A DNA stretch of 64,000 nt from Lactobacillus xujianguonis. GTDB lineage: Bacteria > Bacillota > Bacilli > Lactobacillales > Lactobacillaceae. Shown here in pieces: positions 1 to 64,000 of the stretch (position 1 is its first letter; the number at the start of each line of letters is the position of its first letter). The stretch is from the NCBI RefSeq assembly GCF_004009905.1, contig NZ_ML136877.1, positions 3,793 to 67,792 on the forward strand, read 5' to 3'. The notes under the pieces are model-generated. The model made no database searches, was not told where the DNA came from, and saw nothing but the letters and a program-made list of their open reading frames with translations. A program made the translations under genes and the position numbers.

Positions 1-68
1 GTACCCTTTTTAAGTTTGAAGTTCCCTCTTCTCAGCCCAAAGCTCTCAATCTTTAAGTAATTTTCACT

Positions 69-1529
69 CTAAAACAGCTTATTGAAAAAATATATTCCTC
101 TACTTTCTTTTCTCATAATTCCTAATTTAATACATTTTTGGATATATTTTGAAGCAGTATGCGATGTTACTTTTAAATGAGTTGCTAAGGCATCTCTATT
201 AAACGAATACTTAAATTCGTACTTGTTAAAGAAATCCATAATTTTATTTACAGTAATTTGTCTAAATTCTTCACTTAATTTACTTTTATATCTAATTTCA
301 ACATCTTCAAGAAATTCTTGTGATGTCTTTTCTTTATTCTGCTCTATTTTCTTATTCTTCTTAACAAGCGTAGCCACTCCTCGATTAGGTAAAGTAACCC
401 AAAAGATAGTATCATCTGAATAAAAATCAGGTTGCTCTACAAAATTTTCATAAGATTCAAGAATTCTCTGAATCCCGCTACCACGTCTGTCCATATAATG
501 TAATCGACTAAAGAAATCAGGAATTATTTCATTTCGTCTCATCGATGGGACCTTCTTCAAATTGAGGTCCTGAATTCTACTTCCATTCATCATTCCACCT
601 GGTGACATTACCTCTATTCTGTCATCAAACATATCAACATGAACTTCAGATCCTCGAATTTGATAGTCTCTATGAATTAATGCATTAACAAGTACCTCTC
701 TCACTGCCTTGAATGGATAATCACTTCTTTCCTCACGAGTCATCCCCACAATTGTCCAAGGTTTCTTAGAATTTACTTTTACAAAAGTTTCAGCATTAGT
801 AAGTAAGGTAATTAAACTTGTATCAGAAAATTCTGCATCATCTAACGCATCCCCATCAATACTACCTTTCTGATTTCCCTTCCATCTCGTGCAAACTATC
901 TTAGATTGCTTCAAAAGCCCCTGATCACTCATTAATAATCCGGCATTAGTTATCTGCCCATCATCTGTCATGAATCCCATCGAAGTCAAATCTGTAGCAT
1001 AATTAAAGGATTCACCTGTCTTTTGTTTAAAAGTTGCAGCCATTAAAGTGAAACTAACATCAGACAAAGGGATACTTGTTGGCAAAGCATCAAAACTCTT
1101 ATTTAAGCCTCTTAACAGCAAATTATTTTGTTCAATTGAAGTAGCCTTTTCCGATCTATCACCGTGTCTAATAAAAATCTTTCTACCTTGTTGATTAACA
1201 TAATAGTAAGGATAATTGGGGCCATTCGTGACTTCCAAATCAATACATTTTTTATCAGAGTTTAAATTATTAATCTGCTCTAAGGTAAAACGTGGATATG
1301 GCTTTACATGAGCTTAGATTAGTTCTGATATTTTAGTAGAAACCGTTTGTAAATCATCTATTCCTACAAATTCATGGGTCTTATCAGTTACGCCAAAGAT
1401 AATATGACCACCTTTAGTATTAGCAAACGCAACTACTGACTTTAGCCAACTAATCGGTTTTTTGAGTTCTAACTTTTCTTTATAATCAAGATAAGTTGCC
1501 TCCATGCCTTTTACATCTTCCCAGTTCAT
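69..1529 (-). pseudogene. AlbA_2 (Schlafen-like) ATP-binding/HTH protein, interrupted by an in-frame TAA
   Basis: The minus strand holds two open stretches in the same frame: an N-terminal piece of 71 codons (1529 to 1317) and a 389-codon piece (1238 to 69). They are separated by a TAA at 1314-1316 followed by 25 sense codons. Read through the TAA, the product is about 486 residues. The N-terminus has the AlbA_2 pattern (YKEKLEL, then FANTKGGHIIFGV). The C-terminal part has the ATPase-like VREVLVNALIHRDY and GSGIQRILE segments and ends in a winged-helix-like region. Members of this family (ATP-dependent helicase/transcriptional regulator-like) are usually one chain of about this length. The ribosome site TAGGAGAG lies before the ATG at 1529. 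The TAA is either a true nonsense mutation or a sequencing error. No in-frame ATG follows the stop closely, so the large fragment is unlikely to be translated well. Confidence 0.8.
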
Positions 1530-1623
1530 TTTTCTCTCCTACAAATAGCTTTAGTTTTAGAGTTTGATTATACCATTATTTCTATTTCTTAGGCGAACAT
1601 ATGGTATATTTATCGCATATAAA

Positions 1624-1649
1624 AAGCTCGAGCATTTCTGCTCGAGCTT
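1624..1649 (-). terminator. 11-bp perfect hairpin, likely minus-strand terminator
   Basis: AAGCTCGAGCA and its exact complement flank a 4-nt loop. On the minus strand the stem is followed by TTTTTA. It would stop transcription coming from pepO before the AlbA-like gene. Confidence 0.6.
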
Positions 1650-1681
1650 ATATATCTTCCACCATTTATGGAAGAAGTAGA

Positions 1682-1732
1682 AACTAAAAAGCCGCTAAAG
1701 ACTTTGCCAGAAGTACATCCGGCTTTTTAGTT
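1682..1732. terminator. 13-bp inverted repeat with T-runs on both strands
   Basis: AACTAAAAAGCCG (1682-1694) and its exact complement (1720-1732) flank a 25-nt loop, so the hairpin could end transcription in either direction. A 20-codon plus-strand reading frame (ATG 1668, stop TAG 1728-1730) ends inside the right arm. It has no ribosome site that I can see, so I do not call it a gene. Confidence 0.5.
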
Positions 1733-1772
1733 GTTTGTCAATGGCCACCGCCCTTTTAGCGGTTCATGCATG

Positions 1773-1796
1773 AGGCTCCGCAAGGGGCCTTTTTTG
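1773..1796 (+). terminator. Plus-strand rho-independent terminator
   Basis: AGGCTCC, loop GCAA (a GNRA tetraloop), GGGGCCT, then a T-run. No plus-strand gene precedes it, so it suggests a small plus-strand RNA in the gap between the AlbA-like gene and pepO. Confidence 0.6.
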
Positions 1797-1828
1797 TTAC
1801 ATCAATATTATAGCAACTTTTACCCTAA

Positions 1829-3778
1829 TTACCAAATGTGAACCCGCTTGTCAGGATCAAGCCACATGCCATCCCCTGGCTTAACAGCAAAGGCTTCATA
1901 GAAGTCATCTTGACATTGTGATTGCACATTAGCTCTTTCTGGACCAGGAGCGTGAACGTCAACGGCAACTTGAGTCTTAATGGATTCAGTCAATTGCTTG
2001 TTAGCCCAAATTCGAGCAAAGTTTTCAAACAATTTCTTCAAATCGTCGCCTTCATCCTTAGCAGCTTGGACAGCAGCAGTCAAACCACCTTGGTCAGCGA
2101 TGTTTTCAGAAACAATTTGCTTACCGTTCAAGGTTACTGGACCATACTTGATGCCATCGAACAAGTCGATTTCTGCTTGAGTCCGTTTCTTAAATTCAGC
2201 GTAGTCGGCATCAGTCCACCAGTTAACCATGTTACCCAATTCATCGAATTGCGCACCGTTGTTGTCAAAGGCGTGAGAAACTTCGTGGGCAATAACTGTT
2301 CCGATTCCGCCGTAGTTTTCAGCACGATCTTGCTTCAAGTCATAGAATGGAGCTTGCAAAATAGCAGCTGGGAAAGTCAAATCGTTTCTTTGTGGGTCGT
2401 AACAAGCGTTAACAAGGTTCCCTGGCATGAGCCAAACGGTCCGATCAACATCCTTGTGCAACTTCTCGTAGTTGTACTTTTGACTTTCAATTGCGGCATC
2501 CCGTTCGTTGGAGTAAACAGAACCACCTTCATTAGCTGGCGTTACCTTGAAGCGGTCATAAATTGCTTCAATCTTGTCTGGATAACCAATCTTCAAGATC
2601 AAAGCCTTTAACTTCACAATCGCCTTCTTCTTAGTTGCTTCGCTAAGCCAAGTATTATCGTTGATTCTTTGTTCATAAACGCCAAGCATCTTATGAATCA
2701 TGTCTTCAACGTCCTTCTTAGCTTCTTCACCAAAGTAAGTGCGACCATAGTAAACCCCAACTGGTTCACTGAACAAGCCATTAGCTAAATGGTAAGCTTG
2801 CTTTTCTTGACTAGTCAATTCTGGTTGACCAGATAAAGCTTGGTGGAACGGAAAGGCAGCTTCACGGAAGTCTTGTGACAAGTAGCTAGCGTTACTATTA
2901 ATAAACTTCACAATCATCCAAGCCTTGATTTCTTCAAAGTTGTCAGCGTTAATAATTTCGTTAACGTGATCCAAGAAGCGTGGTTCAGTGTTGATCATTC
3001 TGTCAGGAACTTCACCGAAGCTTTCCTTCAAGAAGTAATCAATTTGGAATTCCTTAAACTTAGCTTCAAAGTCTTTAATGTCCATTGGATTGTACATTGC
3101 TGGGTAATCTGCCCATTCTTCAGCTGACTTAACCACTTTAGAAAGCTTATCATCGAATTTAAGGGCGTTTTCAGCGTATTCTTCAGCCTTGCCTTCAGCT
3201 ACACCAGCCATGGTCAAAAGCTTCACAGATTGCTTTTTAAGAACGTCTAAAAGCTTCTTAGCGCCATCAGTTTGATAAGTAGTGGTATCTGGTAAGAAGA
3301 CTGATGGACCACCGAAGTGAGTCACGTTAATCTTAGTATTCTTCATATCAGCATCAACATACATGCTAAAAGGCAAAGCAGCAATATTAGCTAAATCAGC
3401 AGCCTTCAAGTTAAAGTCATTAAAGTCACGGATACTTTCAATCGTTGCTAAATCAGCCTTAATTGGTTCAGCACCGTCAGCATCCCGCTTCTTAAAGTCG
3501 CGTACCAATTTGTAGAATTCAACGGCCTTATCCATGTCTTTGACATCTGGAACATCCTTTTTACCATCTGCAAAATCACTAAAATCTTGCATCAAGTTCT
3601 TTTCAATCTTCAAGTCAATGCCATCAAAAGAAGCAATTCTTGAACGATCAGATGGAATTTCAGTCTTTTCAAGCCATTCAGAGTTAACAGCTAAATACAA
3701 ATTGTCTTGGGGACGGGTGTTAGTATCTGGCTTTAAAATATCGCCAGCACCACCACGAACGGAAAATTGGTTCTTCAT
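1829..3778 (-). CDS. pepO: M13 family metalloendopeptidase PepO
   Basis: Cytoplasmic zinc endopeptidase of the neprilysin family that cleaves oligopeptides, part of the peptide-using system of lactobacilli. At 649 residues it has the usual PepO length and no signal peptide. The zinc motif HEVSH is at about residues 496-500 and the third ligand lies in ENIADQGG at about residue 556. The C-terminus ends VHIW, close to the conserved CxVW end of M13 enzymes. The ATG at 3778 has a strong AAAGGAGGA site. The gene is monocistronic: hairpins follow it and the MFS gene upstream is 79 bp away. Confidence 0.95.
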   Translation of the reverse strand: MKNQFSVRGGAGDILKPDTNTRPQDNLYLAVNSEWLEKTEIPSDRSRIASFDGIDLKIEKNLMQDFSDFADGKKDVPDVKDMDKAVEFYKLVRDFKKRDADGAEPIKADLATIESIRDFNDFNLKAADLANIAALPFSMYVDADMKNTKINVTHFGGPSVFLPDTTTYQTDGAKKLLDVLKKQSVKLLTMAGVAEGKAEEYAENALKFDDKLSKVVKSAEEWADYPAMYNPMDIKDFEAKFKEFQIDYFLKESFGEVPDRMINTEPRFLDHVNEIINADNFEEIKAWMIVKFINSNASYLSQDFREAAFPFHQALSGQPELTSQEKQAYHLANGLFSEPVGVYYGRTYFGEEAKKDVEDMIHKMLGVYEQRINDNTWLSEATKKKAIVKLKALILKIGYPDKIEAIYDRFKVTPANEGGSVYSNERDAAIESQKYNYEKLHKDVDRTVWLMPGNLVNACYDPQRNDLTFPAAILQAPFYDLKQDRAENYGGIGTVIAHEVSHAFDNNGAQFDELGNMVNWWTDADYAEFKKRTQAEIDLFDGIKYGPVTLNGKQIVSENIADQGGLTAAVQAAKDEGDDLKKLFENFARIWANKQLTESIKTQVAVDVHAPGPERANVQSQCQDDFYEAFAVKPGDGMWLDPDKRVHIW

Positions 3779-3857
3779 TAAGAAAAGTCCTCCTTTTTTA
3801 AATAAAAATTAAACTGTCTTAATAATATCATTAATTCACTAATTTGGCGTCACTTTC

Positions 3858-5075
3858 TTACTTATAGATCGTGATATTTTTGCGTAAGTGTACATAAGTT
3901 GGCACCATCACGATGATCATCAAGGCAATGACAATTGCGGCTACCCAGAAGAAAGGAATATAGCCGGCTTGATCAATCACTAACCCGCCAAATAAAGGTC
4001 CAAAGGCGCGGCCAATCCCACTGGCAACCATAATTGAACCCTGATATTTTCCTTTACTCGTCAATGGTGACAAGTCATTAACATAGGCCGGAATAGCTGG
4101 GAAAGCAGTGGATTCGCCTAAGGTCAAAATGGTCATCGACAAGGCAAAATGGAAGAAGTCTTTGGCAAAGACCAAGGTAATAAATGACAAGGAGAACATA
4201 CAAATGCCAAAGATGATCTGATGGAACAGATTTTTAAAAATTCGTGGAAACTTGGCTAAGATTCCCTGCATAATCACGATAATCGTGGCGTTTAAAGTCC
4301 AGAGCAAACTGTACAAGTGGAACGGAATACCTAATGAAACCATATAAACGGACAAGTTAGATTCCCAGTTCATGTACATTAACCAAGTAACAGCTAAAGT
4401 CGTAAAGAAGGTCATCGTCAAGATAAAGTTACGTTTAGGCATTGGTTCGGCCTTAACTTTGTCCCCACTCTTGGCTTTAGCAAGCCGTTCTTGGTGAAAA
4501 GTAATAATTGGACGGTAATTAAAGACGGCATTAACAAAGACCACCACAAAAAGTAGCGCCGCAATCACAAACAGCAAAGTTACCGAGTAGTCATAGAGAT
4601 AACCCACAATCAAGGTTCCAGTTACGACCCCTAAGTTCTGTGAGAAATACAGAATATTGAAGACATAGCGCCCCGGATATTTTTTCAAACTAGTGGCAAT
4701 GGAATTAATTAGTGTTCCATTCCAGCCACCTAAAAAGCCCGTGAGCGTCAGCCAAATCCAGTATTCTGGCCAACCATGAAAGGCCGCAAGTAAGAACAAA
4801 ACTAAGGCATCTAAGCCGACGCCCCACAGAATTAATGGATAAGGGTTCATCTTGTCATAAAGCCGGCCCGCAATAATTGAGCCTAAAATATTGCCGGCAC
4901 AGTTGAAGAAGAGGACAACCCCAATCATTGATAAACTAATGTGGAGCTGCTTGTTCAAATAAACTGAAGTTAACGGCCAGATAAAGCTGGCCCCAATCCA
5001 GGTAAAGAGTTCACCAACGATTAACCAGCGTAACTTGATTTCATCTCTACTATTTTCTCCGTGTGCTAATCTCAT
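3858..5075 (-). CDS. MFS transporter
   Basis: A 405-residue protein made almost wholly of hydrophobic segments, consistent with the 12 helices of a major facilitator superfamily permease. The loop between helices 2 and 3 carries GRLYDKMNP, a form of the MFS A-motif. A charged cytoplasmic loop near the middle (RLAKAKSGDKVKAEPMPKR) separates the two six-helix halves. The substrate cannot be told from sequence; drug-efflux-like members look similar. The ATG at 5075 follows AAAGGACGG. The three-copy repeat element lies upstream, between this gene and the interrupted PAS gene. Confidence 0.85.
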   Translation of the reverse strand: MRLAHGENSRDEIKLRWLIVGELFTWIGASFIWPLTSVYLNKQLHISLSMIGVVLFFNCAGNILGSIIAGRLYDKMNPYPLILWGVGLDALVLFLLAAFHGWPEYWIWLTLTGFLGGWNGTLINSIATSLKKYPGRYVFNILYFSQNLGVVTGTLIVGYLYDYSVTLLFVIAALLFVVVFVNAVFNYRPIITFHQERLAKAKSGDKVKAEPMPKRNFILTMTFFTTLAVTWLMYMNWESNLSVYMVSLGIPFHLYSLLWTLNATIIVIMQGILAKFPRIFKNLFHQIIFGICMFSLSFITLVFAKDFFHFALSMTILTLGESTAFPAIPAYVNDLSPLTSKGKYQGSIMVASGIGRAFGPLFGGLVIDQAGYIPFFWVAAIVIALMIIVMVPTYVHLRKNITIYK

Positions 5076-5132
5076 TTAATCCGTCCTTTCTGATGATTTA
5101 AATACTTCTATTCTATCTTTTATTTTTGGTTT

Positions 5133-5265
5133 TCTCCATTCCAGAATTATCGTGGTCAGAAACAGAAATAGCCGACTATAGTTACGAACATAACTTGAAT
5201 ACTTCGTATTCTAAGTTAGTTCTACACTATCTCGGCTATTTCTCGAGAAGTTTCTGACCACTCAT
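5133..5265 (-). repeat. Dispersed structured repeat, copy 1
   Basis: First of three copies (others near 15524 and 30643). Nested inverted repeats are seen: GTGGTCAGAAAC (5152-5163) with its exact complement (5250-5261), AGAAATAGCCGA (5164-5175) with its exact complement (5232-5243), and a central hairpin around 5187-5222 closed by GAATAC/GTATTC. The right end supplies the TGA stop of the minus-strand DUF438/PAS gene, so on that strand the repeat is the start of the 3' untranslated region. No transposase or clear target-site duplication is seen. Confidence 0.9.
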
Positions 5266-6581
5266 TTTTTCTGATCGTGATAACGTTTTTCAAATTGATC
5301 TTTATTCTCTAACGTCTTCTGACCCGTAATATCCTTAAAGCGGGTAATATCTTGGACTACTTCTAGGCAGCCTAGATAATTATCATCTTTATCGCGCACA
5401 GCATAAAAGCAAAGATAAATCGTTCTACCATGCACATCGACCCAAAAGTCTTCACTATCAGCTAATCCTTGATGGAAATCTTGCAAAATTTCCATTACCT
5501 TGTCAATACTGCGTGGCGGATGACATCTAATCACTGGCCGGCCGATAACACTCCGTGTCCGCGGAAAGGTTCGATCAGAATTAGAGAACCACTTAACGCG
5601 GTCATACTTATTAACAAAAGTTAAATCGATTGGCAACACGTTAAAGATTGCTGGAATTTCTTTCAAACTTAATGAACCAATTTCCAGTTTCAAGGTCATA
5701 TCGCCAACATTCTTTAAGACCAGGTCAGGACTGTTATCCTCATTACCAACTGGATAACTTTCATCCCCTCTTAAAGGTTCAACTGGCGTATCCGCATAAA
5801 CCCGATTTTCTGGTTGCCGGTAACGCTTCAAGAACTTGCGATAAGCGGATCTTGTTTCAGAATTCAACTGGCCGCCATTATTCTGTTCCCACTTAAATTC
5901 ATCGCGTTCTTCATCTGAAGGATGCCATGAAGGTGGTTGCTTGATCAAACAATAGCCGACTTCTAATTCATCCTGCTTAACCATGTACCAGTCATCTGGC
6001 GTCAAAATAATCGATAAAATTGGCAAAAAGATGGTATTTTCTTTAAAAATCATTTCCATCACTGCGCTAGCAACTTTTTCGACCTTGGCCTCAATGACAT
6101 ATTTATCAGGCAGCGGATCTTTTTCTAATAAGGCCGCTGTATTCTTCACCATGGTTCTGATCTCGTCTTCAATACCCCATAAGAATGAAGAAGTATCATC
6201 ACTGACTAAACCATATTTAACTAAGAAGTTATAAAGCGAATTTTCTTTACGCAAATAATGGTACTTGATGTTCTTTAGCTTCTTTAAATCTCGCTGCAAG
6301 CAAGCTAGCAAGACAGCGTTTTTCCCATCTTGTTGCCACTTCTTCAGATCAGGCAACAAGTGATTCTACACTAAATCCTGAATGGCATCGTTTTCTAAAT
6401 ATAAAGTGCTCAAGGGATGCCCCTCTACTTGGGCATTAGCACAACGATACTTTTTAGCAGTACTTAAGATCGCACGTTTAGTTTCAATATTATCGTCATC
6501 ATTTTCGATAAGTTGCATCGCCTGCAACATATTCTGTTGCATTTTGGCGTCAATCTTCAAATTATTCACATGCTCACCCAC
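5262..6581 (-). pseudogene. DUF438/hemerythrin-like and PAS domain sensor protein, interrupted by in-frame TAG
   Basis: Two same-frame pieces: 71 codons from GTG 6581 to TAG 6366-6368, then, after two codons (AAT CAC), an open stretch from 6359 to 5262. Together they give about 439 codons. Around the stop the protein reads GHPLSTLYLENDAIQDLV, stop, NHLLPDLKKW. This is the continuous GHPxxTxxxENxAIxxL helix of DUF438/hemerythrin-like proteins, so the stop falls inside a domain and is not a gene boundary. The C-terminal third is a PAS domain (WFSNSDRTFPRTRSVIGRP, then GCLEVVQDITRFK). The family is a heme, oxygen or redox sensor type of unknown output. The TTG codons after the stop could restart translation and give a truncated PAS protein. 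Confidence 0.8.
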
Positions 6582-6667
6582 CTGACTAAATACTCCGTTT
6601 CCATACTACAAGTATACCATTTGCCCTGTATTTATCACTATGGTTAATTCTATCGCAGAATAGAAAA

Positions 6668-6709
6668 AATCGACAATAATTTTGGCTAAAAGCTAAACTA
6701 TTGTCGATT
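6668..6709 (-). terminator. Terminator region of the P-type ATPase gene
   Basis: AATCGACAATA (6668-6678) pairs with its exact complement (6699-6709). On the minus strand the stem is followed by TTTTTTCT. Confidence 0.8.
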
Positions 6710-6728
6710 CTTAATTAATTATTATTTT

Positions 6729-9260
6729 TTACTTCTCAGCACTAGCACCATTTGCCTGAACTTTTTCAATAATCATTCTGATAATGTTCAAAACAAACAT
6801 CCAAATGATGTTATAGAGCCAAATTTCACCGATCCTGGCTAAAGAAATCTTTGGAACTAACCAGCCAAAGTAGCAGACACAAGCAGCGACAATTTGGGTA
6901 ATAACAATGGCCCAGAACAAGGCCTTAGCTGGAAATGGTCTTTCAAAGAACCACCGCGTTTGCCGAGTGACAAACAAAAGCAAGTGTCCACCAGCAACCA
7001 ATTGCAAGAACATAATTGTCTGCAATTGTGAGAAGCTCGTAACGTTAAAGAAACTGATGGAGCCTGGATTCTTAGCAGCCATAAAGCCAACTACTAACAA
7101 AAGCATTGATTGAATTACCGCAAAGACACCCAAAATTGATGAGGTAGTCAAAATCTTCTTCATTTGCCATCTAATTGGCCGCTTACTTACATAAGTATTA
7201 TCGTAAGCAATCGTCATAATTGGTAAGTCATCAAGGAGTGACATGATCACGATCATAACCGCCGTTAATGGCTGGAAGTTCAAGAAGATTGATGACAAGA
7301 CAACTAAGAACATAATGTTCATGGTCAAGGCTACCCGGTAAATGGTGTAGCTCGTAATTCTAGCAAAAATCTTTCTAGCTTCCGTAATCGCAGTTTGGAT
7401 AACTGACAAACCTGGTGAGGTCAAAATCAACGCAGCAGCACTTCTAGCAGCATCGGTGGCACCAGCAACAGCGGTCCCACAGTCAGCTTGCTTCAAAGCT
7501 GGGGCATCGTTAACCCCATCCCCGGTCATTGCCACAATATGTCCTTGCTTTTGCAAAGTCTTAACAATGGCATATTTGTGTTCTGGGAAGACCCGGGCAA
7601 AACCATCAGCATTAGCAATCAACTTCGCCAAATCATCAGGGACATTGTTGGGATCAAGGTCTTTAGGAAAGACTTCTGAAGCATTATAAATATTGGTCCC
7701 CATGCCTAACTTTTTAGCAGTTTCAATGGCAATGGCGGTATCATCCCCGGTAATCATCTTCACGCTAATTCCTTCGCGCTTACATTCATCGATCGTGGCT
7801 TTAGAATCATCCCGTGGTGGATCAAACATTGAAAGGACACCTAAGACAGTCCAGGTCTTGCCTTCATCTTTACTTTCGGCAACACCTAAGGCCCGGTAAC
7901 CCTTAGCAGCTAAGGCAGCAGTAACATCTTTAACTTTCTTTTCAACGTCCGGCGTTCCAGCCATCTGAGCAATAACTTGTGGCGCACCCTTAGCTACCCA
8001 AAGTTTTTCATTCGTATCCTTTTGGTGTAAGTGAGCTTCAATCCGTTTAGAAACTGGATCAAACGGAATAAACTTATCAACTACCCAATTTTGCAGCTGA
8101 CTTTGATCCTTTAACGCACTAATAACGGCGTTATCAATTGGGTCGTTGTCGGCTTTATTCGAAGCCAGTGATCCAATCAAAATTACTTCTTGGTCATCTT
8201 TAGCATCGATTAAGGTTGTCTCACCTAAAGTTAACTGGTTCTTAGTTAAAGTACCGGTTTTATCACTACATAAGATATCGACCCCGGCCATTTCTTCAAT
8301 GGCAGATAACTTAGAAACAATCGCCTTTTTCTTGGAAAGGTTCAAAGCCCCTAACGCTAAAGTAATTGAAAAGACGGTTGGCATCGCTACTGGAATTGAG
8401 GCGACCAGCAAAACTAAAACAAATTGCAAGATATTCAAAGCAGTATTAAGACCAAAACTGCCATGAGTTAAATCATTGTAAACTCTGAAGGCAACCATGA
8501 TTAAAGCTAAGATAACAGCAACCACAATTAAGAAGTTACCAATCTTAAACATCGCCTTTTGAGCGTGACTTTGACCACCAGCTGTAGCAACCAATTTAGC
8601 AGTTTTACCAAAGAAGGTATGTGACCCGGTTGCAATTACAACACCGGTCATTTCACCTTGTTTAACAATACTACCAGAGTAAGCCTCATCACCAATCTTC
8701 TTAGTAACTGGCAAACTTTCACCAGTTAAGGCTGCTTGGTCAATTGAAGCATAATCTCCACCAGTAAAACGTAAATCTGCTGGAACAATTTGACCTAAAC
8801 GTGTTTTAACAATATCTCCTGGTACTAATTGACTAGCCGGAATTGTCTTAAATTGGCCGTCTCGTAAGACTGTCGCATTTGGTGCCAACCCTTTCTTTAA
8901 AGCAGACAAAGCATTACTTGCCTTACGATCTTGCCACAATTCAATACATGCATTAAAGAGTAGCAAGCAAAGAATAATAATAAAATCATCCCAGTGACCA
9001 ATAATAGCAGACACAACAGCTGCTGCTTCAATCATGTAAGCAATTGGCCCAGTAAAGTCCTTTAAGAACTTAAGCCACATTGGCTCTTCTTTAGCAGTAA
9101 TGGCATTTGGACCATATTCAGCTAAACGTTTCTTGGCTTCGGCATCACTTAACCCTACTTTAGGATCAACCTGCATTTGACTCAACACATCTTTAAGATC
9201 TGCTTTTTCAAGTGATCCCTGAGCAGTAGCATTTGATACAACCTTTTTTTGCTCGCTCAT
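6729..9260 (-). CDS. Plasma-membrane proton-efflux type P-type ATPase (P3A)
   Basis: Integral membrane cation pump, 843 residues from the chosen start. Motifs in order: actuator loop TGES; phosphorylation site CSDKTGTLTKNQ with Asp at about residue 333; KGAP in the nucleotide domain; hinge MTGDGVNDAPALK; then about six C-terminal membrane helices. The compact length and helix layout fit the PMA1-like H+-ATPase group more than Ca2+ pumps, though ion choice is inferred. An upstream TTG at 9278 keeps the frame open, but GAAAGAGGGA sits properly before ATG 9260, so I use that start. An inverted repeat overlaps the promoter region. In lactobacilli such pumps may add to acid tolerance beside the F-type ATPase. 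Confidence 0.9.
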   Translation of the reverse strand: MSEQKKVVSNATAQGSLEKADLKDVLSQMQVDPKVGLSDAEAKKRLAEYGPNAITAKEEPMWLKFLKDFTGPIAYMIEAAAVVSAIIGHWDDFIIILCLLLFNACIELWQDRKASNALSALKKGLAPNATVLRDGQFKTIPASQLVPGDIVKTRLGQIVPADLRFTGGDYASIDQAALTGESLPVTKKIGDEAYSGSIVKQGEMTGVVIATGSHTFFGKTAKLVATAGGQSHAQKAMFKIGNFLIVVAVILALIMVAFRVYNDLTHGSFGLNTALNILQFVLVLLVASIPVAMPTVFSITLALGALNLSKKKAIVSKLSAIEEMAGVDILCSDKTGTLTKNQLTLGETTLIDAKDDQEVILIGSLASNKADNDPIDNAVISALKDQSQLQNWVVDKFIPFDPVSKRIEAHLHQKDTNEKLWVAKGAPQVIAQMAGTPDVEKKVKDVTAALAAKGYRALGVAESKDEGKTWTVLGVLSMFDPPRDDSKATIDECKREGISVKMITGDDTAIAIETAKKLGMGTNIYNASEVFPKDLDPNNVPDDLAKLIANADGFARVFPEHKYAIVKTLQKQGHIVAMTGDGVNDAPALKQADCGTAVAGATDAARSAAALILTSPGLSVIQTAITEARKIFARITSYTIYRVALTMNIMFLVVLSSIFLNFQPLTAVMIVIMSLLDDLPIMTIAYDNTYVSKRPIRWQMKKILTTSSILGVFAVIQSMLLLVVGFMAAKNPGSISFFNVTSFSQLQTIMFLQLVAGGHLLLFVTRQTRWFFERPFPAKALFWAIVITQIVAACVCYFGWLVPKISLARIGEIWLYNIIWMFVLNIIRMIIEKVQANGASAEK

Positions 9261-9291
9261 TTTTATCCCTCTTTCCAAGTATATAAATTTT

Positions 9292-9319
9292 ATTTACAGT
9301 TAATTTAGTACTGTAAATT
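9292..9319. promoter_or_regulatory. Operator-like inverted repeat upstream of the P-type ATPase gene
   Basis: ATTTACAGT and its exact complement ACTGTAAAT are separated by 10 bp. On the minus strand the repeat lies just before a possible -10 (TATACT) and the ribosome site, where a repressor could act. The TACAnnTGTA spacing of CopY sites is not matched. Confidence 0.5.
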
Positions 9320-9386
9320 TAAAAAAACAAGATTTAAAGCAATTTTTTAACAAAACTAAAATTTACTTAACTAAAAAATAAAAAAG

Positions 9387-9406
9387 CTAAGAAAAATATT
9401 TCTTAG
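9387..9406 (-). terminator. Terminator of the asnB/D-Asp ligase operon
   Basis: CTAAGAAA, 4-nt loop, TTTCTTAG, then a long T-run on the minus strand, right after the ATP-grasp gene. Confidence 0.75.
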
Positions 9407-9431
9407 ACTTCTCACTTATTTATTTTCAATG

Positions 9432-10733
9432 TTATTTATCACTATTGGCCTTACGTGACAAAGCTTCAATCTTGTCATCGAAATATTGACCCTTATTAAC
9501 TTGGAAGTACTTCTTGTATCTTGCATAATAATTATGGAACATGTACTTCATTAAGAGCCAGCGTTTGAAGTTGCGATCTTTATCATAAAAGACCGTGGTG
9601 CCATAACGACCTTCATGAATTAATTCTTCAGCGGTCTTTTTAGCATCATTAGTGGAGGCATATTCTTTAAAAATCTTTACTGGTACACCCATCCATAGCT
9701 TGTACTTAGACTTTAATTTGTTACCATAAACTGTCTCACGATCCTTCAAGACGTCTTCGACATAGTCATCGATATACCACTTAGCCAAGTTATAACCATT
9801 CAAGGTAACGTAGAAGCTTGACCGACCTTGACGCAAGTTAATTTCAAAGAACTTGTATTGGTCATCACGCACATCATATTTAATATCGAAGTTAGCCATG
9901 CCAGTGTAGTTCAATTTTTCCAAGAAGGCTTGAACTTGTTCGTAAAGCTTCTCGTCATAAGCTGGCAAGATGGTCATATAGTTACCAATTGATTGTGGGG
10001 TTGGATCTTCAAGTAATGGGTGGCCCAAACACATCATCTTAACTTGGTGGTTCTTGTCAACATAAGCATTCAAGGTCCGCATGTTAGAGTCGTCACCTGG
10101 AATGAAGTCTTGTAAAATCAAATCAGCCTTATAACCGTGAGTATAAATCTTAGTGACAATATCAGCTAATTCAGCTTCATCATGAATGGTGAAAGTCTTC
10201 TTACGACCTTCAAATTGACATTTCAGCCAGGAAACAGGATCTTCAGGCTTTAACTCAACTGGATAATCAAATGGAATGGTCAAATAGTTTTCAGCTTGGT
10301 AATCGGCCATCGTAATAATCTTAGTCTTAGGATATGGCAAGCCGTACTTTTCAGCAGTCTTATAGAAGCCTTCCTTAGAAATCAAAACTTCTAGTAAGTC
10401 ATAGTCGATGTAAGGCACGATGAAGACCTTACTTAATTCTTCCTTGTGCTTAGCTAATAATTCAGCGTAACCATCACCACAAGCAATCAAGATTACTGGT
10501 TCTTTATGACTCTTGTATTCTTCCATCTTCTTGCGCATGACATCCATGAAAGTTGGATCACCACTAAAGCCATGGTGCAATTCGACATCGACAATCTTTG
10601 AATAACGCGTTGCCGCTAATTGCACATCAGCTAAAGCCTTAACTTTAATGCCATAGGCTTCATTAAATGAACGAGCCATCCCATAAACATTAATATCACT
10701 ACCAAGTAAAATTGGTGTAAATTTCTTTGTCAT
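9432..10733 (-). CDS. ATP-grasp carboxylate-amine ligase, probable D-aspartate ligase for the peptidoglycan crossbridge
   Basis: A 433-residue ATP-grasp enzyme. The N-terminus (TPILLGSDINVYGMARSF) and overall length resemble the D-aspartate ligases (Aslfm of Enterococcus faecium, AslA of Lactococcus lactis), which attach D-Asp to the lysine side chain of UDP-MurNAc-pentapeptide. The central ATP-grasp part contains VELKPEDPVSWLKC, LILQDFIPGDDSNMR and FEINLRQGRSS, the last being the typical metal-binding segment. It lies 24 bp after an AsnB-type synthetase, matching the two-step D-Asp addition and amidation known from lactic acid bacteria. The substrate is inferred from this context and remembered family features, not proven. 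The ATG at 10733 follows AGGACG. Confidence 0.75.
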   Translation of the reverse strand: MTKKFTPILLGSDINVYGMARSFNEAYGIKVKALADVQLAATRYSKIVDVELHHGFSGDPTFMDVMRKKMEEYKSHKEPVILIACGDGYAELLAKHKEELSKVFIVPYIDYDLLEVLISKEGFYKTAEKYGLPYPKTKIITMADYQAENYLTIPFDYPVELKPEDPVSWLKCQFEGRKKTFTIHDEAELADIVTKIYTHGYKADLILQDFIPGDDSNMRTLNAYVDKNHQVKMMCLGHPLLEDPTPQSIGNYMTILPAYDEKLYEQVQAFLEKLNYTGMANFDIKYDVRDDQYKFFEINLRQGRSSFYVTLNGYNLAKWYIDDYVEDVLKDRETVYGNKLKSKYKLWMGVPVKIFKEYASTNDAKKTAEELIHEGRYGTTVFYDKDRNFKRWLLMKYMFHNYYARYKKYFQVNKGQYFDDKIEALSRKANSDK

Positions 10734-10757
10734 TATTTCGTCCTGAACTCCCTAATC

Positions 10758-12707
10758 TTAAAGTAATTTACCTTGAGCAATTAAGTTTGCTACTTCTGGT
10801 TGAACATGTTGATATTTCTTAACCGTATTTTCGTAGTCTACAAAGAAGAGCTTGTACCAAACAAGGAAGGTATAAATTGCCCAAATTTGACGACGATGTG
10901 AACCATCACCATTGTAGTTGTCATCAAGCAATTTGATAATCTTCTTTTGATCGAAAATATCGTTAACAAATTCAGCGCTAAACAATTCACGTACTTGCTT
11001 GTAAAAACGTGGTTCTTGTAACCATTGCTTAATTGGAGTTGGGAAACCAAGCTTTGGCCGCTTAGCCCACTCTTCTGGCAAGACCTTTTCTGAAGCCTTA
11101 CGCAAAGCATACTTAGTATCATGACGGTTAACCAAGTACTTGGTTGGAATGGAGTTAGCTAATTCGGCAATCTTCTTATCAAGGTATGGAACCCGCAATT
11201 CTAATGAGTGGGCCATAGAAATCTTATCGGCCTTTTGTTCAATATCGTTAAGCATGAAGTGGTGCAAATCGATATATTGCATTTGCTTAACCCGGTCGAC
11301 ATTTTCAACCTTCTTAAAGTCCTTTTGGTAAATACCATTAACCGTTAACTTATTACGGTAACTTGGTTGCAAGATACTGTTAGCATCTTTAGAAGTGAAA
11401 ATTGTTGGGTAATTCATATCGTAGATCACTGATTGACCAACGTAGAATTCACTTGGCTTAGCTAAGTTAGTGTACATGTGAACCCGGCCTGGGAAATTAG
11501 GCATCTTCTTTAACTTCTTAGCTAACTTCCATTGCTTGTTTTGCGGTAATTTTTGCAATTCACTCGTAAAGACTTTGATCACATCATTATGAGTGTGCAT
11601 CCCGTAGTTAACGTAACCAGCAAATAATTCATCGGCACCTTCACCAGAAAGAGCAACCGTTACGTGCTTACGAGCTAGTTTACACAAGTACCACAAAGGA
11701 ATAATTGATGGGTTAGCATCAGGTTCATCCATGTGGTATTGCATTTCCGCAAAGTCATGCATCGCTTCATCGGCATCAACTTTATCACTGAAGAAGTGCC
11801 AACCTTTGATATCAGACAAGGCCTTAGCTTTTGAAGCTTCATCATAAGTTGAATCATCAAAGGAAATGGAGAAGACATCATCTGGATCAAGCAAGGTCGT
11901 TAAGAAGCTAGAGTCAACCCCTTCAGATAAGAAGGCCCCTACCTTAACGTCAGCGTTCCGGTACAAGTCAACTGTTTCCTTCAAATCTTCATTGATCTTT
12001 TGAACTGTTGCCTCAAAGCTTAAATTATTTTCCTGATATTCAGCGTCCCAGTATTGGTGCGTTTGCATTTCACCATCTTTGTATTCAAACCAATGGCCTG
12101 CTGGGAAGCGGTAAACACCCTTAAAGAAAGTTTCATCTAAGTCATTATATTGGTTCATTAAATATGGCTTCACAGCTTCCACGTTTAATTCACGCTTAAA
12201 CTTAGGATATTCCAAGAAGCTCTTGAGTTCTGAGCCGACTAATAAGTGACCATCAATATCACTGTAGTAAAGGGGCTTAATCCCAAAGAAGTCACGAGCA
12301 CCATAAAGGGTCTTGTTATTATCATCCCAAATAAGGAAAGCAAACATCCCGCGCACGCGCTTAAGTAAGCCATCCATACCCCATTCTTCATAGCCGTGAA
12401 GCAATACTTCAGTATCAGCCTTAGTCGTAAAAGTATGGCCAGCTTCAATTAATTCTTTTCTAAGTGGCTTAAAGTTATAAATTTCACCGTTAAAAATAAT
12501 TGCTCTAGTTTTATCTTCGTTATAAATAGGTTGGCTGCCGCCGCGAAGATCAATGATTGATAATCTTCTAAAGCCTAGTGCAACCTCATCATTAGTGTAG
12601 TAACCGTCGGAACTTGGTCCCCGGTGTTTAATGGTCGCCATCATCTTACCAATGACGGCTTGTTTGTCATTTATTTTTGGATCATAAAATGCAACAATTC
12701 CACACAT
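10758..12707 (-). CDS. asnB: AsnB-type glutamine-dependent amidotransferase, possibly AsnH-like D-Asp amidating enzyme
   Basis: 649 residues with the class II glutamine amidotransferase domain first: catalytic Cys2 in MCGIVAF, then HRGPSSDG and FNGEIYNF. The synthetase domain follows, with the ATP pyrophosphatase loop LSEGVDSS at about 258-265 and ALSGEGADELFAGY. The loop has Glu where classic asparagine synthetases have Gly (SGGVDSS). The gene is first in an operon with the ATP-grasp ligase. In L. lactis the AsnH protein of this family amidates crossbridge D-Asp, so this copy is more likely a cell-wall enzyme than free asparagine synthetase. A plain asparagine synthetase role cannot be excluded. 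The ATG follows AAGGGAAG. Confidence 0.85.
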   Translation of the reverse strand: MCGIVAFYDPKINDKQAVIGKMMATIKHRGPSSDGYYTNDEVALGFRRLSIIDLRGGSQPIYNEDKTRAIIFNGEIYNFKPLRKELIEAGHTFTTKADTEVLLHGYEEWGMDGLLKRVRGMFAFLIWDDNNKTLYGARDFFGIKPLYYSDIDGHLLVGSELKSFLEYPKFKRELNVEAVKPYLMNQYNDLDETFFKGVYRFPAGHWFEYKDGEMQTHQYWDAEYQENNLSFEATVQKINEDLKETVDLYRNADVKVGAFLSEGVDSSFLTTLLDPDDVFSISFDDSTYDEASKAKALSDIKGWHFFSDKVDADEAMHDFAEMQYHMDEPDANPSIIPLWYLCKLARKHVTVALSGEGADELFAGYVNYGMHTHNDVIKVFTSELQKLPQNKQWKLAKKLKKMPNFPGRVHMYTNLAKPSEFYVGQSVIYDMNYPTIFTSKDANSILQPSYRNKLTVNGIYQKDFKKVENVDRVKQMQYIDLHHFMLNDIEQKADKISMAHSLELRVPYLDKKIAELANSIPTKYLVNRHDTKYALRKASEKVLPEEWAKRPKLGFPTPIKQWLQEPRFYKQVRELFSAEFVNDIFDQKKIIKLLDDNYNGDGSHRRQIWAIYTFLVWYKLFFVDYENTVKKYQHVQPEVANLIAQGKLL

Positions 12708-12755
12708 ATTTTAACTTCCCTTAATCTCTCTAAATTAATTTAATTGAACTTTTTT

Positions 12756-12784
12756 ATTATAAGCTATCGCCTTGTATTAGCCAA
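12756..12784 (-). promoter_or_regulatory. Sigma-A promoter of the asnB operon
   Basis: On the minus strand TTGGCT and TATAAT are separated by exactly 17 bp, about 50 bp before the asnB start codon. Confidence 0.75.
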
Positions 12785-12803
12785 ATGCTAGGTCAATTCT
12801 TAA

Positions 12804-14198
12804 CTAAATGAAAAAGATTTTGCGTTTTGAGGCAGCACCATAACCAAAAACTTGTAAACGATGCTTTTTCAAATCGACGTTAACAATGTAACCCGCAAAT
12901 TCCGTATGGTGGTCAATCTGCCGGTGCCAATTCTTATTGTACTTGGTGGTTAGGGAATGATTGGCCCCCATTAAGGCAGAACAATTAAACAAAATATATT
13001 GAATGCCGTTGATCCGATATTGATCCTCACGGTGGCGGTGGCCACAGAAGTAAGCAATGATCTTCGCATTTTTAATATTAGTAAAATCAAAATCATTCGA
13101 TAAGCGAAATTCTGGTGGTACCGCTTCACCGGCATGCATACGCCCTCTTTCGCGTTGGTTAAAGGCAACTAGCAATTCATGTAAAGAGCGACCATTAAAT
13201 TTCAAAGCATTAGAGCCTTTGCGGTTAATCGGGTTGGCATGACTCATAAAGATAATGTTCTTGCCAGACGAATGGGACAAGATTTCAATAATTTCTTCGA
13301 TTTGGTCTTCACGAATTCCTAAGGTAATCTTGGTATCGTAACGCTTTTGCCCTTTTAAATTTAAAACATAAGGAATATCTGAAGTATTAACCGAAATCAC
13401 TCGCAAGTTATCAAAGTCAAAATAACCTACCCCATGTTGGCGCGAAACATAGTGAATCCGGGCTTGGCTGTACATGCTTGGCCACATCGTGTTTTCAAAT
13501 TCATTTTCTGGGAAAGAGGCACTTAAATCATGATGCTCATCAAATTTATCATTTTCATCATGATTACCCTTAATCATTAAGTAAGGTAATTTTGACTTAA
13601 AAGCATCCCGCAACTTAACCAATTCACCTTCACTGACTAAACCAGCATCTGAACCGTCAATCCAGTCACCAAGATGGGCTTTAAGACTAAGAATGCCTGA
13701 TTGATCAAGATAAGAAAATTCGCGGGTATGAGTTAAACCATTCCAACCATAAAAGTCGATACTATCCTTATCCTTAAAGTGAGTATCAGTTATCACGCTA
13801 ATATTAATGGAATCTTCGCCTTGCCGGGTATGATCTTTGACATACTGAACAAAGTTATCTAAATAATTTTCCACTTGATAGCGGCGGCCAGTTTCAGTAT
13901 TGCTAAATGCACGAAAACGGCCCAATTCTTCATTAAATTTACGCACATATTCAGGCGCTAATTTCCGTGTACTTTCTGGACTTAAAGCTTGATGTAAAAT
14001 ACCTTTTTCATCTTTATAAACAGTTAAGACAAAGGAGCGGCCGTCTGGCGTGCCGTCTTCTGCATTAACATGATATTCGCCAACTGTCGTATATTTTTGC
14101 ATCGGGTCAAGTAGTTCTTCACTTTTATTAATCTTCGAGCGCTTAGTGGCGCCAACTACTTTATCAACTAAACCCCGACCATATTTAAAAATTCCCAT
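12804..14198 (-). CDS. Calcineurin-like metallophosphoesterase
   Basis: A cytoplasmic-looking protein of 464 residues with all metallophosphoesterase motifs: ITDTHF (about 136), GDWID (about 175), GNHDEND (about 211), SHAN (about 319) and GHRHRED (about 387). The first 90 residues are a lactobacillar extension without a recognised domain. The substrate is unknown; phosphodiesters or phosphoproteins are typical. The open frame runs upstream to a TTG at 14219, but GAGGCG stands 8 bp before ATG 14198, which I prefer. The gene lies between asnB and a small acidic protein gene, with a terminator-like hairpin directly upstream. Confidence 0.85.
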   Translation of the reverse strand: MGIFKYGRGLVDKVVGATKRSKINKSEELLDPMQKYTTVGEYHVNAEDGTPDGRSFVLTVYKDEKGILHQALSPESTRKLAPEYVRKFNEELGRFRAFSNTETGRRYQVENYLDNFVQYVKDHTRQGEDSINISVITDTHFKDKDSIDFYGWNGLTHTREFSYLDQSGILSLKAHLGDWIDGSDAGLVSEGELVKLRDAFKSKLPYLMIKGNHDENDKFDEHHDLSASFPENEFENTMWPSMYSQARIHYVSRQHGVGYFDFDNLRVISVNTSDIPYVLNLKGQKRYDTKITLGIREDQIEEIIEILSHSSGKNIIFMSHANPINRKGSNALKFNGRSLHELLVAFNQRERGRMHAGEAVPPEFRLSNDFDFTNIKNAKIIAYFCGHRHREDQYRINGIQYILFNCSALMGANHSLTTKYNKNWHRQIDHHTEFAGYIVNVDLKKHRLQVFGYGAASKRKIFFI

Positions 14199-14227
14199 TT
14201 GTTTTCGCCTCAAAGACAAAAGAAAAA

Positions 14228-14247
14228 GCCGGCCTCATGTTGCCGAC
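14228..14247 (-). terminator. Terminator after the small acidic protein gene
   Basis: On the minus strand GTCGGC, 8-nt loop, GCCGGC, then TTTTTC. It falls in the short gap before the metallophosphoesterase gene, so that gene may be expressed only by read-through or from its own weak promoter. Confidence 0.6.
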
Positions 14248-14256
14248 TCGAAAAAA

Positions 14257-14742
14257 CTATGCGTTTTGTGCTAAAGCGTATGTAGCAAGTCCTAGTGACA
14301 AGACAGCATCTTTAGATAATACTTCTTGCAAGTCTTTAGCAGCAATTGATTGAACTGCACCGATAACTTTTAGACTGTAAGTTAACACATGATAATCAAC
14401 TGCTGGATTGTAAAGATCATCTTCATAAGGATCTTCGTGATTATAAGTGAGGTTGATTTCGTCTTTATCAACATAGCCATCAACGTGATTAGTCAAAATC
14501 CGGTCATGCAAGTCGGTTAACTTACCTGACATATTAAGCAAAGCCAACTTGTGGTCGCTTTCTGTTTCGTAATATTGTTCTTCGGTCATGTCAAAGTAGT
14601 CTTTAATTGGGTTATTAAGCACACCCAAACCATCAATAATTTTGTAAACTGCTTCGGCATCAAAGTTTTGTTCACCACTTAAAATTTTATCTTGTGATAA
14701 GGCTAAATCATCTGCCAACATCATTGTATTTAACTTTTCCAT
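14257..14742 (-). CDS. Hypothetical acidic protein
   Basis: 161 residues, rich in Asp, Glu and Leu, with no signal peptide and no membrane span. It has no motif I recognise. The middle part is strongly acidic (YNHEDPYEDDLYNP) and the ends look helical. It has a clear ribosome site, GAGGAGGG, before the ATG, and a TATAAT at 14768-14773 just upstream, so it is surely expressed. The metallophosphoesterase gene follows after a hairpin. I give no function. Confidence 0.8.
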   Translation of the reverse strand: MEKLNTMMLADDLALSQDKILSGEQNFDAEAVYKIIDGLGVLNNPIKDYFDMTEEQYYETESDHKLALLNMSGKLTDLHDRILTNHVDGYVDKDEINLTYNHEDPYEDDLYNPAVDYHVLTYSLKVIGAVQSIAAKDLQEVLSKDAVLSLGLATYALAQNA

Positions 14743-14779
14743 GTTGCCCTCCTCAAATTCACTCTACATTATAACAAAA

Positions 14780-14807
14780 AACGCCCTTCATGCGGGTTTT
14801 GGGCGTT
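14780..14807 (-). terminator. Hairpin with T-run next to the promoter of the acidic protein gene
   Basis: AACGCCC and GGGCGTT arms enclose 14 nt. On the minus strand the stem is followed by TTTTTT and, five bases later, the TATAAT -10 box. With no minus gene upstream it may stop antisense or leader transcription. Confidence 0.45.
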
Positions 14808-14910
14808 TAAAAAATAAATAAAGTTTTTTCAACTTTTTTCGGCGGAATTTTATTTTTTTGCGTATTTATATATAGATCATAAAAATAAGCACTAAAAGGA
14901 GTTTTTTATC

Positions 14911-15489
14911 ATGAATCAACCAAATTTTGCTAACTTACGTTGTCCTTGGGGTCAAACCCGTGATGAAATCATTCAGAACTTCCACGATCATGAATGGGGC
15001 AAGATGAAGCTAGAGGACCAATATTTGTTTGAAATGTTAGTCTTGCAACTTTTTCAATCTGGACTTAACTGGCGCGTGATCTTGCATAAACGGGAAAACT
15101 TCCGTAAAGCCTTTAAAGACTTTGACCCGGTTGCAGTGGCCAGCATCACTGAACGCGAAGTTAATCGCTTGGTCGGCGATGCTTCTATTATTCGCAACCG
15201 CCGTAAGATTGAATCTGCTATTCAAAATGCTAAGGCAATCTTAATGATCCAAGCTAAATACGGCAGCTTCGCCAAGTTCTTACAAGAAATGGTACCGATG
15301 CAAATTATGCATAATCCAGAAATTTTTGAAGATGTACCAACTTCAAGTGATGTTGCTAAGAATGTGGCCCAGAAGATGAAGGAAGAAAAATTTGTCTTTG
15401 TCGGACCAACAATTATTTATTCTTACTTACAAAGCATCGGGTTAATTAATGACCATATTGAATGCTGCCCATTCAAATATCAGGGATAA
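14911..15489 (+). CDS. tag: DNA-3-methyladenine glycosylase I (Tag)
   Basis: Base-excision repair enzyme that removes 3-methyladenine from alkylated DNA. The 192 residues show the family order: RCPWG near residue 10, HDHEWG, FQSGLNWRVILHKRENF, IIRNRRKIESAIQNA, FVGPT and the C-terminal INDHIECC that holds zinc ligands. The start follows AAAAGGAG. It stands alone between divergent and convergent neighbours, with its own terminator. Two further alkylation-repair genes (ogt, aag) occur at 43.9 and 45.6 kb. Confidence 0.95.
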   Translation: MNQPNFANLRCPWGQTRDEIIQNFHDHEWGKMKLEDQYLFEMLVLQLFQSGLNWRVILHKRENFRKAFKDFDPVAVASITEREVNRLVGDASIIRNRRKIESAIQNAKAILMIQAKYGSFAKFLQEMVPMQIMHNPEIFEDVPTSSDVAKNVAQKMKEEKFVFVGPTIIYSYLQSIGLINDHIECCPFKYQG

Positions 15490-15492
15490 AGA

Positions 15493-15519
15493 AAAAGTCT
15501 GGGAAATTCCCAGACTTTT
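15493..15519 (+). terminator. Terminator of tag
   Basis: AAAAGTCTGGGA, 3-nt loop, and the exact complement ending TTTT, directly after the tag stop codon. Confidence 0.9.
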
Positions 15520-15523
15520 AGCA

Positions 15524-15657
15524 TTCTCCATTTCAGAATTATCGTGGTCAGAAACAGAAATAGCCGACTATAGTTACGAACTTGGATTGAATACTTCGTA
15601 TTCTAATCCAGTTCTACACTATCTCGGCTATTTCTCGAGAAGTTTCTTCTCACTCAC
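15524..15657 (-). repeat. Dispersed structured repeat, copy 2
   Basis: Matches copy 1 over its length. The inner arms AGAAATAGCCGA and TCGGCTATTTCT are unchanged. The central stem reads TGGATT/AATCCA in place of TAACTT/AAGTTA and stays fully paired. The outer right arm has diverged (GTTTCTTCTCAC). It ends next to the TAG stop of the minus-strand usp gene and fills the space between the tag terminator and usp. Confidence 0.9.
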
Positions 15658-16143
15658 CTATGCTTTAGGCTTAATTGGATTGTTATCAATATCAGTTCTA
15701 ACAATCAACACATCAGCCAAAGCGTGTTGGTTAACGTATTCAGTAACTGAACCCATTAACATTCTTTCAACTGCGTTCAAACCAGTTGCACCCATCACAA
15801 TTAAGGTATCTTTATGGTCTTTGATAAAGTCATAAGAGATAATCCGCTTAGGGCTACCATAACGAATGTGATAATCAATATCATCAAAACCGAAATTATC
15901 GTGTGCCCACTTCTTTAAACTCTTCAAATACTCTTCTGAATCTTGCGTCATTTGGTAAATTGTATCGCCAGAAATCAAAGTATCTTGCATTTCACCCATG
16001 AATTGACGGGTATCAATTACGTTTAAGATATCAATATGAGCATTGTCAGTCATCGCAACTTTAACAGCTTTATCAAAAGCTCTTTCAGCTGATTCAGAAC
16101 CATCAACTGGTACTAAAATGCTTTCTTTCTTTTCCTTAGCCAA
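15658..16143 (-). CDS. Universal stress protein, UspA family
   Basis: An alpha/beta nucleotide-binding stress protein of about 160 residues. The UspA pattern is complete: ILVPVDGSESAERAF at the start, and the ATP-loop type VMGATGLNAVERMLMGSVTEYV near the C-terminus. The frame allows an ATG at 16152, but that ATG touches the TAGGAG site. The TTG at 16143 lies 9 bases from GGAG and gives MAKEKKESILVP, so I prefer it. Stop is immediately followed by the dispersed repeat. Confidence 0.9.
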   Translation of the reverse strand: MAKEKKESILVPVDGSESAERAFDKAVKVAMTDNAHIDILNVIDTRQFMGEMQDTLISGDTIYQMTQDSEEYLKSLKKWAHDNFGFDDIDYHIRYGSPKRIISYDFIKDHKDTLIVMGATGLNAVERMLMGSVTEYVNQHALADVLIVRTDIDNNPIKPKA

Positions 16144-16293
16144 AATTTTCATCTCCTATAAAATTATTTTTCCACTTACTTACCTCTTATTTTAGCATAA
16201 TTTTGAAATAGGTTACTTTTGTTTAATTGTTTCTTTTGAAAAATGTTGTTAGAATTGAGTTCAATGCTTATTTTTCGGTAAGGAGGGAAAATA

Positions 16294-17097
16294 ATGGCTG
16301 ATAAACTAATTAAGCAACAATTACCAATCACTAGTGGCCGCAACTTCCGTGAACTTGGCGGCTACACGACTTTATCAAACAAGAAGATTAAAACCCATAA
16401 ATTATTACGGACGGGTAATCTAGCTGATCTTTCACCTTTTGACCTAGATTATTTAAAAGACTACGGTGTTAAATATATCGTTGACTTCCGCAGTACAGCT
16501 GAAGTTACTAAACAACCTGACCGGGTACCTGAAGGCGCTCATTATGAATTCAATCCAGTCTTTAGTGAAGACTTAACCAACTCTTCTAAGAGTATCAATG
16601 ACTTAGATAATCAATCTAAAGATGATGCGGACTTCGGCTTTAATCATATGCTCTATGCTTATGAAGATATGGTGAAAAGCAAATCTGCCCAGGTAGCTTA
16701 CCGCAAGTTCTTTGATTATCTACTTAAGAATGATCAAAAAGATGAAGCTTTAGTCTTCCACTGCACCGCTGGTAAAGATCGGACTGGCTTTGGCGCCATG
16801 TTAATTTTGACAGCGTTAGGCGTGCCTCTTAGAACGATTAAAGCAGATTACTTATTAACTAACGTTACTACTAAAGACTTCGTCGACGGCATGGTTGCCC
16901 GTGAAAAGGCCCAAGGCAAAAATGAAAACACCTTGCAATCAATCCGCGACATTCAAAGCGTCCATGCTGGCTACTTAGATCATACTATTAAAATCATGAC
17001 TGATGACTACGGCAGTATTAATAATTACTTGCGTGAAGTGATGAAATTATCAAGTAGCGACATTATGGACTTGCGCCGCATCTATTTAGCAGACTAA
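16294..17097 (+). CDS. Protein-tyrosine phosphatase-like (Tyr_phosphatase3 family)
   Basis: 267 residues with the cysteine phosphatase signature HCTAGKDRTG at about 156-165, in which Cys is the nucleophile and Arg binds phosphate. The start has the NFRELGGY segment typical of the secreted or cytoplasmic tyrosine/lipid phosphatases of Firmicutes (LipA/LptpA type). No signal peptide is present. Actual substrates in lactobacilli are unknown; phosphotyrosine proteins or phosphoinositides are known for relatives. A strong AAGGAGGG site precedes the ATG. Confidence 0.9.
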   Translation: MADKLIKQQLPITSGRNFRELGGYTTLSNKKIKTHKLLRTGNLADLSPFDLDYLKDYGVKYIVDFRSTAEVTKQPDRVPEGAHYEFNPVFSEDLTNSSKSINDLDNQSKDDADFGFNHMLYAYEDMVKSKSAQVAYRKFFDYLLKNDQKDEALVFHCTAGKDRTGFGAMLILTALGVPLRTIKADYLLTNVTTKDFVDGMVAREKAQGKNENTLQSIRDIQSVHAGYLDHTIKIMTDDYGSINNYLREVMKLSSSDIMDLRRIYLAD

Positions 17098-17135
17098 AAA
17101 GTGAGTTGAAGGACTAAATTCTTCACTCACTTTTT
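17096..17135. terminator. Bidirectional terminator between the phosphatase and PTS IIA genes
   Basis: AAAAAGTGAGT pairs with ACTCACTTTTT, with further pairing inside (GAAG with CTTC). It serves both convergent genes. Confidence 0.85.
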
Positions 17136-17140
17136 TCTTT

Positions 17141-17623
17141 TTACGCAAAATTCTGCATTAAATATTCATAAATCGCATCCGGATCATCAAAATTTAAAAA
17201 GTGTTGTAAATCCTTAGCTGGCGTTTTAGCTAAAAAGTCCATCACTTGACTAAGCAATTTAGCTTGGCCATCAGGATTGGTCTCCAGAAGCATAAATAAG
17301 AATTTAACTGGCAATTCTTGCTCTGGCTTAATCATATTATGAAAAATCACCGGCGTCTTTAGCGCTACGGGGACAATCAAGCGCGTATTTACAAATGCTC
17401 CTTCAGTATGCGGAATCGCAATATTGGGCAAGTTGCTGCCTAAAGTACTGGTATCAAGACCTGTAGGAAAATTATGCTCTCTTTCAATAATATGAGCTAA
17501 GAAATTGCCCTTAACATAGCCTTGCTGTAATAAGTGGTCATAAATTTCTTTAAGTAAGTCATCTTGCTCAGTTTCATCAGTTACAAAAACGGCATCTCGA
17601 GCAAAAATTACTGAATTTTCCAT
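17141..17623 (-). CDS. Orphan PTS EIIA component (fructose/galactitol type)
   Basis: 160 residues of the PTS_EIIA_2 fold. The phosphorylated histidine sits in NIAIPHTEG (about residue 90). The protein would take phosphate from HPr and pass it to an EIIB. No EIIB, EIIC or sugar enzyme gene is nearby, so the partner must be elsewhere or the protein has a regulatory role, as PtsN-like proteins do. GAAGGG precedes the ATG. Confidence 0.85.
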   Translation of the reverse strand: MENSVIFARDAVFVTDETEQDDLLKEIYDHLLQQGYVKGNFLAHIIEREHNFPTGLDTSTLGSNLPNIAIPHTEGAFVNTRLIVPVALKTPVIFHNMIKPEQELPVKFLFMLLETNPDGQAKLLSQVMDFLAKTPAKDLQHFLNFDDPDAIYEYLMQNFA

Positions 17624-17679
17624 CCTAATCCCTTCTCAATTCTGTCTTCAACATTGACGATAAAATATCAAGACCTTTT

Positions 17680-17708
17680 TTTCAACTATTTTTCTGTTAA
17701 AGTTGAAA
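17680..17708. promoter_or_regulatory. Inverted repeat upstream of ntd
   Basis: TTTCAACT and AGTTGAAA are separated by 13 bp, in the divergent space between the PTS IIA and ntd genes. It could be an operator. No regulator is assigned. Confidence 0.3.
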
Positions 17709-17744
17709 AGATAAAAGAATTAACTTTTAGAGTGAGGGAAAAAG

Positions 17745-18221
17745 ATGACAAAAACAAAAACTGTTTATTTCGGTGCTGGTTGGTTTAACGACAAGCAAAA
17801 CAAAGCCTATAATGAAGCAATGGCTGCTTTAAAGGCTAACCCAACCATCGACTTGGAAAATAGCTATGTGCCTTTGCAAAACCAATATAAGGGTATCCGC
17901 GTTGATGAACACCCTGAATACTTGCATGATATCGAATGGGCTACTGCTACTTATCGCAATGATTTAACTGGGATTAAAACCAGTGACATTATGCTAGGTG
18001 TTTATTTGCCTGATGAAGAAGATGTGGGCTTAGGGATGGAACTTGGCTATGCTTTAAGTCAAGGTAAATTTATTCTCTTGGTAATCCCAGATGAATATTA
18101 TGGCAAGCCAATTAATTTAATGAGCTGGGGCGTTTGCGACAATGCCATCAAGATCAGTGAATTAAAGGACTATGATTTCAACAATCCACGCTTTGGCTTC
18201 TACGATGGTGCTGTCTACTAA
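17745..18221 (+). CDS. ntd: Nucleoside 2-deoxyribosyltransferase
   Basis: Moves the deoxyribose between purine and pyrimidine bases for nucleoside salvage, an enzyme characteristic of lactobacilli. The 158 residues closely match what I recall of the L. leichmannii type II enzyme: TVYFGAGWF at the start, the active Glu99 in GLGMELGYALSQ, and the C-terminal FYDGAVY that enters the neighbouring subunit's site. The enzyme is a hexamer in the cytoplasm. The start ATG follows GTGAGGG. Monocistronic with its own terminator. Confidence 0.95.
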   Translation: MTKTKTVYFGAGWFNDKQNKAYNEAMAALKANPTIDLENSYVPLQNQYKGIRVDEHPEYLHDIEWATATYRNDLTGIKTSDIMLGVYLPDEEDVGLGMELGYALSQGKFILLVIPDEYYGKPINLMSWGVCDNAIKISELKDYDFNNPRFGFYDGAVY

Positions 18222-18238
18222 AATTTAGGGCAATTAAA

Positions 18239-18277
18239 TGACTCTTCACATAATCTATGGTGAAGAGTCATTTTTTT
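18239..18277 (+). terminator. Terminator of ntd
   Basis: TGACTCTTCA and its exact complement enclose 12 nt, followed by seven T. Confidence 0.9.
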
Positions 18278-18420
18278 GAATTTATTAACATATATTGTTC
18301 TTTCCAAGTAATGATATTAAAGTGATTTAATTAAATAATTATTATTCTATGTCCACTGATAGTTTCGGACCTCTTATGTAAATTATCACTTTGTTAGCTT
18401 TTTGATCACATTATCTGTGA

Positions 18421-18494
18421 TGCCCATCGGAATCACAACCTTTCAGTTATCTTACTTGTTGATCCTTAAGTGCCCATCGGAACTCATCCTTTCT
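18421..18494 (-). repeat. Two copies of a TTCCGATGGGCA unit 50 bp apart
   Basis: TGCCCATCGGAA occurs at 18421-18432 and again at 18471-18482 on the plus strand. The similarity continues to the AAAGG ribosome-site-like sequence on the far side, so about 24 bp are duplicated with small changes. Confidence 0.7.
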
Positions 18495-18551
18495 TAATTA
18501 TTTTTATCTTCTTTTCTTTACACTCATAATATACCATGCTTTTAAAAATAA

Positions 18552-18565
18552 ATAAAGCGCTTTCA
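18552..18565 (-). promoter_or_regulatory. cre-like catabolite control site
   Basis: TGAAAGCGCTTTAT on the minus strand matches 13 of 14 positions of the CcpA consensus TGWAARCGYTWWCW. It lies about 20 bp before a TATATT box that reads toward the gene-less region. Confidence 0.55.
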
Positions 18566-18580
18566 CTCAAAATAATAAAA

Positions 18581-18608
18581 AAACTAGTAGTTTTTTGACT
18601 ACTAGTTT
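18581..18608 (-). terminator. Terminator of nagA
   Basis: AAACTAGTAGT and its exact complement enclose 6 nt. The minus strand runs into TTTTTTTATT just after the nagA stop. Confidence 0.85.
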
Positions 18609-18623
18609 CTGACCACTTACTCT

Positions 18624-19781
18624 TTATTCAGCTTGGTATCTAGAAACCCCGTTTAAGTAGGTTTCTTGTAAGGTCATAGCTGGATTCAAAATCAAGAAAT
18701 CAGCTGGCTTATCTGGCTTAATTGAGCCACATTGCTCAAGCAAGTGGGCACTCTTAGCTGGAACATAGGATGCCATCATCACGGCCTTTTCTGGCGTGAC
18801 AATGTTCCAATCAACTACATTCTTCACGCCGTCCTTTAATTGCAAAATACTACCGGCTAAGTTATCGCCGTCCTTTAAGCGGGCCATGCCATCTTTGACA
18901 TAAACTGGTAATTCTCCAAGCATATAATCGCCATCAGGCATCATTCCAGCTTCCATACAGTCTGTAATTAAGGCAATGTGTTCTGGACCAACGGCATTAA
19001 TTAATGCCCGAACCATTGCTGGTTGCACATGGTGACCATCACAGATCAATTCATCAGTCACATTATTTAAGGCCATAGCTGCATTAGAAATAGTTGGGGT
19101 ATGGTGACTGGGATCAGGCATCCCATTATAAGTATGGGTAAACATGCTAGCACCTGCTTCAACTCCTGCTACTGCTTCATCAAAACTAGCACTAGAGTGA
19201 CCTAGGGCAACTACGATTCCTTCTTTAACTGCTTCACGAATAAATTCTGGTGAGCCTTTTCTTTCAGGAGCCATGGAAATTTTCTTCAGCATCCCATCAG
19301 AAGCCTTGAGCCATTTATTAAATTCATTAATATCAGGATCAATCATGTATTTAGGATTTTCTGCTCCCGCATGCTCTTCAGTAAAGAATGGACCTTCAAA
19401 GTGGATTCCTTGAATTTTAGCGCCATCTTCTTCACCCTTGTGAGCCGCAAACATCTCACAAATTTTAGTCAACGTACTACTTGCAGCAGTGATCGTCGTT
19501 GGCATCCAAGAAGTTACACCAGCACTGAGAAGGCCCTTGGAAATTTTATTAATTCCTTCCCAATCACTCTTCATGGTATCTTCCCGTAAAGAACCGTGAA
19601 TGTGGGTGTCAACGTAACCTGGAGCAACCCATTTACCAAGATAATCAACAATCTTGCCAGTTGGCTTTTGACTTTCTGGATAGTAAAAGCCAAATTTACC
19701 ATTATCTTCAACGGCTAAGTAACCGCCATTTTCAGTGCGGTTTTCTAAAAAGAATTTATCAGCATGAATGTAATAGGTCAT
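18624..19781 (-). CDS. nagA: N-acetylglucosamine-6-phosphate deacetylase
   Basis: Removes the acetyl group from GlcNAc-6-phosphate, the first step of amino-sugar use in the cytoplasm. 385 residues of the amidohydrolase superfamily: VDTHIHGS (about 60), GIHFEGPF, GHSSASFDEA, the THTYNGM segment and the catalytic Asp in LITDCMEAG (about 272). AAGAGG precedes the ATG. A palindrome resembling the NagR/YvoA operator lies between this gene and the divergent GH31 gene, so both are probably induced by amino sugars. Confidence 0.95.
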   Translation of the reverse strand: MTYYIHADKFFLENRTENGGYLAVEDNGKFGFYYPESQKPTGKIVDYLGKWVAPGYVDTHIHGSLREDTMKSDWEGINKISKGLLSAGVTSWMPTTITAASSTLTKICEMFAAHKGEEDGAKIQGIHFEGPFFTEEHAGAENPKYMIDPDINEFNKWLKASDGMLKKISMAPERKGSPEFIREAVKEGIVVALGHSSASFDEAVAGVEAGASMFTHTYNGMPDPSHHTPTISNAAMALNNVTDELICDGHHVQPAMVRALINAVGPEHIALITDCMEAGMMPDGDYMLGELPVYVKDGMARLKDGDNLAGSILQLKDGVKNVVDWNIVTPEKAVMMASYVPAKSAHLLEQCGSIKPDKPADFLILNPAMTLQETYLNGVSRYQAE

Positions 19782-19851
19782 TTTAACAAGTCCTCTTAAT
19801 TACTCAAATATCTCTTTTAAATTAATTTTTGTCCTCTTTATTTTACTTGAT

Positions 19852-19873
19852 AAAATTGGTATTTACCAGTTTT
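19852..19873. promoter_or_regulatory. NagR/YvoA-like operator palindrome
   Basis: AAAATTGGTA and TACCAGTTTT, 9 of 10 bases complementary, flank TT. The TTGGTAnnTACCAG core resembles the TTGGTnTAGACCA-type site of the GntR-family regulator of GlcNAc use. It sits midway between divergent nagA and GH31, able to control both. Confidence 0.55.
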
Positions 19874-19947
19874 ATTGCATTTGCAAGAAAATCTTATCCT
19901 TTTTTAGTTATAATAAGAACTAACAAGTTTAATTAGGAAGAAGCAAT

Positions 19948-22900
19948 ATGACACAAGATACGCAAACAAATAGACACCAATTAGGACAACTTATCGGTGC
20001 AAATAAGCGCGATCACTTTTATGAATTGCACTATGTAACTGGAGAAGTTGCCCGGCTTTACATTTTAGGCAATGGAATTTTCCGTTACTTTCTTGATCCA
20101 CAAAAAGAATTTAACGAAGATCATTCACATTTAGTCGATTTAAGTAAGTTTAATAATCAATTTTTCACGAAATCACGCCCACGTGCAACTAGTGATTCGT
20201 TAATCATTCAAACTGGTAATTACCAATTAATTTTGGGGCAAAAGTCAGCAACGATTACCATTTTCGATGAAACGCTGCATCGGACCCGGATGGTTCAATT
20301 GAGCCCACTTGAAATTGGCCCTGGCCAAACCACTGAAATTCTTAAACAAAACAAAAATGAATTTTACTTTGGTGGAGGTTTACAAAATGGTTCTTTTAGC
20401 CATAAAGGTAACCACATTGAAATCAAGCGCGACCAAATCACTGGTGACGGCGGCGTATTGAGCCAAGTGCCATTTTTTTGGTCAAATGCTGGTTTTGGTG
20501 AGTTCAGAAATACGCTTGAACCTGGTGAATATGATTTTGGTTCTGTCCAAAAGGATGCAACCATCATTACTCACACCAGTGGTGTGTTTGATAACTTCTA
20601 CTTAATTGGTAATTCACCTAGTGATATTTTGGCGAAATATTATGCCTTAACTGGAACACCATTGATGCCACCAAAATATGCCCTTGATTTGGGTTACGTC
20701 GGGAATTTTTACTCAACTCTCTGGCAGCCAAGTGAAGCTAAAGAGCGTAATGCGACCATGTTTGAAGACGGTAACTATTACACCCGCACTACCGATAGCA
20801 ATTTAGCTAGTGCTAAAGCTTCCTTAAACGGCGAAGAAGAATATCAATTCTCGGCCCGTGCCATGATTGATCGTTATCAAAAACTCCACTTCCCACTAGG
20901 CTGGATGATTCCTAACTTCCAAATTCAAGCAGTTGATCCCGATGCCTTAGCTGGCTTTAGCGAATATGCCAATACCCACGGCGTGGAAACTGGACTTTGG
21001 AGTGATGAAGTGCTGACAGATTTGCCAAAGAACACTTCCTTTATTGCTACTAAGCAAACTAATGCCAAGGCCTTAAATCAAGATATTGACCTCTTAAAGG
21101 CCGCTTTAAATCGGCGCCGACCATTAATCTTCACTGATAATGGTCTAACTGGTAGCCAAGCACAATCTGCCTTAATCTTTGGAGACGCAGGTGGTAATTG
21201 GGAAAGTATCGGTACCCAAGTGGCTGGCTTTTTAGGTGCTAACTTATCAGGTGAACCACTGACTAGTGGCAGTGTTGACGGCACCATTGGTGGTGGCAAT
21301 GCTCAAATTTCAATTCGTGACTTTGAATGGAAAGCCTTTACGCCTTTCTTATTTACGATTGATGATCAAGGTAAGTTCAGTAAGACGCCTTTTGCTTATA
21401 ACAGCAAGATGACCCGGATTAACCGGGCTTACCTCAACTTACGTAATCAATTAAAGAATTACTTATATGCTTTAATCTACCAAGCCCAGTTAGGTGCACC
21501 AATCATGCGGGCCCTCTTTATTGAATTTCCACATGAACAAGTTAATTACACTGAGCAAGTTAAACATGAATTCATGCTTGGTCCTAACTTGTTAATTTCA
21601 CCAATTACTAATGGCCGTGAAGATGGCGCTGGTAATTCACGTAAGGATAATTTATATCTGCCAAACCACCGCACCATGTGGATTGACTTATTCACTGGTG
21701 AAAAATACTTAGGTGGCCGCGTCTATAATAAGTTGTCTTACCCAATCTGGCACTTACCTGCCTTTGTCCGCGGTGGCACTATCTTAGACTTAGGTAAACG
21801 TGATTATGTCTTGTACCCTCAAGGTAAGAGTCAAATGACCTTCTATGATGACAATGGCTATAATGACTTCACGCATAACCATTCAGAAACTAAGATCACC
21901 AGTAACCTTGAATCAAGCAAGTTAACGATTACGATCGATCCAACCCAAGGCGATTTCAGCGGGATGGAAGATGAAATGCCAACTAACTTGAATATTATGT
22001 GTGATAGTTACCCTGACCGCTTGACGGTGAAGATCAATGATCAAGAAGTTAAGATGCAAGAATACGGGACCGTTGATACTTTTGCGCACGCTAAGGAAGG
22101 ATTCTTCTACAACACTAATTACAGCTGGATGCCAGAATTTGACCAATACCGTGAAGCAAAGCAAGTTGCATTGCAAATCAAACTGGCCAAGCGCGATATC
22201 ACTGATTCTAAGATTGAAATTACGATTCAAAACTTCAATTACGGTAATCAAGTTTTGGTGCACTCAATTACTGACTCTGTTTTACGTGCACCAAAACAAG
22301 CAATCATTGATCCTGAAAAGATTACCGCTCATTCAATTAATGTCAGCTGGCCAAAGGTAACTGATAAGGTTCAAATTGAGCTCAATGGCATTCTTTACGA
22401 TGGTATTGATGGCGAAAGCTTTACTTTCCACGAATTGACGCCAAATACCCGCTACATTTTACGGATTAGAAACGTCGCTGGCAATAAGGTCTCTGAATGG
22501 TCCGAACCATTCGGCGCAATTACTAAACGGGCGGCGATGGATTATGCCTTACATGATGTCACCGTAACTTCTAACTACGAAGCTGCTAGTGACCATCCAT
22601 TAAGCTACTTAACCGATTTGAAACTGGCAAGTGAATGGCAAACTAAGGAACGCTTTAGCACCGAGAAACCATTACAACTGACCTTTAACTTTAGACAAGC
22701 TGAGAAATTAAGCCGGATGACCTTTATTCCGCGCAACGTTGATCATGAAGGTGATCCAATCGAAGTCGGCTTAGAAATTTCAAAAGATGGTCAAAACTTT
22801 GCGCCATACGGTGACCGTTACACTTGGAAAGCTGATAGCAAGAACAAAGTGATCGGCTTAAGAGACGTTACCGCCAAGACCATTAGATTAACAGTCTACA

Positions 22901-22962
22901 AGTCCTCTGGTTCAATTGTGGCTGGTAAAGAAGTCATCTTCTTTAGACAAAAAGATAAATAA
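19948..22962 (+). CDS. Glycoside hydrolase family 31 with Fn3 and CBM32-like C-terminus, possible alpha-N-acetylgalactosaminidase group
   Basis: 1004 residues without a signal peptide, so cytoplasmic. Order: N-terminal beta-sandwich, GH31 barrel from about 235 to 600, a DUF5110-like part, a fibronectin III domain (about 780-860) and a discoidin/CBM32-like domain (about 865-1000). The catalytic part departs from classic alpha-glucosidases: there is no WxDMNE. The likely nucleophile is Asp379 (KALNQDIDL) and the acid/base Asp413 (FGDAGGNW), with GVETGLWSDE and IGGGNAQISIRDFEW as I recall from the GalNAc-specific GH31 branch. The nagA neighbour and shared operator support an amino-sugar substrate. 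An alpha-glucosidase or alpha-xylosidase role remains possible. Confidence 0.75.
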   Translation: MTQDTQTNRHQLGQLIGANKRDHFYELHYVTGEVARLYILGNGIFRYFLDPQKEFNEDHSHLVDLSKFNNQFFTKSRPRATSDSLIIQTGNYQLILGQKSATITIFDETLHRTRMVQLSPLEIGPGQTTEILKQNKNEFYFGGGLQNGSFSHKGNHIEIKRDQITGDGGVLSQVPFFWSNAGFGEFRNTLEPGEYDFGSVQKDATIITHTSGVFDNFYLIGNSPSDILAKYYALTGTPLMPPKYALDLGYVGNFYSTLWQPSEAKERNATMFEDGNYYTRTTDSNLASAKASLNGEEEYQFSARAMIDRYQKLHFPLGWMIPNFQIQAVDPDALAGFSEYANTHGVETGLWSDEVLTDLPKNTSFIATKQTNAKALNQDIDLLKAALNRRRPLIFTDNGLTGSQAQSALIFGDAGGNWESIGTQVAGFLGANLSGEPLTSGSVDGTIGGGNAQISIRDFEWKAFTPFLFTIDDQGKFSKTPFAYNSKMTRINRAYLNLRNQLKNYLYALIYQAQLGAPIMRALFIEFPHEQVNYTEQVKHEFMLGPNLLISPITNGREDGAGNSRKDNLYLPNHRTMWIDLFTGEKYLGGRVYNKLSYPIWHLPAFVRGGTILDLGKRDYVLYPQGKSQMTFYDDNGYNDFTHNHSETKITSNLESSKLTITIDPTQGDFSGMEDEMPTNLNIMCDSYPDRLTVKINDQEVKMQEYGTVDTFAHAKEGFFYNTNYSWMPEFDQYREAKQVALQIKLAKRDITDSKIEITIQNFNYGNQVLVHSITDSVLRAPKQAIIDPEKITAHSINVSWPKVTDKVQIELNGILYDGIDGESFTFHELTPNTRYILRIRNVAGNKVSEWSEPFGAITKRAAMDYALHDVTVTSNYEAASDHPLSYLTDLKLASEWQTKERFSTEKPLQLTFNFRQAEKLSRMTFIPRNVDHEGDPIEVGLEISKDGQNFAPYGDRYTWKADSKNKVIGLRDVTAKTIRLTVYKSSGSIVAGKEVIFFRQKDK

Positions 22963-22969
22963 GAGTAAA

Positions 22970-22999
22970 AAATAAAGCACCAAAATTGGTGCTTTATTT
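22970..22999. terminator. Bidirectional terminator between GH31 and M1 peptidase genes
   Basis: AAATAAAGCACC and its exact complement enclose 6 nt, with T-runs on both strands. Confidence 0.85.
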
Positions 23000-24538
23000 T
23001 TATCCTAAAAACTTAGGATCAATAAATTTATTAATAATCTGGTTTACTTGCTCAGAATTATCATATTTACGGATTACGGCTAAGAAATCTTTCCCTGTTG
23101 CCTGCTTCATGTAGTAAGTCTGGCAATAATCCTTCATGGCATTGAAGAATTTTTCCTTACCCATTGCTACCATCAATTCCGCATAAAAGGCTTTAGCACC
23201 CTCATAATCAAGATTCGTCTCATCTTGTCCTTTAGGAATTTTATCCATTGGATAATTAATGATCGTTTTCTTCTTAGAAGCAATTGCCTTCTTAACTTCG
23301 TCAGTAAAGAGCTTCATTGTGTTGGCCTTAGTCTTCTTAGTTGGTAAAGATACATGGTTAAGTTTAAGGAAAAGATCAGAACTTTTAGTTTCAGTTAAAT
23401 CATAAACGTAATCTTCACTAAATTCGGCCATACCTTCATCTAGCCAAGCTTCATTGAACTCATCTGAACCAATCATGCCAAAGAACCATTGGTGAGCCAC
23501 TTCATGACTAACATCTTGCAATAATTCGTAGCCAGCTTGCATTCCAGCCTTTTTCTTAGCTAAGAAGCCTTCATCAGAGACCATAATTAAGCCGGTGTAT
23601 TCCATTCCGCCAGTATCTTCGGGGAACGGACTTTGGGTGATATCTAATTCTGGATAAGCATATTTAACCCCGTAAGTCTTTTTAAACAGCTTTAAACTAT
23701 CTTTTGCTGTTTGATTACTTAACTTCACGTAATTGCGGATATTTTGCTTATTTTTACTTAAGAAATAAAAATTCTTGATCTTAATGCCATCAGTCTTAGT
23801 TTGACTCACCTTAAAACGGTTAGAAGCGACAATCGCTAAGTCCCTAGTTTGCGGAGAATTAATGATAGTTTTCCCCTTTTTCGTGGTGTGCTGGCCGCTA
23901 GCTGCCACCTTGTAAGCCCGCGGTGCAAGGAAAGTAACTTGATAGTCACTGACTACACTATTGCGATTTTCTCCTTCATCAGAATAAGGATGAGCGACCC
24001 ATTGGCCATGACGGTAGTCACTCAAATATGGGAAACAGAAGGATAAATTATAAAGTTTACCGCCATTAACTTTTTGATAACCAAAGCGGTCGCTGCGGTA
24101 AGGTACAGAAGTTGTCACCTTCACCATTAACTTTTGACTTTGACCAGGATCTAATTCTTTATTCAAATTAACATAGAGATCACTATGATCTTTCCCCAGC
24201 TTGTAAGTCAATTTTTGCTTACCAGTAGTAATTTGCTTAATCCTAGTCTTAACCTGGCGATTATGTTTAGCAAAATGCTTTTGATCATACTTTAAAACAC
24301 CGGCCGCAATATTACGGACTAAGACTTGCTTAAAAGTCTGATCACTATTATTTTGCAGGTTAATCGTCACCTTTTCTGTCAATTGATTCTTCTTTGGATT
24401 CAATTTAACCTGCATTTGATAATGAGTAGCCTTAATAGTTGGATCGGTGCTAGCAGCTTGCAAGTTAGTAGTCAAGCAGAAACTTAAGCCTAGTGTGATC
24501 ACCGCACTTAAAGTGAGCCAAATTCTCTTTTCTTTCAT
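23000..24538 (-). CDS. Secreted M1 family metallopeptidase
   Basis: 512 residues beginning with a Sec signal peptide (MKEKR, hydrophobic stretch, LQAAS cleavage region at about residue 30). An M1-type beta-sandwich domain follows, then the zinc site HEVAHQWF at about residue 345 with the second Glu in NEAWLDEGMAEF 19 residues on. A GMEY form (TGGMEYTG) of the substrate-binding GxMEN motif is also present. It lacks an LPxTG anchor. Likely an extracellular or wall-bound aminopeptidase working on peptides. PepN of lactobacilli is cytoplasmic and much longer, so this is another enzyme. AAGGAATTG lies before the ATG. Confidence 0.88.
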   Translation of the reverse strand: MKEKRIWLTLSAVITLGLSFCLTTNLQAASTDPTIKATHYQMQVKLNPKKNQLTEKVTINLQNNSDQTFKQVLVRNIAAGVLKYDQKHFAKHNRQVKTRIKQITTGKQKLTYKLGKDHSDLYVNLNKELDPGQSQKLMVKVTTSVPYRSDRFGYQKVNGGKLYNLSFCFPYLSDYRHGQWVAHPYSDEGENRNSVVSDYQVTFLAPRAYKVAASGQHTTKKGKTIINSPQTRDLAIVASNRFKVSQTKTDGIKIKNFYFLSKNKQNIRNYVKLSNQTAKDSLKLFKKTYGVKYAYPELDITQSPFPEDTGGMEYTGLIMVSDEGFLAKKKAGMQAGYELLQDVSHEVAHQWFFGMIGSDEFNEAWLDEGMAEFSEDYVYDLTETKSSDLFLKLNHVSLPTKKTKANTMKLFTDEVKKAIASKKKTIINYPMDKIPKGQDETNLDYEGAKAFYAELMVAMGKEKFFNAMKDYCQTYYMKQATGKDFLAVIRKYDNSEQVNQIINKFIDPKFLG

Positions 24539-24595
24539 AACAATTCCTTTTTCTTTAAAAAATTAATTATGCTTAAAGATACCACGATTGCATGC

Positions 24596-24624
24596 AAAAA
24601 GCAGCCATTTTTTGGCTGCTTTTT
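24596..24624 (-). terminator. Terminator of the yibE-yibF-esterase operon
   Basis: AAAAAGCAGCCA and its exact complement enclose a 5-nt loop, just after the esterase stop codon. Confidence 0.9.
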
Positions 24625-24628
24625 TCTT

Positions 24629-25447
24629 TTATGCTAATTCTTGTTGAAGCCATTCAAGACTTAAATTAAACCAATGAGTGGCATGCGGATTATTCTGCCA
24701 AGCGTTGCCTTCTTCAACCACTTCTGGTCGCGCTAGTGAAAAGCCATGCCCGCCTCGAGTAAACAAATGAACTTCACATCTAACCCCATTATCATGTAAA
24801 GTCTTAAGATATTCGATTGAATTACTAATTAAAACTACTGGATCATCCCAAGCCTGGAAAATAAAAGTAGCTGGTGTTTCACGTGTAACACCTAAAGCAC
24901 TATCTTGCAATTTGGGATCATCAGGCATGTCTTTTTCTTCGCCATCAGGAATTGGAAAGCCAATGTGTTCAATATTAATTAACGGATACCCTAAAATTGT
25001 CCGATCAGGTCGTACATTCTTAGCCTCATAGTTAAATTGACTTTGGTATTTTTCACTATTTGCCATGTAGTTGGCACTACTTGCCACGTGACCTCCAGCT
25101 GAAAAGCCAATCGTAATAATCTTATGCGGATCAATCTGATATTCAGCGGCATGATCGCGGAAATATTTAACCGTGGTTAACACATCTAAGCCGGCATCTG
25201 GATAAATCTTCCCTGGATCTTGAACCAAGTTATATTCCATCACCACACTGTTATAACCATGGCTAGCATATGCTAAAGCAACTGGTTCACCTTCACGTAA
25301 AGACAAATGATCAAAACTCCCACCTGGAATCACAATGATCAACGGCTTTACTTTTTCAACCAGCTTGGGATTGTCAGCCAAGAAATAAGTATGAACCTTA
25401 AATTGCCGGCCATTAAAATTAGTTAGGGTTAGATTTTCCGTTTTCAT
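24629..25447 (-). CDS. Alpha/beta hydrolase, BD-FAE/esterase type
   Basis: 272 residues of the alpha/beta fold with an oxyanion segment IVIPGGSF, nucleophile Ser in GFSAGGHVAS (about residue 113) and C-terminal His in GGHGFSL. The pattern is that of carboxylesterases related to acetyl-xylan or feruloyl esterases and cinnamoyl esterases of lactobacilli; the ester is unknown. Its ATG lies inside the end of yibF (29-bp overlap) after GAGGTGA, so the three genes are translated from one message. No signal peptide is seen. Confidence 0.85.
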   Translation of the reverse strand: MKTENLTLTNFNGRQFKVHTYFLADNPKLVEKVKPLIIVIPGGSFDHLSLREGEPVALAYASHGYNSVVMEYNLVQDPGKIYPDAGLDVLTTVKYFRDHAAEYQIDPHKIITIGFSAGGHVASSANYMANSEKYQSQFNYEAKNVRPDRTILGYPLINIEHIGFPIPDGEEKDMPDDPKLQDSALGVTRETPATFIFQAWDDPVVLISNSIEYLKTLHDNGVRCEVHLFTRGGHGFSLARPEVVEEGNAWQNNPHATHWFNLSLEWLQQELA

Positions 25448-26204
25448 TTTTCACCTCAGAATTACCCAATCCTCTTGCTAAAAGCAAGGAAGAAAGTGGG
25501 ACTGTTAACAACACCCCAATCAAAGAATACATAATAATTAAGGCTTCGTTAACGAATAACTTTTCATTTACAATTTCACCAAAAGTATAACCTAAGCGGA
25601 AATACCATAAAAATAATGACAAAAAGCTGCCGAACATCCCAAATAAAATGGTGTTCATAGCCGTGCCTAACACATCATTACCAATCGCTGTACCACTTGC
25701 TTCGAGTTCTTCTTTAGTAATCATTGGATTATGCTTTTTCAGCTCAAGTAAACCTGAACTCATAGCTACCGCTGCTTCCGCAATTGCACCCAAAGTTGAA
25801 AAGATGGCCACTGTAATGGCAATCATCGGATAACTTAAGCCTGGCATTTGTGACAAACCGACTAAAACTTCACCAGCTTCTGGGCCCAGTCCAGCAGCTT
25901 GTGCTAGCCATTGTCCACCTAAAATTACTACACTAACCAACAAACAAACAATTAAAGCAGCAATAAAAGAATTTTTAGCTACCGTATAATCGTGAGTTCC
26001 TAAGTAAATGATCGTGACCAACTTCAAAGGAATAAAAATCAAAGTGATAATTGGAATATTTACTCCCCAAGAGATCAGCATCGCTACTAAAATCAGTAAT
26101 AAAGTATTAATTAGCACACTAAAGAAACTACGGATGCCCGTTTCCCCGCCTACTAATGTCATTAAAATCGCCAACACGATGATTAAAGCAAGGAGCGTAC
26201 TCAT
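25419..26204 (-). CDS. YibE/F family membrane protein
   Basis: 261 residues with about seven hydrophobic helices and the family pattern GLLELKKHNPMITKEEL then SGTAIGNDVLGTAMNTIL. The partner gene upstream overlaps by four bases (ATGA). The YibE/YibF pair is widespread in Firmicutes and has no settled function; an integral membrane complex is likely. The overlap with the esterase gene ties an enzyme to the pair. Confidence 0.85.
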   Translation of the reverse strand: MSTLLALIIVLAILMTLVGGETGIRSFFSVLINTLLLILVAMLISWGVNIPIITLIFIPLKLVTIIYLGTHDYTVAKNSFIAALIVCLLVSVVILGGQWLAQAAGLGPEAGEVLVGLSQMPGLSYPMIAITVAIFSTLGAIAEAAVAMSSGLLELKKHNPMITKEELEASGTAIGNDVLGTAMNTILFGMFGSFLSLFLWYFRLGYTFGEIVNEKLFVNEALIIMYSLIGVLLTVPLSSLLLARGLGNSEVKNENGKSNPN

Positions 26205-27310
26205 TTATTCTGCTTCCCCCTCTTTTCCTTCAAGAACAATAAACTGCAAGCTGTCGCAAAGACAACAGTTAAGACAATACTAATCGCTGAAATCGCGCTT
26301 TGTGTTGCTCCTAAAGATAAAGTAAAGCCAAAGGCAGAACCTAAAGTATTGTTATCACGTAAATAAAGAATTGTCATTGGCAATGCTTCAGCAATAAAGA
26401 TCAAGACCAAGACATTAATTAATGGTCCCATGATTTCTTGCCCCATTGTCCGACCACTTTGAATTAATTGCTTAGCCGTAATTTCTTTCTTTACTTGGAC
26501 GACTTCGTACAGGCTGGAAATAATATCCGTTGCTTCATCCATTACCGCACCAAGCACTCCAAGGAGAGTCTGTGCTAAAAAGATGCCACGTGGATCTTGA
26601 GTTGCGTAGTCACCGGTTTCGTATTTCATTTCCGATTCACCAGTTAATTTCATAATTAAATAGCAAATCGCAAAGGAAACAAATACCCCAAGTAAAGTCG
26701 CTAGCCAAGTTGCTAGCATCTTTTTATTAAAGCCTTGCACAATCAGCAAGCTAAAGAATGAAAAGACAATGTCAGCTAAACTAAAGAGTAAAACAATATA
26801 AGTACCATTTAATTTTACATCTAAAACGATCACAGCGTAAAAAATTAACCAACTTAAAGCCATCGAAACGACTAAAGCGATGGTATGCTTACCAACTGTC
26901 GCCACCATTAAAGCAATGGTAATCGTCAAGATTAAGACTAATACCCAGTCGCGTTTAGGATTACCTAAAGCGACATTGCCTTTTTTGATACTGACAAAAA
27001 TTCGCTGTCCTGCCCGATATTTTTGCGTGATTAACTGAGATGGATAATAAACATTCTTTTCCGTAAAGGTTTTCCCTTTGTATTTTCCATCTAAAACGCG
27101 TAAATGAATGGTTTGTTCACGCGTTTGATCTTGATTGTTATAAACATCTTTATTCTTTTCAACTAAGCGATCAGGAATATGCGTATCAGTAATTACTGCG
27201 ACATTATCCTTTTGATAAATACCCACAGCAAAATACGTTGCCGCTGATAGCAATCCGCCGATCCCTAATACCAATAACGCTAGCCAATATTTGCGTTTAA
27301 TCTTACGCAT
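26201..27310 (-). CDS. YibE/F-like membrane protein, first gene of the operon
   Basis: 369 residues. A short cytoplasmic tail and one N-terminal helix come first. An extracytoplasmic beta-rich domain of about 100 residues follows (TREQTIHLRVLDGKYKGKTF), then about seven helices in the same arrangement as the downstream gene, including GAVMDEATDIISSLYEV. It starts at ATG 27310 after GAGGGG. It probably forms a complex with the YibF protein; the soluble domain may sense or bind a ligand outside the membrane. Confidence 0.85.
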   Translation of the reverse strand: MRKIKRKYWLALLVLGIGGLLSAATYFAVGIYQKDNVAVITDTHIPDRLVEKNKDVYNNQDQTREQTIHLRVLDGKYKGKTFTEKNVYYPSQLITQKYRAGQRIFVSIKKGNVALGNPKRDWVLVLILTITIALMVATVGKHTIALVVSMALSWLIFYAVIVLDVKLNGTYIVLLFSLADIVFSFFSLLIVQGFNKKMLATWLATLLGVFVSFAICYLIMKLTGESEMKYETGDYATQDPRGIFLAQTLLGVLGAVMDEATDIISSLYEVVQVKKEITAKQLIQSGRTMGQEIMGPLINVLVLIFIAEALPMTILYLRDNNTLGSAFGFTLSLGATQSAISAISIVLTVVFATACSLLFLKEKRGKQNK

Positions 27311-27350
27311 CTAACCCCTCGTTTCTCGTTACTTTTTTACTCTAAAACAA

Positions 27351-27376
27351 AAGACGGCTTTTAATAAAGCCGTCTT
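27351..27376 (-). terminator. Terminator after the RacA-like gene
   Basis: AAGACGGCTT and its exact complement enclose 6 nt. The minus strand continues with TTTTGTTTT, before the yibE start. Confidence 0.85.
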
Positions 27377-27384
27377 ACTAAATC

Positions 27385-28125
27385 TTAATAATTTAAAAAT
27401 CTTTGCCACCAATGCTTTTTCTTTACTGGAACTTGCATATCTTCTAAGGTTCGATGAACATTGGCTGTGGCCCGTTTTTTAGCATTTTCCTTAGCCTTAG
27501 CAATAATTTGCTCATGCATTTCTGCTTGGGATTTTTCCTTATCAGCTTCAACTTCTGCCCGCTTTTGTGCCTTTTCCTCTTCTGGAGTTTTAATTTCTTC
27601 AGCACTTACAACTTCTGAAATATCAGGTAAAGTTGTTTGGGGTTGAGCTTTAGGCGCTGCAAGCTGCTTTTGTTCATCTAGTAAAGTTTGATTTTGCTTT
27701 TCAATTTTATTCAATTGTTGTTGCAAACTGCTAATTGCTTCATTTTGCGTGGCAATTGTATGTTGTAAAGCCGTTAATAATTTCACCATTTGCGCGGTGC
27801 TCATTATTTCCTTGGGCTCTTCTTGCGCTTTAGCCCGCTTTTTAGCAGTTTCTGCTTGATCAGTAACTTCATAAATTTGACGAGCAGCTTCTTGCAAAGT
27901 TAGGCCATTGTTTTTCGCTAACTTATGAAAGGCATCCAGATCGGCAATATCTTTTTGATGATACAAGCGCGCATTTTGCTTGGTGCGTTCAAAATATTGA
28001 TGATTGCCGGTAACCTTTTCCACAATTAAAGAATACTTTCTTAAAGTGGCAACACTAATGCCTAATTCTTTAGCAGCTGCCTTTGGTGTCTGAAGTTCCT
28101 CAAAATCATGCTTGTTACTTGTCAT
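27385..28125 (-). CDS. MerR-type HTH and coiled-coil protein, RacA-like
   Basis: 246 residues. Residues 10-80 form a MerR-like DNA-binding domain (KELGISVATLRKYS, then a wing). A linker, a coiled coil at about 115-160 (LQHTIATQNEAISSLQQQLN), a highly charged Glu/Lys/Ala helix and a short basic-aromatic tail KKKHWWQRFLNY follow. This order resembles RacA of Bacillus, which ties DNA to the cell pole. The tail could touch the membrane. It follows ddl by 22 bp and probably shares its message. Function is inferred from layout only. Confidence 0.7.
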   Translation of the reverse strand: MTSNKHDFEELQTPKAAAKELGISVATLRKYSLIVEKVTGNHQYFERTKQNARLYHQKDIADLDAFHKLAKNNGLTLQEAARQIYEVTDQAETAKKRAKAQEEPKEIMSTAQMVKLLTALQHTIATQNEAISSLQQQLNKIEKQNQTLLDEQKQLAAPKAQPQTTLPDISEVVSAEEIKTPEEEKAQKRAEVEADKEKSQAEMHEQIIAKAKENAKKRATANVHRTLEDMQVPVKKKHWWQRFLNY

Positions 28126-28147
28126 TCACTTACTCCAATCCACCGCA

Positions 28148-29230
28148 TTAATCATGCTTATGAAGCAAAGTCTTCTTGTGATCGAATCTTTCTTGTCCTA
28201 CTTCAATCAAACGCGTAATTAAGTCAGGATATGAAATGCCAGCTGCTTCAAAAAGCTTTGGATACATACTGATGTTAGTGAAGCCTGGCAAAGCGTTAAC
28301 TTCAGTTAGAACTACTTCACCACTAGGAGTGAGCATGGAGTCAACCCGAGCCATTCCTGAACATTCAGTAGCTTGGTAAACTTTCAAAGCATTAGTACGA
28401 ACTTTTTCGACGATTCGATCTGGTAAATCAGCTGGAATTTGTAGCTTAGAAGTTGAATTATCATCATACTTGTTTTCGTATGAATACCAAGAACCAGCAG
28501 CATTAGTAATTTGACCAACGCCAGAAACAAGTGGCTTGTCGTTACCTAAAACGGCAGTTTCAACTTCGGTACCAGGTACTGTTTCTTCAACTAAGACCTT
28601 ATCATCATACTTAAAGGCTTCATCAAGGGCCTTTTGGTATTCTGCGGCATTAGTAACATGGCTAACCCCGACAGAAGAACCTTGGTTAGAAGGCTTAACG
28701 AACATGTCCTTGCCTAATTTTTCAGCAACCTTGTCGTAATTTAATTTGTCATTGTTCTTATCTTCGTATTCAAAGCGTTTAACCGCAATCCAGTCAGCAA
28801 CTGGAACGCCAACTCTTTGCGCTAAAATCTTGGTGAATTCCTTATCCATTGTCACTGCAGCAGCTAAGATATCATCACCAACAAAAGGCTTATCTAAGAT
28901 CTTGAACAAACCTTGCAAACCACCATCTTCACCTAAATTACCGTGAACGATTGGGAAGAAAATATCAATTTCTGGCAAATTAGCAAGTTCAATCAAGTTA
29001 GACAAGTTCTTAACCTTATGTGGATTCTTTACTTGATAAGAATGATCCTTTAAAACTTTGAAGGATTCTTCTTCATCGGCAAAGTAGCCATCATTGGTAA
29101 TCCAAATTGGATGCACATCAAACTTGTCTTTATCAATTGCCTTATAAATATTACTACCTGATACAATTGAAACTTCGTATTCGGATGAATTACCTCCGAA
29201 AATCAAACCTACTTGTGTTTTCTTAGTCAT
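28148..29230 (-). CDS. ddl: D-alanine--D-alanine ligase
   Basis: ATP-grasp enzyme that makes the D-Ala-D-Ala end of the peptidoglycan stem, in the cytoplasm. 360 residues show GGNSSEYEVSIVSG near the start, VHGNLGEDGGLQGLF, FVKPSNQGSSVGVSHV and the Mg-binding LTEVNALPGFT near residue 310. A Phe in the active-site region (KPFVGDDILA) would mark a D-lactate-type, vancomycin-resistant ligase, whereas Tyr marks D-Ala; here the segment reads KPFVGD, so the depsipeptide D-Ala-D-Lac product typical of many lactobacilli is possible. The wall pair asnB/D-Asp ligase is 16 kb away. Confidence 0.93.
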   Translation of the reverse strand: MTKKTQVGLIFGGNSSEYEVSIVSGSNIYKAIDKDKFDVHPIWITNDGYFADEEESFKVLKDHSYQVKNPHKVKNLSNLIELANLPEIDIFFPIVHGNLGEDGGLQGLFKILDKPFVGDDILAAAVTMDKEFTKILAQRVGVPVADWIAVKRFEYEDKNNDKLNYDKVAEKLGKDMFVKPSNQGSSVGVSHVTNAAEYQKALDEAFKYDDKVLVEETVPGTEVETAVLGNDKPLVSGVGQITNAAGSWYSYENKYDDNSTSKLQIPADLPDRIVEKVRTNALKVYQATECSGMARVDSMLTPSGEVVLTEVNALPGFTNISMYPKLFEAAGISYPDLITRLIEVGQERFDHKKTLLHKHD

Positions 29231-29379
29231 TGTCTTTTTTACCTCTTAATAATTGTTACCATCTCTTAATTATACGCAATAATACTGGGAAAAACGAAGA
29301 TTTACCAAACATTTTTCAATAAAGCCTTTTCAACTTGCGTTATAATAACTTTAATAAGACAAAAGAAGGAAGTGACAGT

Positions 29380-30606
29380 ATGTTTCTGCGCCGACTTTCA
29401 ATCATGCTGGTCGCCGAACTATCGCTTGCGGCTCCCTTTAGCTTAATTAATCAAAACGCCAAAGCTGCAACATTTTCACCAGGAGAAGTTTCGCAAGTTC
29501 ATCATTTTCAAAAAGAATATGCTAGCTTAAGTAAAAAAAGATACAATATCAATAATCTTTATGATGAGGCGCCTCACCTTTCAGCACCCTTTAAGGCTGG
29601 AAAATTGAAGAAGAATTACATCTCCAGTCAATTAGCTTATATTAATTATTACCGTAGCTTGTTTGGATTGCCGGCAGTCACTGCCAATGCGACTACTAAC
29701 ACAACTGCCCAAAAAACGGCAGCCGTGATGGCAGCGATAAATGCTAATCCTTTTATTAATCAACATGGCTTGCCTTCAGAAACTAAGCCAAATTACATTA
29801 ACCATTCACTTTGGAAATTAGCCCAGGATACTTCTGAAACTTCTAACTTGAACTTTAATGTTAATGATCAAACAGCTGGCGACGTTATTACTGATTTGTT
29901 AACTGACCATTATAATTTAACCGGTTCAGATACAGGTCACAGGGCTTGGCTTTTATCTACACGGCTTACCACTACTGGAATTGGCGCTGCTTATGGTAGT
30001 AACGGTTACCGTTATTCTGTGCAAAAAGTTTTAAATGTTGATGACTTGTTTAAACCAGCAAGTAAAGCTGCTGTGGTTTACCCAAGTAATGGTGTTTTCC
30101 CAGTTGAATTAGCCAAAGGTAAAAAAGTTGCTTGGTCAATTTATCTATCTAATCGCGCTTTTACCAAAAAGCCCAAGATTACGATTACTGACAAAGACAC
30201 CAAGATTACCCATACTGCCACTAATATTAAAAACTACAGTAACAATGGCTATGGAAATTTCAAAACTGTAATTACCTATTCACCTGGTAAAACTAAAATT
30301 ATTGCCGGTCACGAATATGTAGTTAAAGTTAATAAATTATACAAATATTCCTTTAAATTATTTAAACAGACAACCAACCTGCGTCAAGCTAGTCAGCATT
30401 TAACTAGCAAAGCTAAAACCTACCAAAATGCTTTGGCGCAAAAAAATACGACGACTAAATCGCCGTTTCTAATCCAAAATGCAAAATTGTGGGCCACCCG
30501 AGATTTGAAGAGTAAACTTTCACAACCGTTTAATTATTTTGATTCTTTAAAAAAGGGCCAATGGGACCACAATTTTTTTATTCGTAATTTACTAAAAATT
30601 AAGTAA
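29380..30606 (+). CDS. Secreted CAP/SCP-domain protein
   Basis: 408 residues with a signal peptide (FLRRLSIML, then cleavage near NAKAA, about residue 30). A CAP domain of about 100-230 residues follows (YINYYRSLFGLP, GLPSETKPN, TGHRAWLLSTRL, YSVQKVLNVDDL). The remaining C-terminal part is basic and low in known motifs and may bind wall polymers. There is no LPxTG. CAP proteins of lactobacilli are cell-surface proteins of unknown action. The open frame extends 15 codons upstream, but AAGGAAG precedes ATG 29380, where the signal peptide begins. Confidence 0.85.
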   Translation: MFLRRLSIMLVAELSLAAPFSLINQNAKAATFSPGEVSQVHHFQKEYASLSKKRYNINNLYDEAPHLSAPFKAGKLKKNYISSQLAYINYYRSLFGLPAVTANATTNTTAQKTAAVMAAINANPFINQHGLPSETKPNYINHSLWKLAQDTSETSNLNFNVNDQTAGDVITDLLTDHYNLTGSDTGHRAWLLSTRLTTTGIGAAYGSNGYRYSVQKVLNVDDLFKPASKAAVVYPSNGVFPVELAKGKKVAWSIYLSNRAFTKKPKITITDKDTKITHTATNIKNYSNNGYGNFKTVITYSPGKTKIIAGHEYVVKVNKLYKYSFKLFKQTTNLRQASQHLTSKAKTYQNALAQKNTTTKSPFLIQNAKLWATRDLKSKLSQPFNYFDSLKKGQWDHNFFIRNLLKIK

Positions 30607-30640
30607 AAAAGTGAGTGGGAAAATTTCCAGCCACTCTTTG
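30606..30640 (+). terminator. Terminator of the CAP-protein gene
   Basis: GAGTGG pairs with CCACTC, with further pairing inside (GGAAA with TTTCC), followed by TTT. It is directly joined to repeat copy 3. Confidence 0.65.
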
Positions 30641-30642
30641 CA

Positions 30643-30775
30643 TTCTCCATTCCAGAATTATCGTGTTCAGAAACAAAAATAGCCGACTATAGCTAGAACA
30701 TGACTTGAATACTTCGTATTCTAAGTCAGTTCTACGCTATCTCGGCTATTTGTCGAGGAGTTTCTTCACACTCAC
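30643..30775 (-). repeat. Dispersed structured repeat, copy 3
   Basis: Same layout as copies 1 and 2. The central stem reads TGACTT/AAGTCA, again fully paired and different from both other copies. The inner arm pair is AAAATAGCCGA/TCGGCTATTT. The right end supplies the TGA stop of the minus-strand ABC ATPase gene. Confidence 0.9.
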
Positions 30776-31512
30776 AAAACTTTCGCTAAAAAGTCCTGTG
30801 CCCGCTTGCTAGTCGGATGAGCAAAGAATTCTTCTGGCTTGTTCTTTTCTTGCAGATAACCATCTGCCATAAACCAGATTTCATCGGCAACTTCACGAGC
30901 AAAGCCCATTTCATGCGTTACCACAACCATTGTCATCCCTGAATTAGCCAAATCTTTCATGGTCGTTAATACTTCACCAACCATTTCCGGATCAAGCGCA
31001 CTAGTTGGTTCATCAAAGAGCATCACTTCGGGATGCATTGCCAAAGCTCTAGCAATCGCTACTCTTTGTTGTTGTCCACCAGAAAGACTAGTTGGATATT
31101 GTTGTGCGCGATCTTTTAAACCAACTTTAGCTAACAAGGACAAGGCTTCTTTTTCAGCTTCAGCCTCACTTTCACCTTTAACTTTCATTGGCGCCAATTT
31201 AATATTTTCAATGACGTTCATATTCGGGAACAAATTAAAGTTCTGGAAAACCATTCCCATCTTTTCCCGTAATTCATCTAACTCTTGACCGTCTTTTAAA
31301 CTAGCCAAATCAGTTCCGTCAAAGATAATCTTGCCGGACATTGGCCGTTCCAAGACGTTTAAGCAGCGCAAAAAAGTACTTTTACCTGAGCCTGAAGGGC
31401 CAATAATACAAATCACTTGGCCTTGATCAACTTCAGCGGAAATGTCCTTTAAGACTTCATTTTTGCCAAAATTCTTTTTTAAATGGTCAACTTTAATAAT
31501 TGCATTAGTCAT
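30772..31512 (-). CDS. Amino-acid ABC transporter ATP-binding protein (GlnQ type)
   Basis: 246 residues with Walker [11 protein letters not shown]-loop MVFQNFNLF, signature LSGGQQQR, Walker [13 protein letters not shown] and the H-loop VTHEMGF. It powers polar amino-acid uptake with the fused substrate-binding/permease protein upstream, whose end it overlaps by 8 bp. Its stop codon lies in repeat copy 3. A close paralogue is at 48.2 kb. Confidence 0.93.
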
Positions 31513-32995
31513 TGTGTTTCATCCGTTTCTCAAAATGATTCAAAATTCTTGATAAAGTGAAAGTCATGATGAAGTAAATAATCATCGCAATAAACAACGG
31601 TAGTACTCCGCGGTAGGTGGACGTCTGAATTAATTGCGTTTGGTACATCAATTCAGAAACCCCGATGACAGAAACCAATGAACTATCCTTTAACAAAGTA
31701 ATGAATTCATTACCCAGTGCTGGCCAAATATTCTTCAACGCTTGAGGAATAACAACATAACGGTAAGTCTTAGCCTGACTTAAACCGAGTGAGCGGGCTG
31801 CTTCAGTTTGACCCTTAGCAATCGAATTAATTCCTGACCGAATATCTTCAGCGACATATGCCCCAGAATTGAGCCCAATGGCAATGATTCCGGCCATTAC
31901 CGCTGATAAGTTAGAAATCAAATAACCAACCCCAAAGTAAATGAACAGAATCTGTACCATTTGTGGTGTACCCCGGACAAATTCGATATAACAAACGGCA
32001 AGCCAGTGTACTAACTTAATCTTGGAAAGTCGCATTAAAGCTAAGATCGTTCCTAAAATTACCCCAATCAAAACAGAGAAAATCGTAATGACGATGGTAT
32101 ACCAAACACCCTTTACAAAGTAAGGAGCGTATTTCATCATGGTATTGTTTTTATTGGCGGTCTTCATATACTTAGCAGCTTCAGGAAGATATTTCTTATC
32201 AATCAAGTGCTGCTTTTTCACCTGGTTAATCGTCTTATTAACTTGCGCTACTAAGTCATTTTGCCCTTTAGCAATCGCAATGGCATTACCTGCTTGATCT
32301 TCTTTTAAGTCAGATCTAACAGCTAGTAAACTCGGATTATTTTGGGCATAAGCCTTCGCAATTAATTCTTCCACAACTACCCCGGCAACTTTACCAGATT
32401 GCAAAGCCAAAACCAGGTTATTAATCTTACCTAAGCCCTTAACTTTACTACCCTTCATCTGCTTTTGGATTAAATTGTATTGAATACTACCTGTTTGGGC
32501 ACCTAAAGTTTGGCCTTTAAAGTTCTTAATATTCTTATATTTATTCCGATCACGTTTATTAATTAGGAAATATTCACCACTTGGCCGATAATAAATCTTA
32601 GAAAAAGCCACACTCTTTTTCCGTTCAGGAGTTGGGGTCATCGCAGAAATAACCATGTCAACTTTACCTGTCTCAAGAGCTACCAATAACGAGTCAAAGC
32701 TCATATTTTTGATCACTAACTTGGCATGTAAATCTTTAGCAATATCCTTAGCTAATTCAATATCTACCCCAACATACTTGGTTTTGCCATTTTCACTAGC
32801 TGTAAATTCAAGCGGTGGATAGTCAGCAGAGGTACCAACTACTAATTCTTTACTAGTTTTGATCTTTTTTAAAACTGTGCCTTCCGCAACCTTTTTTTCA
32901 GTATTAGCGGCATAAGTTACCGAATTATACGAAAAAAGGGTGGAAAACATTATTACTAGCGCCATCACAATTGCGCCGATCTTACTCTTTTTCAT
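31505..32995 (-). CDS. Amino-acid ABC transporter, substrate-binding domain fused to permease
   Basis: 497 residues. A signal peptide or anchor comes first (to about residue 33), then a solute-binding domain of the polar amino-acid family ([29 protein letters not shown]) to about 275. The permease domain carries the EAA-like loop ([28 protein letters not shown]) at about 400-430. The fusion means binding protein and channel are one chain. The amino acid is not certain; no riboswitch is seen here. ATG 32995 follows GGTGA; an upstream TTG at 33007 is less likely. Confidence 0.9.
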
Positions 32996-33065
32996 CGTTT
33001 CACCCAATCATTAACATTAAAAAATAATTAAACTGATTAACTAAGTATAGCACTTAAACAAAAAA

Positions 33066-33103
33066 AGAGTCCAGCAATTTTTTCAAAATTGAACTAGACT
33101 CAT
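33066..33103 (-). terminator. Terminator of the TetR/membrane-protein operon
   Basis: GAGTC/GACTC arms with inner pairing of AATTTT with AAAATT. The minus strand ends in TTTTTTTG. Confidence 0.75.
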
Positions 33104-33114
33104 TTATTATTTTT

Positions 33115-33948
33115 TTAATTTGCAGTTGTAATTTGCCATGGAATTGCGCAAATTATATAAAGCACTACGCCAACAATGACAAATTCTAAGAAGACCCCAC
33201 TTGCAATCTCCATCAAAAAGCCTAAATCGGCTAATTGCAAAGTCTCAACATTAAAGACAACTGGAATTAAAGCTAGCAGACCATTAATCAGAATTAGCCA
33301 AAAGCCGGCCCACATTCCAGCTGCAGTCACATCGTGCACCAAGGCCTTCGTACTACTGCGTGAACGCATATCACTAATCAGTGAGAGCAAAGTAATAATC
33401 GTGATCACCACAATAATCACATTGACGATTAACAACAAAGTGGCAATATTGGCACCTAAAGCAACTACTTGCAGATTAAAGGCCTGAGCTACTAAATAAG
33501 CGGCATTACTGCCTTCTTTTTTCAATCGTTTACGTACTGCTTGCGCACCACTTGAAGCACCTTGATCAACGCTTTTATCAATTGTCGTTAAGATTTGTTC
33601 TGCTAGTGGCAAACTATTCATCTTAAACCAGTGTAAACCTAAGGAATAATCAATTACTTGATCAGCAATTGGTTCACTTTCTTGAACAGTTAGTAAGTTG
33701 GAATCATCTTCCTGCTTGGCACCAATTAATTCAGCCAAAGTATTAAAATGACTGTTTACCTGCCGCACAATTACAGCTCGATTATTACTAGTGCGAATCT
33801 GCCCTTTCATAAAAAGCGGATTTAAAAAAGTTGCCGTAATCATCACAAGCGCTAAAATAATAAAAATTACAAAAGCCAGCGTTCGTTTATACTGGCTAGT
33901 CTGCTCGTGATCCATCCGGCGTAACTCACCGCGTGAGTTATCTACCAT
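33115..33948 (-). CDS. Hypothetical membrane protein, regulated with TetR
   Basis: 277 residues. One helix lies near the N-terminus (about 25-50). An outer region of about 110 residues follows (HFNTLAELIGAKQEDDSNLL). Three or so helices are in the second half (about 160-275). I do not recognise the family. It lies 12 bp behind a TetR-type gene and shares its terminator, so the regulator probably controls it. It may be a membrane stress or envelope protein. Confidence 0.8.
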   Translation of the reverse strand: MVDNSRGELRRMDHEQTSQYKRTLAFVIFIILALVMITATFLNPLFMKGQIRTSNNRAVIVRQVNSHFNTLAELIGAKQEDDSNLLTVQESEPIADQVIDYSLGLHWFKMNSLPLAEQILTTIDKSVDQGASSGAQAVRKRLKKEGSNAAYLVAQAFNLQVVALGANIATLLLIVNVIIVVITIITLLSLISDMRSRSSTKALVHDVTAAGMWAGFWLILINGLLALIPVVFNVETLQLADLGFLMEIASGVFLEFVIVGVVLYIICAIPWQITTAN

Positions 33949-33960
33949 GTTTTTCCCCTT

Positions 33961-34644
33961 TTAGCTGATAATTTCTTTATCCTCATCAAACATCGTATCG
34001 ATGGCAGTGTGAACACTTTCCATATCAGCTGATTCAATAATATCGTGGCCATCTTTTAATGCTTGGTCAATTTCAGCTGGCTTGCAGTGACAAAAGCTAA
34101 ACATCAAAGAACTAGTCGTATAATCTGCTAGTTGCTCTGCTGTTAAGCGGTGCTTCTTACGGTCATGATAAAGGCGACCTGCACCAATCGTCACAAAAGA
34201 AATCCCACTTTCAAGCTCATTTTGACTAGTACCAACATCATCAAATAAGTGCGTATCGCGCACCCATTTAATAAGCATGACACCCCAATTATCCAAAGTT
34301 TCATTATTAGTAAAAGCTTGTGAAATAATTCGGTCTAGCCCAGCATCATGCATCCCTAGCACTCCGATCGTATAAACAAAAGCTTTCATATGAGCATATG
34401 GCGAGAAATGCTTGATGTTATCATAACTATCGACTTGTTCACCTAAAGTATTAAACAAGTTACGGACAATATCACTAATTAATTTAGCTTTATGTGGATA
34501 ATAAGATTGTAAAAGAGACTTAGAAATGCCTGACTTTTCCGCAATCATTTGCAAAGAGACATTTTCCATCCCGTTTTCTCTAATTAATCGAAAAGTATTC
34601 CCAAGAATAACTCTTCTTCTCTTCATGTTTTTTCGTCTTGCCAT
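33961..34644 (-). CDS. TetR/AcrR family transcriptional regulator
   Basis: 227 residues. The N-terminal helix-turn-helix (NVSLQMIAEKSGISKSLLQSYYPHKAKLI) is of the TetR type and the all-helical C-terminal part would bind a ligand. The start ATG follows TAGGAG. It is first in a two-gene unit with the membrane protein. The ligand is unknown. Confidence 0.9.
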   Translation of the reverse strand: MARRKNMKRRRVILGNTFRLIRENGMENVSLQMIAEKSGISKSLLQSYYPHKAKLISDIVRNLFNTLGEQVDSYDNIKHFSPYAHMKAFVYTIGVLGMHDAGLDRIISQAFTNNETLDNWGVMLIKWVRDTHLFDDVGTSQNELESGISFVTIGAGRLYHDRKKHRLTAEQLADYTTSSLMFSFCHCKPAEIDQALKDGHDIIESADMESVHTAIDTMFDEDKEIIS

Positions 34645-34729
34645 AATTATTCTCCTATACGATTAATTTTCATTATACCAATGATGGGATATATATGACC
34701 AGAAAAAAGATATCTTTTCTAAAAAAATA

Positions 34730-34748
34730 ATCCTCACCTAATGAGGAT
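34730..34748 (-). terminator. Terminator of prs
   Basis: ATCCTCA and TGAGGAT arms enclose 5 nt. The minus strand runs into ATTTTTTT. Confidence 0.8.
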
Positions 34749-34776
34749 CATTTTTATGCTATTTGTTCATTATTAA

Positions 34777-35763
34777 CTACTTCAAGCGATTTTGTTCATC
34801 AAAAATTTGGTGAATTGAACGATCGTTGTAAACATAGCCAATCCCGCGTGCCAACAATTGGTCAACAGAAATTCTAACCATGCGGTCTGGGTAATGCTTG
34901 TGCTTAATAGTATCAGTTACCACAATTTGTTCAACTGGTAATTCATTAAGGACATCAGTTGCATCTTTAGAAAGAAGAGCGTGCGTAGCAGCAACATAAA
35001 CCTTAGTTGCGCCAGCTGCTAAGACTGACTTAGTTGAAGAAGCAATCCGTGAACCAGTGTCGATTAAGTCATCAACAATGATACATTTCTTGCCCTTAAC
35101 ATCCCCGATCATATCGTGAACTTCAGTATCATAACGCGCACCACGTTGGTCAACAATGGCAATTGGAGCATCGAAGTATTGACCAAAGTTACGAGCAAGC
35201 TTAGCACCTGAGTGATCTGGTGAAACAACAACTACGTCATCGTCACCCTTGTTAGCAATCCCGTTATCTAAGAAATATTGAGCTAGAAGTGGCATTGCAT
35301 GTAAGTGATCAACTGGTACATTGTAGAAACCTTGAATTTGAGATGCGTGCAAATCAACCGCAATTAACCGATCCATCCCTGTTAATTGAAGTAAGTTTGC
35401 AATTAACTTAGCAGTAATTGGTTCACGTGAACGAGTCTTAGTATCTGAACGTGAATATGCCAAGTATGGAACTACAACGTTAATCGTATGTGCTGATGCA
35501 CGGTGAAGTGCGTCAAGAATAATTTCAAGTTCCATGAAGTTTTCGTTAACAGGATCTTGAATTGATTGAATAACGAAAACATCGCAACCTCTGACAGATT
35601 CACCAATATTAACTTGGATTTCACCATCACTAAAGTGGTGAACCGCAGTTTCAATTAATGGCCGATTCAAAATAGCGGCAATTTTTTCGTTCAATGCTGG
35701 ATTACCACCCAAGCCAATAACTTTCATTGGGTGTAACAATTCGTGAAGTTCTTCCTTGTTCAT
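34777..35763 (-). CDS. prs: Ribose-phosphate pyrophosphokinase
   Basis: Makes PRPP from ribose-5-phosphate and ATP for nucleotide, NAD, His and Trp synthesis. 328 residues with the family pattern: GGNPALNEKIA, FSDGEIQVNIGESVRG, DLHASQIQGFY, VVSPDHSG and the PRPP loop IVDDLIDTGSRI at about 225. The open frame extends 19 codons upstream, but AGAGGT stands properly before ATG 35763. A TATAAT box is at 35801-35806. As purine salvage (ntd) is also present in the window, this fits nucleotide supply. Confidence 0.95.
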   Translation of the reverse strand: MNKEELHELLHPMKVIGLGGNPALNEKIAAILNRPLIETAVHHFSDGEIQVNIGESVRGCDVFVIQSIQDPVNENFMELEIILDALHRASAHTINVVVPYLAYSRSDTKTRSREPITAKLIANLLQLTGMDRLIAVDLHASQIQGFYNVPVDHLHAMPLLAQYFLDNGIANKGDDDVVVVSPDHSGAKLARNFGQYFDAPIAIVDQRGARYDTEVHDMIGDVKGKKCIIVDDLIDTGSRIASSTKSVLAAGATKVYVAATHALLSKDATDVLNELPVEQIVVTDTIKHKHYPDRMVRISVDQLLARGIGYVYNDRSIHQIFDEQNRLK

Positions 35764-35813
35764 AGCTACCTCTTCTGAATTTAAAATCATATACAGATCT
35801 ATTATATACAAAA

Positions 35814-35843
35814 AAGCCACACTTAGAAATAAAAGCGTGGCTT
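35814..35843 (-). terminator. Bidirectional hairpin between the NAD(P)-binding protein gene and prs
   Basis: AAGCCAC and GTGGCTT arms. The minus strand continues with TTTTTTG and then, within a few bases, the TATAAT of the prs promoter. Confidence 0.8.
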
Positions 35844-35864
35844 CTTTAGTTAAGAAATTTTAAA

Positions 35865-36503
35865 TTAATACCAGCTTGGCTTATCTCCTGCAGTGCCAGG
35901 TTTGCCTAAGCCAATAGATTGCTTAACATCTTCCTTAGGATTCTTAATTAAATGGTAAACATAAGCGGCAACGGATTTTCTTGAAACTTCCGTATCAGTA
36001 ATTGCTTCACCCTTCTTGGACTTTTCGTAATCAACTTCATTTTTGTCATCCATCCAAGTTGGACGAATAATAGTGTAATCAAGATCAGAATCTTCAATCC
36101 GCTTAGCAGCCTTGGCGTATTCAGTAATATAATCACCTAAAGTTGCTTTATTCCATTCGCCGAACTTACCAGGTACTTCATCATAAATACCTAAAGTAGA
36201 AATCCAGATTAATCGCTTCACATTAGCGTTATGCATGGCCTCAATGACAGCTTCAGCTTCCAAGTCAATTTCGTCTTTGCCACCTAAATTAGCATAAACA
36301 ATATCTTGACCCTTCATTGCTTTTTCTAGTTGAGCAGCATCAGTTGCACTACCTTCGATAATACGCGCTTGCCCCTTTTTATCAGACATGCGTTCAGCGT
36401 TACGTAAGAATAAAGTTGTTTCGACATCTTGATCTGCCAGCATAAATCTTTCAGCGATTTGCGCCACTTGTCCATGTGCACCTAGAACAACAACTTTTAC
36501 CAT
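35865..36503 (-). CDS. NAD(P)-binding SDR/NmrA-like protein
   Basis: 212 residues of an atypical short-chain dehydrogenase fold. The nucleotide loop is VLGAHGQVAQ, and KRLIWISTLGIY then PTWMDDKNEVDY follow. No clear YxxxK catalytic pair is seen, so it may be a redox sensor or an NAD(P)H-dependent reductase. Such proteins are common in lactobacilli, often with no known substrate. A hairpin terminates it before prs. Confidence 0.85.
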   Translation of the reverse strand: MVKVVVLGAHGQVAQIAERFMLADQDVETTLFLRNAERMSDKKGQARIIEGSATDAAQLEKAMKGQDIVYANLGGKDEIDLEAEAVIEAMHNANVKRLIWISTLGIYDEVPGKFGEWNKATLGDYITEYAKAAKRIEDSDLDYTIIRPTWMDDKNEVDYEKSKKGEAITDTEVSRKSVAAYVYHLIKNPKEDVKQSIGLGKPGTAGDKPSWY

Positions 36504-36579
36504 TTCTATGACCTCTTTTGCTTAATCTACTGTTTACTCGTATTTTAACGCAAGCAGTAAGAAAAACATACCAATTATC

Positions 36580-37236
36580 TTATTTGCAAAAGTCTTTGAT
36601 TAAATCAAGCATCTTCAAACTTTTAACAGCATAGCTATTGTGAGTCTGACGTGGCATCAAAATTAAGTGAGCGTTAGGTATTAGTTGACTATACCAACGG
36701 ACGTGCTCAACTTTAACCCAATCTTTTTCGCCGACAACACATAAAACCGGAATCTTGATCTTCTGTAAGGTCTCTTCTGACATGAAACTCTCAGTTAATT
36801 CAACCCGGCTATCACGGTCCAACTTCATAAAGCGCAATACACCTTCAGTCAAATAATGATATGGCTGAATGCCAGCGCTATTGACAAAAGCACCGGCAAC
36901 AATAATTTTCTTAAAAATTGCTGGATGTTGGTAAGCTAGCATCATTGCTACTAACCCACCAGCATCAAAGCCGTAACAGTAGCAGCCTTCAATGCCTACT
37001 TGCTTAATAAAGCTATAGACATCTTCAACTTCTGTTTGGTAGTGTTCTGCACTGTCGCCTTCACTTAAACCGTGTCCTCGCATATCTAGCACATAAACGG
37101 TGTAATACAAAGAAAGAGGAGGAACAATTTTATCAAACATTCCTCCATCTAAGTGATGACCATGCAAAAGTAAAAGTGGTGTTCCTTTACCTAGTTTGTG
37201 GTAATAAAGTTGAACCCCATTAACCTTTTCTTTCAT
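36580..37236 (-). CDS. Alpha/beta hydrolase with Asp in the nucleophile elbow
   Basis: 218 residues of the alpha/beta hydrolase fold: LLLLHGHHLDGGMFD (oxyanion), DMRGHGLS, the nucleophile elbow YGFDAGGLVA at about 90-99 and a late His in RQTHNSYAV. The elbow has Asp where lipases and esterases have Ser; Asp is typical of haloalkane dehalogenases and epoxide hydrolases. ATG 37236 follows GAGGG at a good distance. The frame's earlier ATG at 37251 falls before that site. The start overlaps the end of the glycosyltransferase gene, so the two are co-translated. Confidence 0.8.
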   Translation of the reverse strand: MKEKVNGVQLYYHKLGKGTPLLLLHGHHLDGGMFDKIVPPLSLYYTVYVLDMRGHGLSEGDSAEHYQTEVEDVYSFIKQVGIEGCYCYGFDAGGLVAMMLAYQHPAIFKKIIVAGAFVNSAGIQPYHYLTEGVLRFMKLDRDSRVELTESFMSEETLQKIKIPVLCVVGEKDWVKVEHVRWYSQLIPNAHLILMPRQTHNSYAVKSLKMLDLIKDFCK

Positions 37237-38080
37237 TGCTGTTGCCCTCATCTACTCTAACTAGTTTTTGATCTGTGAGCTGCGTTTTTTGCTTGTGTTC
37301 ATTCCACAGACTATTAGCGATAATTTTCCAAACTAAATAATTAGCCTTAAAATTATCCGGCACCATCTTCAAATTGAAGTTATGAACCATACTGTCTTCA
37401 CGTTGCCAGTAATGATAAAGTGATTGACTACTACAGTAAAAGCCGTCAGTTAACGATAAATAGCGCACATTAAAAATTTGGTCTTCCATAAAGGCCAATT
37501 TTTTAACAAATTGCAAATGATACTTATGGACAACTGAAGTCTTATATCCCTTATTCCAGGTATAACCCTTAACTGGTGAAACAAAAGCCTTATTAAAGAA
37601 CAAGGAACCTAAAAAGTTAACAATTTGCCGGTAAGTTTGCTTCTTAGTAAGCATTTGCTCAATATTCTTCTGGGTTGCTGGAATGGAACCTGGCTTATTT
37701 TCATAATCTATCCAAAAGCCGCAACTAACCATGGCAGCTTCTGGGTGTTCATGAAAAGCTTTGACAAAATATGCAGTGTAATCAGGATCAACCCAATCAT
37801 CGCCATCATGAAAAGTAAAATACGGCGTGTCAACATTTGCCATCCCGACATTGCGGGCATCCGACAAGCCACCATTAGGTTTATTAATGATTTGAAAATG
37901 ACGAAATTGATCACGATATGATTCGGCTATTTCTCTAGTTTTATCTTGAGAACCGTCATTAACAATAAGCAATTTAAAGTTGGGATCGGTTTGCTTAGCT
38001 AAATGATCCAGCGCTCTTGCCAGATATTTTTCCATGTTATAGACTGGCATAATTACAGTTAATTCAGGTTGATTTAACAT
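37220..38080 (-). CDS. Family 2 glycosyltransferase
   Basis: 286 residues with the GT-A fold: VIMPVYNMEKYLARAL at the start, LIVNDGSQDKT, NGGLSDARNVG and the DxD-type DGDDWVDPDY at about 93. It transfers a sugar from a nucleotide sugar to an envelope polymer such as teichoic acid, exopolysaccharide or glycolipid; the acceptor is unknown. There is no membrane segment. A GGGGG-rich ribosome site precedes the ATG. It overlaps the downstream hydrolase gene by 17 bp. Confidence 0.9.
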   Translation of the reverse strand: MLNQPELTVIMPVYNMEKYLARALDHLAKQTDPNFKLLIVNDGSQDKTREIAESYRDQFRHFQIINKPNGGLSDARNVGMANVDTPYFTFHDGDDWVDPDYTAYFVKAFHEHPEAAMVSCGFWIDYENKPGSIPATQKNIEQMLTKKQTYRQIVNFLGSLFFNKAFVSPVKGYTWNKGYKTSVVHKYHLQFVKKLAFMEDQIFNVRYLSLTDGFYCSSQSLYHYWQREDSMVHNFNLKMVPDNFKANYLVWKIIANSLWNEHKQKTQLTDQKLVRVDEGNSNERKG

Positions 38081-38190
38081 ACTATTTCCCCCATATTTTA
38101 TTTATTATAACATCACAAGCTACGGGAATAATAGCCAGACGATGACAAAGCTTAATTATTTGCTAAAATGACTTGTCTTGAAGTATTAAC

Positions 38191-38221
38191 TTGACGCTTT
38201 GGCAAAATAGGCTATTATAAT
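38191..38221 (+). promoter_or_regulatory. Promoter of the DUF1002 gene
   Basis: TTGACG with TATTAT at 16 bp, or TATAAT at 19 bp, about 30 bp before the ATG. Confidence 0.65.
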
Positions 38222-38252
38222 TAATCTAACTAATAAGGAGAAAAAATAAATC

Positions 38253-39209
38253 ATGAAAAAAATAATTACATTCTTAACTATTCTGCTAGCAAGTGCCGTC
38301 GCGCTTTGGGCGCTACCTAAACAAAAAGTCCAAGCTGATGAAACGCCCGTTGTAACGCTAGGAACTTCGTTAACTGAAGCTCAAAAAAGCGGCACTTTAA
38401 AAACTTTAACCGCACCACTAAACGGCGGTAATTATCAAACAATTACCGTAACTGGTGAAGACTTAGTTAAATACCTTAACCCTTCAGGTGACAACTTCAC
38501 CACTTCTTCTGGGGTCTGGTCTAGTGCCATGATTCAAAAAACTAGCCCTGGTTCTGGAATTAACGTGAAGATTTTAGACTATAATGGCCGCGACAATATT
38601 ACAACCATTACGGCTAACCAATACAAAAATGCTGCTTTAACCGCTGGAATTACTGACGCTAATATCTATGTCACTAGTGCCATTCCGATTGATGGTTCTG
38701 GCGCTTTAGCTGGTGTTTATGCTGCTTATGCTAAAAACGGAGATGCCTTAAATCAAAGTCAGGTTAACGCCGCCCAAGATGAAATGAACACTTTAAGTGG
38801 GATTACCCAAGAAAATAAGAAAAAAGATGGCTATAGTGATGCTCAATTAAGCAATGCCGTTGCGGGTGCGAAAAGTGATATGGCTAAAATTGGAAACAAT
38901 ATTTCTGACAGCCAAATTCGGGATATCGTTAATAATCAAATTAAAATTAATCACTTAGGCGATACCATTAACAACAACCAAAAGAATCAAATTGTGAATG
39001 TGTTGATCGAAATTCGCAACTCAGGTGCTTTGAAGAATGGTAATTTTAAAGAACAAGCGGCAACTTTATCAAAGCAAATTAAGCAAAATGCTAAAGGCAT
39101 CTTTGATAAATTCAACACTCCAGAAAACCGCAACTTTTTCCAACAACTTTGGGATAGCGTGGTCCACTTCTTCAGTGGCTTGTTTGGAACAGTTGTTGTA
39201 AACAGATAA
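38253..39209 (+). CDS. Secreted DUF1002 domain protein
   Basis: 318 residues. A signal peptide (MKKIITFL, hydrophobic stretch, cleavage near KVQADE at about 29) is followed by the DUF1002 region with TLGTSLTEAQK, SSAMIQKTSPGSGI and SAIPIDGSGALAG. It ends in a hydrophobic-aromatic segment (FFQQLWDSVVHFFSGLF) that could touch the membrane. It has no LPxTG. The family is common in lactobacilli and other Firmicutes and has no known role. AAGGAG precedes the ATG. Confidence 0.85.
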   Translation: MKKIITFLTILLASAVALWALPKQKVQADETPVVTLGTSLTEAQKSGTLKTLTAPLNGGNYQTITVTGEDLVKYLNPSGDNFTTSSGVWSSAMIQKTSPGSGINVKILDYNGRDNITTITANQYKNAALTAGITDANIYVTSAIPIDGSGALAGVYAAYAKNGDALNQSQVNAAQDEMNTLSGITQENKKKDGYSDAQLSNAVAGAKSDMAKIGNNISDSQIRDIVNNQIKINHLGDTINNNQKNQIVNVLIEIRNSGALKNGNFKEQAATLSKQIKQNAKGIFDKFNTPENRNFFQQLWDSVVHFFSGLFGTVVVNR

Positions 39210-39220
39210 TTTCAATAAAA

Positions 39221-39243
39221 AAGAAGCTGCTGTGCAGCTTCTT
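39221..39243. terminator. Bidirectional terminator between DUF1002 and RNase H genes
   Basis: AAGAAGCTGC, loop TGT, exact complement, with T-runs on both sides. Confidence 0.9.
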
Positions 39244-39246
39244 TTT

Positions 39247-40029
39247 TTACATCTTCTCATCCATATATTTGTTAAGTAAGTGATCCACAAACTCATTTCC
39301 GCGATTGTTGGCATGACCCTTAGTCCAATCAAAAGTAGCATCTGGAAATTGCTTAAGTAAACGATCAAGTTCTTGCCATTCAGCAGTATTGGCTAATGGT
39401 CCCTTTGACCGTTTCCAGCCGCGCTTCTTCCAAGAAGCTAACCAACCCTTGTTAATTGCGTTTAAAACATATTGCGAATCTAACACAAAGTGTAATTTCT
39501 TTTCGTTAAAACCTAACTCAATAAGTTTTTTTAAGGCATTAATCAATGCTGTCTGTTCCATCTTGTTATTCGTGGCTCCATATTCGCCACCGGCTTCATG
39601 GACTTCACCTTCACCCCATTCAATCCGGTAAGCCCAGGCAGCTTTATCAGTCTTTTTAACATGACCACCTTTATAAACACCGGTATTGCGCGTGCCACCA
39701 TCAGTATAGGTTGTAGCAAAATAATTTTCCTTAATCTTAGGTTTGGATTGTGGCTTTGACTTCGACTTCGCCATTACTTGTTTATTTTCTTGTTTCAACT
39801 CACGCGTTTTCGTCTTAATCTTTTTAAGTGCTGCTTGTAAAGTATCTTCACTTTCTTGCAAGATTTCACCATGTGTTTGTGCGTTCCAATCCAAATAATC
39901 GGTCGCATCCGTGATTTTAGTAAATGACTTATACTCCGCACCAGAAAAGCCATCAATTTGGGCCTTAGTCTCTTCCCAATTGCGATAAATTCCTGGCTTG
40001 CGTCCCTTTTTTACAGCATAAAACTTCAT
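39247..40029 (-). CDS. rnhA: Ribonuclease H1 with viroplasmin-type hybrid-binding domain
   Basis: Cuts the RNA strand of RNA/DNA hybrids. The first 50 residues are the hybrid-binding domain (FYAVKKGRKPGIYRNWEE). A Lys/Gln-rich linker leads to the RNase H domain from about 105. The catalytic acids are in TYTDGGT, NNKMEQTALI, FVLDSQYVL and GNEFVDH. 260 residues matches RnhA-type proteins of lactobacilli. The ATG follows GGGTGA. Confidence 0.92.
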   Translation of the reverse strand: MKFYAVKKGRKPGIYRNWEETKAQIDGFSGAEYKSFTKITDATDYLDWNAQTHGEILQESEDTLQAALKKIKTKTRELKQENKQVMAKSKSKPQSKPKIKENYFATTYTDGGTRNTGVYKGGHVKKTDKAAWAYRIEWGEGEVHEAGGEYGATNNKMEQTALINALKKLIELGFNEKKLHFVLDSQYVLNAINKGWLASWKKRGWKRSKGPLANTAEWQELDRLLKQFPDATFDWTKGHANNRGNEFVDHLLNKYMDEKM

Positions 40030-40102
40030 GATGTTTCACCCATCTCAAAAAATTTCTAACAATGATAAAATATAATTATTACTAATTGTAAGGTGGTGCA
40101 AG

Positions 40103-41032
40103 ATGTTCTTCAACTCTAAAAAATATGCGCAAGAAGCAGAAAAGAATCGTAAACGTGATCTCTGGCAAGAGCCAAGCATGTTCAGTATGATCAGCTTAGG
40201 GTTATTAGCTACTTTTGCACCAACGCGCATTTTCCTACGCATGCATAAAAAAATTATCGATGACCATGCGACTATCGAAGAAGTACCTGCCGGTTTAAAG
40301 CAGGTGCCAATCATTTATTTTCATGGCTTTCGCGGTGGAGATTACACCACTCGCGTTATGGTTGACCAAGCTTTAAAAGACAAGCATAACGCCAAATATC
40401 TCAAGGTCACCGTTGATCTGTTTGGCAGTTTTAAACTGGAAGGCACTTGGACCAATGATCGTCAACCAATCGTTCAAGTGGCTTTTCGCCAAAGAATCGT
40501 CGGTATTTATGGCATTGATTACTACTTAAGCTTTGTTTTGCCCTTTTTAGCTAAACGTTATCACTTCCAGCGTTATACTGCAGTGGCTCATTCCTTAGCC
40601 TGCCCATGCGTTATTCGGACTGAAATGAAGCACTCCTGGCAAAAGAAATTTCCGCACCTTGATAAATGCGCCTTTATCGCTGGTCCCTTTGACGGAGTAA
40701 CTTATCTCGGCGATATTCCCAACGTCAATGTTTTAAATGAAAAAGGGCGCCCCAGCGTGATGAACCCGCACTATCTTTATTTACTGTTTAACCGGCGCCG
40801 CTTCAATTCTGATATTTCAGTCCTCAATATTTATGGTAATGTCCTCGATAACACTAATACTGATAAATTTATTTCGGTAGTTTCCGCTAAGAGCATTCGT
40901 TATATCTTGGCGCCACATGCTCACTTTTATCAAGAAGTTGAGGTTCGCGGTGAAAAGTACGCTGAACACAGCTGGATGCATGACAATCCCTTTGTCATTG
41001 ACATTGTTAACCGGTTTATTGGCTTAAAATAA
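40103..41032 (+). CDS. DUF915-like alpha/beta hydrolase
   Basis: 309 residues with an alpha/beta hydrolase pattern: oxyanion-type IIYFHGFRGGDYT, nucleophile-like Ser in AVAHSLACP (about residue 165, a weak GxSxG), and His in APHAHFYQEV. An N-terminal hydrophobic segment (FSMISLGLLATFAP) may anchor it in the membrane. The cardiolipin synthase gene follows by 15 bp. It may act on lipids, but that is only context. AAGGTGG is just upstream of the ATG. Confidence 0.75.
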   Translation: MFFNSKKYAQEAEKNRKRDLWQEPSMFSMISLGLLATFAPTRIFLRMHKKIIDDHATIEEVPAGLKQVPIIYFHGFRGGDYTTRVMVDQALKDKHNAKYLKVTVDLFGSFKLEGTWTNDRQPIVQVAFRQRIVGIYGIDYYLSFVLPFLAKRYHFQRYTAVAHSLACPCVIRTEMKHSWQKKFPHLDKCAFIAGPFDGVTYLGDIPNVNVLNEKGRPSVMNPHYLYLLFNRRRFNSDISVLNIYGNVLDNTNTDKFISVVSAKSIRYILAPHAHFYQEVEVRGEKYAEHSWMHDNPFVIDIVNRFIGLK

Positions 41033-41047
41033 TTGGGAGGAAATTCG

Positions 41048-42505
41048 TTGATTTGGCTGCATAACCTATGGCACATCATACTCATTACTAATACCATCCT
41101 GGCCTTCTACATTGTCTTTCACCGCAGACGGTCAGTCCCCACTACCTGGGCTTGGCTGATTATTCTATTAGTCTTGCCAATTGTAGGTCTAATTCTTTAT
41201 GGCTTTTTTGGTCGGGGAATTTCGCAAGAGAATATCTTCGCTATTAATAAACAAAAGCACATTGGCCTGCGCAACGTGCAACGCACTATTACCCAAGCAC
41301 CTAAAAAGGCGAGTCCCAATGATACTTCTGAGCAAGGAAAAATTGCGATTAATTTCTTTGACAAAGATGGCGAATCGCCATTAACCAAGAATAATAGTGT
41401 CAAATTATACGAGGATGGTCGGCAAATGTTTGACGACCTGATTCGTGATTTAGAACATGCTCAAGAAACAATCAACGTTGAATTTTACACTTTTTACAGT
41501 GATGAAATTGGCAATCAAATTCTTAATCTATTAATTAAAAAAGCTAAGCAAGGAGTAAAAGTTCACGTTCTTTACGACGCTTGGGGTTCAATGGGAGCCA
41601 GCAAAGCTTGGTTTGATCAATTGAGAAAAGTTGGAGGCGAGGTTTTGCCCTTCGTTACTTCACGTAATATGATCACTCGGTACCGGATCAATTACCACTT
41701 GCACCGGAAAATTGTTGTCGTTGATGGGAAAATTTCCTGGACTGGTGGCTTTAACATTGGAGACCAGTATTTAGGCCGAAAGAAGAAATTCGGCTACTGG
41801 CGTGATAGTCAAGTCCGGCTAGTCGGTTCGGCTTCCTTGCTCTTACAAGAACGGTTTATGATGGACTGGAACGCTTCGATTCTTAAGAATACTCAAATTA
41901 TCACTTACAGCTCGCTCTTTTTCCCAGATTTAGATGAAAATGATACTTCAATGGGCAATATCGCCACCCAGATCATTTCTGACGGACCTGATCGGTATGA
42001 ACCTTACATGCGTAACGGGATGATGCGCTTAATGCTGATGGCGCGCAAACGGCTCTGGATTCAAACGCCCTATTTAATTCCAGATGATGCGGTCTTTGCG
42101 GCCTGGCAAACCATTGCCAGCTCGGGAGTTGATGTCCGGATCATGATTCCATGTAAACCGGATCATCCCTTTATCTATCGGGCTACTCAGTGGTACGCTA
42201 ATGAACTAACACGTTATGGGGTCAAAATTTATATTTATAACACTGGTTTTCTCCATGCCAAGACGATGTTAGTTGATGATCTTTATGCCACGGTGGGCTC
42301 AATGAATCAAGATTATCGTTCTTATGACCTAAATTTTGAGGACAACGCAATTTTTTACGATAAAGGCTTTAACAAAGAAATGGAACAAAGCTTTGTCCGT
42401 GATATGAAGAATTCAACCTTGTTAACTAAAGATATGATTAAGAAACAAGGGCGGTTATTGCGAATTTATCAAAGTTTATCTCGCATGTTATCACCAATAC
42501 TTTAA
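41048..42505 (+). CDS. cls: Cardiolipin synthase
   Basis: Membrane phospholipase D family enzyme that joins phosphatidylglycerol molecules into cardiolipin. 485 residues with two N-terminal helices and two HKD motifs, HLHRKIVVVDG (about 220) and FLHAKTMLVDD (about 400). The open frame begins at a TTG at 41033, but GGAGG at 41036-41040 fits the TTG at 41048 (MIWLHNLW), so I use that start. It shares a message with the DUF915-like hydrolase. Confidence 0.93.
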   Translation: MIWLHNLWHIILITNTILAFYIVFHRRRSVPTTWAWLIILLVLPIVGLILYGFFGRGISQENIFAINKQKHIGLRNVQRTITQAPKKASPNDTSEQGKIAINFFDKDGESPLTKNNSVKLYEDGRQMFDDLIRDLEHAQETINVEFYTFYSDEIGNQILNLLIKKAKQGVKVHVLYDAWGSMGASKAWFDQLRKVGGEVLPFVTSRNMITRYRINYHLHRKIVVVDGKISWTGGFNIGDQYLGRKKKFGYWRDSQVRLVGSASLLLQERFMMDWNASILKNTQIITYSSLFFPDLDENDTSMGNIATQIISDGPDRYEPYMRNGMMRLMLMARKRLWIQTPYLIPDDAVFAAWQTIASSGVDVRIMIPCKPDHPFIYRATQWYANELTRYGVKIYIYNTGFLHAKTMLVDDLYATVGSMNQDYRSYDLNFEDNAIFYDKGFNKEMEQSFVRDMKNSTLLTKDMIKKQGRLLRIYQSLSRMLSPIL

Positions 42506-42507
42506 AA

Positions 42508-42541
42508 AAATTGTCTGGAAAATATTTTTCCCAGACAATTT
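42508..42541. terminator. Bidirectional terminator between cls and the following minus-strand gene
   Basis: AAATTGTCTGG and its exact complement enclose 12 nt. Confidence 0.88.
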
Positions 42542-43018
42542 TTAAATAATCGAATTAATTTCAATTTTGATATTATGATCAGTGTGGCGTTTCAAAGCAC
42601 CAATTACCTGACTTACCTCTCCGCGAAAGCGCAAATAATATTGACGGCCATTATTAGTCTTCAAAATACAGATTACCGAGGGGCTCTTAGGACTCGGGAC
42701 ATTGATTAAGAGGGCGCCATCGATTTCAGAATATTTTACTGTCCGCTTAAAGTAACCTGAGACAACGGCCCGCTTAGGAGCTAGGCCAGTAAAACCATCA
42801 ATAATACTTACAAAGATAATTAAGGCTAGGAAGAAATTAATCCCTGGATCTCCCGATTCAATGTAATTCCAACTAAAACCTAACCAAATAATAATTAGGG
42901 TCCAAATTAAAACTGAAAGTCGAAATTTGCCCCTTAAATCTAATTTTGCTTGCCAATACCAACTATAGCAAGCATAGGCAAACAAGATGGCGTTAATCAC
43001 CATATAAAAGTTTTGCAT
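42542..43018 (-). CDS. Hypothetical membrane protein with a C-terminal soluble domain
   Basis: 158 residues. Three helices lie in the first 80 residues (AILFAYACYSWYW, VLIWTLIIIWLGF, FFLALIIFVSII). A cytoplasmic-looking beta-rich domain follows (YSEIDGALLINVP, YYLRFRGEVSQVI), which resembles the PH-like part of membrane proteins of this size. No family assigned. The start ATG follows AGGGG. Confidence 0.75.
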   Translation of the reverse strand: MQNFYMVINAILFAYACYSWYWQAKLDLRGKFRLSVLIWTLIIIWLGFSWNYIESGDPGINFFLALIIFVSIIDGFTGLAPKRAVVSGYFKRTVKYSEIDGALLINVPSPKSPSVICILKTNNGRQYYLRFRGEVSQVIGALKRHTDHNIKIEINSII

Positions 43019-43125
43019 TGCAATAACCCCTAACTATAAATACGTCTTTTTCCTATTATAACAAAACAGAGCGCTATAATTAATGTAAGTGACTTTTACC
43101 AAAAATAATGAATGGAAAAATACCA

Positions 43126-43830
43126 ATGGATAATTCAGAAAAAATTGCTGCTTTTAAGCAAGACCTAGCAGCCGCAAAAAACGTTGTTTTCTTAACTGGG
43201 GCTGGTGTTTCAACCCACTCTGGCATCCCTGACTACCGATCAAAAAGCGGGATCTATAACGGTGTTTCTGAAAGCCCAGAAACCATCCTAAGTGAGAGTA
43301 CTCTTTATAATCGACCAAAGTTTTTCTACGACTTTGTCATGAACAATATGTACTTCCCAGATGCCAAGCCTAACTTAATTCATGAAAAAATCGCAGAAAT
43401 TTGTAACAAAAAAGGAACGCTAATTACACAAAATATTGATAGACTAGATAGTAAGGCAGGAAATCAGCACGTAGTAGAGTTTCATGGTAATTTATATAAT
43501 ATTTATTGCACTAAATGCCATAAACCTGTATCTTATAAAGAATACGCAGCTAGCTACCTGCACAAAGATTGTGGTGGAATTATTCGTCCCGGTATTGTCT
43601 TATATGGTGAGGCAATTAACCCACAAAATTTAGCCAATTCTGTTGACGCAATAAATCAAGCTGATCTGGTAGTAATTGTCGGCACTAGTTTTGTTGTTTA
43701 TCCATTTGCACAATTATTGGCTTACCGTAAAAAGAATGCTAAAGTTTGGGCAATCAATAAAACTGAAATTCCCGCAGCAGGAATTGACGCAATTATCGGC
43801 GATGCCTTGGATGTCTTCGCCAAAATTTAA
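43126..43830 (+). CDS. Sir2-family NAD-dependent protein deacylase
   Basis: 234 residues of the sirtuin fold: TGAGVSTHSGIPDYRS, TQNIDRLDSKAG, catalytic His in VEFHGNLYN, and VIVGTSFVVYPFA near the C-terminus. The zinc site has CTKC but then HKDCGG, so the third usual Cys is replaced by His. It removes acyl groups from protein lysines using NAD. No good ribosome site is seen; ATG 43126 has a weak GGA spacing, and ATG 43108 is the alternative. The next gene is ogt. Confidence 0.88.
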   Translation: MDNSEKIAAFKQDLAAAKNVVFLTGAGVSTHSGIPDYRSKSGIYNGVSESPETILSESTLYNRPKFFYDFVMNNMYFPDAKPNLIHEKIAEICNKKGTLITQNIDRLDSKAGNQHVVEFHGNLYNIYCTKCHKPVSYKEYAASYLHKDCGGIIRPGIVLYGEAINPQNLANSVDAINQADLVVIVGTSFVVYPFAQLLAYRKKNAKVWAINKTEIPAAGIDAIIGDALDVFAKI

Positions 43831-43875
43831 TCAACTTGTAGTTTTTAATAATTGAGATATAGTAAGGAAATTTTG

Positions 43876-44391
43876 ATGGCAGAGATCTTCTATTATGATG
43901 ATGTCAAAATTGATCCTTGGACTTATACTTTAACCATGACTGAAGATGGTCTGGCATATGTTGGGCTCAAGGACAGTGAAGCATCACCTATTTTTAGTTA
44001 TTATCCAAATAGGATGCTAGTCCGTGATCCTAAACGGCTAGCACCATATATTCAGGAATTAAAAGAATACTTTGCTGGCACCCGTAAGGAATTTGATGTC
44101 CCCATCGACATCTCCGAGTTTGGGACACCATTTCAGCGAAATGTGCTTAATATGGTCCAAAGAATTTCTTATGGCACAACTGTAAGCTATGGTGATATTG
44201 CTGCTTCACTGGATAACGCCCGCTCTGTCAGAGCTGTTGCCCATGCGGTAGCACTAAACCCTGCTTTAATCTTTATTCCCTGCCATCGAGTTATTATGTC
44301 CAATAGTAAAATTGGTGGTTATCGTTTAGGAGCCAAAGAAAAGGCTCGTTTAATTAATTTAGAAAAGAGTCACTTGCATGACAATCTTTAA
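43876..44391 (+). CDS. ogt: Methylated-DNA-protein-cysteine methyltransferase
   Basis: Removes alkyl groups from O6-alkylguanine by transfer to its own Cys. 171 residues with FQRNVLNMVQRISYGTTVSYG (winged helix) and the acceptor site IPCHRVI at about 135. The frame begins at a TTG at 43852, but AAGGAA precedes ATG 43876. It overlaps the TerC-family gene by 14 bp. Confidence 0.93.
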   Translation: MAEIFYYDDVKIDPWTYTLTMTEDGLAYVGLKDSEASPIFSYYPNRMLVRDPKRLAPYIQELKEYFAGTRKEFDVPIDISEFGTPFQRNVLNMVQRISYGTTVSYGDIAASLDNARSVRAVAHAVALNPALIFIPCHRVIMSNSKIGGYRLGAKEKARLINLEKSHLHDNL

Positions 44392-45169
44392 ACTCTATGC
44401 GCCCTTTTTTGATTTAGGAAACTGGGGCCACGTTCTAACCAGTGGTAAAGACTGGATGATTATCCTAACTTTGATTTTAATGGAATGTCTGTTATCAGTT
44501 GATAATGCTGTTGTTTTAGCAGCCCAGACTCAAGCTTTGCCTGATAAAAAAGATCAAGAAAAGTCCTTACTTTATGGTTTATGGGGCGCTTATATTTTCC
44601 GCTTTATTGTGATCGGAATTGGGACTTACCTAATTAATTTCTGGGAAATCAAATTAGCTGGTAGTATCTACCTCTTTTATCTCAGTTTTAAATTCTTCTA
44701 TGACCAGCGTCACCCTAAGCAAGCTGCCGAGCATGAAAAAGAAAAAGAAGAACGTAAAGAAGCCCGCGAAAAAAAGAAGCCAAAAAAGAAAAAGCATGTC
44801 CTTTCTCTTTTTTGGCGAACGGTTATTTCAATTGAATCAATGGATATTGTCTTTTCAATTGATTCAGTTTTGGCAGCTTTAGCTGTTTCAGATAATCCAG
44901 TCGTGGTCTTAATTGGTGGGATGATCGGAATTCTCTGTATGAGAGGAGTTGCCGAAATCATTATTAAGTTAATGGACATTATTCCCGAATTGCAGCCAAT
45001 GGCTTATGTCTTAATTGGAATTATTGCCCTTAAATTATTACTTGCTTTACCACCATTACATTATGAAATGCCAAATACCGCTTTTGCAATTCTTGTTTTT
45101 GCAATTCTAGGCTTGACGATTCTTTTCCACTTCTGGCGCGTTAAGCGACACGGTAAAAAGCATTTATAA
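44378..45169 (+). CDS. TerC family membrane protein
   Basis: 263 residues with about seven helices and the family motifs MECLLSVDNAVVLA and SIESMDIVFSIDSVLAALAV, holding the membrane aspartates thought to bind metal ions. A Lys/Glu-rich loop of about 45 residues (EKEKEERKEAREKKKPKKKK) joins the two halves. Members export manganese or calcium in some bacteria. Its end overlaps the convergent DUF488 gene by 6 bp. Confidence 0.9.
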   Translation: MTIFKLYAPFFDLGNWGHVLTSGKDWMIILTLILMECLLSVDNAVVLAAQTQALPDKKDQEKSLLYGLWGAYIFRFIVIGIGTYLINFWEIKLAGSIYLFYLSFKFFYDQRHPKQAAEHEKEKEERKEAREKKKPKKKKHVLSLFWRTVISIESMDIVFSIDSVLAALAVSDNPVVVLIGGMIGILCMRGVAEIIIKLMDIIPELQPMAYVLIGIIALKLLLALPPLHYEMPNTAFAILVFAILGLTILFHFWRVKRHGKKHL

Positions 45170-45523
45170 TTTTTGCTCAACGTATTTTTTGAGTACAACC
45201 GCTTGGTTGTGCTCTTTATTTTTAGCCCCATATAAGAACAAGACATCTTCTTTTTCTAAGTGACTTTTTACCGTTTGGATAAATTCCGGAGTAAAATGAT
45301 TATGATCTAGCTCAGTCTCGTACTTTGCTTGAAATTCCGGGAATTTCTCATCTTCATGGTTGAACCATTTACGTAATTCATTTGTGGGACCGATTTCTTT
45401 ATCCCATTCATCTAAAGCGGCTTTTACTTTACTAATTCCACGTGGCCACATACGATCAACTAAGATGCGATAGCCTTGTGGTTGTTCATGTTCATAAATT
45501 CTCACTAACTTAATTTCTGACAT
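45164..45523 (-). CDS. DUF488 family protein
   Basis: 119 residues with the complete DUF488 pattern: LVRIYEHEQPQGYRILVDRMWPRGISK, LRKWFNHEDEKFPEF, and LFLYGAKNKEHNQAVVL. The family is widespread, cytoplasmic and of unknown function. GAGGTAA precedes the ATG. Stop overlaps the TerC stop on the other strand, so the two messages run into each other; no hairpin separates them. Confidence 0.9.
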   Translation of the reverse strand: MSEIKLVRIYEHEQPQGYRILVDRMWPRGISKVKAALDEWDKEIGPTNELRKWFNHEDEKFPEFQAKYETELDHNHFTPEFIQTVKSHLEKEDVLFLYGAKNKEHNQAVVLKKYVEQKL

Positions 45524-45574
45524 CTTTATTACCTCGATTTCTTTTACTATTAGTGTACTGCAGAAAGGATTAAA

Positions 45575-46207
45575 ATGGATTATTCAACTTACTTTACTAA
45601 TCATTCAACGGCTGAAATTGCTAAAGATTTAATCGGTCGACCATTAATTTTTGATGAAAAGCAAGGTAAACTCGGCGGCTATATCGTTGAAGCTGAAGCT
45701 TACGTTGGTAAAAAAGACCGGGCCGCTCATTCTTTTGGCGGTCGACGTAGTCAAGCCAATGAAGGACTCTACCGCCGCGGCGGTACACTTTATATTTATT
45801 CACAACGGCAATACTTTTTCTTTGACATTGCCTGCCAAGAAGAAGATGAACCACAAGGAGTGTTAATCCGCGCTATCGAACCTGCCTGGGGGATTGAGAC
45901 TATGGTCAAGAATCGCCATGGTAAAGACGGGGTTCTACTAACTAATGGCCCTGGTAAAATGATGCAAGCTTTAGGAATCACCAGCCGCAACTGGGATTTG
46001 CATTTTCTTAGCGATTCACCCTTTAAGGTTGATTTAGCTGACCAAAATCGGCGTCTGCCCCAGGAAATAATCGCTGCTCCGCGAGTCGGTATTAATCAGT
46101 CAGATCCTTATTGGGCTAAACAGCCTTTGCGTTTTTATGTCGCAGGTAATCCTTATGTTTCTGACATGAAAAAAAGAAATTATGCCAAAAACAATGGATG
46201 GGCTTGA
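45575..46207 (+). CDS. DNA-3-methyladenine glycosylase, Aag/Mpg family
   Basis: Base-excision enzyme for 3-methyladenine, hypoxanthine and similar bases, unrelated in fold to Tag. 210 residues with LIGRPLIF, the catalytic Glu/Tyr region VEAEAYVGKKDRAAHSF, LYRRGGTLYIY and LLTNGPGKMMQALGI. AGAAAGGA precedes the ATG. The -35 box of the next promoter overlaps its stop codon. Confidence 0.93.
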   Translation: MDYSTYFTNHSTAEIAKDLIGRPLIFDEKQGKLGGYIVEAEAYVGKKDRAAHSFGGRRSQANEGLYRRGGTLYIYSQRQYFFFDIACQEEDEPQGVLIRAIEPAWGIETMVKNRHGKDGVLLTNGPGKMMQALGITSRNWDLHFLSDSPFKVDLADQNRRLPQEIIAAPRVGINQSDPYWAKQPLRFYVAGNPYVSDMKKRNYAKNNGWA

Positions 46208-46232
46208 CAAGAGTTTAGTTTTACTTTAATAT
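46204..46232 (+). promoter_or_regulatory. Promoter of the lysine riboswitch/ABC transporter unit
   Basis: TTGACA and TAATAT are separated by exactly 17 bp. The -35 box overlaps the TGA stop of the Aag gene. Confidence 0.85.
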
Positions 46233-46261
46233 TCTTTTCAGTTAAATAAATTTCCCAATGC

Positions 46262-46400
46262 AATAGAGGTTGCGGCAAAGACAAAGTTGGTGGGAGCACA
46301 CGAATGCACTGAAAGCCAATGTAAGCTTCGTCGCCGAAATGAAATTCTTATTCGTGAGAGGATTTCGTTGGGCTACAGGAGAAGATCCTGTAGACTGTCC
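46262..46400 (+). promoter_or_regulatory. Lysine riboswitch (L-box)
   Basis: The conserved aptamer segments are in place: AGAGGTTGCGGC at the 5' side, a GGGAGCA segment, GCCGAAATGAAATT in the middle, TTGGGC, then a CTACAGGA/TCCTGTAG stem closed by GACTGTC at the 3' side. This is the order I know for the lysine aptamer. It begins about 30 bases after the -10 box. The reading frame crossing it is not a gene. It should switch off the transporter when lysine is plentiful. Confidence 0.85.
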
Positions 46401-46454
46401 TGGTTCGTCCCCAGGGAGCGCTATAAGATTTGGTTTAAGTACTGATGATTTGAC

Positions 46455-46489
46455 ACCTCGCTTGCTTTGGCAAGTGAGGTTTTTATTTT
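46455..46489 (+). terminator. Riboswitch expression-platform terminator
   Basis: ACCTCGCTTGC and GCAAGTGAGGT arms, one G-U pair, 4-nt loop, then TTTTT. It lies between the aptamer and the ribosome site of the transporter gene, where lysine-dependent premature termination would act. Confidence 0.88.
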
Positions 46490-46538
46490 AGGCTTTTATT
46501 GTATTGGCTTTATGTAGAAAACATTGGAGGTTTTTTCA

Positions 46539-48164
46539 TTGAAGTCAAGATTTAATTGGATTGCTAGTTTCTTAGCAGTTCTCATTACCCTTATCGGCGG
46601 AATCGGATACAGCAACACGCAAGTTCAAGCTGCTAAAAAGGATTCCGGCGTCTTAAAGATTGGGATGGAGGCTAACTATCCTCCATACAATTGGACCCAA
46701 ACTAACGATGCCAATGGTGCAATTCCAATCGAAGGCTCAAAGAGTACTTGGGCTAACGGTTACGACGTCAAGATTGCTAAGATTTTAGGTAAAAAATTAC
46801 ACCGTAAGGTCGTCGCTGTTAAGACTGAATGGGATGGTTTACTTCCTGCCTTAACTTCTGGCAAGATTGATATGATCATCGCTGGGATGAGTCCTACGGC
46901 TGAACGTAAAAAAGCAATCAACTTCACTAAGCCATACCGGCGCGGTACTTTTGTAGTTATCACCAAGAACACTAGTCGTTTTGCTAACGCTAAGAAATTG
47001 ACTGATTTCAAAGGTGCTAAGTTAACGGCTCAACAAGGTACTTTCCACTACGATTTAATCAAAGAATTAAAAGGTGCTCACAGAGAACCTGCAATGCGTG
47101 ACTTCTCTGCTATGCGTCAAAGTTTAATCTCAGGCACTATCGATGGTTATGTTGCCGAAGACACGGAATCTACTTCTTTCAAGTTGGTAGATCCTGATAT
47201 TAAGGCTGTGCCAATCAGCAAAATGCCTGGCTTCCACGTTTCTGAAGAAGAATCTGTTTCTTCAATCGGGATTGCTAAATCTAACAAAAAACTTTTAAAA
47301 GAAGCTAATGCAATTTTAGCAACTATTCCTACTTCAGAACGTACCCGCTTAATGACTGAAGCTGTCAAGGAACAACCAAAGACTGACAGCAAGAGTAAGA
47401 ATGGTAAAAAAGAAAGCTGGCTTGTTTCTACCTGGAAACAATACGGCGGCATGATTATGTCAGGAATTGGCATGACATTGCTTTTAGCCCTGGTTGGTAC
47501 CATTGCCGGTTTCTTCATTGGTTTATTAGTTGGGATTATCCGGACCATCCCTACCCCTACTACTCGCGGTAAGCGTTGGGCTCTTAACTTCATCAAGTGG
47601 CTCTTATCAGTCTACGTTGAAGTCTTCCGTGGAACACCAATGATGGTTCAGGCTGCTGTTATCTACTACGGGATTGCTCAATTCTGGCACTTAAATATTA
47701 ACCGAACTGCAGCGGCTTTGATCATCGTTTCAATTAACACTGGTGCCTACTTAGCCGAAATTATCCGGGGCGGAATTATTTCTACTCCAGAAGGTCAATT
47801 TGAAGCTGCTAGTGCCTTGGGAATGACTCATAATCAAAGAATGTGGCACATTATCTTGCCACAAGCAATCAGAAACTGTTTACCATCAATTACTAACGAA
47901 TTCATCGTTAACATCAAGGATACTTCAGTATTGAGTATTATTTCTGTTTCAGAATTGTTCTTTGTTGGTACAACGATTGCGAGTCAAACCTTTAAGTTCT
48001 TCCCAACTTACCTCATGATTTCAGCAATTTACTTGATCTTAACCTTTACAATTACTCGGATCTTCAATTTAATTGAAAGAAAACTTGAAGGTAAAAAGAA
48101 CTACAATTTAATGGCCAACCAAGTACAAGTTGGTACACCTAAGGATGCGGAGGCAAATAACTAA
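46539..48164 (+). CDS. ABC transporter, substrate-binding domain fused to permease, probably for lysine
   Basis: 541 residues. A signal peptide or anchor (to about 35) is followed by a polar amino-acid binding domain ([31 protein letters not shown]) to about 285. The permease domain with an EAA loop ([26 protein letters not shown]) is at about 420-450. The lysine riboswitch ahead makes lysine the likely substrate. The frame begins at TTG 46524, but GGAGG fits the TTG at 46539 (MKSRFNW). The ATPase gene overlaps by one base. Confidence 0.9.
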
Positions 48165-48919
48165 TGACTGAAACTAACGAAACAATTTTGAGTTTAAAGC
48201 ATATGCAAAAATCCTTTGGTGATCACAAAGTTTTACGTGATATTTCTTTCGACATCAACAAAGGTGAAATCATGACCATTATCGGTCCTTCCGGTGGTGG
48301 TAAATCAACTACCTTGCGCTGCATTAACTTACTAGAAGAGCCAACTGGCGGTGAAATTGATTTTCATGGCGAAAACATTTTGACTCCAGGCTATGATCGT
48401 AATAAGTTCAGAGCCAAAGTCGGAATGGTTTTCCAACAATTTGACTTGTTTGAAAATAAAAATGTCTTGCAAAACTGCATGGTTGGGCAGCAATTAGTGC
48501 TTAAGCGTTCAAAAGAAGAAGCCAAGAAGATCGCTTTAGCTAACCTGAAAAAGGTAGGGATGGATCCTTTTATCCATGCTAAACCTAGCCAATTATCTGG
48601 TGGTCAACAACAAAGAGTAGCCATCGCACGTGCTATTTCCATGGATCCAGAAGTTTTGCTTTTCGATGAACCGACTAGTGCCCTTGACCCAGAAATGGTT
48701 GGTGAAGTACTAGACGTTATGCAAAAGCTAGCAACTACTGGTTTAACGATGGTGATTGTTACCCACGAAATGGGCTTTGCTAAGCAAATTTCTGACAATG
48801 TCTTGTTTATCAGTGACGGTGTCGTTACTGAACAAGGTCATCCTGACCAAATCTTTGATCATCCTCAAAATGAAAAAACACAGAAGTTTCTTAGCAACTT
48901 TAGAAAAATGGACTTCTAA
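48164..48919 (+). CDS. Amino-acid ABC transporter ATP-binding protein, lysine unit
   Basis: 251 residues with Walker [19 protein letters not shown], signature LSGGQQQR, Walker [12 protein letters not shown] and VTHEMGF. It starts in the TAATG overlap with the permease gene, after GCGGAGG. It is a paralogue of the ATPase at 30.8 kb; both carry the GlnQ-type features. Confidence 0.93.
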
Positions 48920-48924
48920 TTTAA

Positions 48925-48960
48925 AAATAAACTTAAGTCGTGATAGGCTTAAGTTTATTT
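48925..48960 (+). terminator. Terminator of the lysine transporter unit
   Basis: AAATAAACTTAAG and its exact complement enclose 10 nt, ending in a T-rich run. Confidence 0.88.
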
Positions 48961-48998
48961 TTTGCTATAATATAGAAAAACATCTGGGAGGAAAATGA

Positions 48999-49915
48999 AT
49001 GAAAAACAACAACTACTATTTCATCCGTCCATACGATGAAAGTTTACCTAAACCACCCCAAGAAAGCTTTGGCCAAATTTTAAACGAAGTCTATTTACAA
49101 CCCTTCAATTGGAAAGGCCGTACTACTAGAAAGTCTTTTTGGATCAGCTTTTTAATTAACGCTATCATCAGCATTATTGCAAGTATCCTCTTAGGCTACG
49201 CCTTGAACAGCGATCTTAATCTAGGCTTAAAATGGATTGATGGCGTCATTGCTATTCTTGTTTTCGTTTGGATTTTTTTGGCAGGTCTTGGTCAAAGAAT
49301 TCGCCGCTTACACGATGTTGGTTATAGTGGCTACTGGTACTGGGCTGCTTTTACTGGCTATGGTGCAATGTTCTTGTTCTACTTAGATTTACAGCCTTCT
49401 GTGCAAAGAAAGGTTAAGTGGGGCAAGTACCTCTTCAGTGAACAAGACTATCCTGAGGGACATGAAGAAAAAGTTCCTGTGCCAACTATTGGTCAAATTT
49501 TGAAAGAACACTTCTTTGATTGCTTCAAGTGGAATGCAGAACCTCTTACTGGGTTGGGACAGCTACTTATCAAGTAGTTGGTACTTTTAGCTATCTGCTT
49601 ATCTATACCCTTAGCGCATTTATTGGTCTTGCACCTCAAGAACTGAAGCACGAGTCATCTTATGCAGTTCTAGGTATTTTCTTTATTTGCACTTTATTAT
49701 TTTTAGCAATTATTTCTATTTGGGTTTTCTTAGCTCAATTAGGCCATGCTGTGAGACGTCTACACGATGCCGGCTTTAGTGGCTGGTGGTGGTGGTTAAA
49801 TATCATCCCATCTATTGGTAATTTATTACTAGCCTTCTTACTCTTCCACCCAACTGTTAAAGAAGATGTGAAGTGGAACAAATACTTATTTGAAGAAAAA
49901 GATCGCATTCGTTAG
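48999..49915 (+). pseudogene. Tandem DUF805 membrane protein, broken by a one-base frameshift
   Basis: The first frame (48999-49577) encodes a full DUF805 domain (FNWKGRTTRKSFW, three to four helices, RIRRLHDVGYSG, KVKWGKYLF). It then begins a second copy (GQILKEHFFDCFKWNA) and ends out of frame. The second copy continues in the next frame to 49915 (RTSYWVG, VRRLHDAGFSGWWWW, VKWNKYLFEE). Comparison of FKWNA-RTSYW with FNWKGRTTRKSFW places a lost base near 49537. Read across it, the product has about 304 residues and two DUF805 repeats. The first domain may still be made alone. GGGAGG precedes the ATG. Confidence 0.8.
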
Positions 49916-49922
49916 GACAAAA

Positions 49923-49950
49923 AAGCTTGATGAGTAATTTCATCAAGCTT
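49923..49950 (+). terminator. Terminator of the DUF805 gene
   Basis: AAGCTTGATGA and its exact complement enclose 6 nt, followed by CTTTG. Confidence 0.75.
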
Positions 49951-50013
49951 CTTTGTTTGTCTTTTGCAAACTCAATCATGAAATTTTAACCAGTTTACAA
50001 AAAATAGCGATTT

Positions 50014-50931
50014 TTAAATAATGTCGTTTTTCTTTTTTAATTCAGTAATTTTCCAATTAGTCACAAAATAATTTTCACGGGTCTTGCGTAAAGCATCATA
50101 ATCGCTCTGCAGACTGTCAATTGCATCCTGCAGGCGTTTATTTTCCTTGCGCATAGCATTTAACTCAGGATCATTAACTACACCTTTTAAATGCATTTGA
50201 GCCGCTAAATTACGGCGCCGATGTTCAAACTCCTCTTTTAAAGTCCCCAGTGCATTTTCATACTTCACTAGTTGCTTATTAATGGGAGCAATTTGATCAT
50301 TTAACTCTTTAAAGAGCGCAAATGGCATATTAGACTTAATCCGATTACATTCACTACATGACAAAATTAGGTTATTCAAGTCATTATTATGTGATAGCGA
50401 CACCGGATCCTTGTGATCCACACTGTGACCCCGTCGCCCACAATACTGACAGCGATAATGATACTTGGCCCGAATTCGCTCGCGGTCAATAAAATCAACT
50501 TCATTTAATTGAAAATCAACCTGCAAGCCTAAATGTTCCAGATTATATTGAAAATCTCGCCCTGGATCAGGCACATAATCAATTGCACCAGTCTCACTCT
50601 TAATCACCGCTTGATTAAATTCTTCGCGTGGAAGTTGCTGCTGAGCTAATTCGTTACCATCATAATCTTGCAAGAAAGCTTCATAACGCTTGCGCAATTG
50701 CTTCGTTTTCACCAAAAAGCTGCTCTCCTCAATCTCGCCTTCTTTACCTACAAAGGTGTACAGCAAGCTTTGCGCAAAAGTATTAATTGGATCATTAGCA
50801 TAATTTTCTGCAATTTCTCCGCGCTGCAAGCAAAGATCACAAATGCTAGTTAATTTGGGATTCATTAACCCTTTTTGTTTAAAGTGCAACGAGTCCATCC
50901 GTAAACCGCATGAACTACATAAGAACTTCAC
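50014..50931 (-). CDS. HNH endonuclease-like protein with zinc ribbon and coiled coil
   Basis: 305 residues. The N-terminus has two CxxC pairs (LCSSCGLRM, ICDLC). An HNH nuclease core lies at about 155-205: CQYCGRRGHSVDHKDP, LSHNNDLNNLILSCSECNRIKS, with His and Asn in the expected places. The last 90 residues are a charged coiled coil. A GTG at 50931 starts the gene directly after the TAG of the HD gene, so the two are translationally coupled. It may be a nuclease for a stress or defence role; no methylase or phage gene is near. Confidence 0.85.
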   Translation of the reverse strand: MKFLCSSCGLRMDSLHFKQKGLMNPKLTSICDLCLQRGEIAENYANDPINTFAQSLLYTFVGKEGEIEESSFLVKTKQLRKRYEAFLQDYDGNELAQQQLPREEFNQAVIKSETGAIDYVPDPGRDFQYNLEHLGLQVDFQLNEVDFIDRERIRAKYHYRCQYCGRRGHSVDHKDPVSLSHNNDLNNLILSCSECNRIKSNMPFALFKELNDQIAPINKQLVKYENALGTLKEEFEHRRRNLAAQMHLKGVVNDPELNAMRKENKRLQDAIDSLQSDYDALRKTRENYFVTNWKITELKKKNDII

Positions 50932-51576
50932 CTAATCATCCCCCAACAAAAGAATGCTAAAAGCTATCCGTTGCATCTTATCCTTACCAGCAAAATCGCC
51001 CTTAAATAAGTCAGGCAGAATATGCTTGATAAAGTATTGCACACAAACTAAGTCATCAAACTTCTTAATTGTCTCCAAGCTTTCCTTGAACATTTGCATA
51101 TAGACTGGATTAGGATTACCTAATTCAATTTCACCATATGCTTCATAAAGTAAGTCCAGTTTGTCACACACAGATAAAATCTTACCTTCTAAAGTGTCAT
51201 CTTTAGCTTCTGAAAGGCGCTTCTTATAAATTTCTTGAAATTCCTTAGGGATCTCATCCTTGATGAACTTATCAGTCATCGTTTCTTCAACGTCCCCGAT
51301 CATCTTCCGCAATTGCGGGGTCGCATATTTCACCGGCGTCTTAATGTCACCAATAAAGCGCTCAGTATAATCGTGATTCAAGCTCTTTTCATACAAAGCT
51401 TTCCAGTTAACTTTTTGTTTACCCTTAACTTCTTCAATATCACCCATCATTTGAGCTAATTCAGCTGTTCTAAAGCAGTGATCGGCAACAGAATGATGAT
51501 GATACTTAAAGTAACCTGGTGCCCGATCAATTGATTCTAAGCTATTAAATCCCTGAATATATGCATTTAATCCCAT
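50932..51576 (-). CDS. HD-domain phosphohydrolase
   Basis: 214 residues with an HD metal site: KYHHHSVADHCFRTAELA near residue 25 and SLNHDYTERFIGD near 70, then a distal Asp in SVCDKLDLLYEA. This is the pattern of YfbR-like nucleotidases. The frame runs upstream to 51681, but ATG 51576 (MGLNAY) has GAAGGG at 9 bases, so I use that start. The HNH gene begins on the next base. The pair suggests a nucleotide- or nucleic-acid-linked job. Confidence 0.85.
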   Translation of the reverse strand: MGLNAYIQGFNSLESIDRAPGYFKYHHHSVADHCFRTAELAQMMGDIEEVKGKQKVNWKALYEKSLNHDYTERFIGDIKTPVKYATPQLRKMIGDVEETMTDKFIKDEIPKEFQEIYKKRLSEAKDDTLEGKILSVCDKLDLLYEAYGEIELGNPNPVYMQMFKESLETIKKFDDLVCVQYFIKHILPDLFKGDFAGKDKMQRIAFSILLLGDD

Positions 51577-51651
51577 TTCATTCATCCCTTCTCTAAACTT
51601 GTCTAAAATTTTTACTATGTTACCAAAAAATTTTTTTGGATGCAACAAAAA

Positions 51652-51675
51652 AACAGCTTGCAATTGCAAACTGCT
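51652..51675 (-). terminator. Terminator of the 46-residue protein gene
   Basis: Arms AACAGCTTGCA and TGCAAACTGCT pair with one G-U on the minus strand, followed by TTTTTTT. Confidence 0.7.
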
Positions 51676-51699
51676 TTTCATTTCAATATTTATTAAAGA

Positions 51700-51840
51700 C
51701 TACTTGTTTTCGTCTTTTGCGGCCTTGTTAAGGAATGCAACAACGTTAGCTACGTGAGCAACACGCTTCTTAGCATTTCTCTTGTTCTTAGGTCTTTGGT
51801 TTGGTTCACAACCAGTGTTGTAGTTTTCACCTTTACGCAT
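51700..51840 (-). CDS. Small basic protein of 46 residues, unknown
   Basis: ATG 51840 to TAG 51700 encodes a basic protein: a start MRKGENYNTGCEPN, a middle PKNKRNAKKR with seven basic residues in ten, and a helix VANVVAFLNKAAKDENK. It has a good AAAGGAAG site, a TTGAAG/TAAAAT promoter with 17 bp spacing and its own terminator, so it is a real gene. It carries one Cys and no signal peptide or membrane span. The basic middle suggests nucleic-acid binding, perhaps ribosomal. I do not recognise a family. Confidence 0.75.
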   Translation of the reverse strand: MRKGENYNTGCEPNQRPKNKRNAKKRVAHVANVVAFLNKAAKDENK

Positions 51841-51858
51841 AGTACTATACTTCCTTTC

Positions 51859-51874
51859 AGATTTTCGAAAATCT
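51859..51874. promoter_or_regulatory. Perfect 16-bp palindrome near the transcription start of the small protein gene
   Basis: AGATTTTCGAAAATCT is its own complement. It lies just after the -10 box and before the ribosome site, where it could be an operator or a 5' mRNA hairpin. Confidence 0.6.
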
Positions 51875-51879
51875 AGTAT

Positions 51880-51908
51880 ATTTTAGCATGACCACGACTC
51901 TACTTCAA
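51880..51908 (-). promoter_or_regulatory. Promoter of the small basic protein gene
   Basis: TTGAAG and TAAAAT are separated by exactly 17 bp on the minus strand. Confidence 0.7.
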
Positions 51909-51921
51909 GTTTTCCTCAAAA

Positions 51922-53700
51922 TTAAACTTCTAAATTCCCTGATACATGAACCACAATCAGATAATTTAAGATTCGCTGGGCATAACTAGTATCTGCTTGA
52001 TAAGCCTTAATTGCTTTCTTAGCCAGAGTCACATTATCCGTAATCAAACCATCCACTTGCCCATACATCATTTTCTTCATTAACTTTTCGTCATTAATTG
52101 TCCAAGCGTAGACTGGATGCTGCTTTAAATGAGCTTGCCAAACAAAGTCGGTATTTAAAGTTGAGTACTCCATTGAATATCCATCCGCCACGCTATGCGG
52201 ATAAGTGAAATTATATGGCTGAATGTAGAGCACTTTTAATTTGGAATTGATTTGATGGAGTCCTTCCACTACCCGGTAATCTAGTGACTGAACTTGATAA
52301 TGATCCCTTAAAATCGTCGCTGCATATTTTCGATTGAAATTTTGGAGCATCTTTTTGGAATCTTTGGGTGTGGTTTTAATTTCAAGCAATAATTTCTGCT
52401 TATGCCTTTGAGCGGCTTTAAGATATTGATCAAAACTAGTGATTTTAGCTTGATGACCATTTTCTTTAGCTGTCAGCTGTGTAAGTTCTTTTAGGGTTAG
52501 TTCACTTGGAGCCTTATTAACACCCGTTAACTTAGCTAAATTTTCGTCATGTAAGACCACAAATTGATGATCCTTAGTTTCATGAAGATCAATTTCAACA
52601 TAGTCTGGTTTAAGTTTAACTGTTTTGGTTAATGCCGGAATAGTATTTTGAACTCCATTTTGGTCACTAACTCCGCGATGTGAAATTATTAATAGGCGTT
52701 TGCCATTAGTCCCAGTTAAATAAAGACTATTAGTAAAAACGCTACTAGCAACAATAATTAAAGCAGCCAAAACTGCAATAAAAATCGTCTTTTTATTTGT
52801 AATAAAACTGCTTTTTCCTTTTGGTAATAACTTAATCCCTCGTAGCAATATCAAGGTAAAGACAACTATTACTCCAGCCAAGACGATGGCACTTACTATT
52901 TGGATTAAAGTTAAATTCAAAATTGCCAATGTCATTGGCAAATATTTCCCAGGAAATAAGTCCCAAATTAGCTGTAAACCATAAATTAAGCCATAAAAAA
53001 TTACCAAGACAATTGCAGTTGAAATTGCCACTACTAGCATGCGGCTCAATAATGACCACCAGTTGCCATTTTTAGTCAGTTGCCAGCTGCTTTTAATCGC
53101 GGCTAGCGGCTTTTCTTGTCGATAAATAATTAGTGGTAGCGCAAGTACCCATCTTGCTCCTAAACAGATAATGATAAGATAAAAAGCAACTAGAATTCCT
53201 AATAAAAGCGGTGTCCGTGTCAAATAATCTAAGATAAACTCAGAAATCTGGATTTTTGCAAGTAACGGCGTGCGAAAGACAATATCAGCTAACGGTACCA
53301 AGATTAAGAAATACATCGTCACTAATAATAGCGTACTAAGTCTAGTTTTCTTAATGCGCTGCCAGGTTAGGTGAAAAATAGTTTTCAACTCAAAGTTATC
53401 ACTTGCGATTGTTTTAATGCTTAATAGCAATACTACCAATTGCACATAGATTAAGAACAGCAATAATAGTAATTCCAAAATTAAAATCACAAAAACAATA
53501 GTATGAGTAGTAATGATCGTCACCACATTTTGATATGAAACAAACGGAATTGCCCCTGCTTGTAAGACAAAAGTAGTGATATAGCGTAAGAGCGGAATCA
53601 AAATAAACTGGTTAAAAAGATCAAACAACATCAGTAAGAGTAAATAACTTAGCCAGTGCCGTTTAAATTCTCTTAAGTAGCTTTTGAATTCTGGGATCAT
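51922..53700 (-). CDS. Glycerophosphodiester phosphodiesterase with membrane domain
   Basis: 592 residues. About eight helices fill the first 335 residues. An extracellular GDPD domain then runs from about 340 to 580: IISHRGVSDQN, YVEIDLHETKDHQFVVLHDENL, HKQKLLLEIK, and VYAWTINDEKLM. It cleaves glycerophosphodiesters and can act on lipoteichoic acid or lipid head groups in Firmicutes. The domain faces outward, by analogy. No neighbour shares its message. Confidence 0.9.
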   Translation of the reverse strand: MIPEFKSYLREFKRHWLSYLLLLMLFDLFNQFILIPLLRYITTFVLQAGAIPFVSYQNVVTIITTHTIVFVILILELLLLLFLIYVQLVVLLLSIKTIASDNFELKTIFHLTWQRIKKTRLSTLLLVTMYFLILVPLADIVFRTPLLAKIQISEFILDYLTRTPLLLGILVAFYLIIICLGARWVLALPLIIYRQEKPLAAIKSSWQLTKNGNWWSLLSRMLVVAISTAIVLVIFYGLIYGLQLIWDLFPGKYLPMTLAILNLTLIQIVSAIVLAGVIVVFTLILLRGIKLLPKGKSSFITNKKTIFIAVLAALIIVASSVFTNSLYLTGTNGKRLLIISHRGVSDQNGVQNTIPALTKTVKLKPDYVEIDLHETKDHQFVVLHDENLAKLTGVNKAPSELTLKELTQLTAKENGHQAKITSFDQYLKAAQRHKQKLLLEIKTTPKDSKKMLQNFNRKYAATILRDHYQVQSLDYRVVEGLHQINSKLKVLYIQPYNFTYPHSVADGYSMEYSTLNTDFVWQAHLKQHPVYAWTINDEKLMKKMMYGQVDGLITDNVTLAKKAIKAYQADTSYAQRILNYLIVVHVSGNLEV

Positions 53701-53732
53701 TTTTTATTTATATCACTTTCTTAACTAACAAA

Positions 53733-53758
53733 AAAGACGAGGCAGCTGTCTCGTCTTT
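53733..53758 (-). terminator. Hairpin terminator upstream of the GDPD gene
   Basis: AAAGACGAG and CTCGTCTTT arms. The minus strand continues TTTTTTG. It ends the FeS protein message. Confidence 0.85.
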
Positions 53759-53771
53759 AATCATCACTATT

Positions 53772-54176
53772 CTAGCATTGACCACCATTTTTAAGATCTT
53801 CAGCAGTCACCTTTTCTGGCTCATATTGACTAACAGTTACTCCACCATCAATAATGCCACTGTCGGAAGATAAACTTAAGGTCGAAGCACGAGCATTCAA
53901 TACTAAGCCTGGTTCAAAATAAGTTGTTTCTGGCTGAGCCGTGTACAAATCAAGACCGGCATCGTTAGCAATTTTAATATTGTAGTCGGGATCAGCTTTA
54001 GCTAAAGTAACAAACTTAAAGCTGTCACCGATGGTGCAAGTACCACCCTTTTTAGAGTACTTAGTAGAACCATCATCTAGTGCCAAAATTACAATTTGAT
54101 GATCTGCGTCCATTTGCTTTTCAATTACTGCTTTAGCTTCAGGTTTAATTTTAATTGAAAATTTTTCGTCTGCCAT
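53772..54176 (-). CDS. Iron-sulfur cluster biosynthesis family protein (HesB/YadR-like)
   Basis: 134 residues with the FeS_biosyn fold: FSIKIKPEAKAVIEKQ, then a Cys in KKGGTCTIGDS and a C-terminal Cys in LKNGGQC. The typical A-type CxnCGC tail is not complete, so it may serve as a low-Cys scaffold homologue. A Fe-S transfer role is only by family. GGAGGG precedes the ATG. Confidence 0.75.
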   Translation of the reverse strand: MADEKFSIKIKPEAKAVIEKQMDADHQIVILALDDGSTKYSKKGGTCTIGDSFKFVTLAKADPDYNIKIANDAGLDLYTAQPETTYFEPGLVLNARASTLSLSSDSGIIDGGVTVSQYEPEKVTAEDLKNGGQC

Positions 54177-54290
54177 TTTTATCCCTCCGATTATGTTTAA
54201 ATTAGATTTTTACTTACTTAAATATAGCATGACTTAAATCTTTTTCCTAAAAATATGCTCTGAAATGGCTTTCATATATAAAATTTCAAA

Positions 54291-54334
54291 ATTTATCATT
54301 GCAAGCACCACAAAAAAGGCTCAAAATGATAAAT
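54291..54334. promoter_or_regulatory. Inverted repeat in the leader of the anion permease gene
   Basis: ATTTATCATT and its exact complement AATGATAAAT enclose 24 nt, about 40 bp before the permease ATG. It could be an operator or a leader hairpin. The rest of this 198-bp gap shows no gene. Confidence 0.45.
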
Positions 54335-54374
54335 AGGGTTTTTAGACGATTGTAACACGTGAGGGGGACCTTTT

Positions 54375-55481
54375 ATGACCGTCTTAAAGAATATTGCTAA
54401 AGATAGAATTTTACAAATTACTGTTCTTATTACAGTAGTGAGTCTTTTTTTCGCGCGTCCACGGTTTGAAGATATTAATTTTCATACCCTGTTCTCGGTC
54501 GCTGCGATGCTAACCATCATTCAGATTTATGCTTATTTGCATGTGCTTGATGTTTTAGCATATAAATTAACTAGCATTGCTGATAATACACGTAAGCTTA
54601 ACATGCTATTCACCTTATTGTCAGTAATTGCCGGCATGTTTTTAGGAAATGACATTACATGTTTGACCTTAATTCCGCTTTATTTAAATATTGCTAAAAA
54701 GTATGAATTGCCACAAATTTTACCGGTTACTTTAATTGGGATGGGCGCCAATATTGGTGCTGCTTTCACGCCTTGGGGTAATCCACACAATATCTTTTTG
54801 GTTAGTCGGTATAATGTTGGCGCTGTGGAGTTCTTTTCATGGTCTATACCATACTTGATTATCTCAATGTTGATTTTGATTTTGGTCTTTTTATTCATCC
54901 CCAAAGAAGAGATCCCAGTTCAAGAAACTGAAGAAATCAAAATCAGTATGCGTCCAACTTTGATCACGACTGCCGTCTTTATTTTCTTCTTCTTCGGTGT
55001 TTTCCGAGTAGTGCCAATTATCTGGCCAATGCTAATTGCAATTGGGCTTGCACTTTTAATCAATCCACGAATTATGTTAAAAATCGACTACGCTTTGCTG
55101 TTAACCTTCACCGGTTTCTTCATTTTCATTAGTGATATTCAGCAAATTCCAGTTATCGTTGGTGCAATTCATATGTTGGTCCGCTCTGAGATTTCTACCT
55201 ACTTGACATCAATTATCTCCAGTCAGATCATGAGTAACGTTCCATCAACCATCTTAGTTGGTAAGTTTACAACCTATGCTCAAGCCTTATTCCTCGGCTC
55301 TAACATCGGTGGTTTTGGTTCTGCAATTGGTTCAATGGCCAACATATTAGTCTTAAAGACTTTCAACCAAAACGCAACTGCTAGTCGGTCTAAGTTCTTC
55401 AAAGAATGGACTGTGATGCAATTCATTGGTTTGATCATTTTAACCATCGTTGGTTGGTTACTATTAATTTTTAGAATTTAA
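54375..55481 (+). CDS. ArsB/NhaD/SLC13-like anion permease
   Basis: 368 residues with about ten helices and no signal peptide. The helix-loop pair GMGANIGAAFTPWGNPHNIFLV and the later FLGSNIGGFGSAIGSMANILVL are the two related half-repeats of ion transporter superfamily members such as ArsB and CitT. The substrate could be a dicarboxylate, Na+/H+ or an oxyanion; it is not decided here. GAGGGGG precedes the ATG. Monocistronic. Confidence 0.8.
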   Translation: MTVLKNIAKDRILQITVLITVVSLFFARPRFEDINFHTLFSVAAMLTIIQIYAYLHVLDVLAYKLTSIADNTRKLNMLFTLLSVIAGMFLGNDITCLTLIPLYLNIAKKYELPQILPVTLIGMGANIGAAFTPWGNPHNIFLVSRYNVGAVEFFSWSIPYLIISMLILILVFLFIPKEEIPVQETEEIKISMRPTLITTAVFIFFFFGVFRVVPIIWPMLIAIGLALLINPRIMLKIDYALLLTFTGFFIFISDIQQIPVIVGAIHMLVRSEISTYLTSIISSQIMSNVPSTILVGKFTTYAQALFLGSNIGGFGSAIGSMANILVLKTFNQNATASRSKFFKEWTVMQFIGLIILTIVGWLLLIFRI

Positions 55482-55484
55482 GTT

Positions 55485-55511
55485 AAGATGCTGCTCAGCA
55501 GCATCTTTTTT
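55485..55511 (+). terminator. Terminator of the anion permease gene
   Basis: AAGATGCTGCT, 1-nt apex, exact complement, then TTTTTT. Confidence 0.88.
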
Positions 55512-55580
55512 GATTGCGATTAAGTTATAATATCAGATACAATTAAATAAATATCTCTTTGTTAAGAAAGGAAGATCACT

Positions 55581-56141
55581 ATGTCTCCATTACTATGGAT
55601 TCTATTAATTATCATTGTATTAATCGTAGCAATCTACATTACTGCTTATAACGGCTTACAAAAGGCTAAAATCTATACTGAAGAAGCCTGGAGTCAAATT
55701 GATGTGCAATTAAGGCGGCGTAACGATTTAATCCCTAACTTAGTTGAAACTGTTAAGGGCTATGCTAAGCATGAAAGTGAAACTTTTGAAAAAGTAGTTG
55801 AATTGCGGAATCAATTAACCCAAATCCCTGCTGATAACCGGGAAAAGATTCAAGAAGTTTCTAACCAATTAACTGATTCTTTAAAGACGATTTTTGCCTT
55901 ATCAGAAAACTATCCTAACTTAAAGGCCAACGAAAACTTCTTAAAATTACAAGAAGAATTAACTAACACTGAAAATAAAATTGCTTACTCTCGTCAACTT
56001 TACAACTCAAGTGCTGCGCAATATGATCAAAAGTTATTAACTTTCCCATCCAATATTGTGGCTAAAATTCACCACTTCACTAAGGTTGACTACTTAGAAA
56101 CTCCAGCTGAAGAAAAGGCAGTTCCTAAGGTTAAGTTTTAG
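55581..56141 (+). CDS. lemA: LemA family protein
   Basis: 186 residues. One N-terminal helix ([18 protein letters not shown]) is followed by [39 protein letters not shown] split over the family's helical core. It is membrane-anchored with the coiled domain outside. LemA genes often precede HtpX, as here, with 15 bp between them. A role in envelope stress is inferred from that pairing. AAGGAAG precedes the ATG. Confidence 0.93.
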
Positions 56142-56156
56142 AAATTAGGTTGAAAT

Positions 56157-57047
56157 ATGTTATACCAACAAATTGCCCGCAATAAACGCAAGACCGTCAT
56201 TGTTATGTTGGCTTTTGTGGTGATCTTAGCCCTAGTTGGTGCTGGCTTTGGCTACATGTTTAGCGATAATGCTATTGTCGGCATTGTGGTAGCCGTAATT
56301 GGTAGTTTAATCTACATGTTCTTAGTCATGCGTAATCCAGCTAACATGGTGATGAGTTTAAATCGCGCCCATGAAATTCATGAAGCCGATAACCCCGAAC
56401 TTTGGCATATTGTTGAAGATATGGCCATGGTCGGGAGAGTACCCATGCCGCGCGTCTTTATTATTCCTGATCCTAGTCCGAACGCCTTTGCAACGGGAAG
56501 TGATCCTGACCACAGCGCCGTTGCTGTTACCCAAGGATTACTTGATTTAATGAATCGTGAAGAACTAGAAGGCGTTTTAGGCCATGAAATTTCTCACATT
56601 AGAAATTATGATATTCGCCTATCAACCATCGCTGTTGTTTTAGTCGGTGTCATTTCATTCTTATCAGGAATCGCTTCAAGAATGATCTGGTTCGGTGGTG
56701 GCTCACGAGATCGCGATAACGACAACAATAATAACGCCTTAGTTACGATTTTTAAGATGGTAGCAATCTTGTTTGTCTTAATTTTGGGACCTTTGTCAGC
56801 ATCCCTAGCACAAATGGCCTTGTCACGTAACCGGGAGTATTTAGCTGATGCTTCTTCAGTGGAATTAACTCGCAATCCGCAAGGATTAATATCAGCTTTG
56901 ACTAAGATTGAGAACAGTCAGCCAATGAAAGTGGCGGATCGCTCAAGTAGCGGAATGTACATTGAAAATCCCTTTAAACACAGCGGAAGTTTATTTGACA
57001 CTCACCCACCAACAGCTGATCGAATTAAACGATTAGAAAAAATGTAA
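56157..57047 (+). CDS. htpX: Protease HtpX homologue
   Basis: Zinc membrane protease of quality control. 296 residues with two N-terminal helices, the zinc site GVLGHEISHIRNYDIR (about 145), two more helices and the downstream Glu in SRNREYLADASSVEL. FDTHPPTADRI near the end is the usual HtpX tail. It is cotranscribed with lemA. AGGTTGA lies before the ATG. Confidence 0.95.
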   Translation: MLYQQIARNKRKTVIVMLAFVVILALVGAGFGYMFSDNAIVGIVVAVIGSLIYMFLVMRNPANMVMSLNRAHEIHEADNPELWHIVEDMAMVGRVPMPRVFIIPDPSPNAFATGSDPDHSAVAVTQGLLDLMNREELEGVLGHEISHIRNYDIRLSTIAVVLVGVISFLSGIASRMIWFGGGSRDRDNDNNNNALVTIFKMVAILFVLILGPLSASLAQMALSRNREYLADASSVELTRNPQGLISALTKIENSQPMKVADRSSSGMYIENPFKHSGSLFDTHPPTADRIKRLEKM

Positions 57048-57048
57048 A

Positions 57049-57081
57049 AAATAGTTTGGGAAAAATTTTCCCAAACTATTT
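57049..57081. terminator. Bidirectional terminator between htpX and the SLAP gene
   Basis: AAATAGTTTGGGA and its exact complement enclose 7 nt, with T-runs on both strands. Confidence 0.9.
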
Positions 57082-57092
57082 TTTGATATTAT

Positions 57093-58238
57093 TTACTTTT
57101 CATTGACTGGATCCATGAAGAATCTAAATTTGAAGGTACCCTCATTTTCATTTGGATATTCACCAGCATCAGACCAATACAAGTACTGATCCTTGCTACC
57201 AGCTAAACGTACATAAAGTTGTGGATCTTCTGAATTATTAACGCTGATAACTTGATCAATCTTAACCTTACTACCGGCCCGGACAACCTGCTTAGTATCT
57301 TTGAAGTTCTTATCTAACACAAATAGATCTGAATAAGGCACCACATAAGTTGGATCATTAGTAAAGACATACTGGCCATTGATCTTATCAACATTGGCAG
57401 CTTTGACATAACGGCCACCACCTAAGGCATAGTAACTCTGACCCTTAATCTGATATTGCTTTAAGGCTTGCGGATGCTTAGTATCAGACTCACTTGGATA
57501 GAAGAAATAAGTACGATCACTACTTGCAGCACTAGCTTTGCCGCTGTAATTGATTAACGTGCCTTTCTTCAGCTTACCTTGGCTCTTAATTCTTTGCCCT
57601 TTTTTGTTATAAACGTAAGTATTATAGCTTAAGCGCATCACATTTTTACCAGCAACTTGGGCCAGATCGCCAACTTTCACGTAAGCACCATTTCCCAGGT
57701 AATAATATTGGTCAGTCGTAGAAGTAGTTAACTTACCAGCATATTGAATTTGTTGGCCCCGTTTAATCGTTGCTGAACCACCACGATAGAACTTTAGTCG
57801 TTTACCATTTTTATCATAAATATAGCCATTACGCGCAATGCCAATGACACCTTTCTTGTTAGCACTACCTAAGCAATTTTGCTTGATATAGCCATTATCC
57901 CCTAGCCAGACATATCTTTGTCCATTGTTAATCCGGTAAGTTGGAAAGTGTTCACTATTAATCACGGAATGCTTAACGGTGATCCAAACCGGCTGACCAT
58001 AAGTTTTAACGGTGCTGCCGCCTTTAGCCTTTAACTTGCCAGTGTAAAAACCGCCTTTACTGTTATACAGTTGAACATTACCACCATTATAAGTGTCACG
58101 GATCTTAACCGTATTCTTAGCTGCTTTTTTATTGGCAGCAATTACCGGTAGATTATTTGTTTGCACTAATGCAGCTGCAGGACTAACAGCCATCAGAGCA
58201 GCCGCAGAGATCAAGACAACTTTTCTAGTTAATTTCAT
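57093..58238 (-). CDS. Secreted SLAP-domain (S-layer associated) protein
   Basis: 381 residues. The signal peptide (MKLTRKVVLISAAALMAVSP) ends near AANKK. The rest is made of repeated SLAP-type modules with the YxYxKxGKR signature: YIYDKNGKRLKFY, YVYNKKGQRIKSQ, and YYLGNGAYVKVGDL. These modules bind the protein non-covalently to the wall in S-layer lactobacilli. No enzyme domain is visible, so it may be an adhesin or structural protein. The frame runs upstream to 58268, but GAGGT fits ATG 58238, where the signal peptide begins. Confidence 0.88.
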   Translation of the reverse strand: MKLTRKVVLISAAALMAVSPAAALVQTNNLPVIAANKKAAKNTVKIRDTYNGGNVQLYNSKGGFYTGKLKAKGGSTVKTYGQPVWITVKHSVINSEHFPTYRINNGQRYVWLGDNGYIKQNCLGSANKKGVIGIARNGYIYDKNGKRLKFYRGGSATIKRGQQIQYAGKLTTSTTDQYYYLGNGAYVKVGDLAQVAGKNVMRLSYNTYVYNKKGQRIKSQGKLKKGTLINYSGKASAASSDRTYFFYPSESDTKHPQALKQYQIKGQSYYALGGGRYVKAANVDKINGQYVFTNDPTYVVPYSDLFVLDKNFKDTKQVVRAGSKVKIDQVISVNNSEDPQLYVRLAGSKDQYLYWSDAGEYPNENEGTFKFRFFMDPVNEK

Positions 58239-58322
58239 GTTGTTTACCTCATCAAAATTCAAAAACATCGACTTTTTCTATATTGTATGCGGTTTTACCT
58301 ACTAGGTCTATTTTTTACTACG

Positions 58323-58376
58323 AAAAAAGACATCCTTTACCTCTTCTTCAGAATTGGAAAGAATGTCTTTCTTTTT
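58323..58376 (-). terminator. Terminator of the AraC-type regulator gene
   Basis: AAAGACAT and ATGTCTTT arms with partial inner pairing. The minus strand ends TTTTTTCG. The stem begins right after the stop codon. Confidence 0.7.
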
Positions 58377-59313
58377 AATGCAAATTAATATTAGCTTCTT
58401 TGAATAAACGTGACCGCATTGCGGCTGGCGTTTCGCCATAAAACTGATTAAATTTCTTATAGAAAAATGACTTACTTGAGTAGCCAACCCGCGCAATAAT
58501 TTCTTTTAAGGAAATATTCGGATGAGCCAATAATTCTCGTGCCTCTTGCATTCTTCTTTCATCAACATGATCCACAAAGCTTTTACCGGTCTTTTGCTTA
58601 ACCATATTAGAGAAGTAATTAGGATTGAAGCCGAAATATTTTGCTGCCTCTTTTAAAGTAATATCAGTAAAATGCGCATCAATATAACTATCTAAGACCA
58701 TACTATCAAATTTAGTCTTATCAAGCGTTGGCAAAGTTACCATACGTTGATTTCTAATTGAGAGAATCATTACTACAGTAAGTTCTGCTCCAATTAAAGC
58801 TCGAGTAAATAAATCGTCATTTAAGTAGCCATCAACAATATGTTCCATTACTTGGGAAGCACACATTACTTGATTATTCTTTAGCCATAAAACATGTTCA
58901 GTTTCAAGACTATCAATAATTTGCACAATAATGCTTTCTTCTTTAGAGCCCTTGTAAGCAAAATCTTTAAAGAATTCACGATATTTGAATCCAGGTAAAA
59001 ACTTAATCTTAACTAAGACTGCATCTTCATCTTGTACCACTTCGTAATGAGAATTTTCCGTCAATAACAGGACATTTCCGGTCTTCATCTCAATGTTTTT
59101 TTCACCGCTCTTGATTGTCACAGTACCAGACACTACGTATAAAATTGTAGAAACGTCCATTTGATAACGATGAATGCCGGAATTATGATTTTCAAGGTAG
59201 ATAGTAAAAAGATCAAAACCTGAGTTGCCTGCTTTAAGCCGGATCTCATTTTCGCTAGTGCTACTGGACCGGATAACGCTCATCAGGTACTGATCTAAAG
59301 CAACAGCTGCCAT
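58375..59313 (-). CDS. AraC family transcriptional regulator
   Basis: 312 residues. An N-terminal cupin-like sensor domain (YVVSGTVTIKSGEKNIEM) would bind a ligand, and a C-terminal double helix-turn-helix (ITLKEAAKYFGFNPNYFSNM, then ISLKEIIARVGYSSKSFFYKKF) binds DNA. AAGGTGG precedes the ATG. It is divergent from the ECF transporter genes 193 bp away and may regulate them. Confidence 0.9.
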   Translation of the reverse strand: MAAVALDQYLMSVIRSSSTSENEIRLKAGNSGFDLFTIYLENHNSGIHRYQMDVSTILYVVSGTVTIKSGEKNIEMKTGNVLLLTENSHYEVVQDEDAVLVKIKFLPGFKYREFFKDFAYKGSKEESIIVQIIDSLETEHVLWLKNNQVMCASQVMEHIVDGYLNDDLFTRALIGAELTVVMILSIRNQRMVTLPTLDKTKFDSMVLDSYIDAHFTDITLKEAAKYFGFNPNYFSNMVKQKTGKSFVDHVDERRMQEARELLAHPNISLKEIIARVGYSSKSFFYKKFNQFYGETPAAMRSRLFKEANINLH

Positions 59314-59506
59314 GTGTCCACCTTCTTACTTATTAGCTTATAAGGATACATCTATAAGTCTATTATGCATCAAAATATAAAACATTTCATATAAATATGC
59401 TCATATAGATTTAGAAAATAGTTCCTTATCACACTCCTCACTACCTATTTTAGATATAATTAATACAAGTATAAAGGAAATAAAAGAAGTATTCACAGGT
59501 AACTAT

Positions 59507-60877
59507 ATGACAAAAATTAATCTTTCAGATCTTAGTTTTTTCTATCAACGACAAAAAAAGATCGTACACAATTTGAATTTACAGCTTCCGATTGGCGCTC
59601 TTTCGCTATTAATCGGCCCAACTGGCTGCGGCAAGTCAACTTTACTTAAAATCATAGCTGGCATATACCCAAAATATGGTGGCAAAATGACTGGCAAAAT
59701 CGAGCGACATAATTTAACTTATGCCATGATGTTTCAGAACCCAAGCGAGCAATTTACGATGGCCACTCCGCGTCAAGAAATCATTTTTGCCTTAGAAAAC
59801 TTACAATTAAATCATGACGAATATGAGCGGCGGTTAAAAGACGCCGTAGTATTCACACAAATTAGTAAACTTTTAGATCAAAAAATCACAACCCTTTCAG
59901 GCGGGGAAAAACAACGTGTAGCCTTAGCAGTATTAATTGCCATGAACGTCGACTTATTTTTATTAGATGAGCCTTTTGCTAGTGTAGATCCTGAAGCAAG
60001 AAGCTTTTTAATCAAGAAACTAGCCCAATTGCGCGATCAAGGTAAGACAATTATTATTACTGATCATGTCTTTAACGATTATGGTCCAGTGTGTGATCAG
60101 GTTTTTGAATTTCAAGGACCAACAATTGTTAAACTTAATCAAGCGCAAAAAGCTGCCTTGTTTAAACCCAAGAGAGTTACTCTTCATTTTCCTTTACCTA
60201 GTGAAAAAGAGACTGCAGTTTTCAATTTGAATCAAACCAAGATTGCTCAGCAACGGACTTTACTCGCGCAAGATCAGTTAAAAATTTATCAGGGTAAAAG
60301 CACCCTTATTACTGGAGTAAATGGAATTGGGAAAACTTCATTTTTTAAAGCCTTAACTAAGATGTTACCCTATACTGGTCACATTACCTTTAATGATCAA
60401 GAAGTTAGTGGCTGGAAGGCGCAACGGTATCTCACCCATGTTGCCCAAATTTTTCAGAGTGCCAGTGATCAGTTCTTGGCTGTTACGGTGCAAGATGAAT
60501 TAAATCTAAGTAAAAAGGACCGCAATCACTACTTCACTGACGAAAAAATTAAGCAAGCACTTGAGCAATTAGACTTAACTGACCACCTTCATCAGGTAGT
60601 TTATTCTTTGTCTGGTGGTCAACAGAAGAAACTGCAGATTTTATTAATGTTAATGACTAAACATGAAATCTTGCTCATTGATGAACCCTTAGCTGGCCTA
60701 GATGCAAATTCGGTTAAGCAAGTCTTAGCTTTAATGCAAGAAAGTCAACAAGCCCTGCAGCAAACGTTTTTAATTATCAGTCACCAAATAGCGGAATTAA
60801 GTGATTTTTGTGACTATCATTTGCAGTTTGCTCAGCGGAAATTGCAGTATGTTAGCGAGGTGCAACATGAATCCTAG
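59507..60877 (+). CDS. ECF transporter ATPase with two fused ATP-binding domains
   Basis: 456 residues with two ABC modules: Walker A GPTGCGKST (about 39), LSGGEKQR (about 135) and LLDEPFASVD; then Walker A GVNGIGKTS (about 272), LSGGQQKK (about 367) and LIDEPLAGLD. The fused layout is that of YkoD-like ATPases of vitamin and cofactor importers. The EcfT membrane gene starts within its last codons. No S-component gene is seen here. Confidence 0.93.
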   Translation: MTKINLSDLSFFYQRQKKIVHNLNLQLPIGALSLLIGPTGCGKSTLLKIIAGIYPKYGGKMTGKIERHNLTYAMMFQNPSEQFTMATPRQEIIFALENLQLNHDEYERRLKDAVVFTQISKLLDQKITTLSGGEKQRVALAVLIAMNVDLFLLDEPFASVDPEARSFLIKKLAQLRDQGKTIIITDHVFNDYGPVCDQVFEFQGPTIVKLNQAQKAALFKPKRVTLHFPLPSEKETAVFNLNQTKIAQQRTLLAQDQLKIYQGKSTLITGVNGIGKTSFFKALTKMLPYTGHITFNDQEVSGWKAQRYLTHVAQIFQSASDQFLAVTVQDELNLSKKDRNHYFTDEKIKQALEQLDLTDHLHQVVYSLSGGQQKKLQILLMLMTKHEILLIDEPLAGLDANSVKQVLALMQESQQALQQTFLIISHQIAELSDFCDYHLQFAQRKLQYVSEVQHES

Positions 60878-61520
60878 TCTCAAATTTTTATTAGTTTTTA
60901 TTATTTCCCTGGAAATATCGATCAAGAATTCCTTAACCACTAACATCTTGTTAATTTTGGCAGCTTTGATTTTTCTTCTCTGGCAACGAATCAAAATTAA
61001 AGATATCTTATTATTAATCGCCGTGCCCTTTATTGCCGCTTTTACTATTTTTGCGACGCTGTATTGGTTCCAAACGCAGCCGGATCATCAATATGCCTGG
61101 ATTTTATCAAGCCGGGTGTATGTTTATGTCTTAACCATCGCCTGTGTCGCTAAAACAACTACTGCTACAGAATTAGCGCGTTCACTTGAACAAAACCTCC
61201 ACTTGCCAAGTAAATTCGCCTATGGCGTCTTAGCAGCGCTAAATATTATTCCGCGGATGAAGGCCGCTGTTAAGCAGATTAGAACGGCAGCGATGATGCG
61301 CGGCATGTATTTGAGCTTCTGGTCACCAATGCTTTATTTCAAAGCTATTCTGGTCGCTATTTCAGCTGCTGACAACTTAGCACAAGGAATGGAGTCTCAT
61401 GGCTATGTGGAAGGGCGAGCTCGTTCAGCTATCATCAAAATTCCTTTAACTTCAAAAGATTGGTGTCTATTTATCTTAATTTTATTCTTAGTCAACGTTA
61501 GTTTATTTTGTTTCAAGTAG
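60867..61520 (+). CDS. ECF transporter transmembrane protein EcfT
   Basis: 217 residues with five or so helices and the EcfT coupling motifs with Ala-Arg-Gly residues: RTAAMMRGM and NLAQGMESHGY. ATG 60867 follows GAGGTG and overlaps the ATPase gene by 11 bp. It couples ATP use to a substrate-binding S protein encoded elsewhere. The earlier in-frame start at 60801 has no ribosome site. Confidence 0.9.
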   Translation: MNPSLKFLLVFIISLEISIKNSLTTNILLILAALIFLLWQRIKIKDILLLIAVPFIAAFTIFATLYWFQTQPDHQYAWILSSRVYVYVLTIACVAKTTTATELARSLEQNLHLPSKFAYGVLAALNIIPRMKAAVKQIRTAAMMRGMYLSFWSPMLYFKAILVAISAADNLAQGMESHGYVEGRARSAIIKIPLTSKDWCLFILILFLVNVSLFCFK

Positions 61521-61528
61521 GTGAAAAG

Positions 61529-62410
61529 ATGGAAATTCGTGAAGGCTATGTTCCTTTTGGAAAATTTAAAACTTATTATCGCTTAGCAGGCCGGCGAAAT
61601 GATAAGGCCCCACTTGTTTTATTGCACGGCGGGCCCGGTTCAACGCACAATTACTTTGAAGTTCTAGATGCCCTAGCTGAGCGTTCTGGACGTCAAATTG
61701 TCATGTACGATCAATTAGGCTGCGGTAAAAGCAGCATCCCTGACGAGCAGCCAGAGCTCTATACGAAGGAAAACTGGGTTAAGGAGTTAGAAAATCTACG
61801 TGAGCGCCTGCACCTTTACGACATTCACTTGTTAGGCCAATCCTGGGGCGGCATGTTAGCCCTAATTTACTTGTGTGACTATCATCCTCAGGGGATTCAA
61901 AGTTTGATTCTTTCATCAACCTTATCTTCAGCTAAATTGTGGAGCAAAGAATTGCATCGGCTAATCAAGTACTTGCCAATCGAAGAACAAGCTGCCATTC
62001 ACCGCGCAGAATTAACGCATAACTTTCAGGATCCAGCATACAAGCGGGCTAATCAACACTTCATGAATGAGCATGCCATTGACATGACTAAGACTTGTCC
62101 AGAGTGCGTGATGCGCGAGAAAATTGGTGGTACAGTCGCTTATGAAACCGCCTGGGGCCCGAATGAATATACGCCTGAAGGCAACTTGCATGATTATGAG
62201 TACACGGAAAAATTAGCCAAAATAAAAGTTCCAACTTTGATTACGAGCGGAACTGATGATTTATGTACGCCATATGTGGCTAAAACGATGCAAGATCACA
62301 TTGCTGGTAGTCAGTGGCAGCTATTTGAGGGATGTGGTCACATGTCTTTTGTTGAGCAAACAGAGAAATATGTTGATCTACTCAGTAAGTGGTTAAAGGA
62401 TAAGAAATAA
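61529..62410 (+). CDS. pepI: Proline iminopeptidase
   Basis: Releases N-terminal proline from peptides, for casein-type peptide use. 293 residues of the S33 alpha/beta fold: LLHGGPGSTHNYF, the nucleophile in LLGQSWGGMLAL (Ser about 105), Asp in GTDDLCTPY and His in EGCGHMSF. The start MEIREGYVPFG is as I recall for lactobacillar PepI. ATG 61529 follows AGGTGA; the open frame begins earlier at 61508. The EcfT gene ends just 8 bp before. Confidence 0.93.
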   Translation: MEIREGYVPFGKFKTYYRLAGRRNDKAPLVLLHGGPGSTHNYFEVLDALAERSGRQIVMYDQLGCGKSSIPDEQPELYTKENWVKELENLRERLHLYDIHLLGQSWGGMLALIYLCDYHPQGIQSLILSSTLSSAKLWSKELHRLIKYLPIEEQAAIHRAELTHNFQDPAYKRANQHFMNEHAIDMTKTCPECVMREKIGGTVAYETAWGPNEYTPEGNLHDYEYTEKLAKIKVPTLITSGTDDLCTPYVAKTMQDHIAGSQWQLFEGCGHMSFVEQTEKYVDLLSKWLKDKK

Positions 62411-62414
62411 AGGT

Positions 62415-63443
62415 TTAAGCTGACCGTTTGGTCAGCTTTTTTGCTAGCACAATCACAACCGGAATAATTAAGTACAGTAGAGACATAATCACTATTTCAA
62501 CATAATTGCCGGTAGGATCATAAGTAAGCCACCAAGGAGTAGTCAGCTTGATTAATGGATTGGCTGAGATCCAAAAGTTTAAAGAGTCAAAGCCAGCGTG
62601 GATTACTACCGCAAACCAGATTGTTTCAGTATACAGTTGCAAACTACACAAGAGTAAACCAAAGAAAAATGAAGTAATAACTTGGACAAGCGTTGCTGCT
62701 AAACCTTGATTGGTTGTAAGCAGATTAATCCAATGACTCAAACTGAAAATCAACGCTGCCATAACCGCTGCTTTCGTTTGAGGAATTTTTTGGTTAACAA
62801 AGATCGCTAAGAATAGTGTTAACAGTAAATACCGCACTGTTTCTTCAAGGATCCCTGCCATTAAGGCGGTCAAACTGTTCTCTAGTGGTGGCAAATTAGT
62901 TAAATCTCTTAAACTAGTCCAATTGATAAAGTTGTCTGCTATGGTGCTACTACAAGTTATTAAGTTAGCAGAAATTACAATCCATATCGCAATTATGAGC
63001 AAAAATACTAGCATCACTTTGTGCGGAAACTTGGAAAAAGAAAAGCTAAACATTTTCTTCTCATTGAAGCCCCAAGCCTTAAGTAAGAATAATCCGATAA
63101 AGAAAAAACTAATCGCGTTAAGAATACTTGACTGATCAATTGCAGAGAAAATCGCAAATTTGGTAAATGGTACTCTTAGACTAAAATTCAAAAATACGAA
63201 TTCTAAAATGATTACTAAGATAATCCGCATCAGATTGTTGTGAATTTTTGGCGCTTGGTTAATAATAATTGGCCAGAGAGCAAAGAATGAGCAAATAAAA
63301 TAGATGATAAACCAGCCGGGAGCAAAAGTAGGAAAAGATTTAATCAGATGGGTAAAGCATGCTGAGACGAACAGATTAATAGCGATAGTGGCAACTAAGA
63401 TAATCAGCAAACTTTTCCACTGTTTACGAAGATTGGTTTTCAT
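62415..63443 (-). CDS. CPBP family intramembrane metalloprotease
   Basis: 342 residues with about eight helices. The CPBP/Abi motifs are complete: GILEETVRYLLLTLF (EExxR), FSLSHWINL (His) and HAGFDSLNF (His and Asn-type site). Members process prenylated or other membrane proteins, and in lactobacilli many serve as bacteriocin self-immunity proteins. No bacteriocin gene is seen nearby. AGGAGG precedes the ATG. Confidence 0.88.
   Translation of the reverse strand: MKTNLRKQWKSLLIILVATIAINLFVSACFTHLIKSFPTFAPGWFIIYFICSFFALWPIIINQAPKIHNNLMRIILVIILEFVFLNFSLRVPFTKFAIFSAIDQSSILNAISFFFIGLFLLKAWGFNEKKMFSFSFSKFPHKVMLVFLLIIAIWIVISANLITCSSTIADNFINWTSLRDLTNLPPLENSLTALMAGILEETVRYLLLTLFLAIFVNQKIPQTKAAVMAALIFSLSHWINLLTTNQGLAATLVQVITSFFFGLLLCSLQLYTETIWFAVVIHAGFDSLNFWISANPLIKLTTPWWLTYDPTGNYVEIVIMSLLYLIIPVVIVLAKKLTKRSA
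62417..62438. terminator. Terminator shared by pepI and the CPBP gene
   Basis: AAGCTGACC, loop GTTT, exact complement, then six T on the plus strand. On the minus strand it codes the last residues (KLTKRSA) of the CPBP protein. Confidence 0.85.
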
Positions 63444-63513
63444 TAGGGGCCTCCTGACTTTATGCTAGCTTAATTTACAATTATAGACTTGAGTTTAACA
63501 GTTTCAAAGCATA

Positions 63514-63558
63514 AAAAAATCCTAGATTACCTATTTATTAGGTTTTCTAGGACTTTTT
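63514..63558 (-). terminator. Terminator of the distal membrane protein gene
   Basis: TCCTAGA/TCTAGGA arms with inner ACCT/AGGT pairing, then TTTTTTT on the minus strand. Confidence 0.8.
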
Positions 63559-63573
63559 AAGCTTATTCTTCTA

Positions 63574-63993
63574 TTACTTACGATTCGTAATCAATAACCA
63601 TAAACCAGCAATTACCGCTAATTCAGGCACAATAATTTCTGTCCAGGTCACTGGCCGTTGCCACAAAGTCATCATGGCAATGATACTGACAATTTCTAAA
63701 ATAATACCCAAATTTCGCCAATTGTCCGTTGTAAACTTGCGCGGAATTTTCATGACAATAGCTAAAATCATTAATAAAATCCCAACGATTAACATCAGAC
63801 TTGCTAAAAATCTTAGTATTGATGGATCATCGGCATTTTTCCACACAGGAATCGCACTGACTGCTAAGACAATTCCGCCAATTAAAAAATTAACACCTAA
63901 ACTCCAAACAGTAAAACCTTGGCTCAAACCTTTCAAACAAAAATACGAAATGATTAACGCAACCGCGACATTAATAATGACAATCGCTGCCAT
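63574..63993 (-). CDS. Hypothetical small membrane protein
   Basis: 139 residues in four or five hydrophobic helices with little else: IINVAVALIISYF, GGIVLAVSAIPVW, LMLIVGILLMILAIVM, EIVSIIAMMTLW, ELAVIAGLWLLI. No family is recognised. The ATG at 63993 follows AGGAAAA at the window edge, so anything upstream of it is unseen. Confidence 0.75.
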   Translation of the reverse strand: MAAIVIINVAVALIISYFCLKGLSQGFTVWSLGVNFLIGGIVLAVSAIPVWKNADDPSILRFLASLMLIVGILLMILAIVMKIPRKFTTDNWRNLGIILEIVSIIAMMTLWQRPVTWTEIIVPELAVIAGLWLLITNRK

Positions 63994-64000
63994 TTTTCCT

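Follow-up and report, generated by a model that had tools for sequence, protein, structure and literature searches.

A dispersed family of long hairpins at gene 3' ends in Lactobacillus xujianguonis and other Lactobacillaceae

The window, a 64-kb stretch of 64,000 nucleotides from the genome of Lactobacillus xujianguonis, contains three copies of a repeat of about 130 bp, all on the minus strand (copies 1 to 3, at 5133-5266, 15525-15658 and 30644-30776). They score 128.3 (the best match in the window), 118.3 and 108.7 bits with model R3, which detects no fourth copy in the window at E values up to 0.1. Upstream of copy 1 is a gene for a hemerythrin and PAS domain protein (5262-6359, minus strand), upstream of copy 2 a gene for a universal stress protein (Usp, 15658-16152, minus strand), and upstream of copy 3 a gene for an ABC transporter ATPase (30772-31512, minus strand). 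The stop codon TAG of the usp gene lies 4 nt before the outer stem of copy 2, and the TGA stop codons of the other two genes overlap the element. In copies 1 and 3 this TGA falls within the first bases of the element (TGAGTG), the element's own TGA being the gene stop. A preliminary description of this stretch had reported three copies abutting the stop codons of minus-strand genes, in a 3' untranslated position and sense to the upstream gene, and this is confirmed for all three.

Two unstranded terminator-like hairpins are found directly past the 3' ends of copy 2 (15493-15519, AAAAGTCTGGGAA...TTCCCAGACTTTT, between two converging genes) and copy 3 (30610-30639). By eye, the far arm of the latter (CACTCAC, minus strand) is complementary to the element start GTGAGTG. 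The window also carries a lysine riboswitch (46256-46431, plus strand, 85.1 bits) upstream of the reading frame 46524-48164, and this family was used as a control. The riboswitch is the only Rfam (release 15) match in the window at the gathering threshold. A search of 20 element loci at E values up to 1 gave ten Rfam matches, all below the gathering scores, and any that touch the element do so only at its end. A known Rfam RNA was rejected as the identity of the element, given that no family reaches its gathering score there.

The three window copies are similar (mean column identity of 89% in the alignment) and are predicted to fold stably, with energies of -58.2, -53.5 and -51.8 kcal/mol for copies 1, 2 and 3 (z scores of -11.2, -6.9 and -6.3 against 200 dinucleotide shuffles, none of which folded as well). 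Copy 1 consists of a perfect outer stem of 12 bp (5' arm 5250-5261 paired with 3' arm 5152-5163, minus strand), a 6-nt one-sided bulge, a middle stem, an apical hairpin (5186-5222, minus strand) and a 3' tail. The outer stem has three mismatches in copy 2 and two in copy 3. The apical stems singled out in the preliminary description, TAACTT/AAGTTA, TGGATT/AATCCA and TGACTT/AAGTCA, read as given there and are complementary in each copy.

Across the family, the element is about 120-135 bp long, has no coding capacity and occurs in many copies, a size and copy number that fit those of MITEs (<300 bp). The fold is a single long imperfect hairpin of about 45 pairs with conserved internal loops. AGTGAGTG is found at the 5' end of most copies. 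The outer stem has 12-13 pairs, with a G.A/A.G tandem mismatch in 12 of the 16 full copies of the L. xujianguonis genome, and the one-sided bulge above it is mostly TTCTCG in these copies. Above the bulge come the middle stem, an internal loop of G against AG, a run of five pairs, a 3x3 loop and the apical hairpin. The 3x3 loop is GUA/GUA in Lactobacillus and mostly CUA/GUA in a second genus described below. On the 3' side, the outer stem closes with CAC, followed by a G and a tail of about 20-25 nt; the sequence after the stem is GACCACGATAATTC or similar, without a T-run. The internal-loop motifs are conserved across genera. The 5' AGTGAGTGGGAA also belongs to the element; we rejected its origin as the remnant of a terminator arm, since the second genus conserves it too. 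Two copies from genome G430 (L313, 1501-1658, and L323, 1501-1656) carry a further small hairpin, about 22 nt long, within the 3' arm next to the conserved CGTAG.

The L. xujianguonis genome (G000; 2,215,780 bases in 81 contigs, with the window in contig C7) was searched with blastn, which returned 29 places. These comprise 16 near-complete copies, 6 partial copies and 7 opposite-strand matches over the same palindromes. The window trio is thus part of a larger family, and the count of three given in the preliminary description is a great understatement. The partial copies are remnants beside stop codons. Three mini forms that keep the outer stem were detected with model R1, one clearly (C3:24619-24676, E 4.4e-7) and two as weak matches (C2:121837-121891, E 0.03; C4:28961-29010, E 0.6). 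In contig C28, two copies face each other and have one terminator-like hairpin in common.

Within the genus Lactobacillus, the element was found by blastn in 2 of 75 genomes, L. xujianguonis and G037, and model R1 agrees. G037 is highly fragmented and probably metagenome-assembled. In two of its copies (L031 and L032) the apical arms come from different subtypes and are mismatched, pointing to recombination or an assembly artefact; the probable origin and fragmentation of G037 mean that these mosaic copies may be artefacts. When 84,980 species genomes were scanned for one exact pattern, the only record returned was a Candidatus Lactobacillus pullistercoris MAG; its copy and copy L030 of G037 are identical, which is why G037 is taken as probably metagenome-assembled.

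Model R1, built on Lactobacillus copies alone, detected two more genomes among 395 of the order, both in one other genus (E 1.8e-10 and 1.0e-9). Copies from these two genomes match Limosilactobacillus fermentum at 14 places in 2 records and at 10 places in 3 records, with identities mostly of 72-75%, and on the basis of these matches we take the second genus to be probably Limosilactobacillus. Diverged relatives were found in 24 of 37 genomes of the second genus with covariance model R2, which was built from 20 of the 22 Lactobacillus copies and two others. The genome G461 (1.9 Mb) has up to 61 R2 matches, a few of which may be on the opposite strand, and 38 are listed individually. Model R3 detected the element in 15 of 395 genomes across the order, in 11 of 80 genera, one of them in a second family (G274), and by eye most of the 20 copies inspected from this search share the family core. 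Because the training set of R3 came mostly from the second genus, its matches there are not independent; R1, trained on Lactobacillus alone, still found the two second-genus genomes. Eight candidates were scored per genome in the order search, which makes absence in it weak evidence. Some neighbouring copies are arranged head to tail, about 116-250 bp from start to start (L245, L254, L261, L265 and L271 in G461; L306 and L317 in G379).

No match to the element type of L. xujianguonis was found in viral contigs, plasmids or phages, the patterns used on the viral contigs being exact and hence narrow. With no matches, a phage or plasmid element was rejected as the identity of this type. The same identity was rejected for the second type, whose matches in the plasmid collection are L. 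fermentum records that may be chromosome pieces. Many copies are present in two L. fermentum DR9 records labelled as plasmids, CP033372.1 (760 kb) and CP033373.1 (252 kb), which may be such pieces; CP033372.1 also carries a homoserine dehydrogenase gene. Nothing was found in the plasmid collection for three further diverged types.

The placement of the copies is mostly oriented. In L. xujianguonis, 15 of the 16 full copies begin 0-20 nt past a sense stop codon (of a reading frame with at least 120 stop-free codons), and three of the six copies in G037 do so at a distance of 7-22 nt (frames of at least 88 codons). The four exceptions (1 of 16 and 3 of 6) run antisense to the genes on either side, and their 3' ends face a hairpin near the end of the next gene. 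Outside Lactobacillus, a sense stop lies within 25 nt of the 5' end in 56 of 96 copies, compared with 4 of 96 for the reverse-orientation control at the other end. The remaining 40 copies comprise 22 that face an antisense gene's stop codon and 18 with neither arrangement. A shared theme among the upstream genes was considered and rejected, as none was seen (mostly by eye).

Of 102 copies, 53 have a terminator-like hairpin with a T-run in the 3' flank and 6 have one in the 5' flank, a count that excludes L002, where a contig end is near. The preliminary description had suggested termination as one role of the hairpin. This is not supported for the element hairpin itself, as no T-run follows its stem and a separate terminator often comes after it; a plain intrinsic terminator was rejected for the lack of a T-run. 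At three sites in L. xujianguonis (L013, L010 and L008, behind greA-like, DUF308-like and signal-peptidase-like genes, named by eye), relatives have a terminator-like hairpin where L. xujianguonis has the element and, by eye, no such hairpin. The relatives are other species, with gene ends 74-85% identical. In L004 and L009 the arm past the element is, by eye, complementary to bases preceding the element, which looks like a terminator that was split.

Pairing in the hairpin is well kept. In the 16 full L. xujianguonis copies, 95.8% of 718 cells pair and two-sided changes occur in 20 of 45 pairs, with 61 two-sided cells compared with 17.7 in shuffles. The alignment of both genera (A6, 77 copies: 12 Lactobacillus and 65 other rows) has 785 two-sided cells, compared with 236.8 in shuffles and at most 170 in slid versions. 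RNAalifold predicted 31 pairs on the same 77 rows, 25 of them with two-sided change. A6 and the alignment A5 (78 matches from 75 sources, with the second-genus loci L209, L210, L215, L218, L220 and L231-L239 left out) were fitted to the model structure, which favours standard pairs; the A6 rows aligned by sequence alone gave 25 pairs, with 9.5% G-U and a ratio of one-sided to two-sided changes of 0.25. The pairing is thus kept in many more copies than the three of the window, and the paired form is kept over long times.

How the pairs change is a separate matter. The lower three stems (H1-H3) have one-sided to two-sided ratios of 0.04, 0.04 and 0.00 and G-U in 1.4, 5.1 and 0.0% of cells. The apical stem has a ratio of 0.37 with 14.8% G-U; the control set of 28 distinct lysine riboswitches from the same genus has 0.45 with 12.9% G-U. 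Between nearest-neighbour copies of L. xujianguonis, 24 changes are two-sided and 8 one-sided, compared with 11 and 50 in the riboswitch control. The corresponding counts are 20 and 14 when G037 is included, 31 and 29 in G461, and 57 and 53 in the second genus overall. This speaks for coupled change of both arms, strongest in L. xujianguonis, through template switching or exchange between copies; coupled arm change is the expectation of templated arm correction as described in PMC8794818. The preliminary description had taken compensatory changes among the three copies as evidence that the folded form itself is kept. The pairing is indeed kept, but as proof of a selected RNA fold the argument is weaker than claimed, because the L. 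xujianguonis copies change both arms far above the riboswitch control and covariation alone is then no proof of RNA selection.

Mispairs differ between the genera. On the sense strand of 78 copies of the second genus, G-U and A-C mispairs number 379 and 39, a count that includes apical columns with fixed G-U, while slid controls give ratios of 0.8-2.7. A stricter count on 28 pairs, chosen after the pair counts had been viewed, gives 54 G-U and 9 A-C, and with one copy per genome 17 and 3 (p 0.016 against 0.6, a binomial value that is our reading of the slid controls). Lactobacillus has no such bias (2:2 in 16 copies and 5:7 in 22 copies). In 73 of 78 copies of the second genus and in all 22 Lactobacillus copies, the fold of the sense strand is better than that of the antisense strand. 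The excess of G-U in the second genus favours a fold of the sense strand. G-T is the milder mispair in DNA too, and a single DNA strand that folds, as in IS200/IS605-type movement, would therefore produce a similar but weaker bias.

Several observations bear on mobility. Eight L. xujianguonis sites have a best-match region in G037 (usp, ABC and six more), and the element is absent from all eight there; the gene ends before these sites are 72-85% identical between the two genomes. The elements themselves have a mean identity of 0.868 between the genomes (best 0.969), compared with 0.866 within L. xujianguonis. In a tree of the copies, neither genome's copies form one group. They cluster by genome beyond chance (2 changes compared with a shuffled mean of 5.4, none of 500 shuffles being as low) and 10 of 19 inner branches lack resolution, so the tree by itself is no proof of movement between species. 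Taken together, the likeness of the elements, the divergence of the gene ends and the patchy distribution point to movement within genomes and suggest movement between genomes.

Descent from a mobile element, named in the preliminary description as an outcome that would refute its reading, is likely given that the element is dispersed and patchy. However, no transposase-bearing parent was seen among the loci viewed, and no clear target duplication was found, with no close strain offering an empty site; both count against a mobile element, as does the lack of matches to the L. xujianguonis type in phages, plasmids and viral contigs. Possible AGT or GAGTG repeats were seen by eye in L004, L009 and L031 only. 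Also against it, the 3' tail of 20-25 nt lies outside the outer stem, unlike in a classic MITE, and a sense stop is missing before 1 of 16 L. xujianguonis copies and 3 of 6 in G037 and, within 25 nt, before 40 of 96 copies elsewhere. At L176, a frame resembling an ISL3-type transposase by eye (36-1361, minus strand) lies about 140 bp past the 3' end of a copy.

The element resembles several known kinds of repeat. Most EFAR (Enterococcus faecalis repeats) are about 170 bp long with two stem-loops, and they insert into stem-loops while part of the target stems is kept. EFAR are, like the present element, small palindromic elements in a member of the same order, compared here by description only, and the three copies that occupy terminator positions of relatives may recall their use of sites. 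They are counted among MITEs in PMC3733652, and Efa elements are described as preferentially near gene 3' ends in PMC1590033. The present family differs in its range as found here, which covers Lactobacillaceae and one genome of another family of the order, with no copy shown in Enterococcus. REPINs and REPs are likewise dispersed extragenic hairpins with compensatory changes and tandem clusters, described as folding in single-stranded DNA or mRNA (PMC3116915), and ribosomes are reported to stall at REPs that lie within 15 nt of a stop (Liang 2015, cited in PMC12306157). In contrast to REPINs, the present element is one asymmetric long hairpin rather than an inverted REP doublet, lies mostly sense behind stops and shows no conserved GTAG-type tag by eye; a GTGG seen by eye at the stem base of many copies is not conserved. 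We liken the element to EFAR and REPINs by kind and claim membership in neither. ERIC, YPAL, RUP and the NEMIS/Correia MITEs are also intergenic long hairpins of about 100-170 bp, and RNA from MITEs is described as able to stabilise or destabilise neighbouring mRNA (PMC2229807, PMC3733652). MITEs are described with terminal inverted repeats of 15-30 bp (PMC3733652), whereas the present element has a 12-13 bp outer stem near its 5' tip, a 20-25 nt 3' tail outside it and an oriented placement. An intrinsic terminator shares the stable hairpin at gene ends, and at three sites the element takes the place of a relative's terminator; it differs from one in its missing T-run, about 45 pairs, conserved loops and the separate terminator-like hairpin that follows 53 of 102 copies. 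A survey of bacterial stem-loop families (PMC2267715) describes 7 clusters for E. faecalis and 3 for L. johnsonii.

We consider it moderately probable that the repeat is a small non-autonomous mobile hairpin family of the REPIN/EFAR/ERIC kind, in which the fold plays a role, inserted at gene 3' ends, at the intrinsic terminator or replacing it. The dispersal, patchy distribution, conserved pairing, orientation and position are all features of the copies themselves. HUH/Y1 enzymes recognise hairpin DNA. A putative trans-acting enzyme would recognise the folded strand through the conserved internal loops and would move the element into terminator stem-loops; with terminators located behind stops, and the element having one polarity toward the hairpin, most copies would come to lie sense to the upstream gene. 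The inserted hairpin would then be part of the mRNA 3' end and may shield the message from 3' exonucleases. Alternatively, it may provide a double-stranded site for processing or, if it lies no more than about 15 nt from the stop, may slow ribosomes, as reported for REPs. We infer such RNA effects on messages.

Elements of this kind are known, but the family looks new in itself, in its orientation and in its breadth across the Lactobacillaceae, and no description of it was found in the open-licence literature. A bolder proposal, which we regard as rather unlikely, is that of a strand-specific transposable 3'-UTR cassette across the Lactobacillaceae, in which a dedicated putative protein would read the conserved loop signature (UAGnnC...GnnCGUA around the 3x3 loop) and place the element in terminator sites, replacing and resetting mRNA 3' ends. 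With this family, lactic acid bacteria would have a common structured repeat that is absent from Rfam and located where transcripts end. Two questions become testable: whether mobile hairpins remodel mRNA 3' ends on a large scale, and to what extent covariation in repeats stems from RNA selection as opposed to arm-templated mutation, the family showing signs of both.

Two other accounts were weighed. In one, the hairpin is a host-selected element of the mRNA 3' UTR, kept for stability, processing or translation tuning, and its spread is secondary. This is consistent with the sense orientation directly behind stop codons, the excess of G-U over A-C on the sense strand of the second genus (379:39, 54:9, 17:3), the better folding of that strand (73/78 and 22/22) and the internal-loop motifs kept across genera. 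We nevertheless consider it unlikely: 73 of 75 members of the genus lack the element, the orthologous genes inspected in relatives lack it as well, the upstream genes have no common theme, Lactobacillus has no G-U bias (2:2 and 5:7), and stems H1-H3 have 0-5% G-U compared with 12.9% in the riboswitch control. In the other, a DNA palindrome has its arms matched by templated correction (template switching, a mechanism described in PMC8794818), with no selection on the folded strand, as the two-sided excess between nearest L. xujianguonis copies (24:8 compared with 11:50 for the riboswitch) and the low ratios of the lower stems (0.04, 0.04 and 0.00 compared with 0.45) would suggest. Yet the apical stem behaves like the control (0.37, 14.8% G-U) and nearest neighbours in the second genus are even (57:53). 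Correction should also erase mismatched loops, but both genera retain the 3x3 loop (GUA or CUA against GUA), and 12 of 16 L. xujianguonis copies retain the G.A tandem. With the sense-strand G-U bias of the second genus and the orientation bias added, this origin appears very unlikely.

A variant that is compatible with the mobile hairpin family is a longer mobile unit carrying its own terminator, a transplantable 3'-end cassette of hairpin, tail and a second stem-loop of the CTGGGAAA type. In L. xujianguonis and G037, 46 of 210 pairs of 3' flanks score at least 20, compared with 0 of 210 pairs of 5' flanks; at the same score, the 3' and 5' counts are 57 and 1 of 741 in G461, although tandem neighbours inflate the 3' score there, and 3 of 3 and 0 in each of G446 and G430. 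No 3' flank pair reaches 20 in G403, G487 and G135. Like 3' flanks at different sites mean that the second stem-loop may travel with the element in some lineages. Against this, 7 of the 22 Lactobacillus copies have no such hairpin within about 45 nt, the second hairpin also occurs at 4 sites without the element, and CTGGGA terminators may simply be common in these bacteria; we view the variant as possible but doubtful. The type is found at 7 sites in L. xujianguonis and 3 in G037, of which 4 and 2 adjoin the element, and at none in four relatives; near-identical second hairpins are present in L003, L004 and L031. Elsewhere in the L. xujianguonis genome (L139, about 1470-1520; C2:1931), a tail-like GGAGCATGC immediately precedes a CTGGGAA hairpin and may be all that remains of a lost copy.
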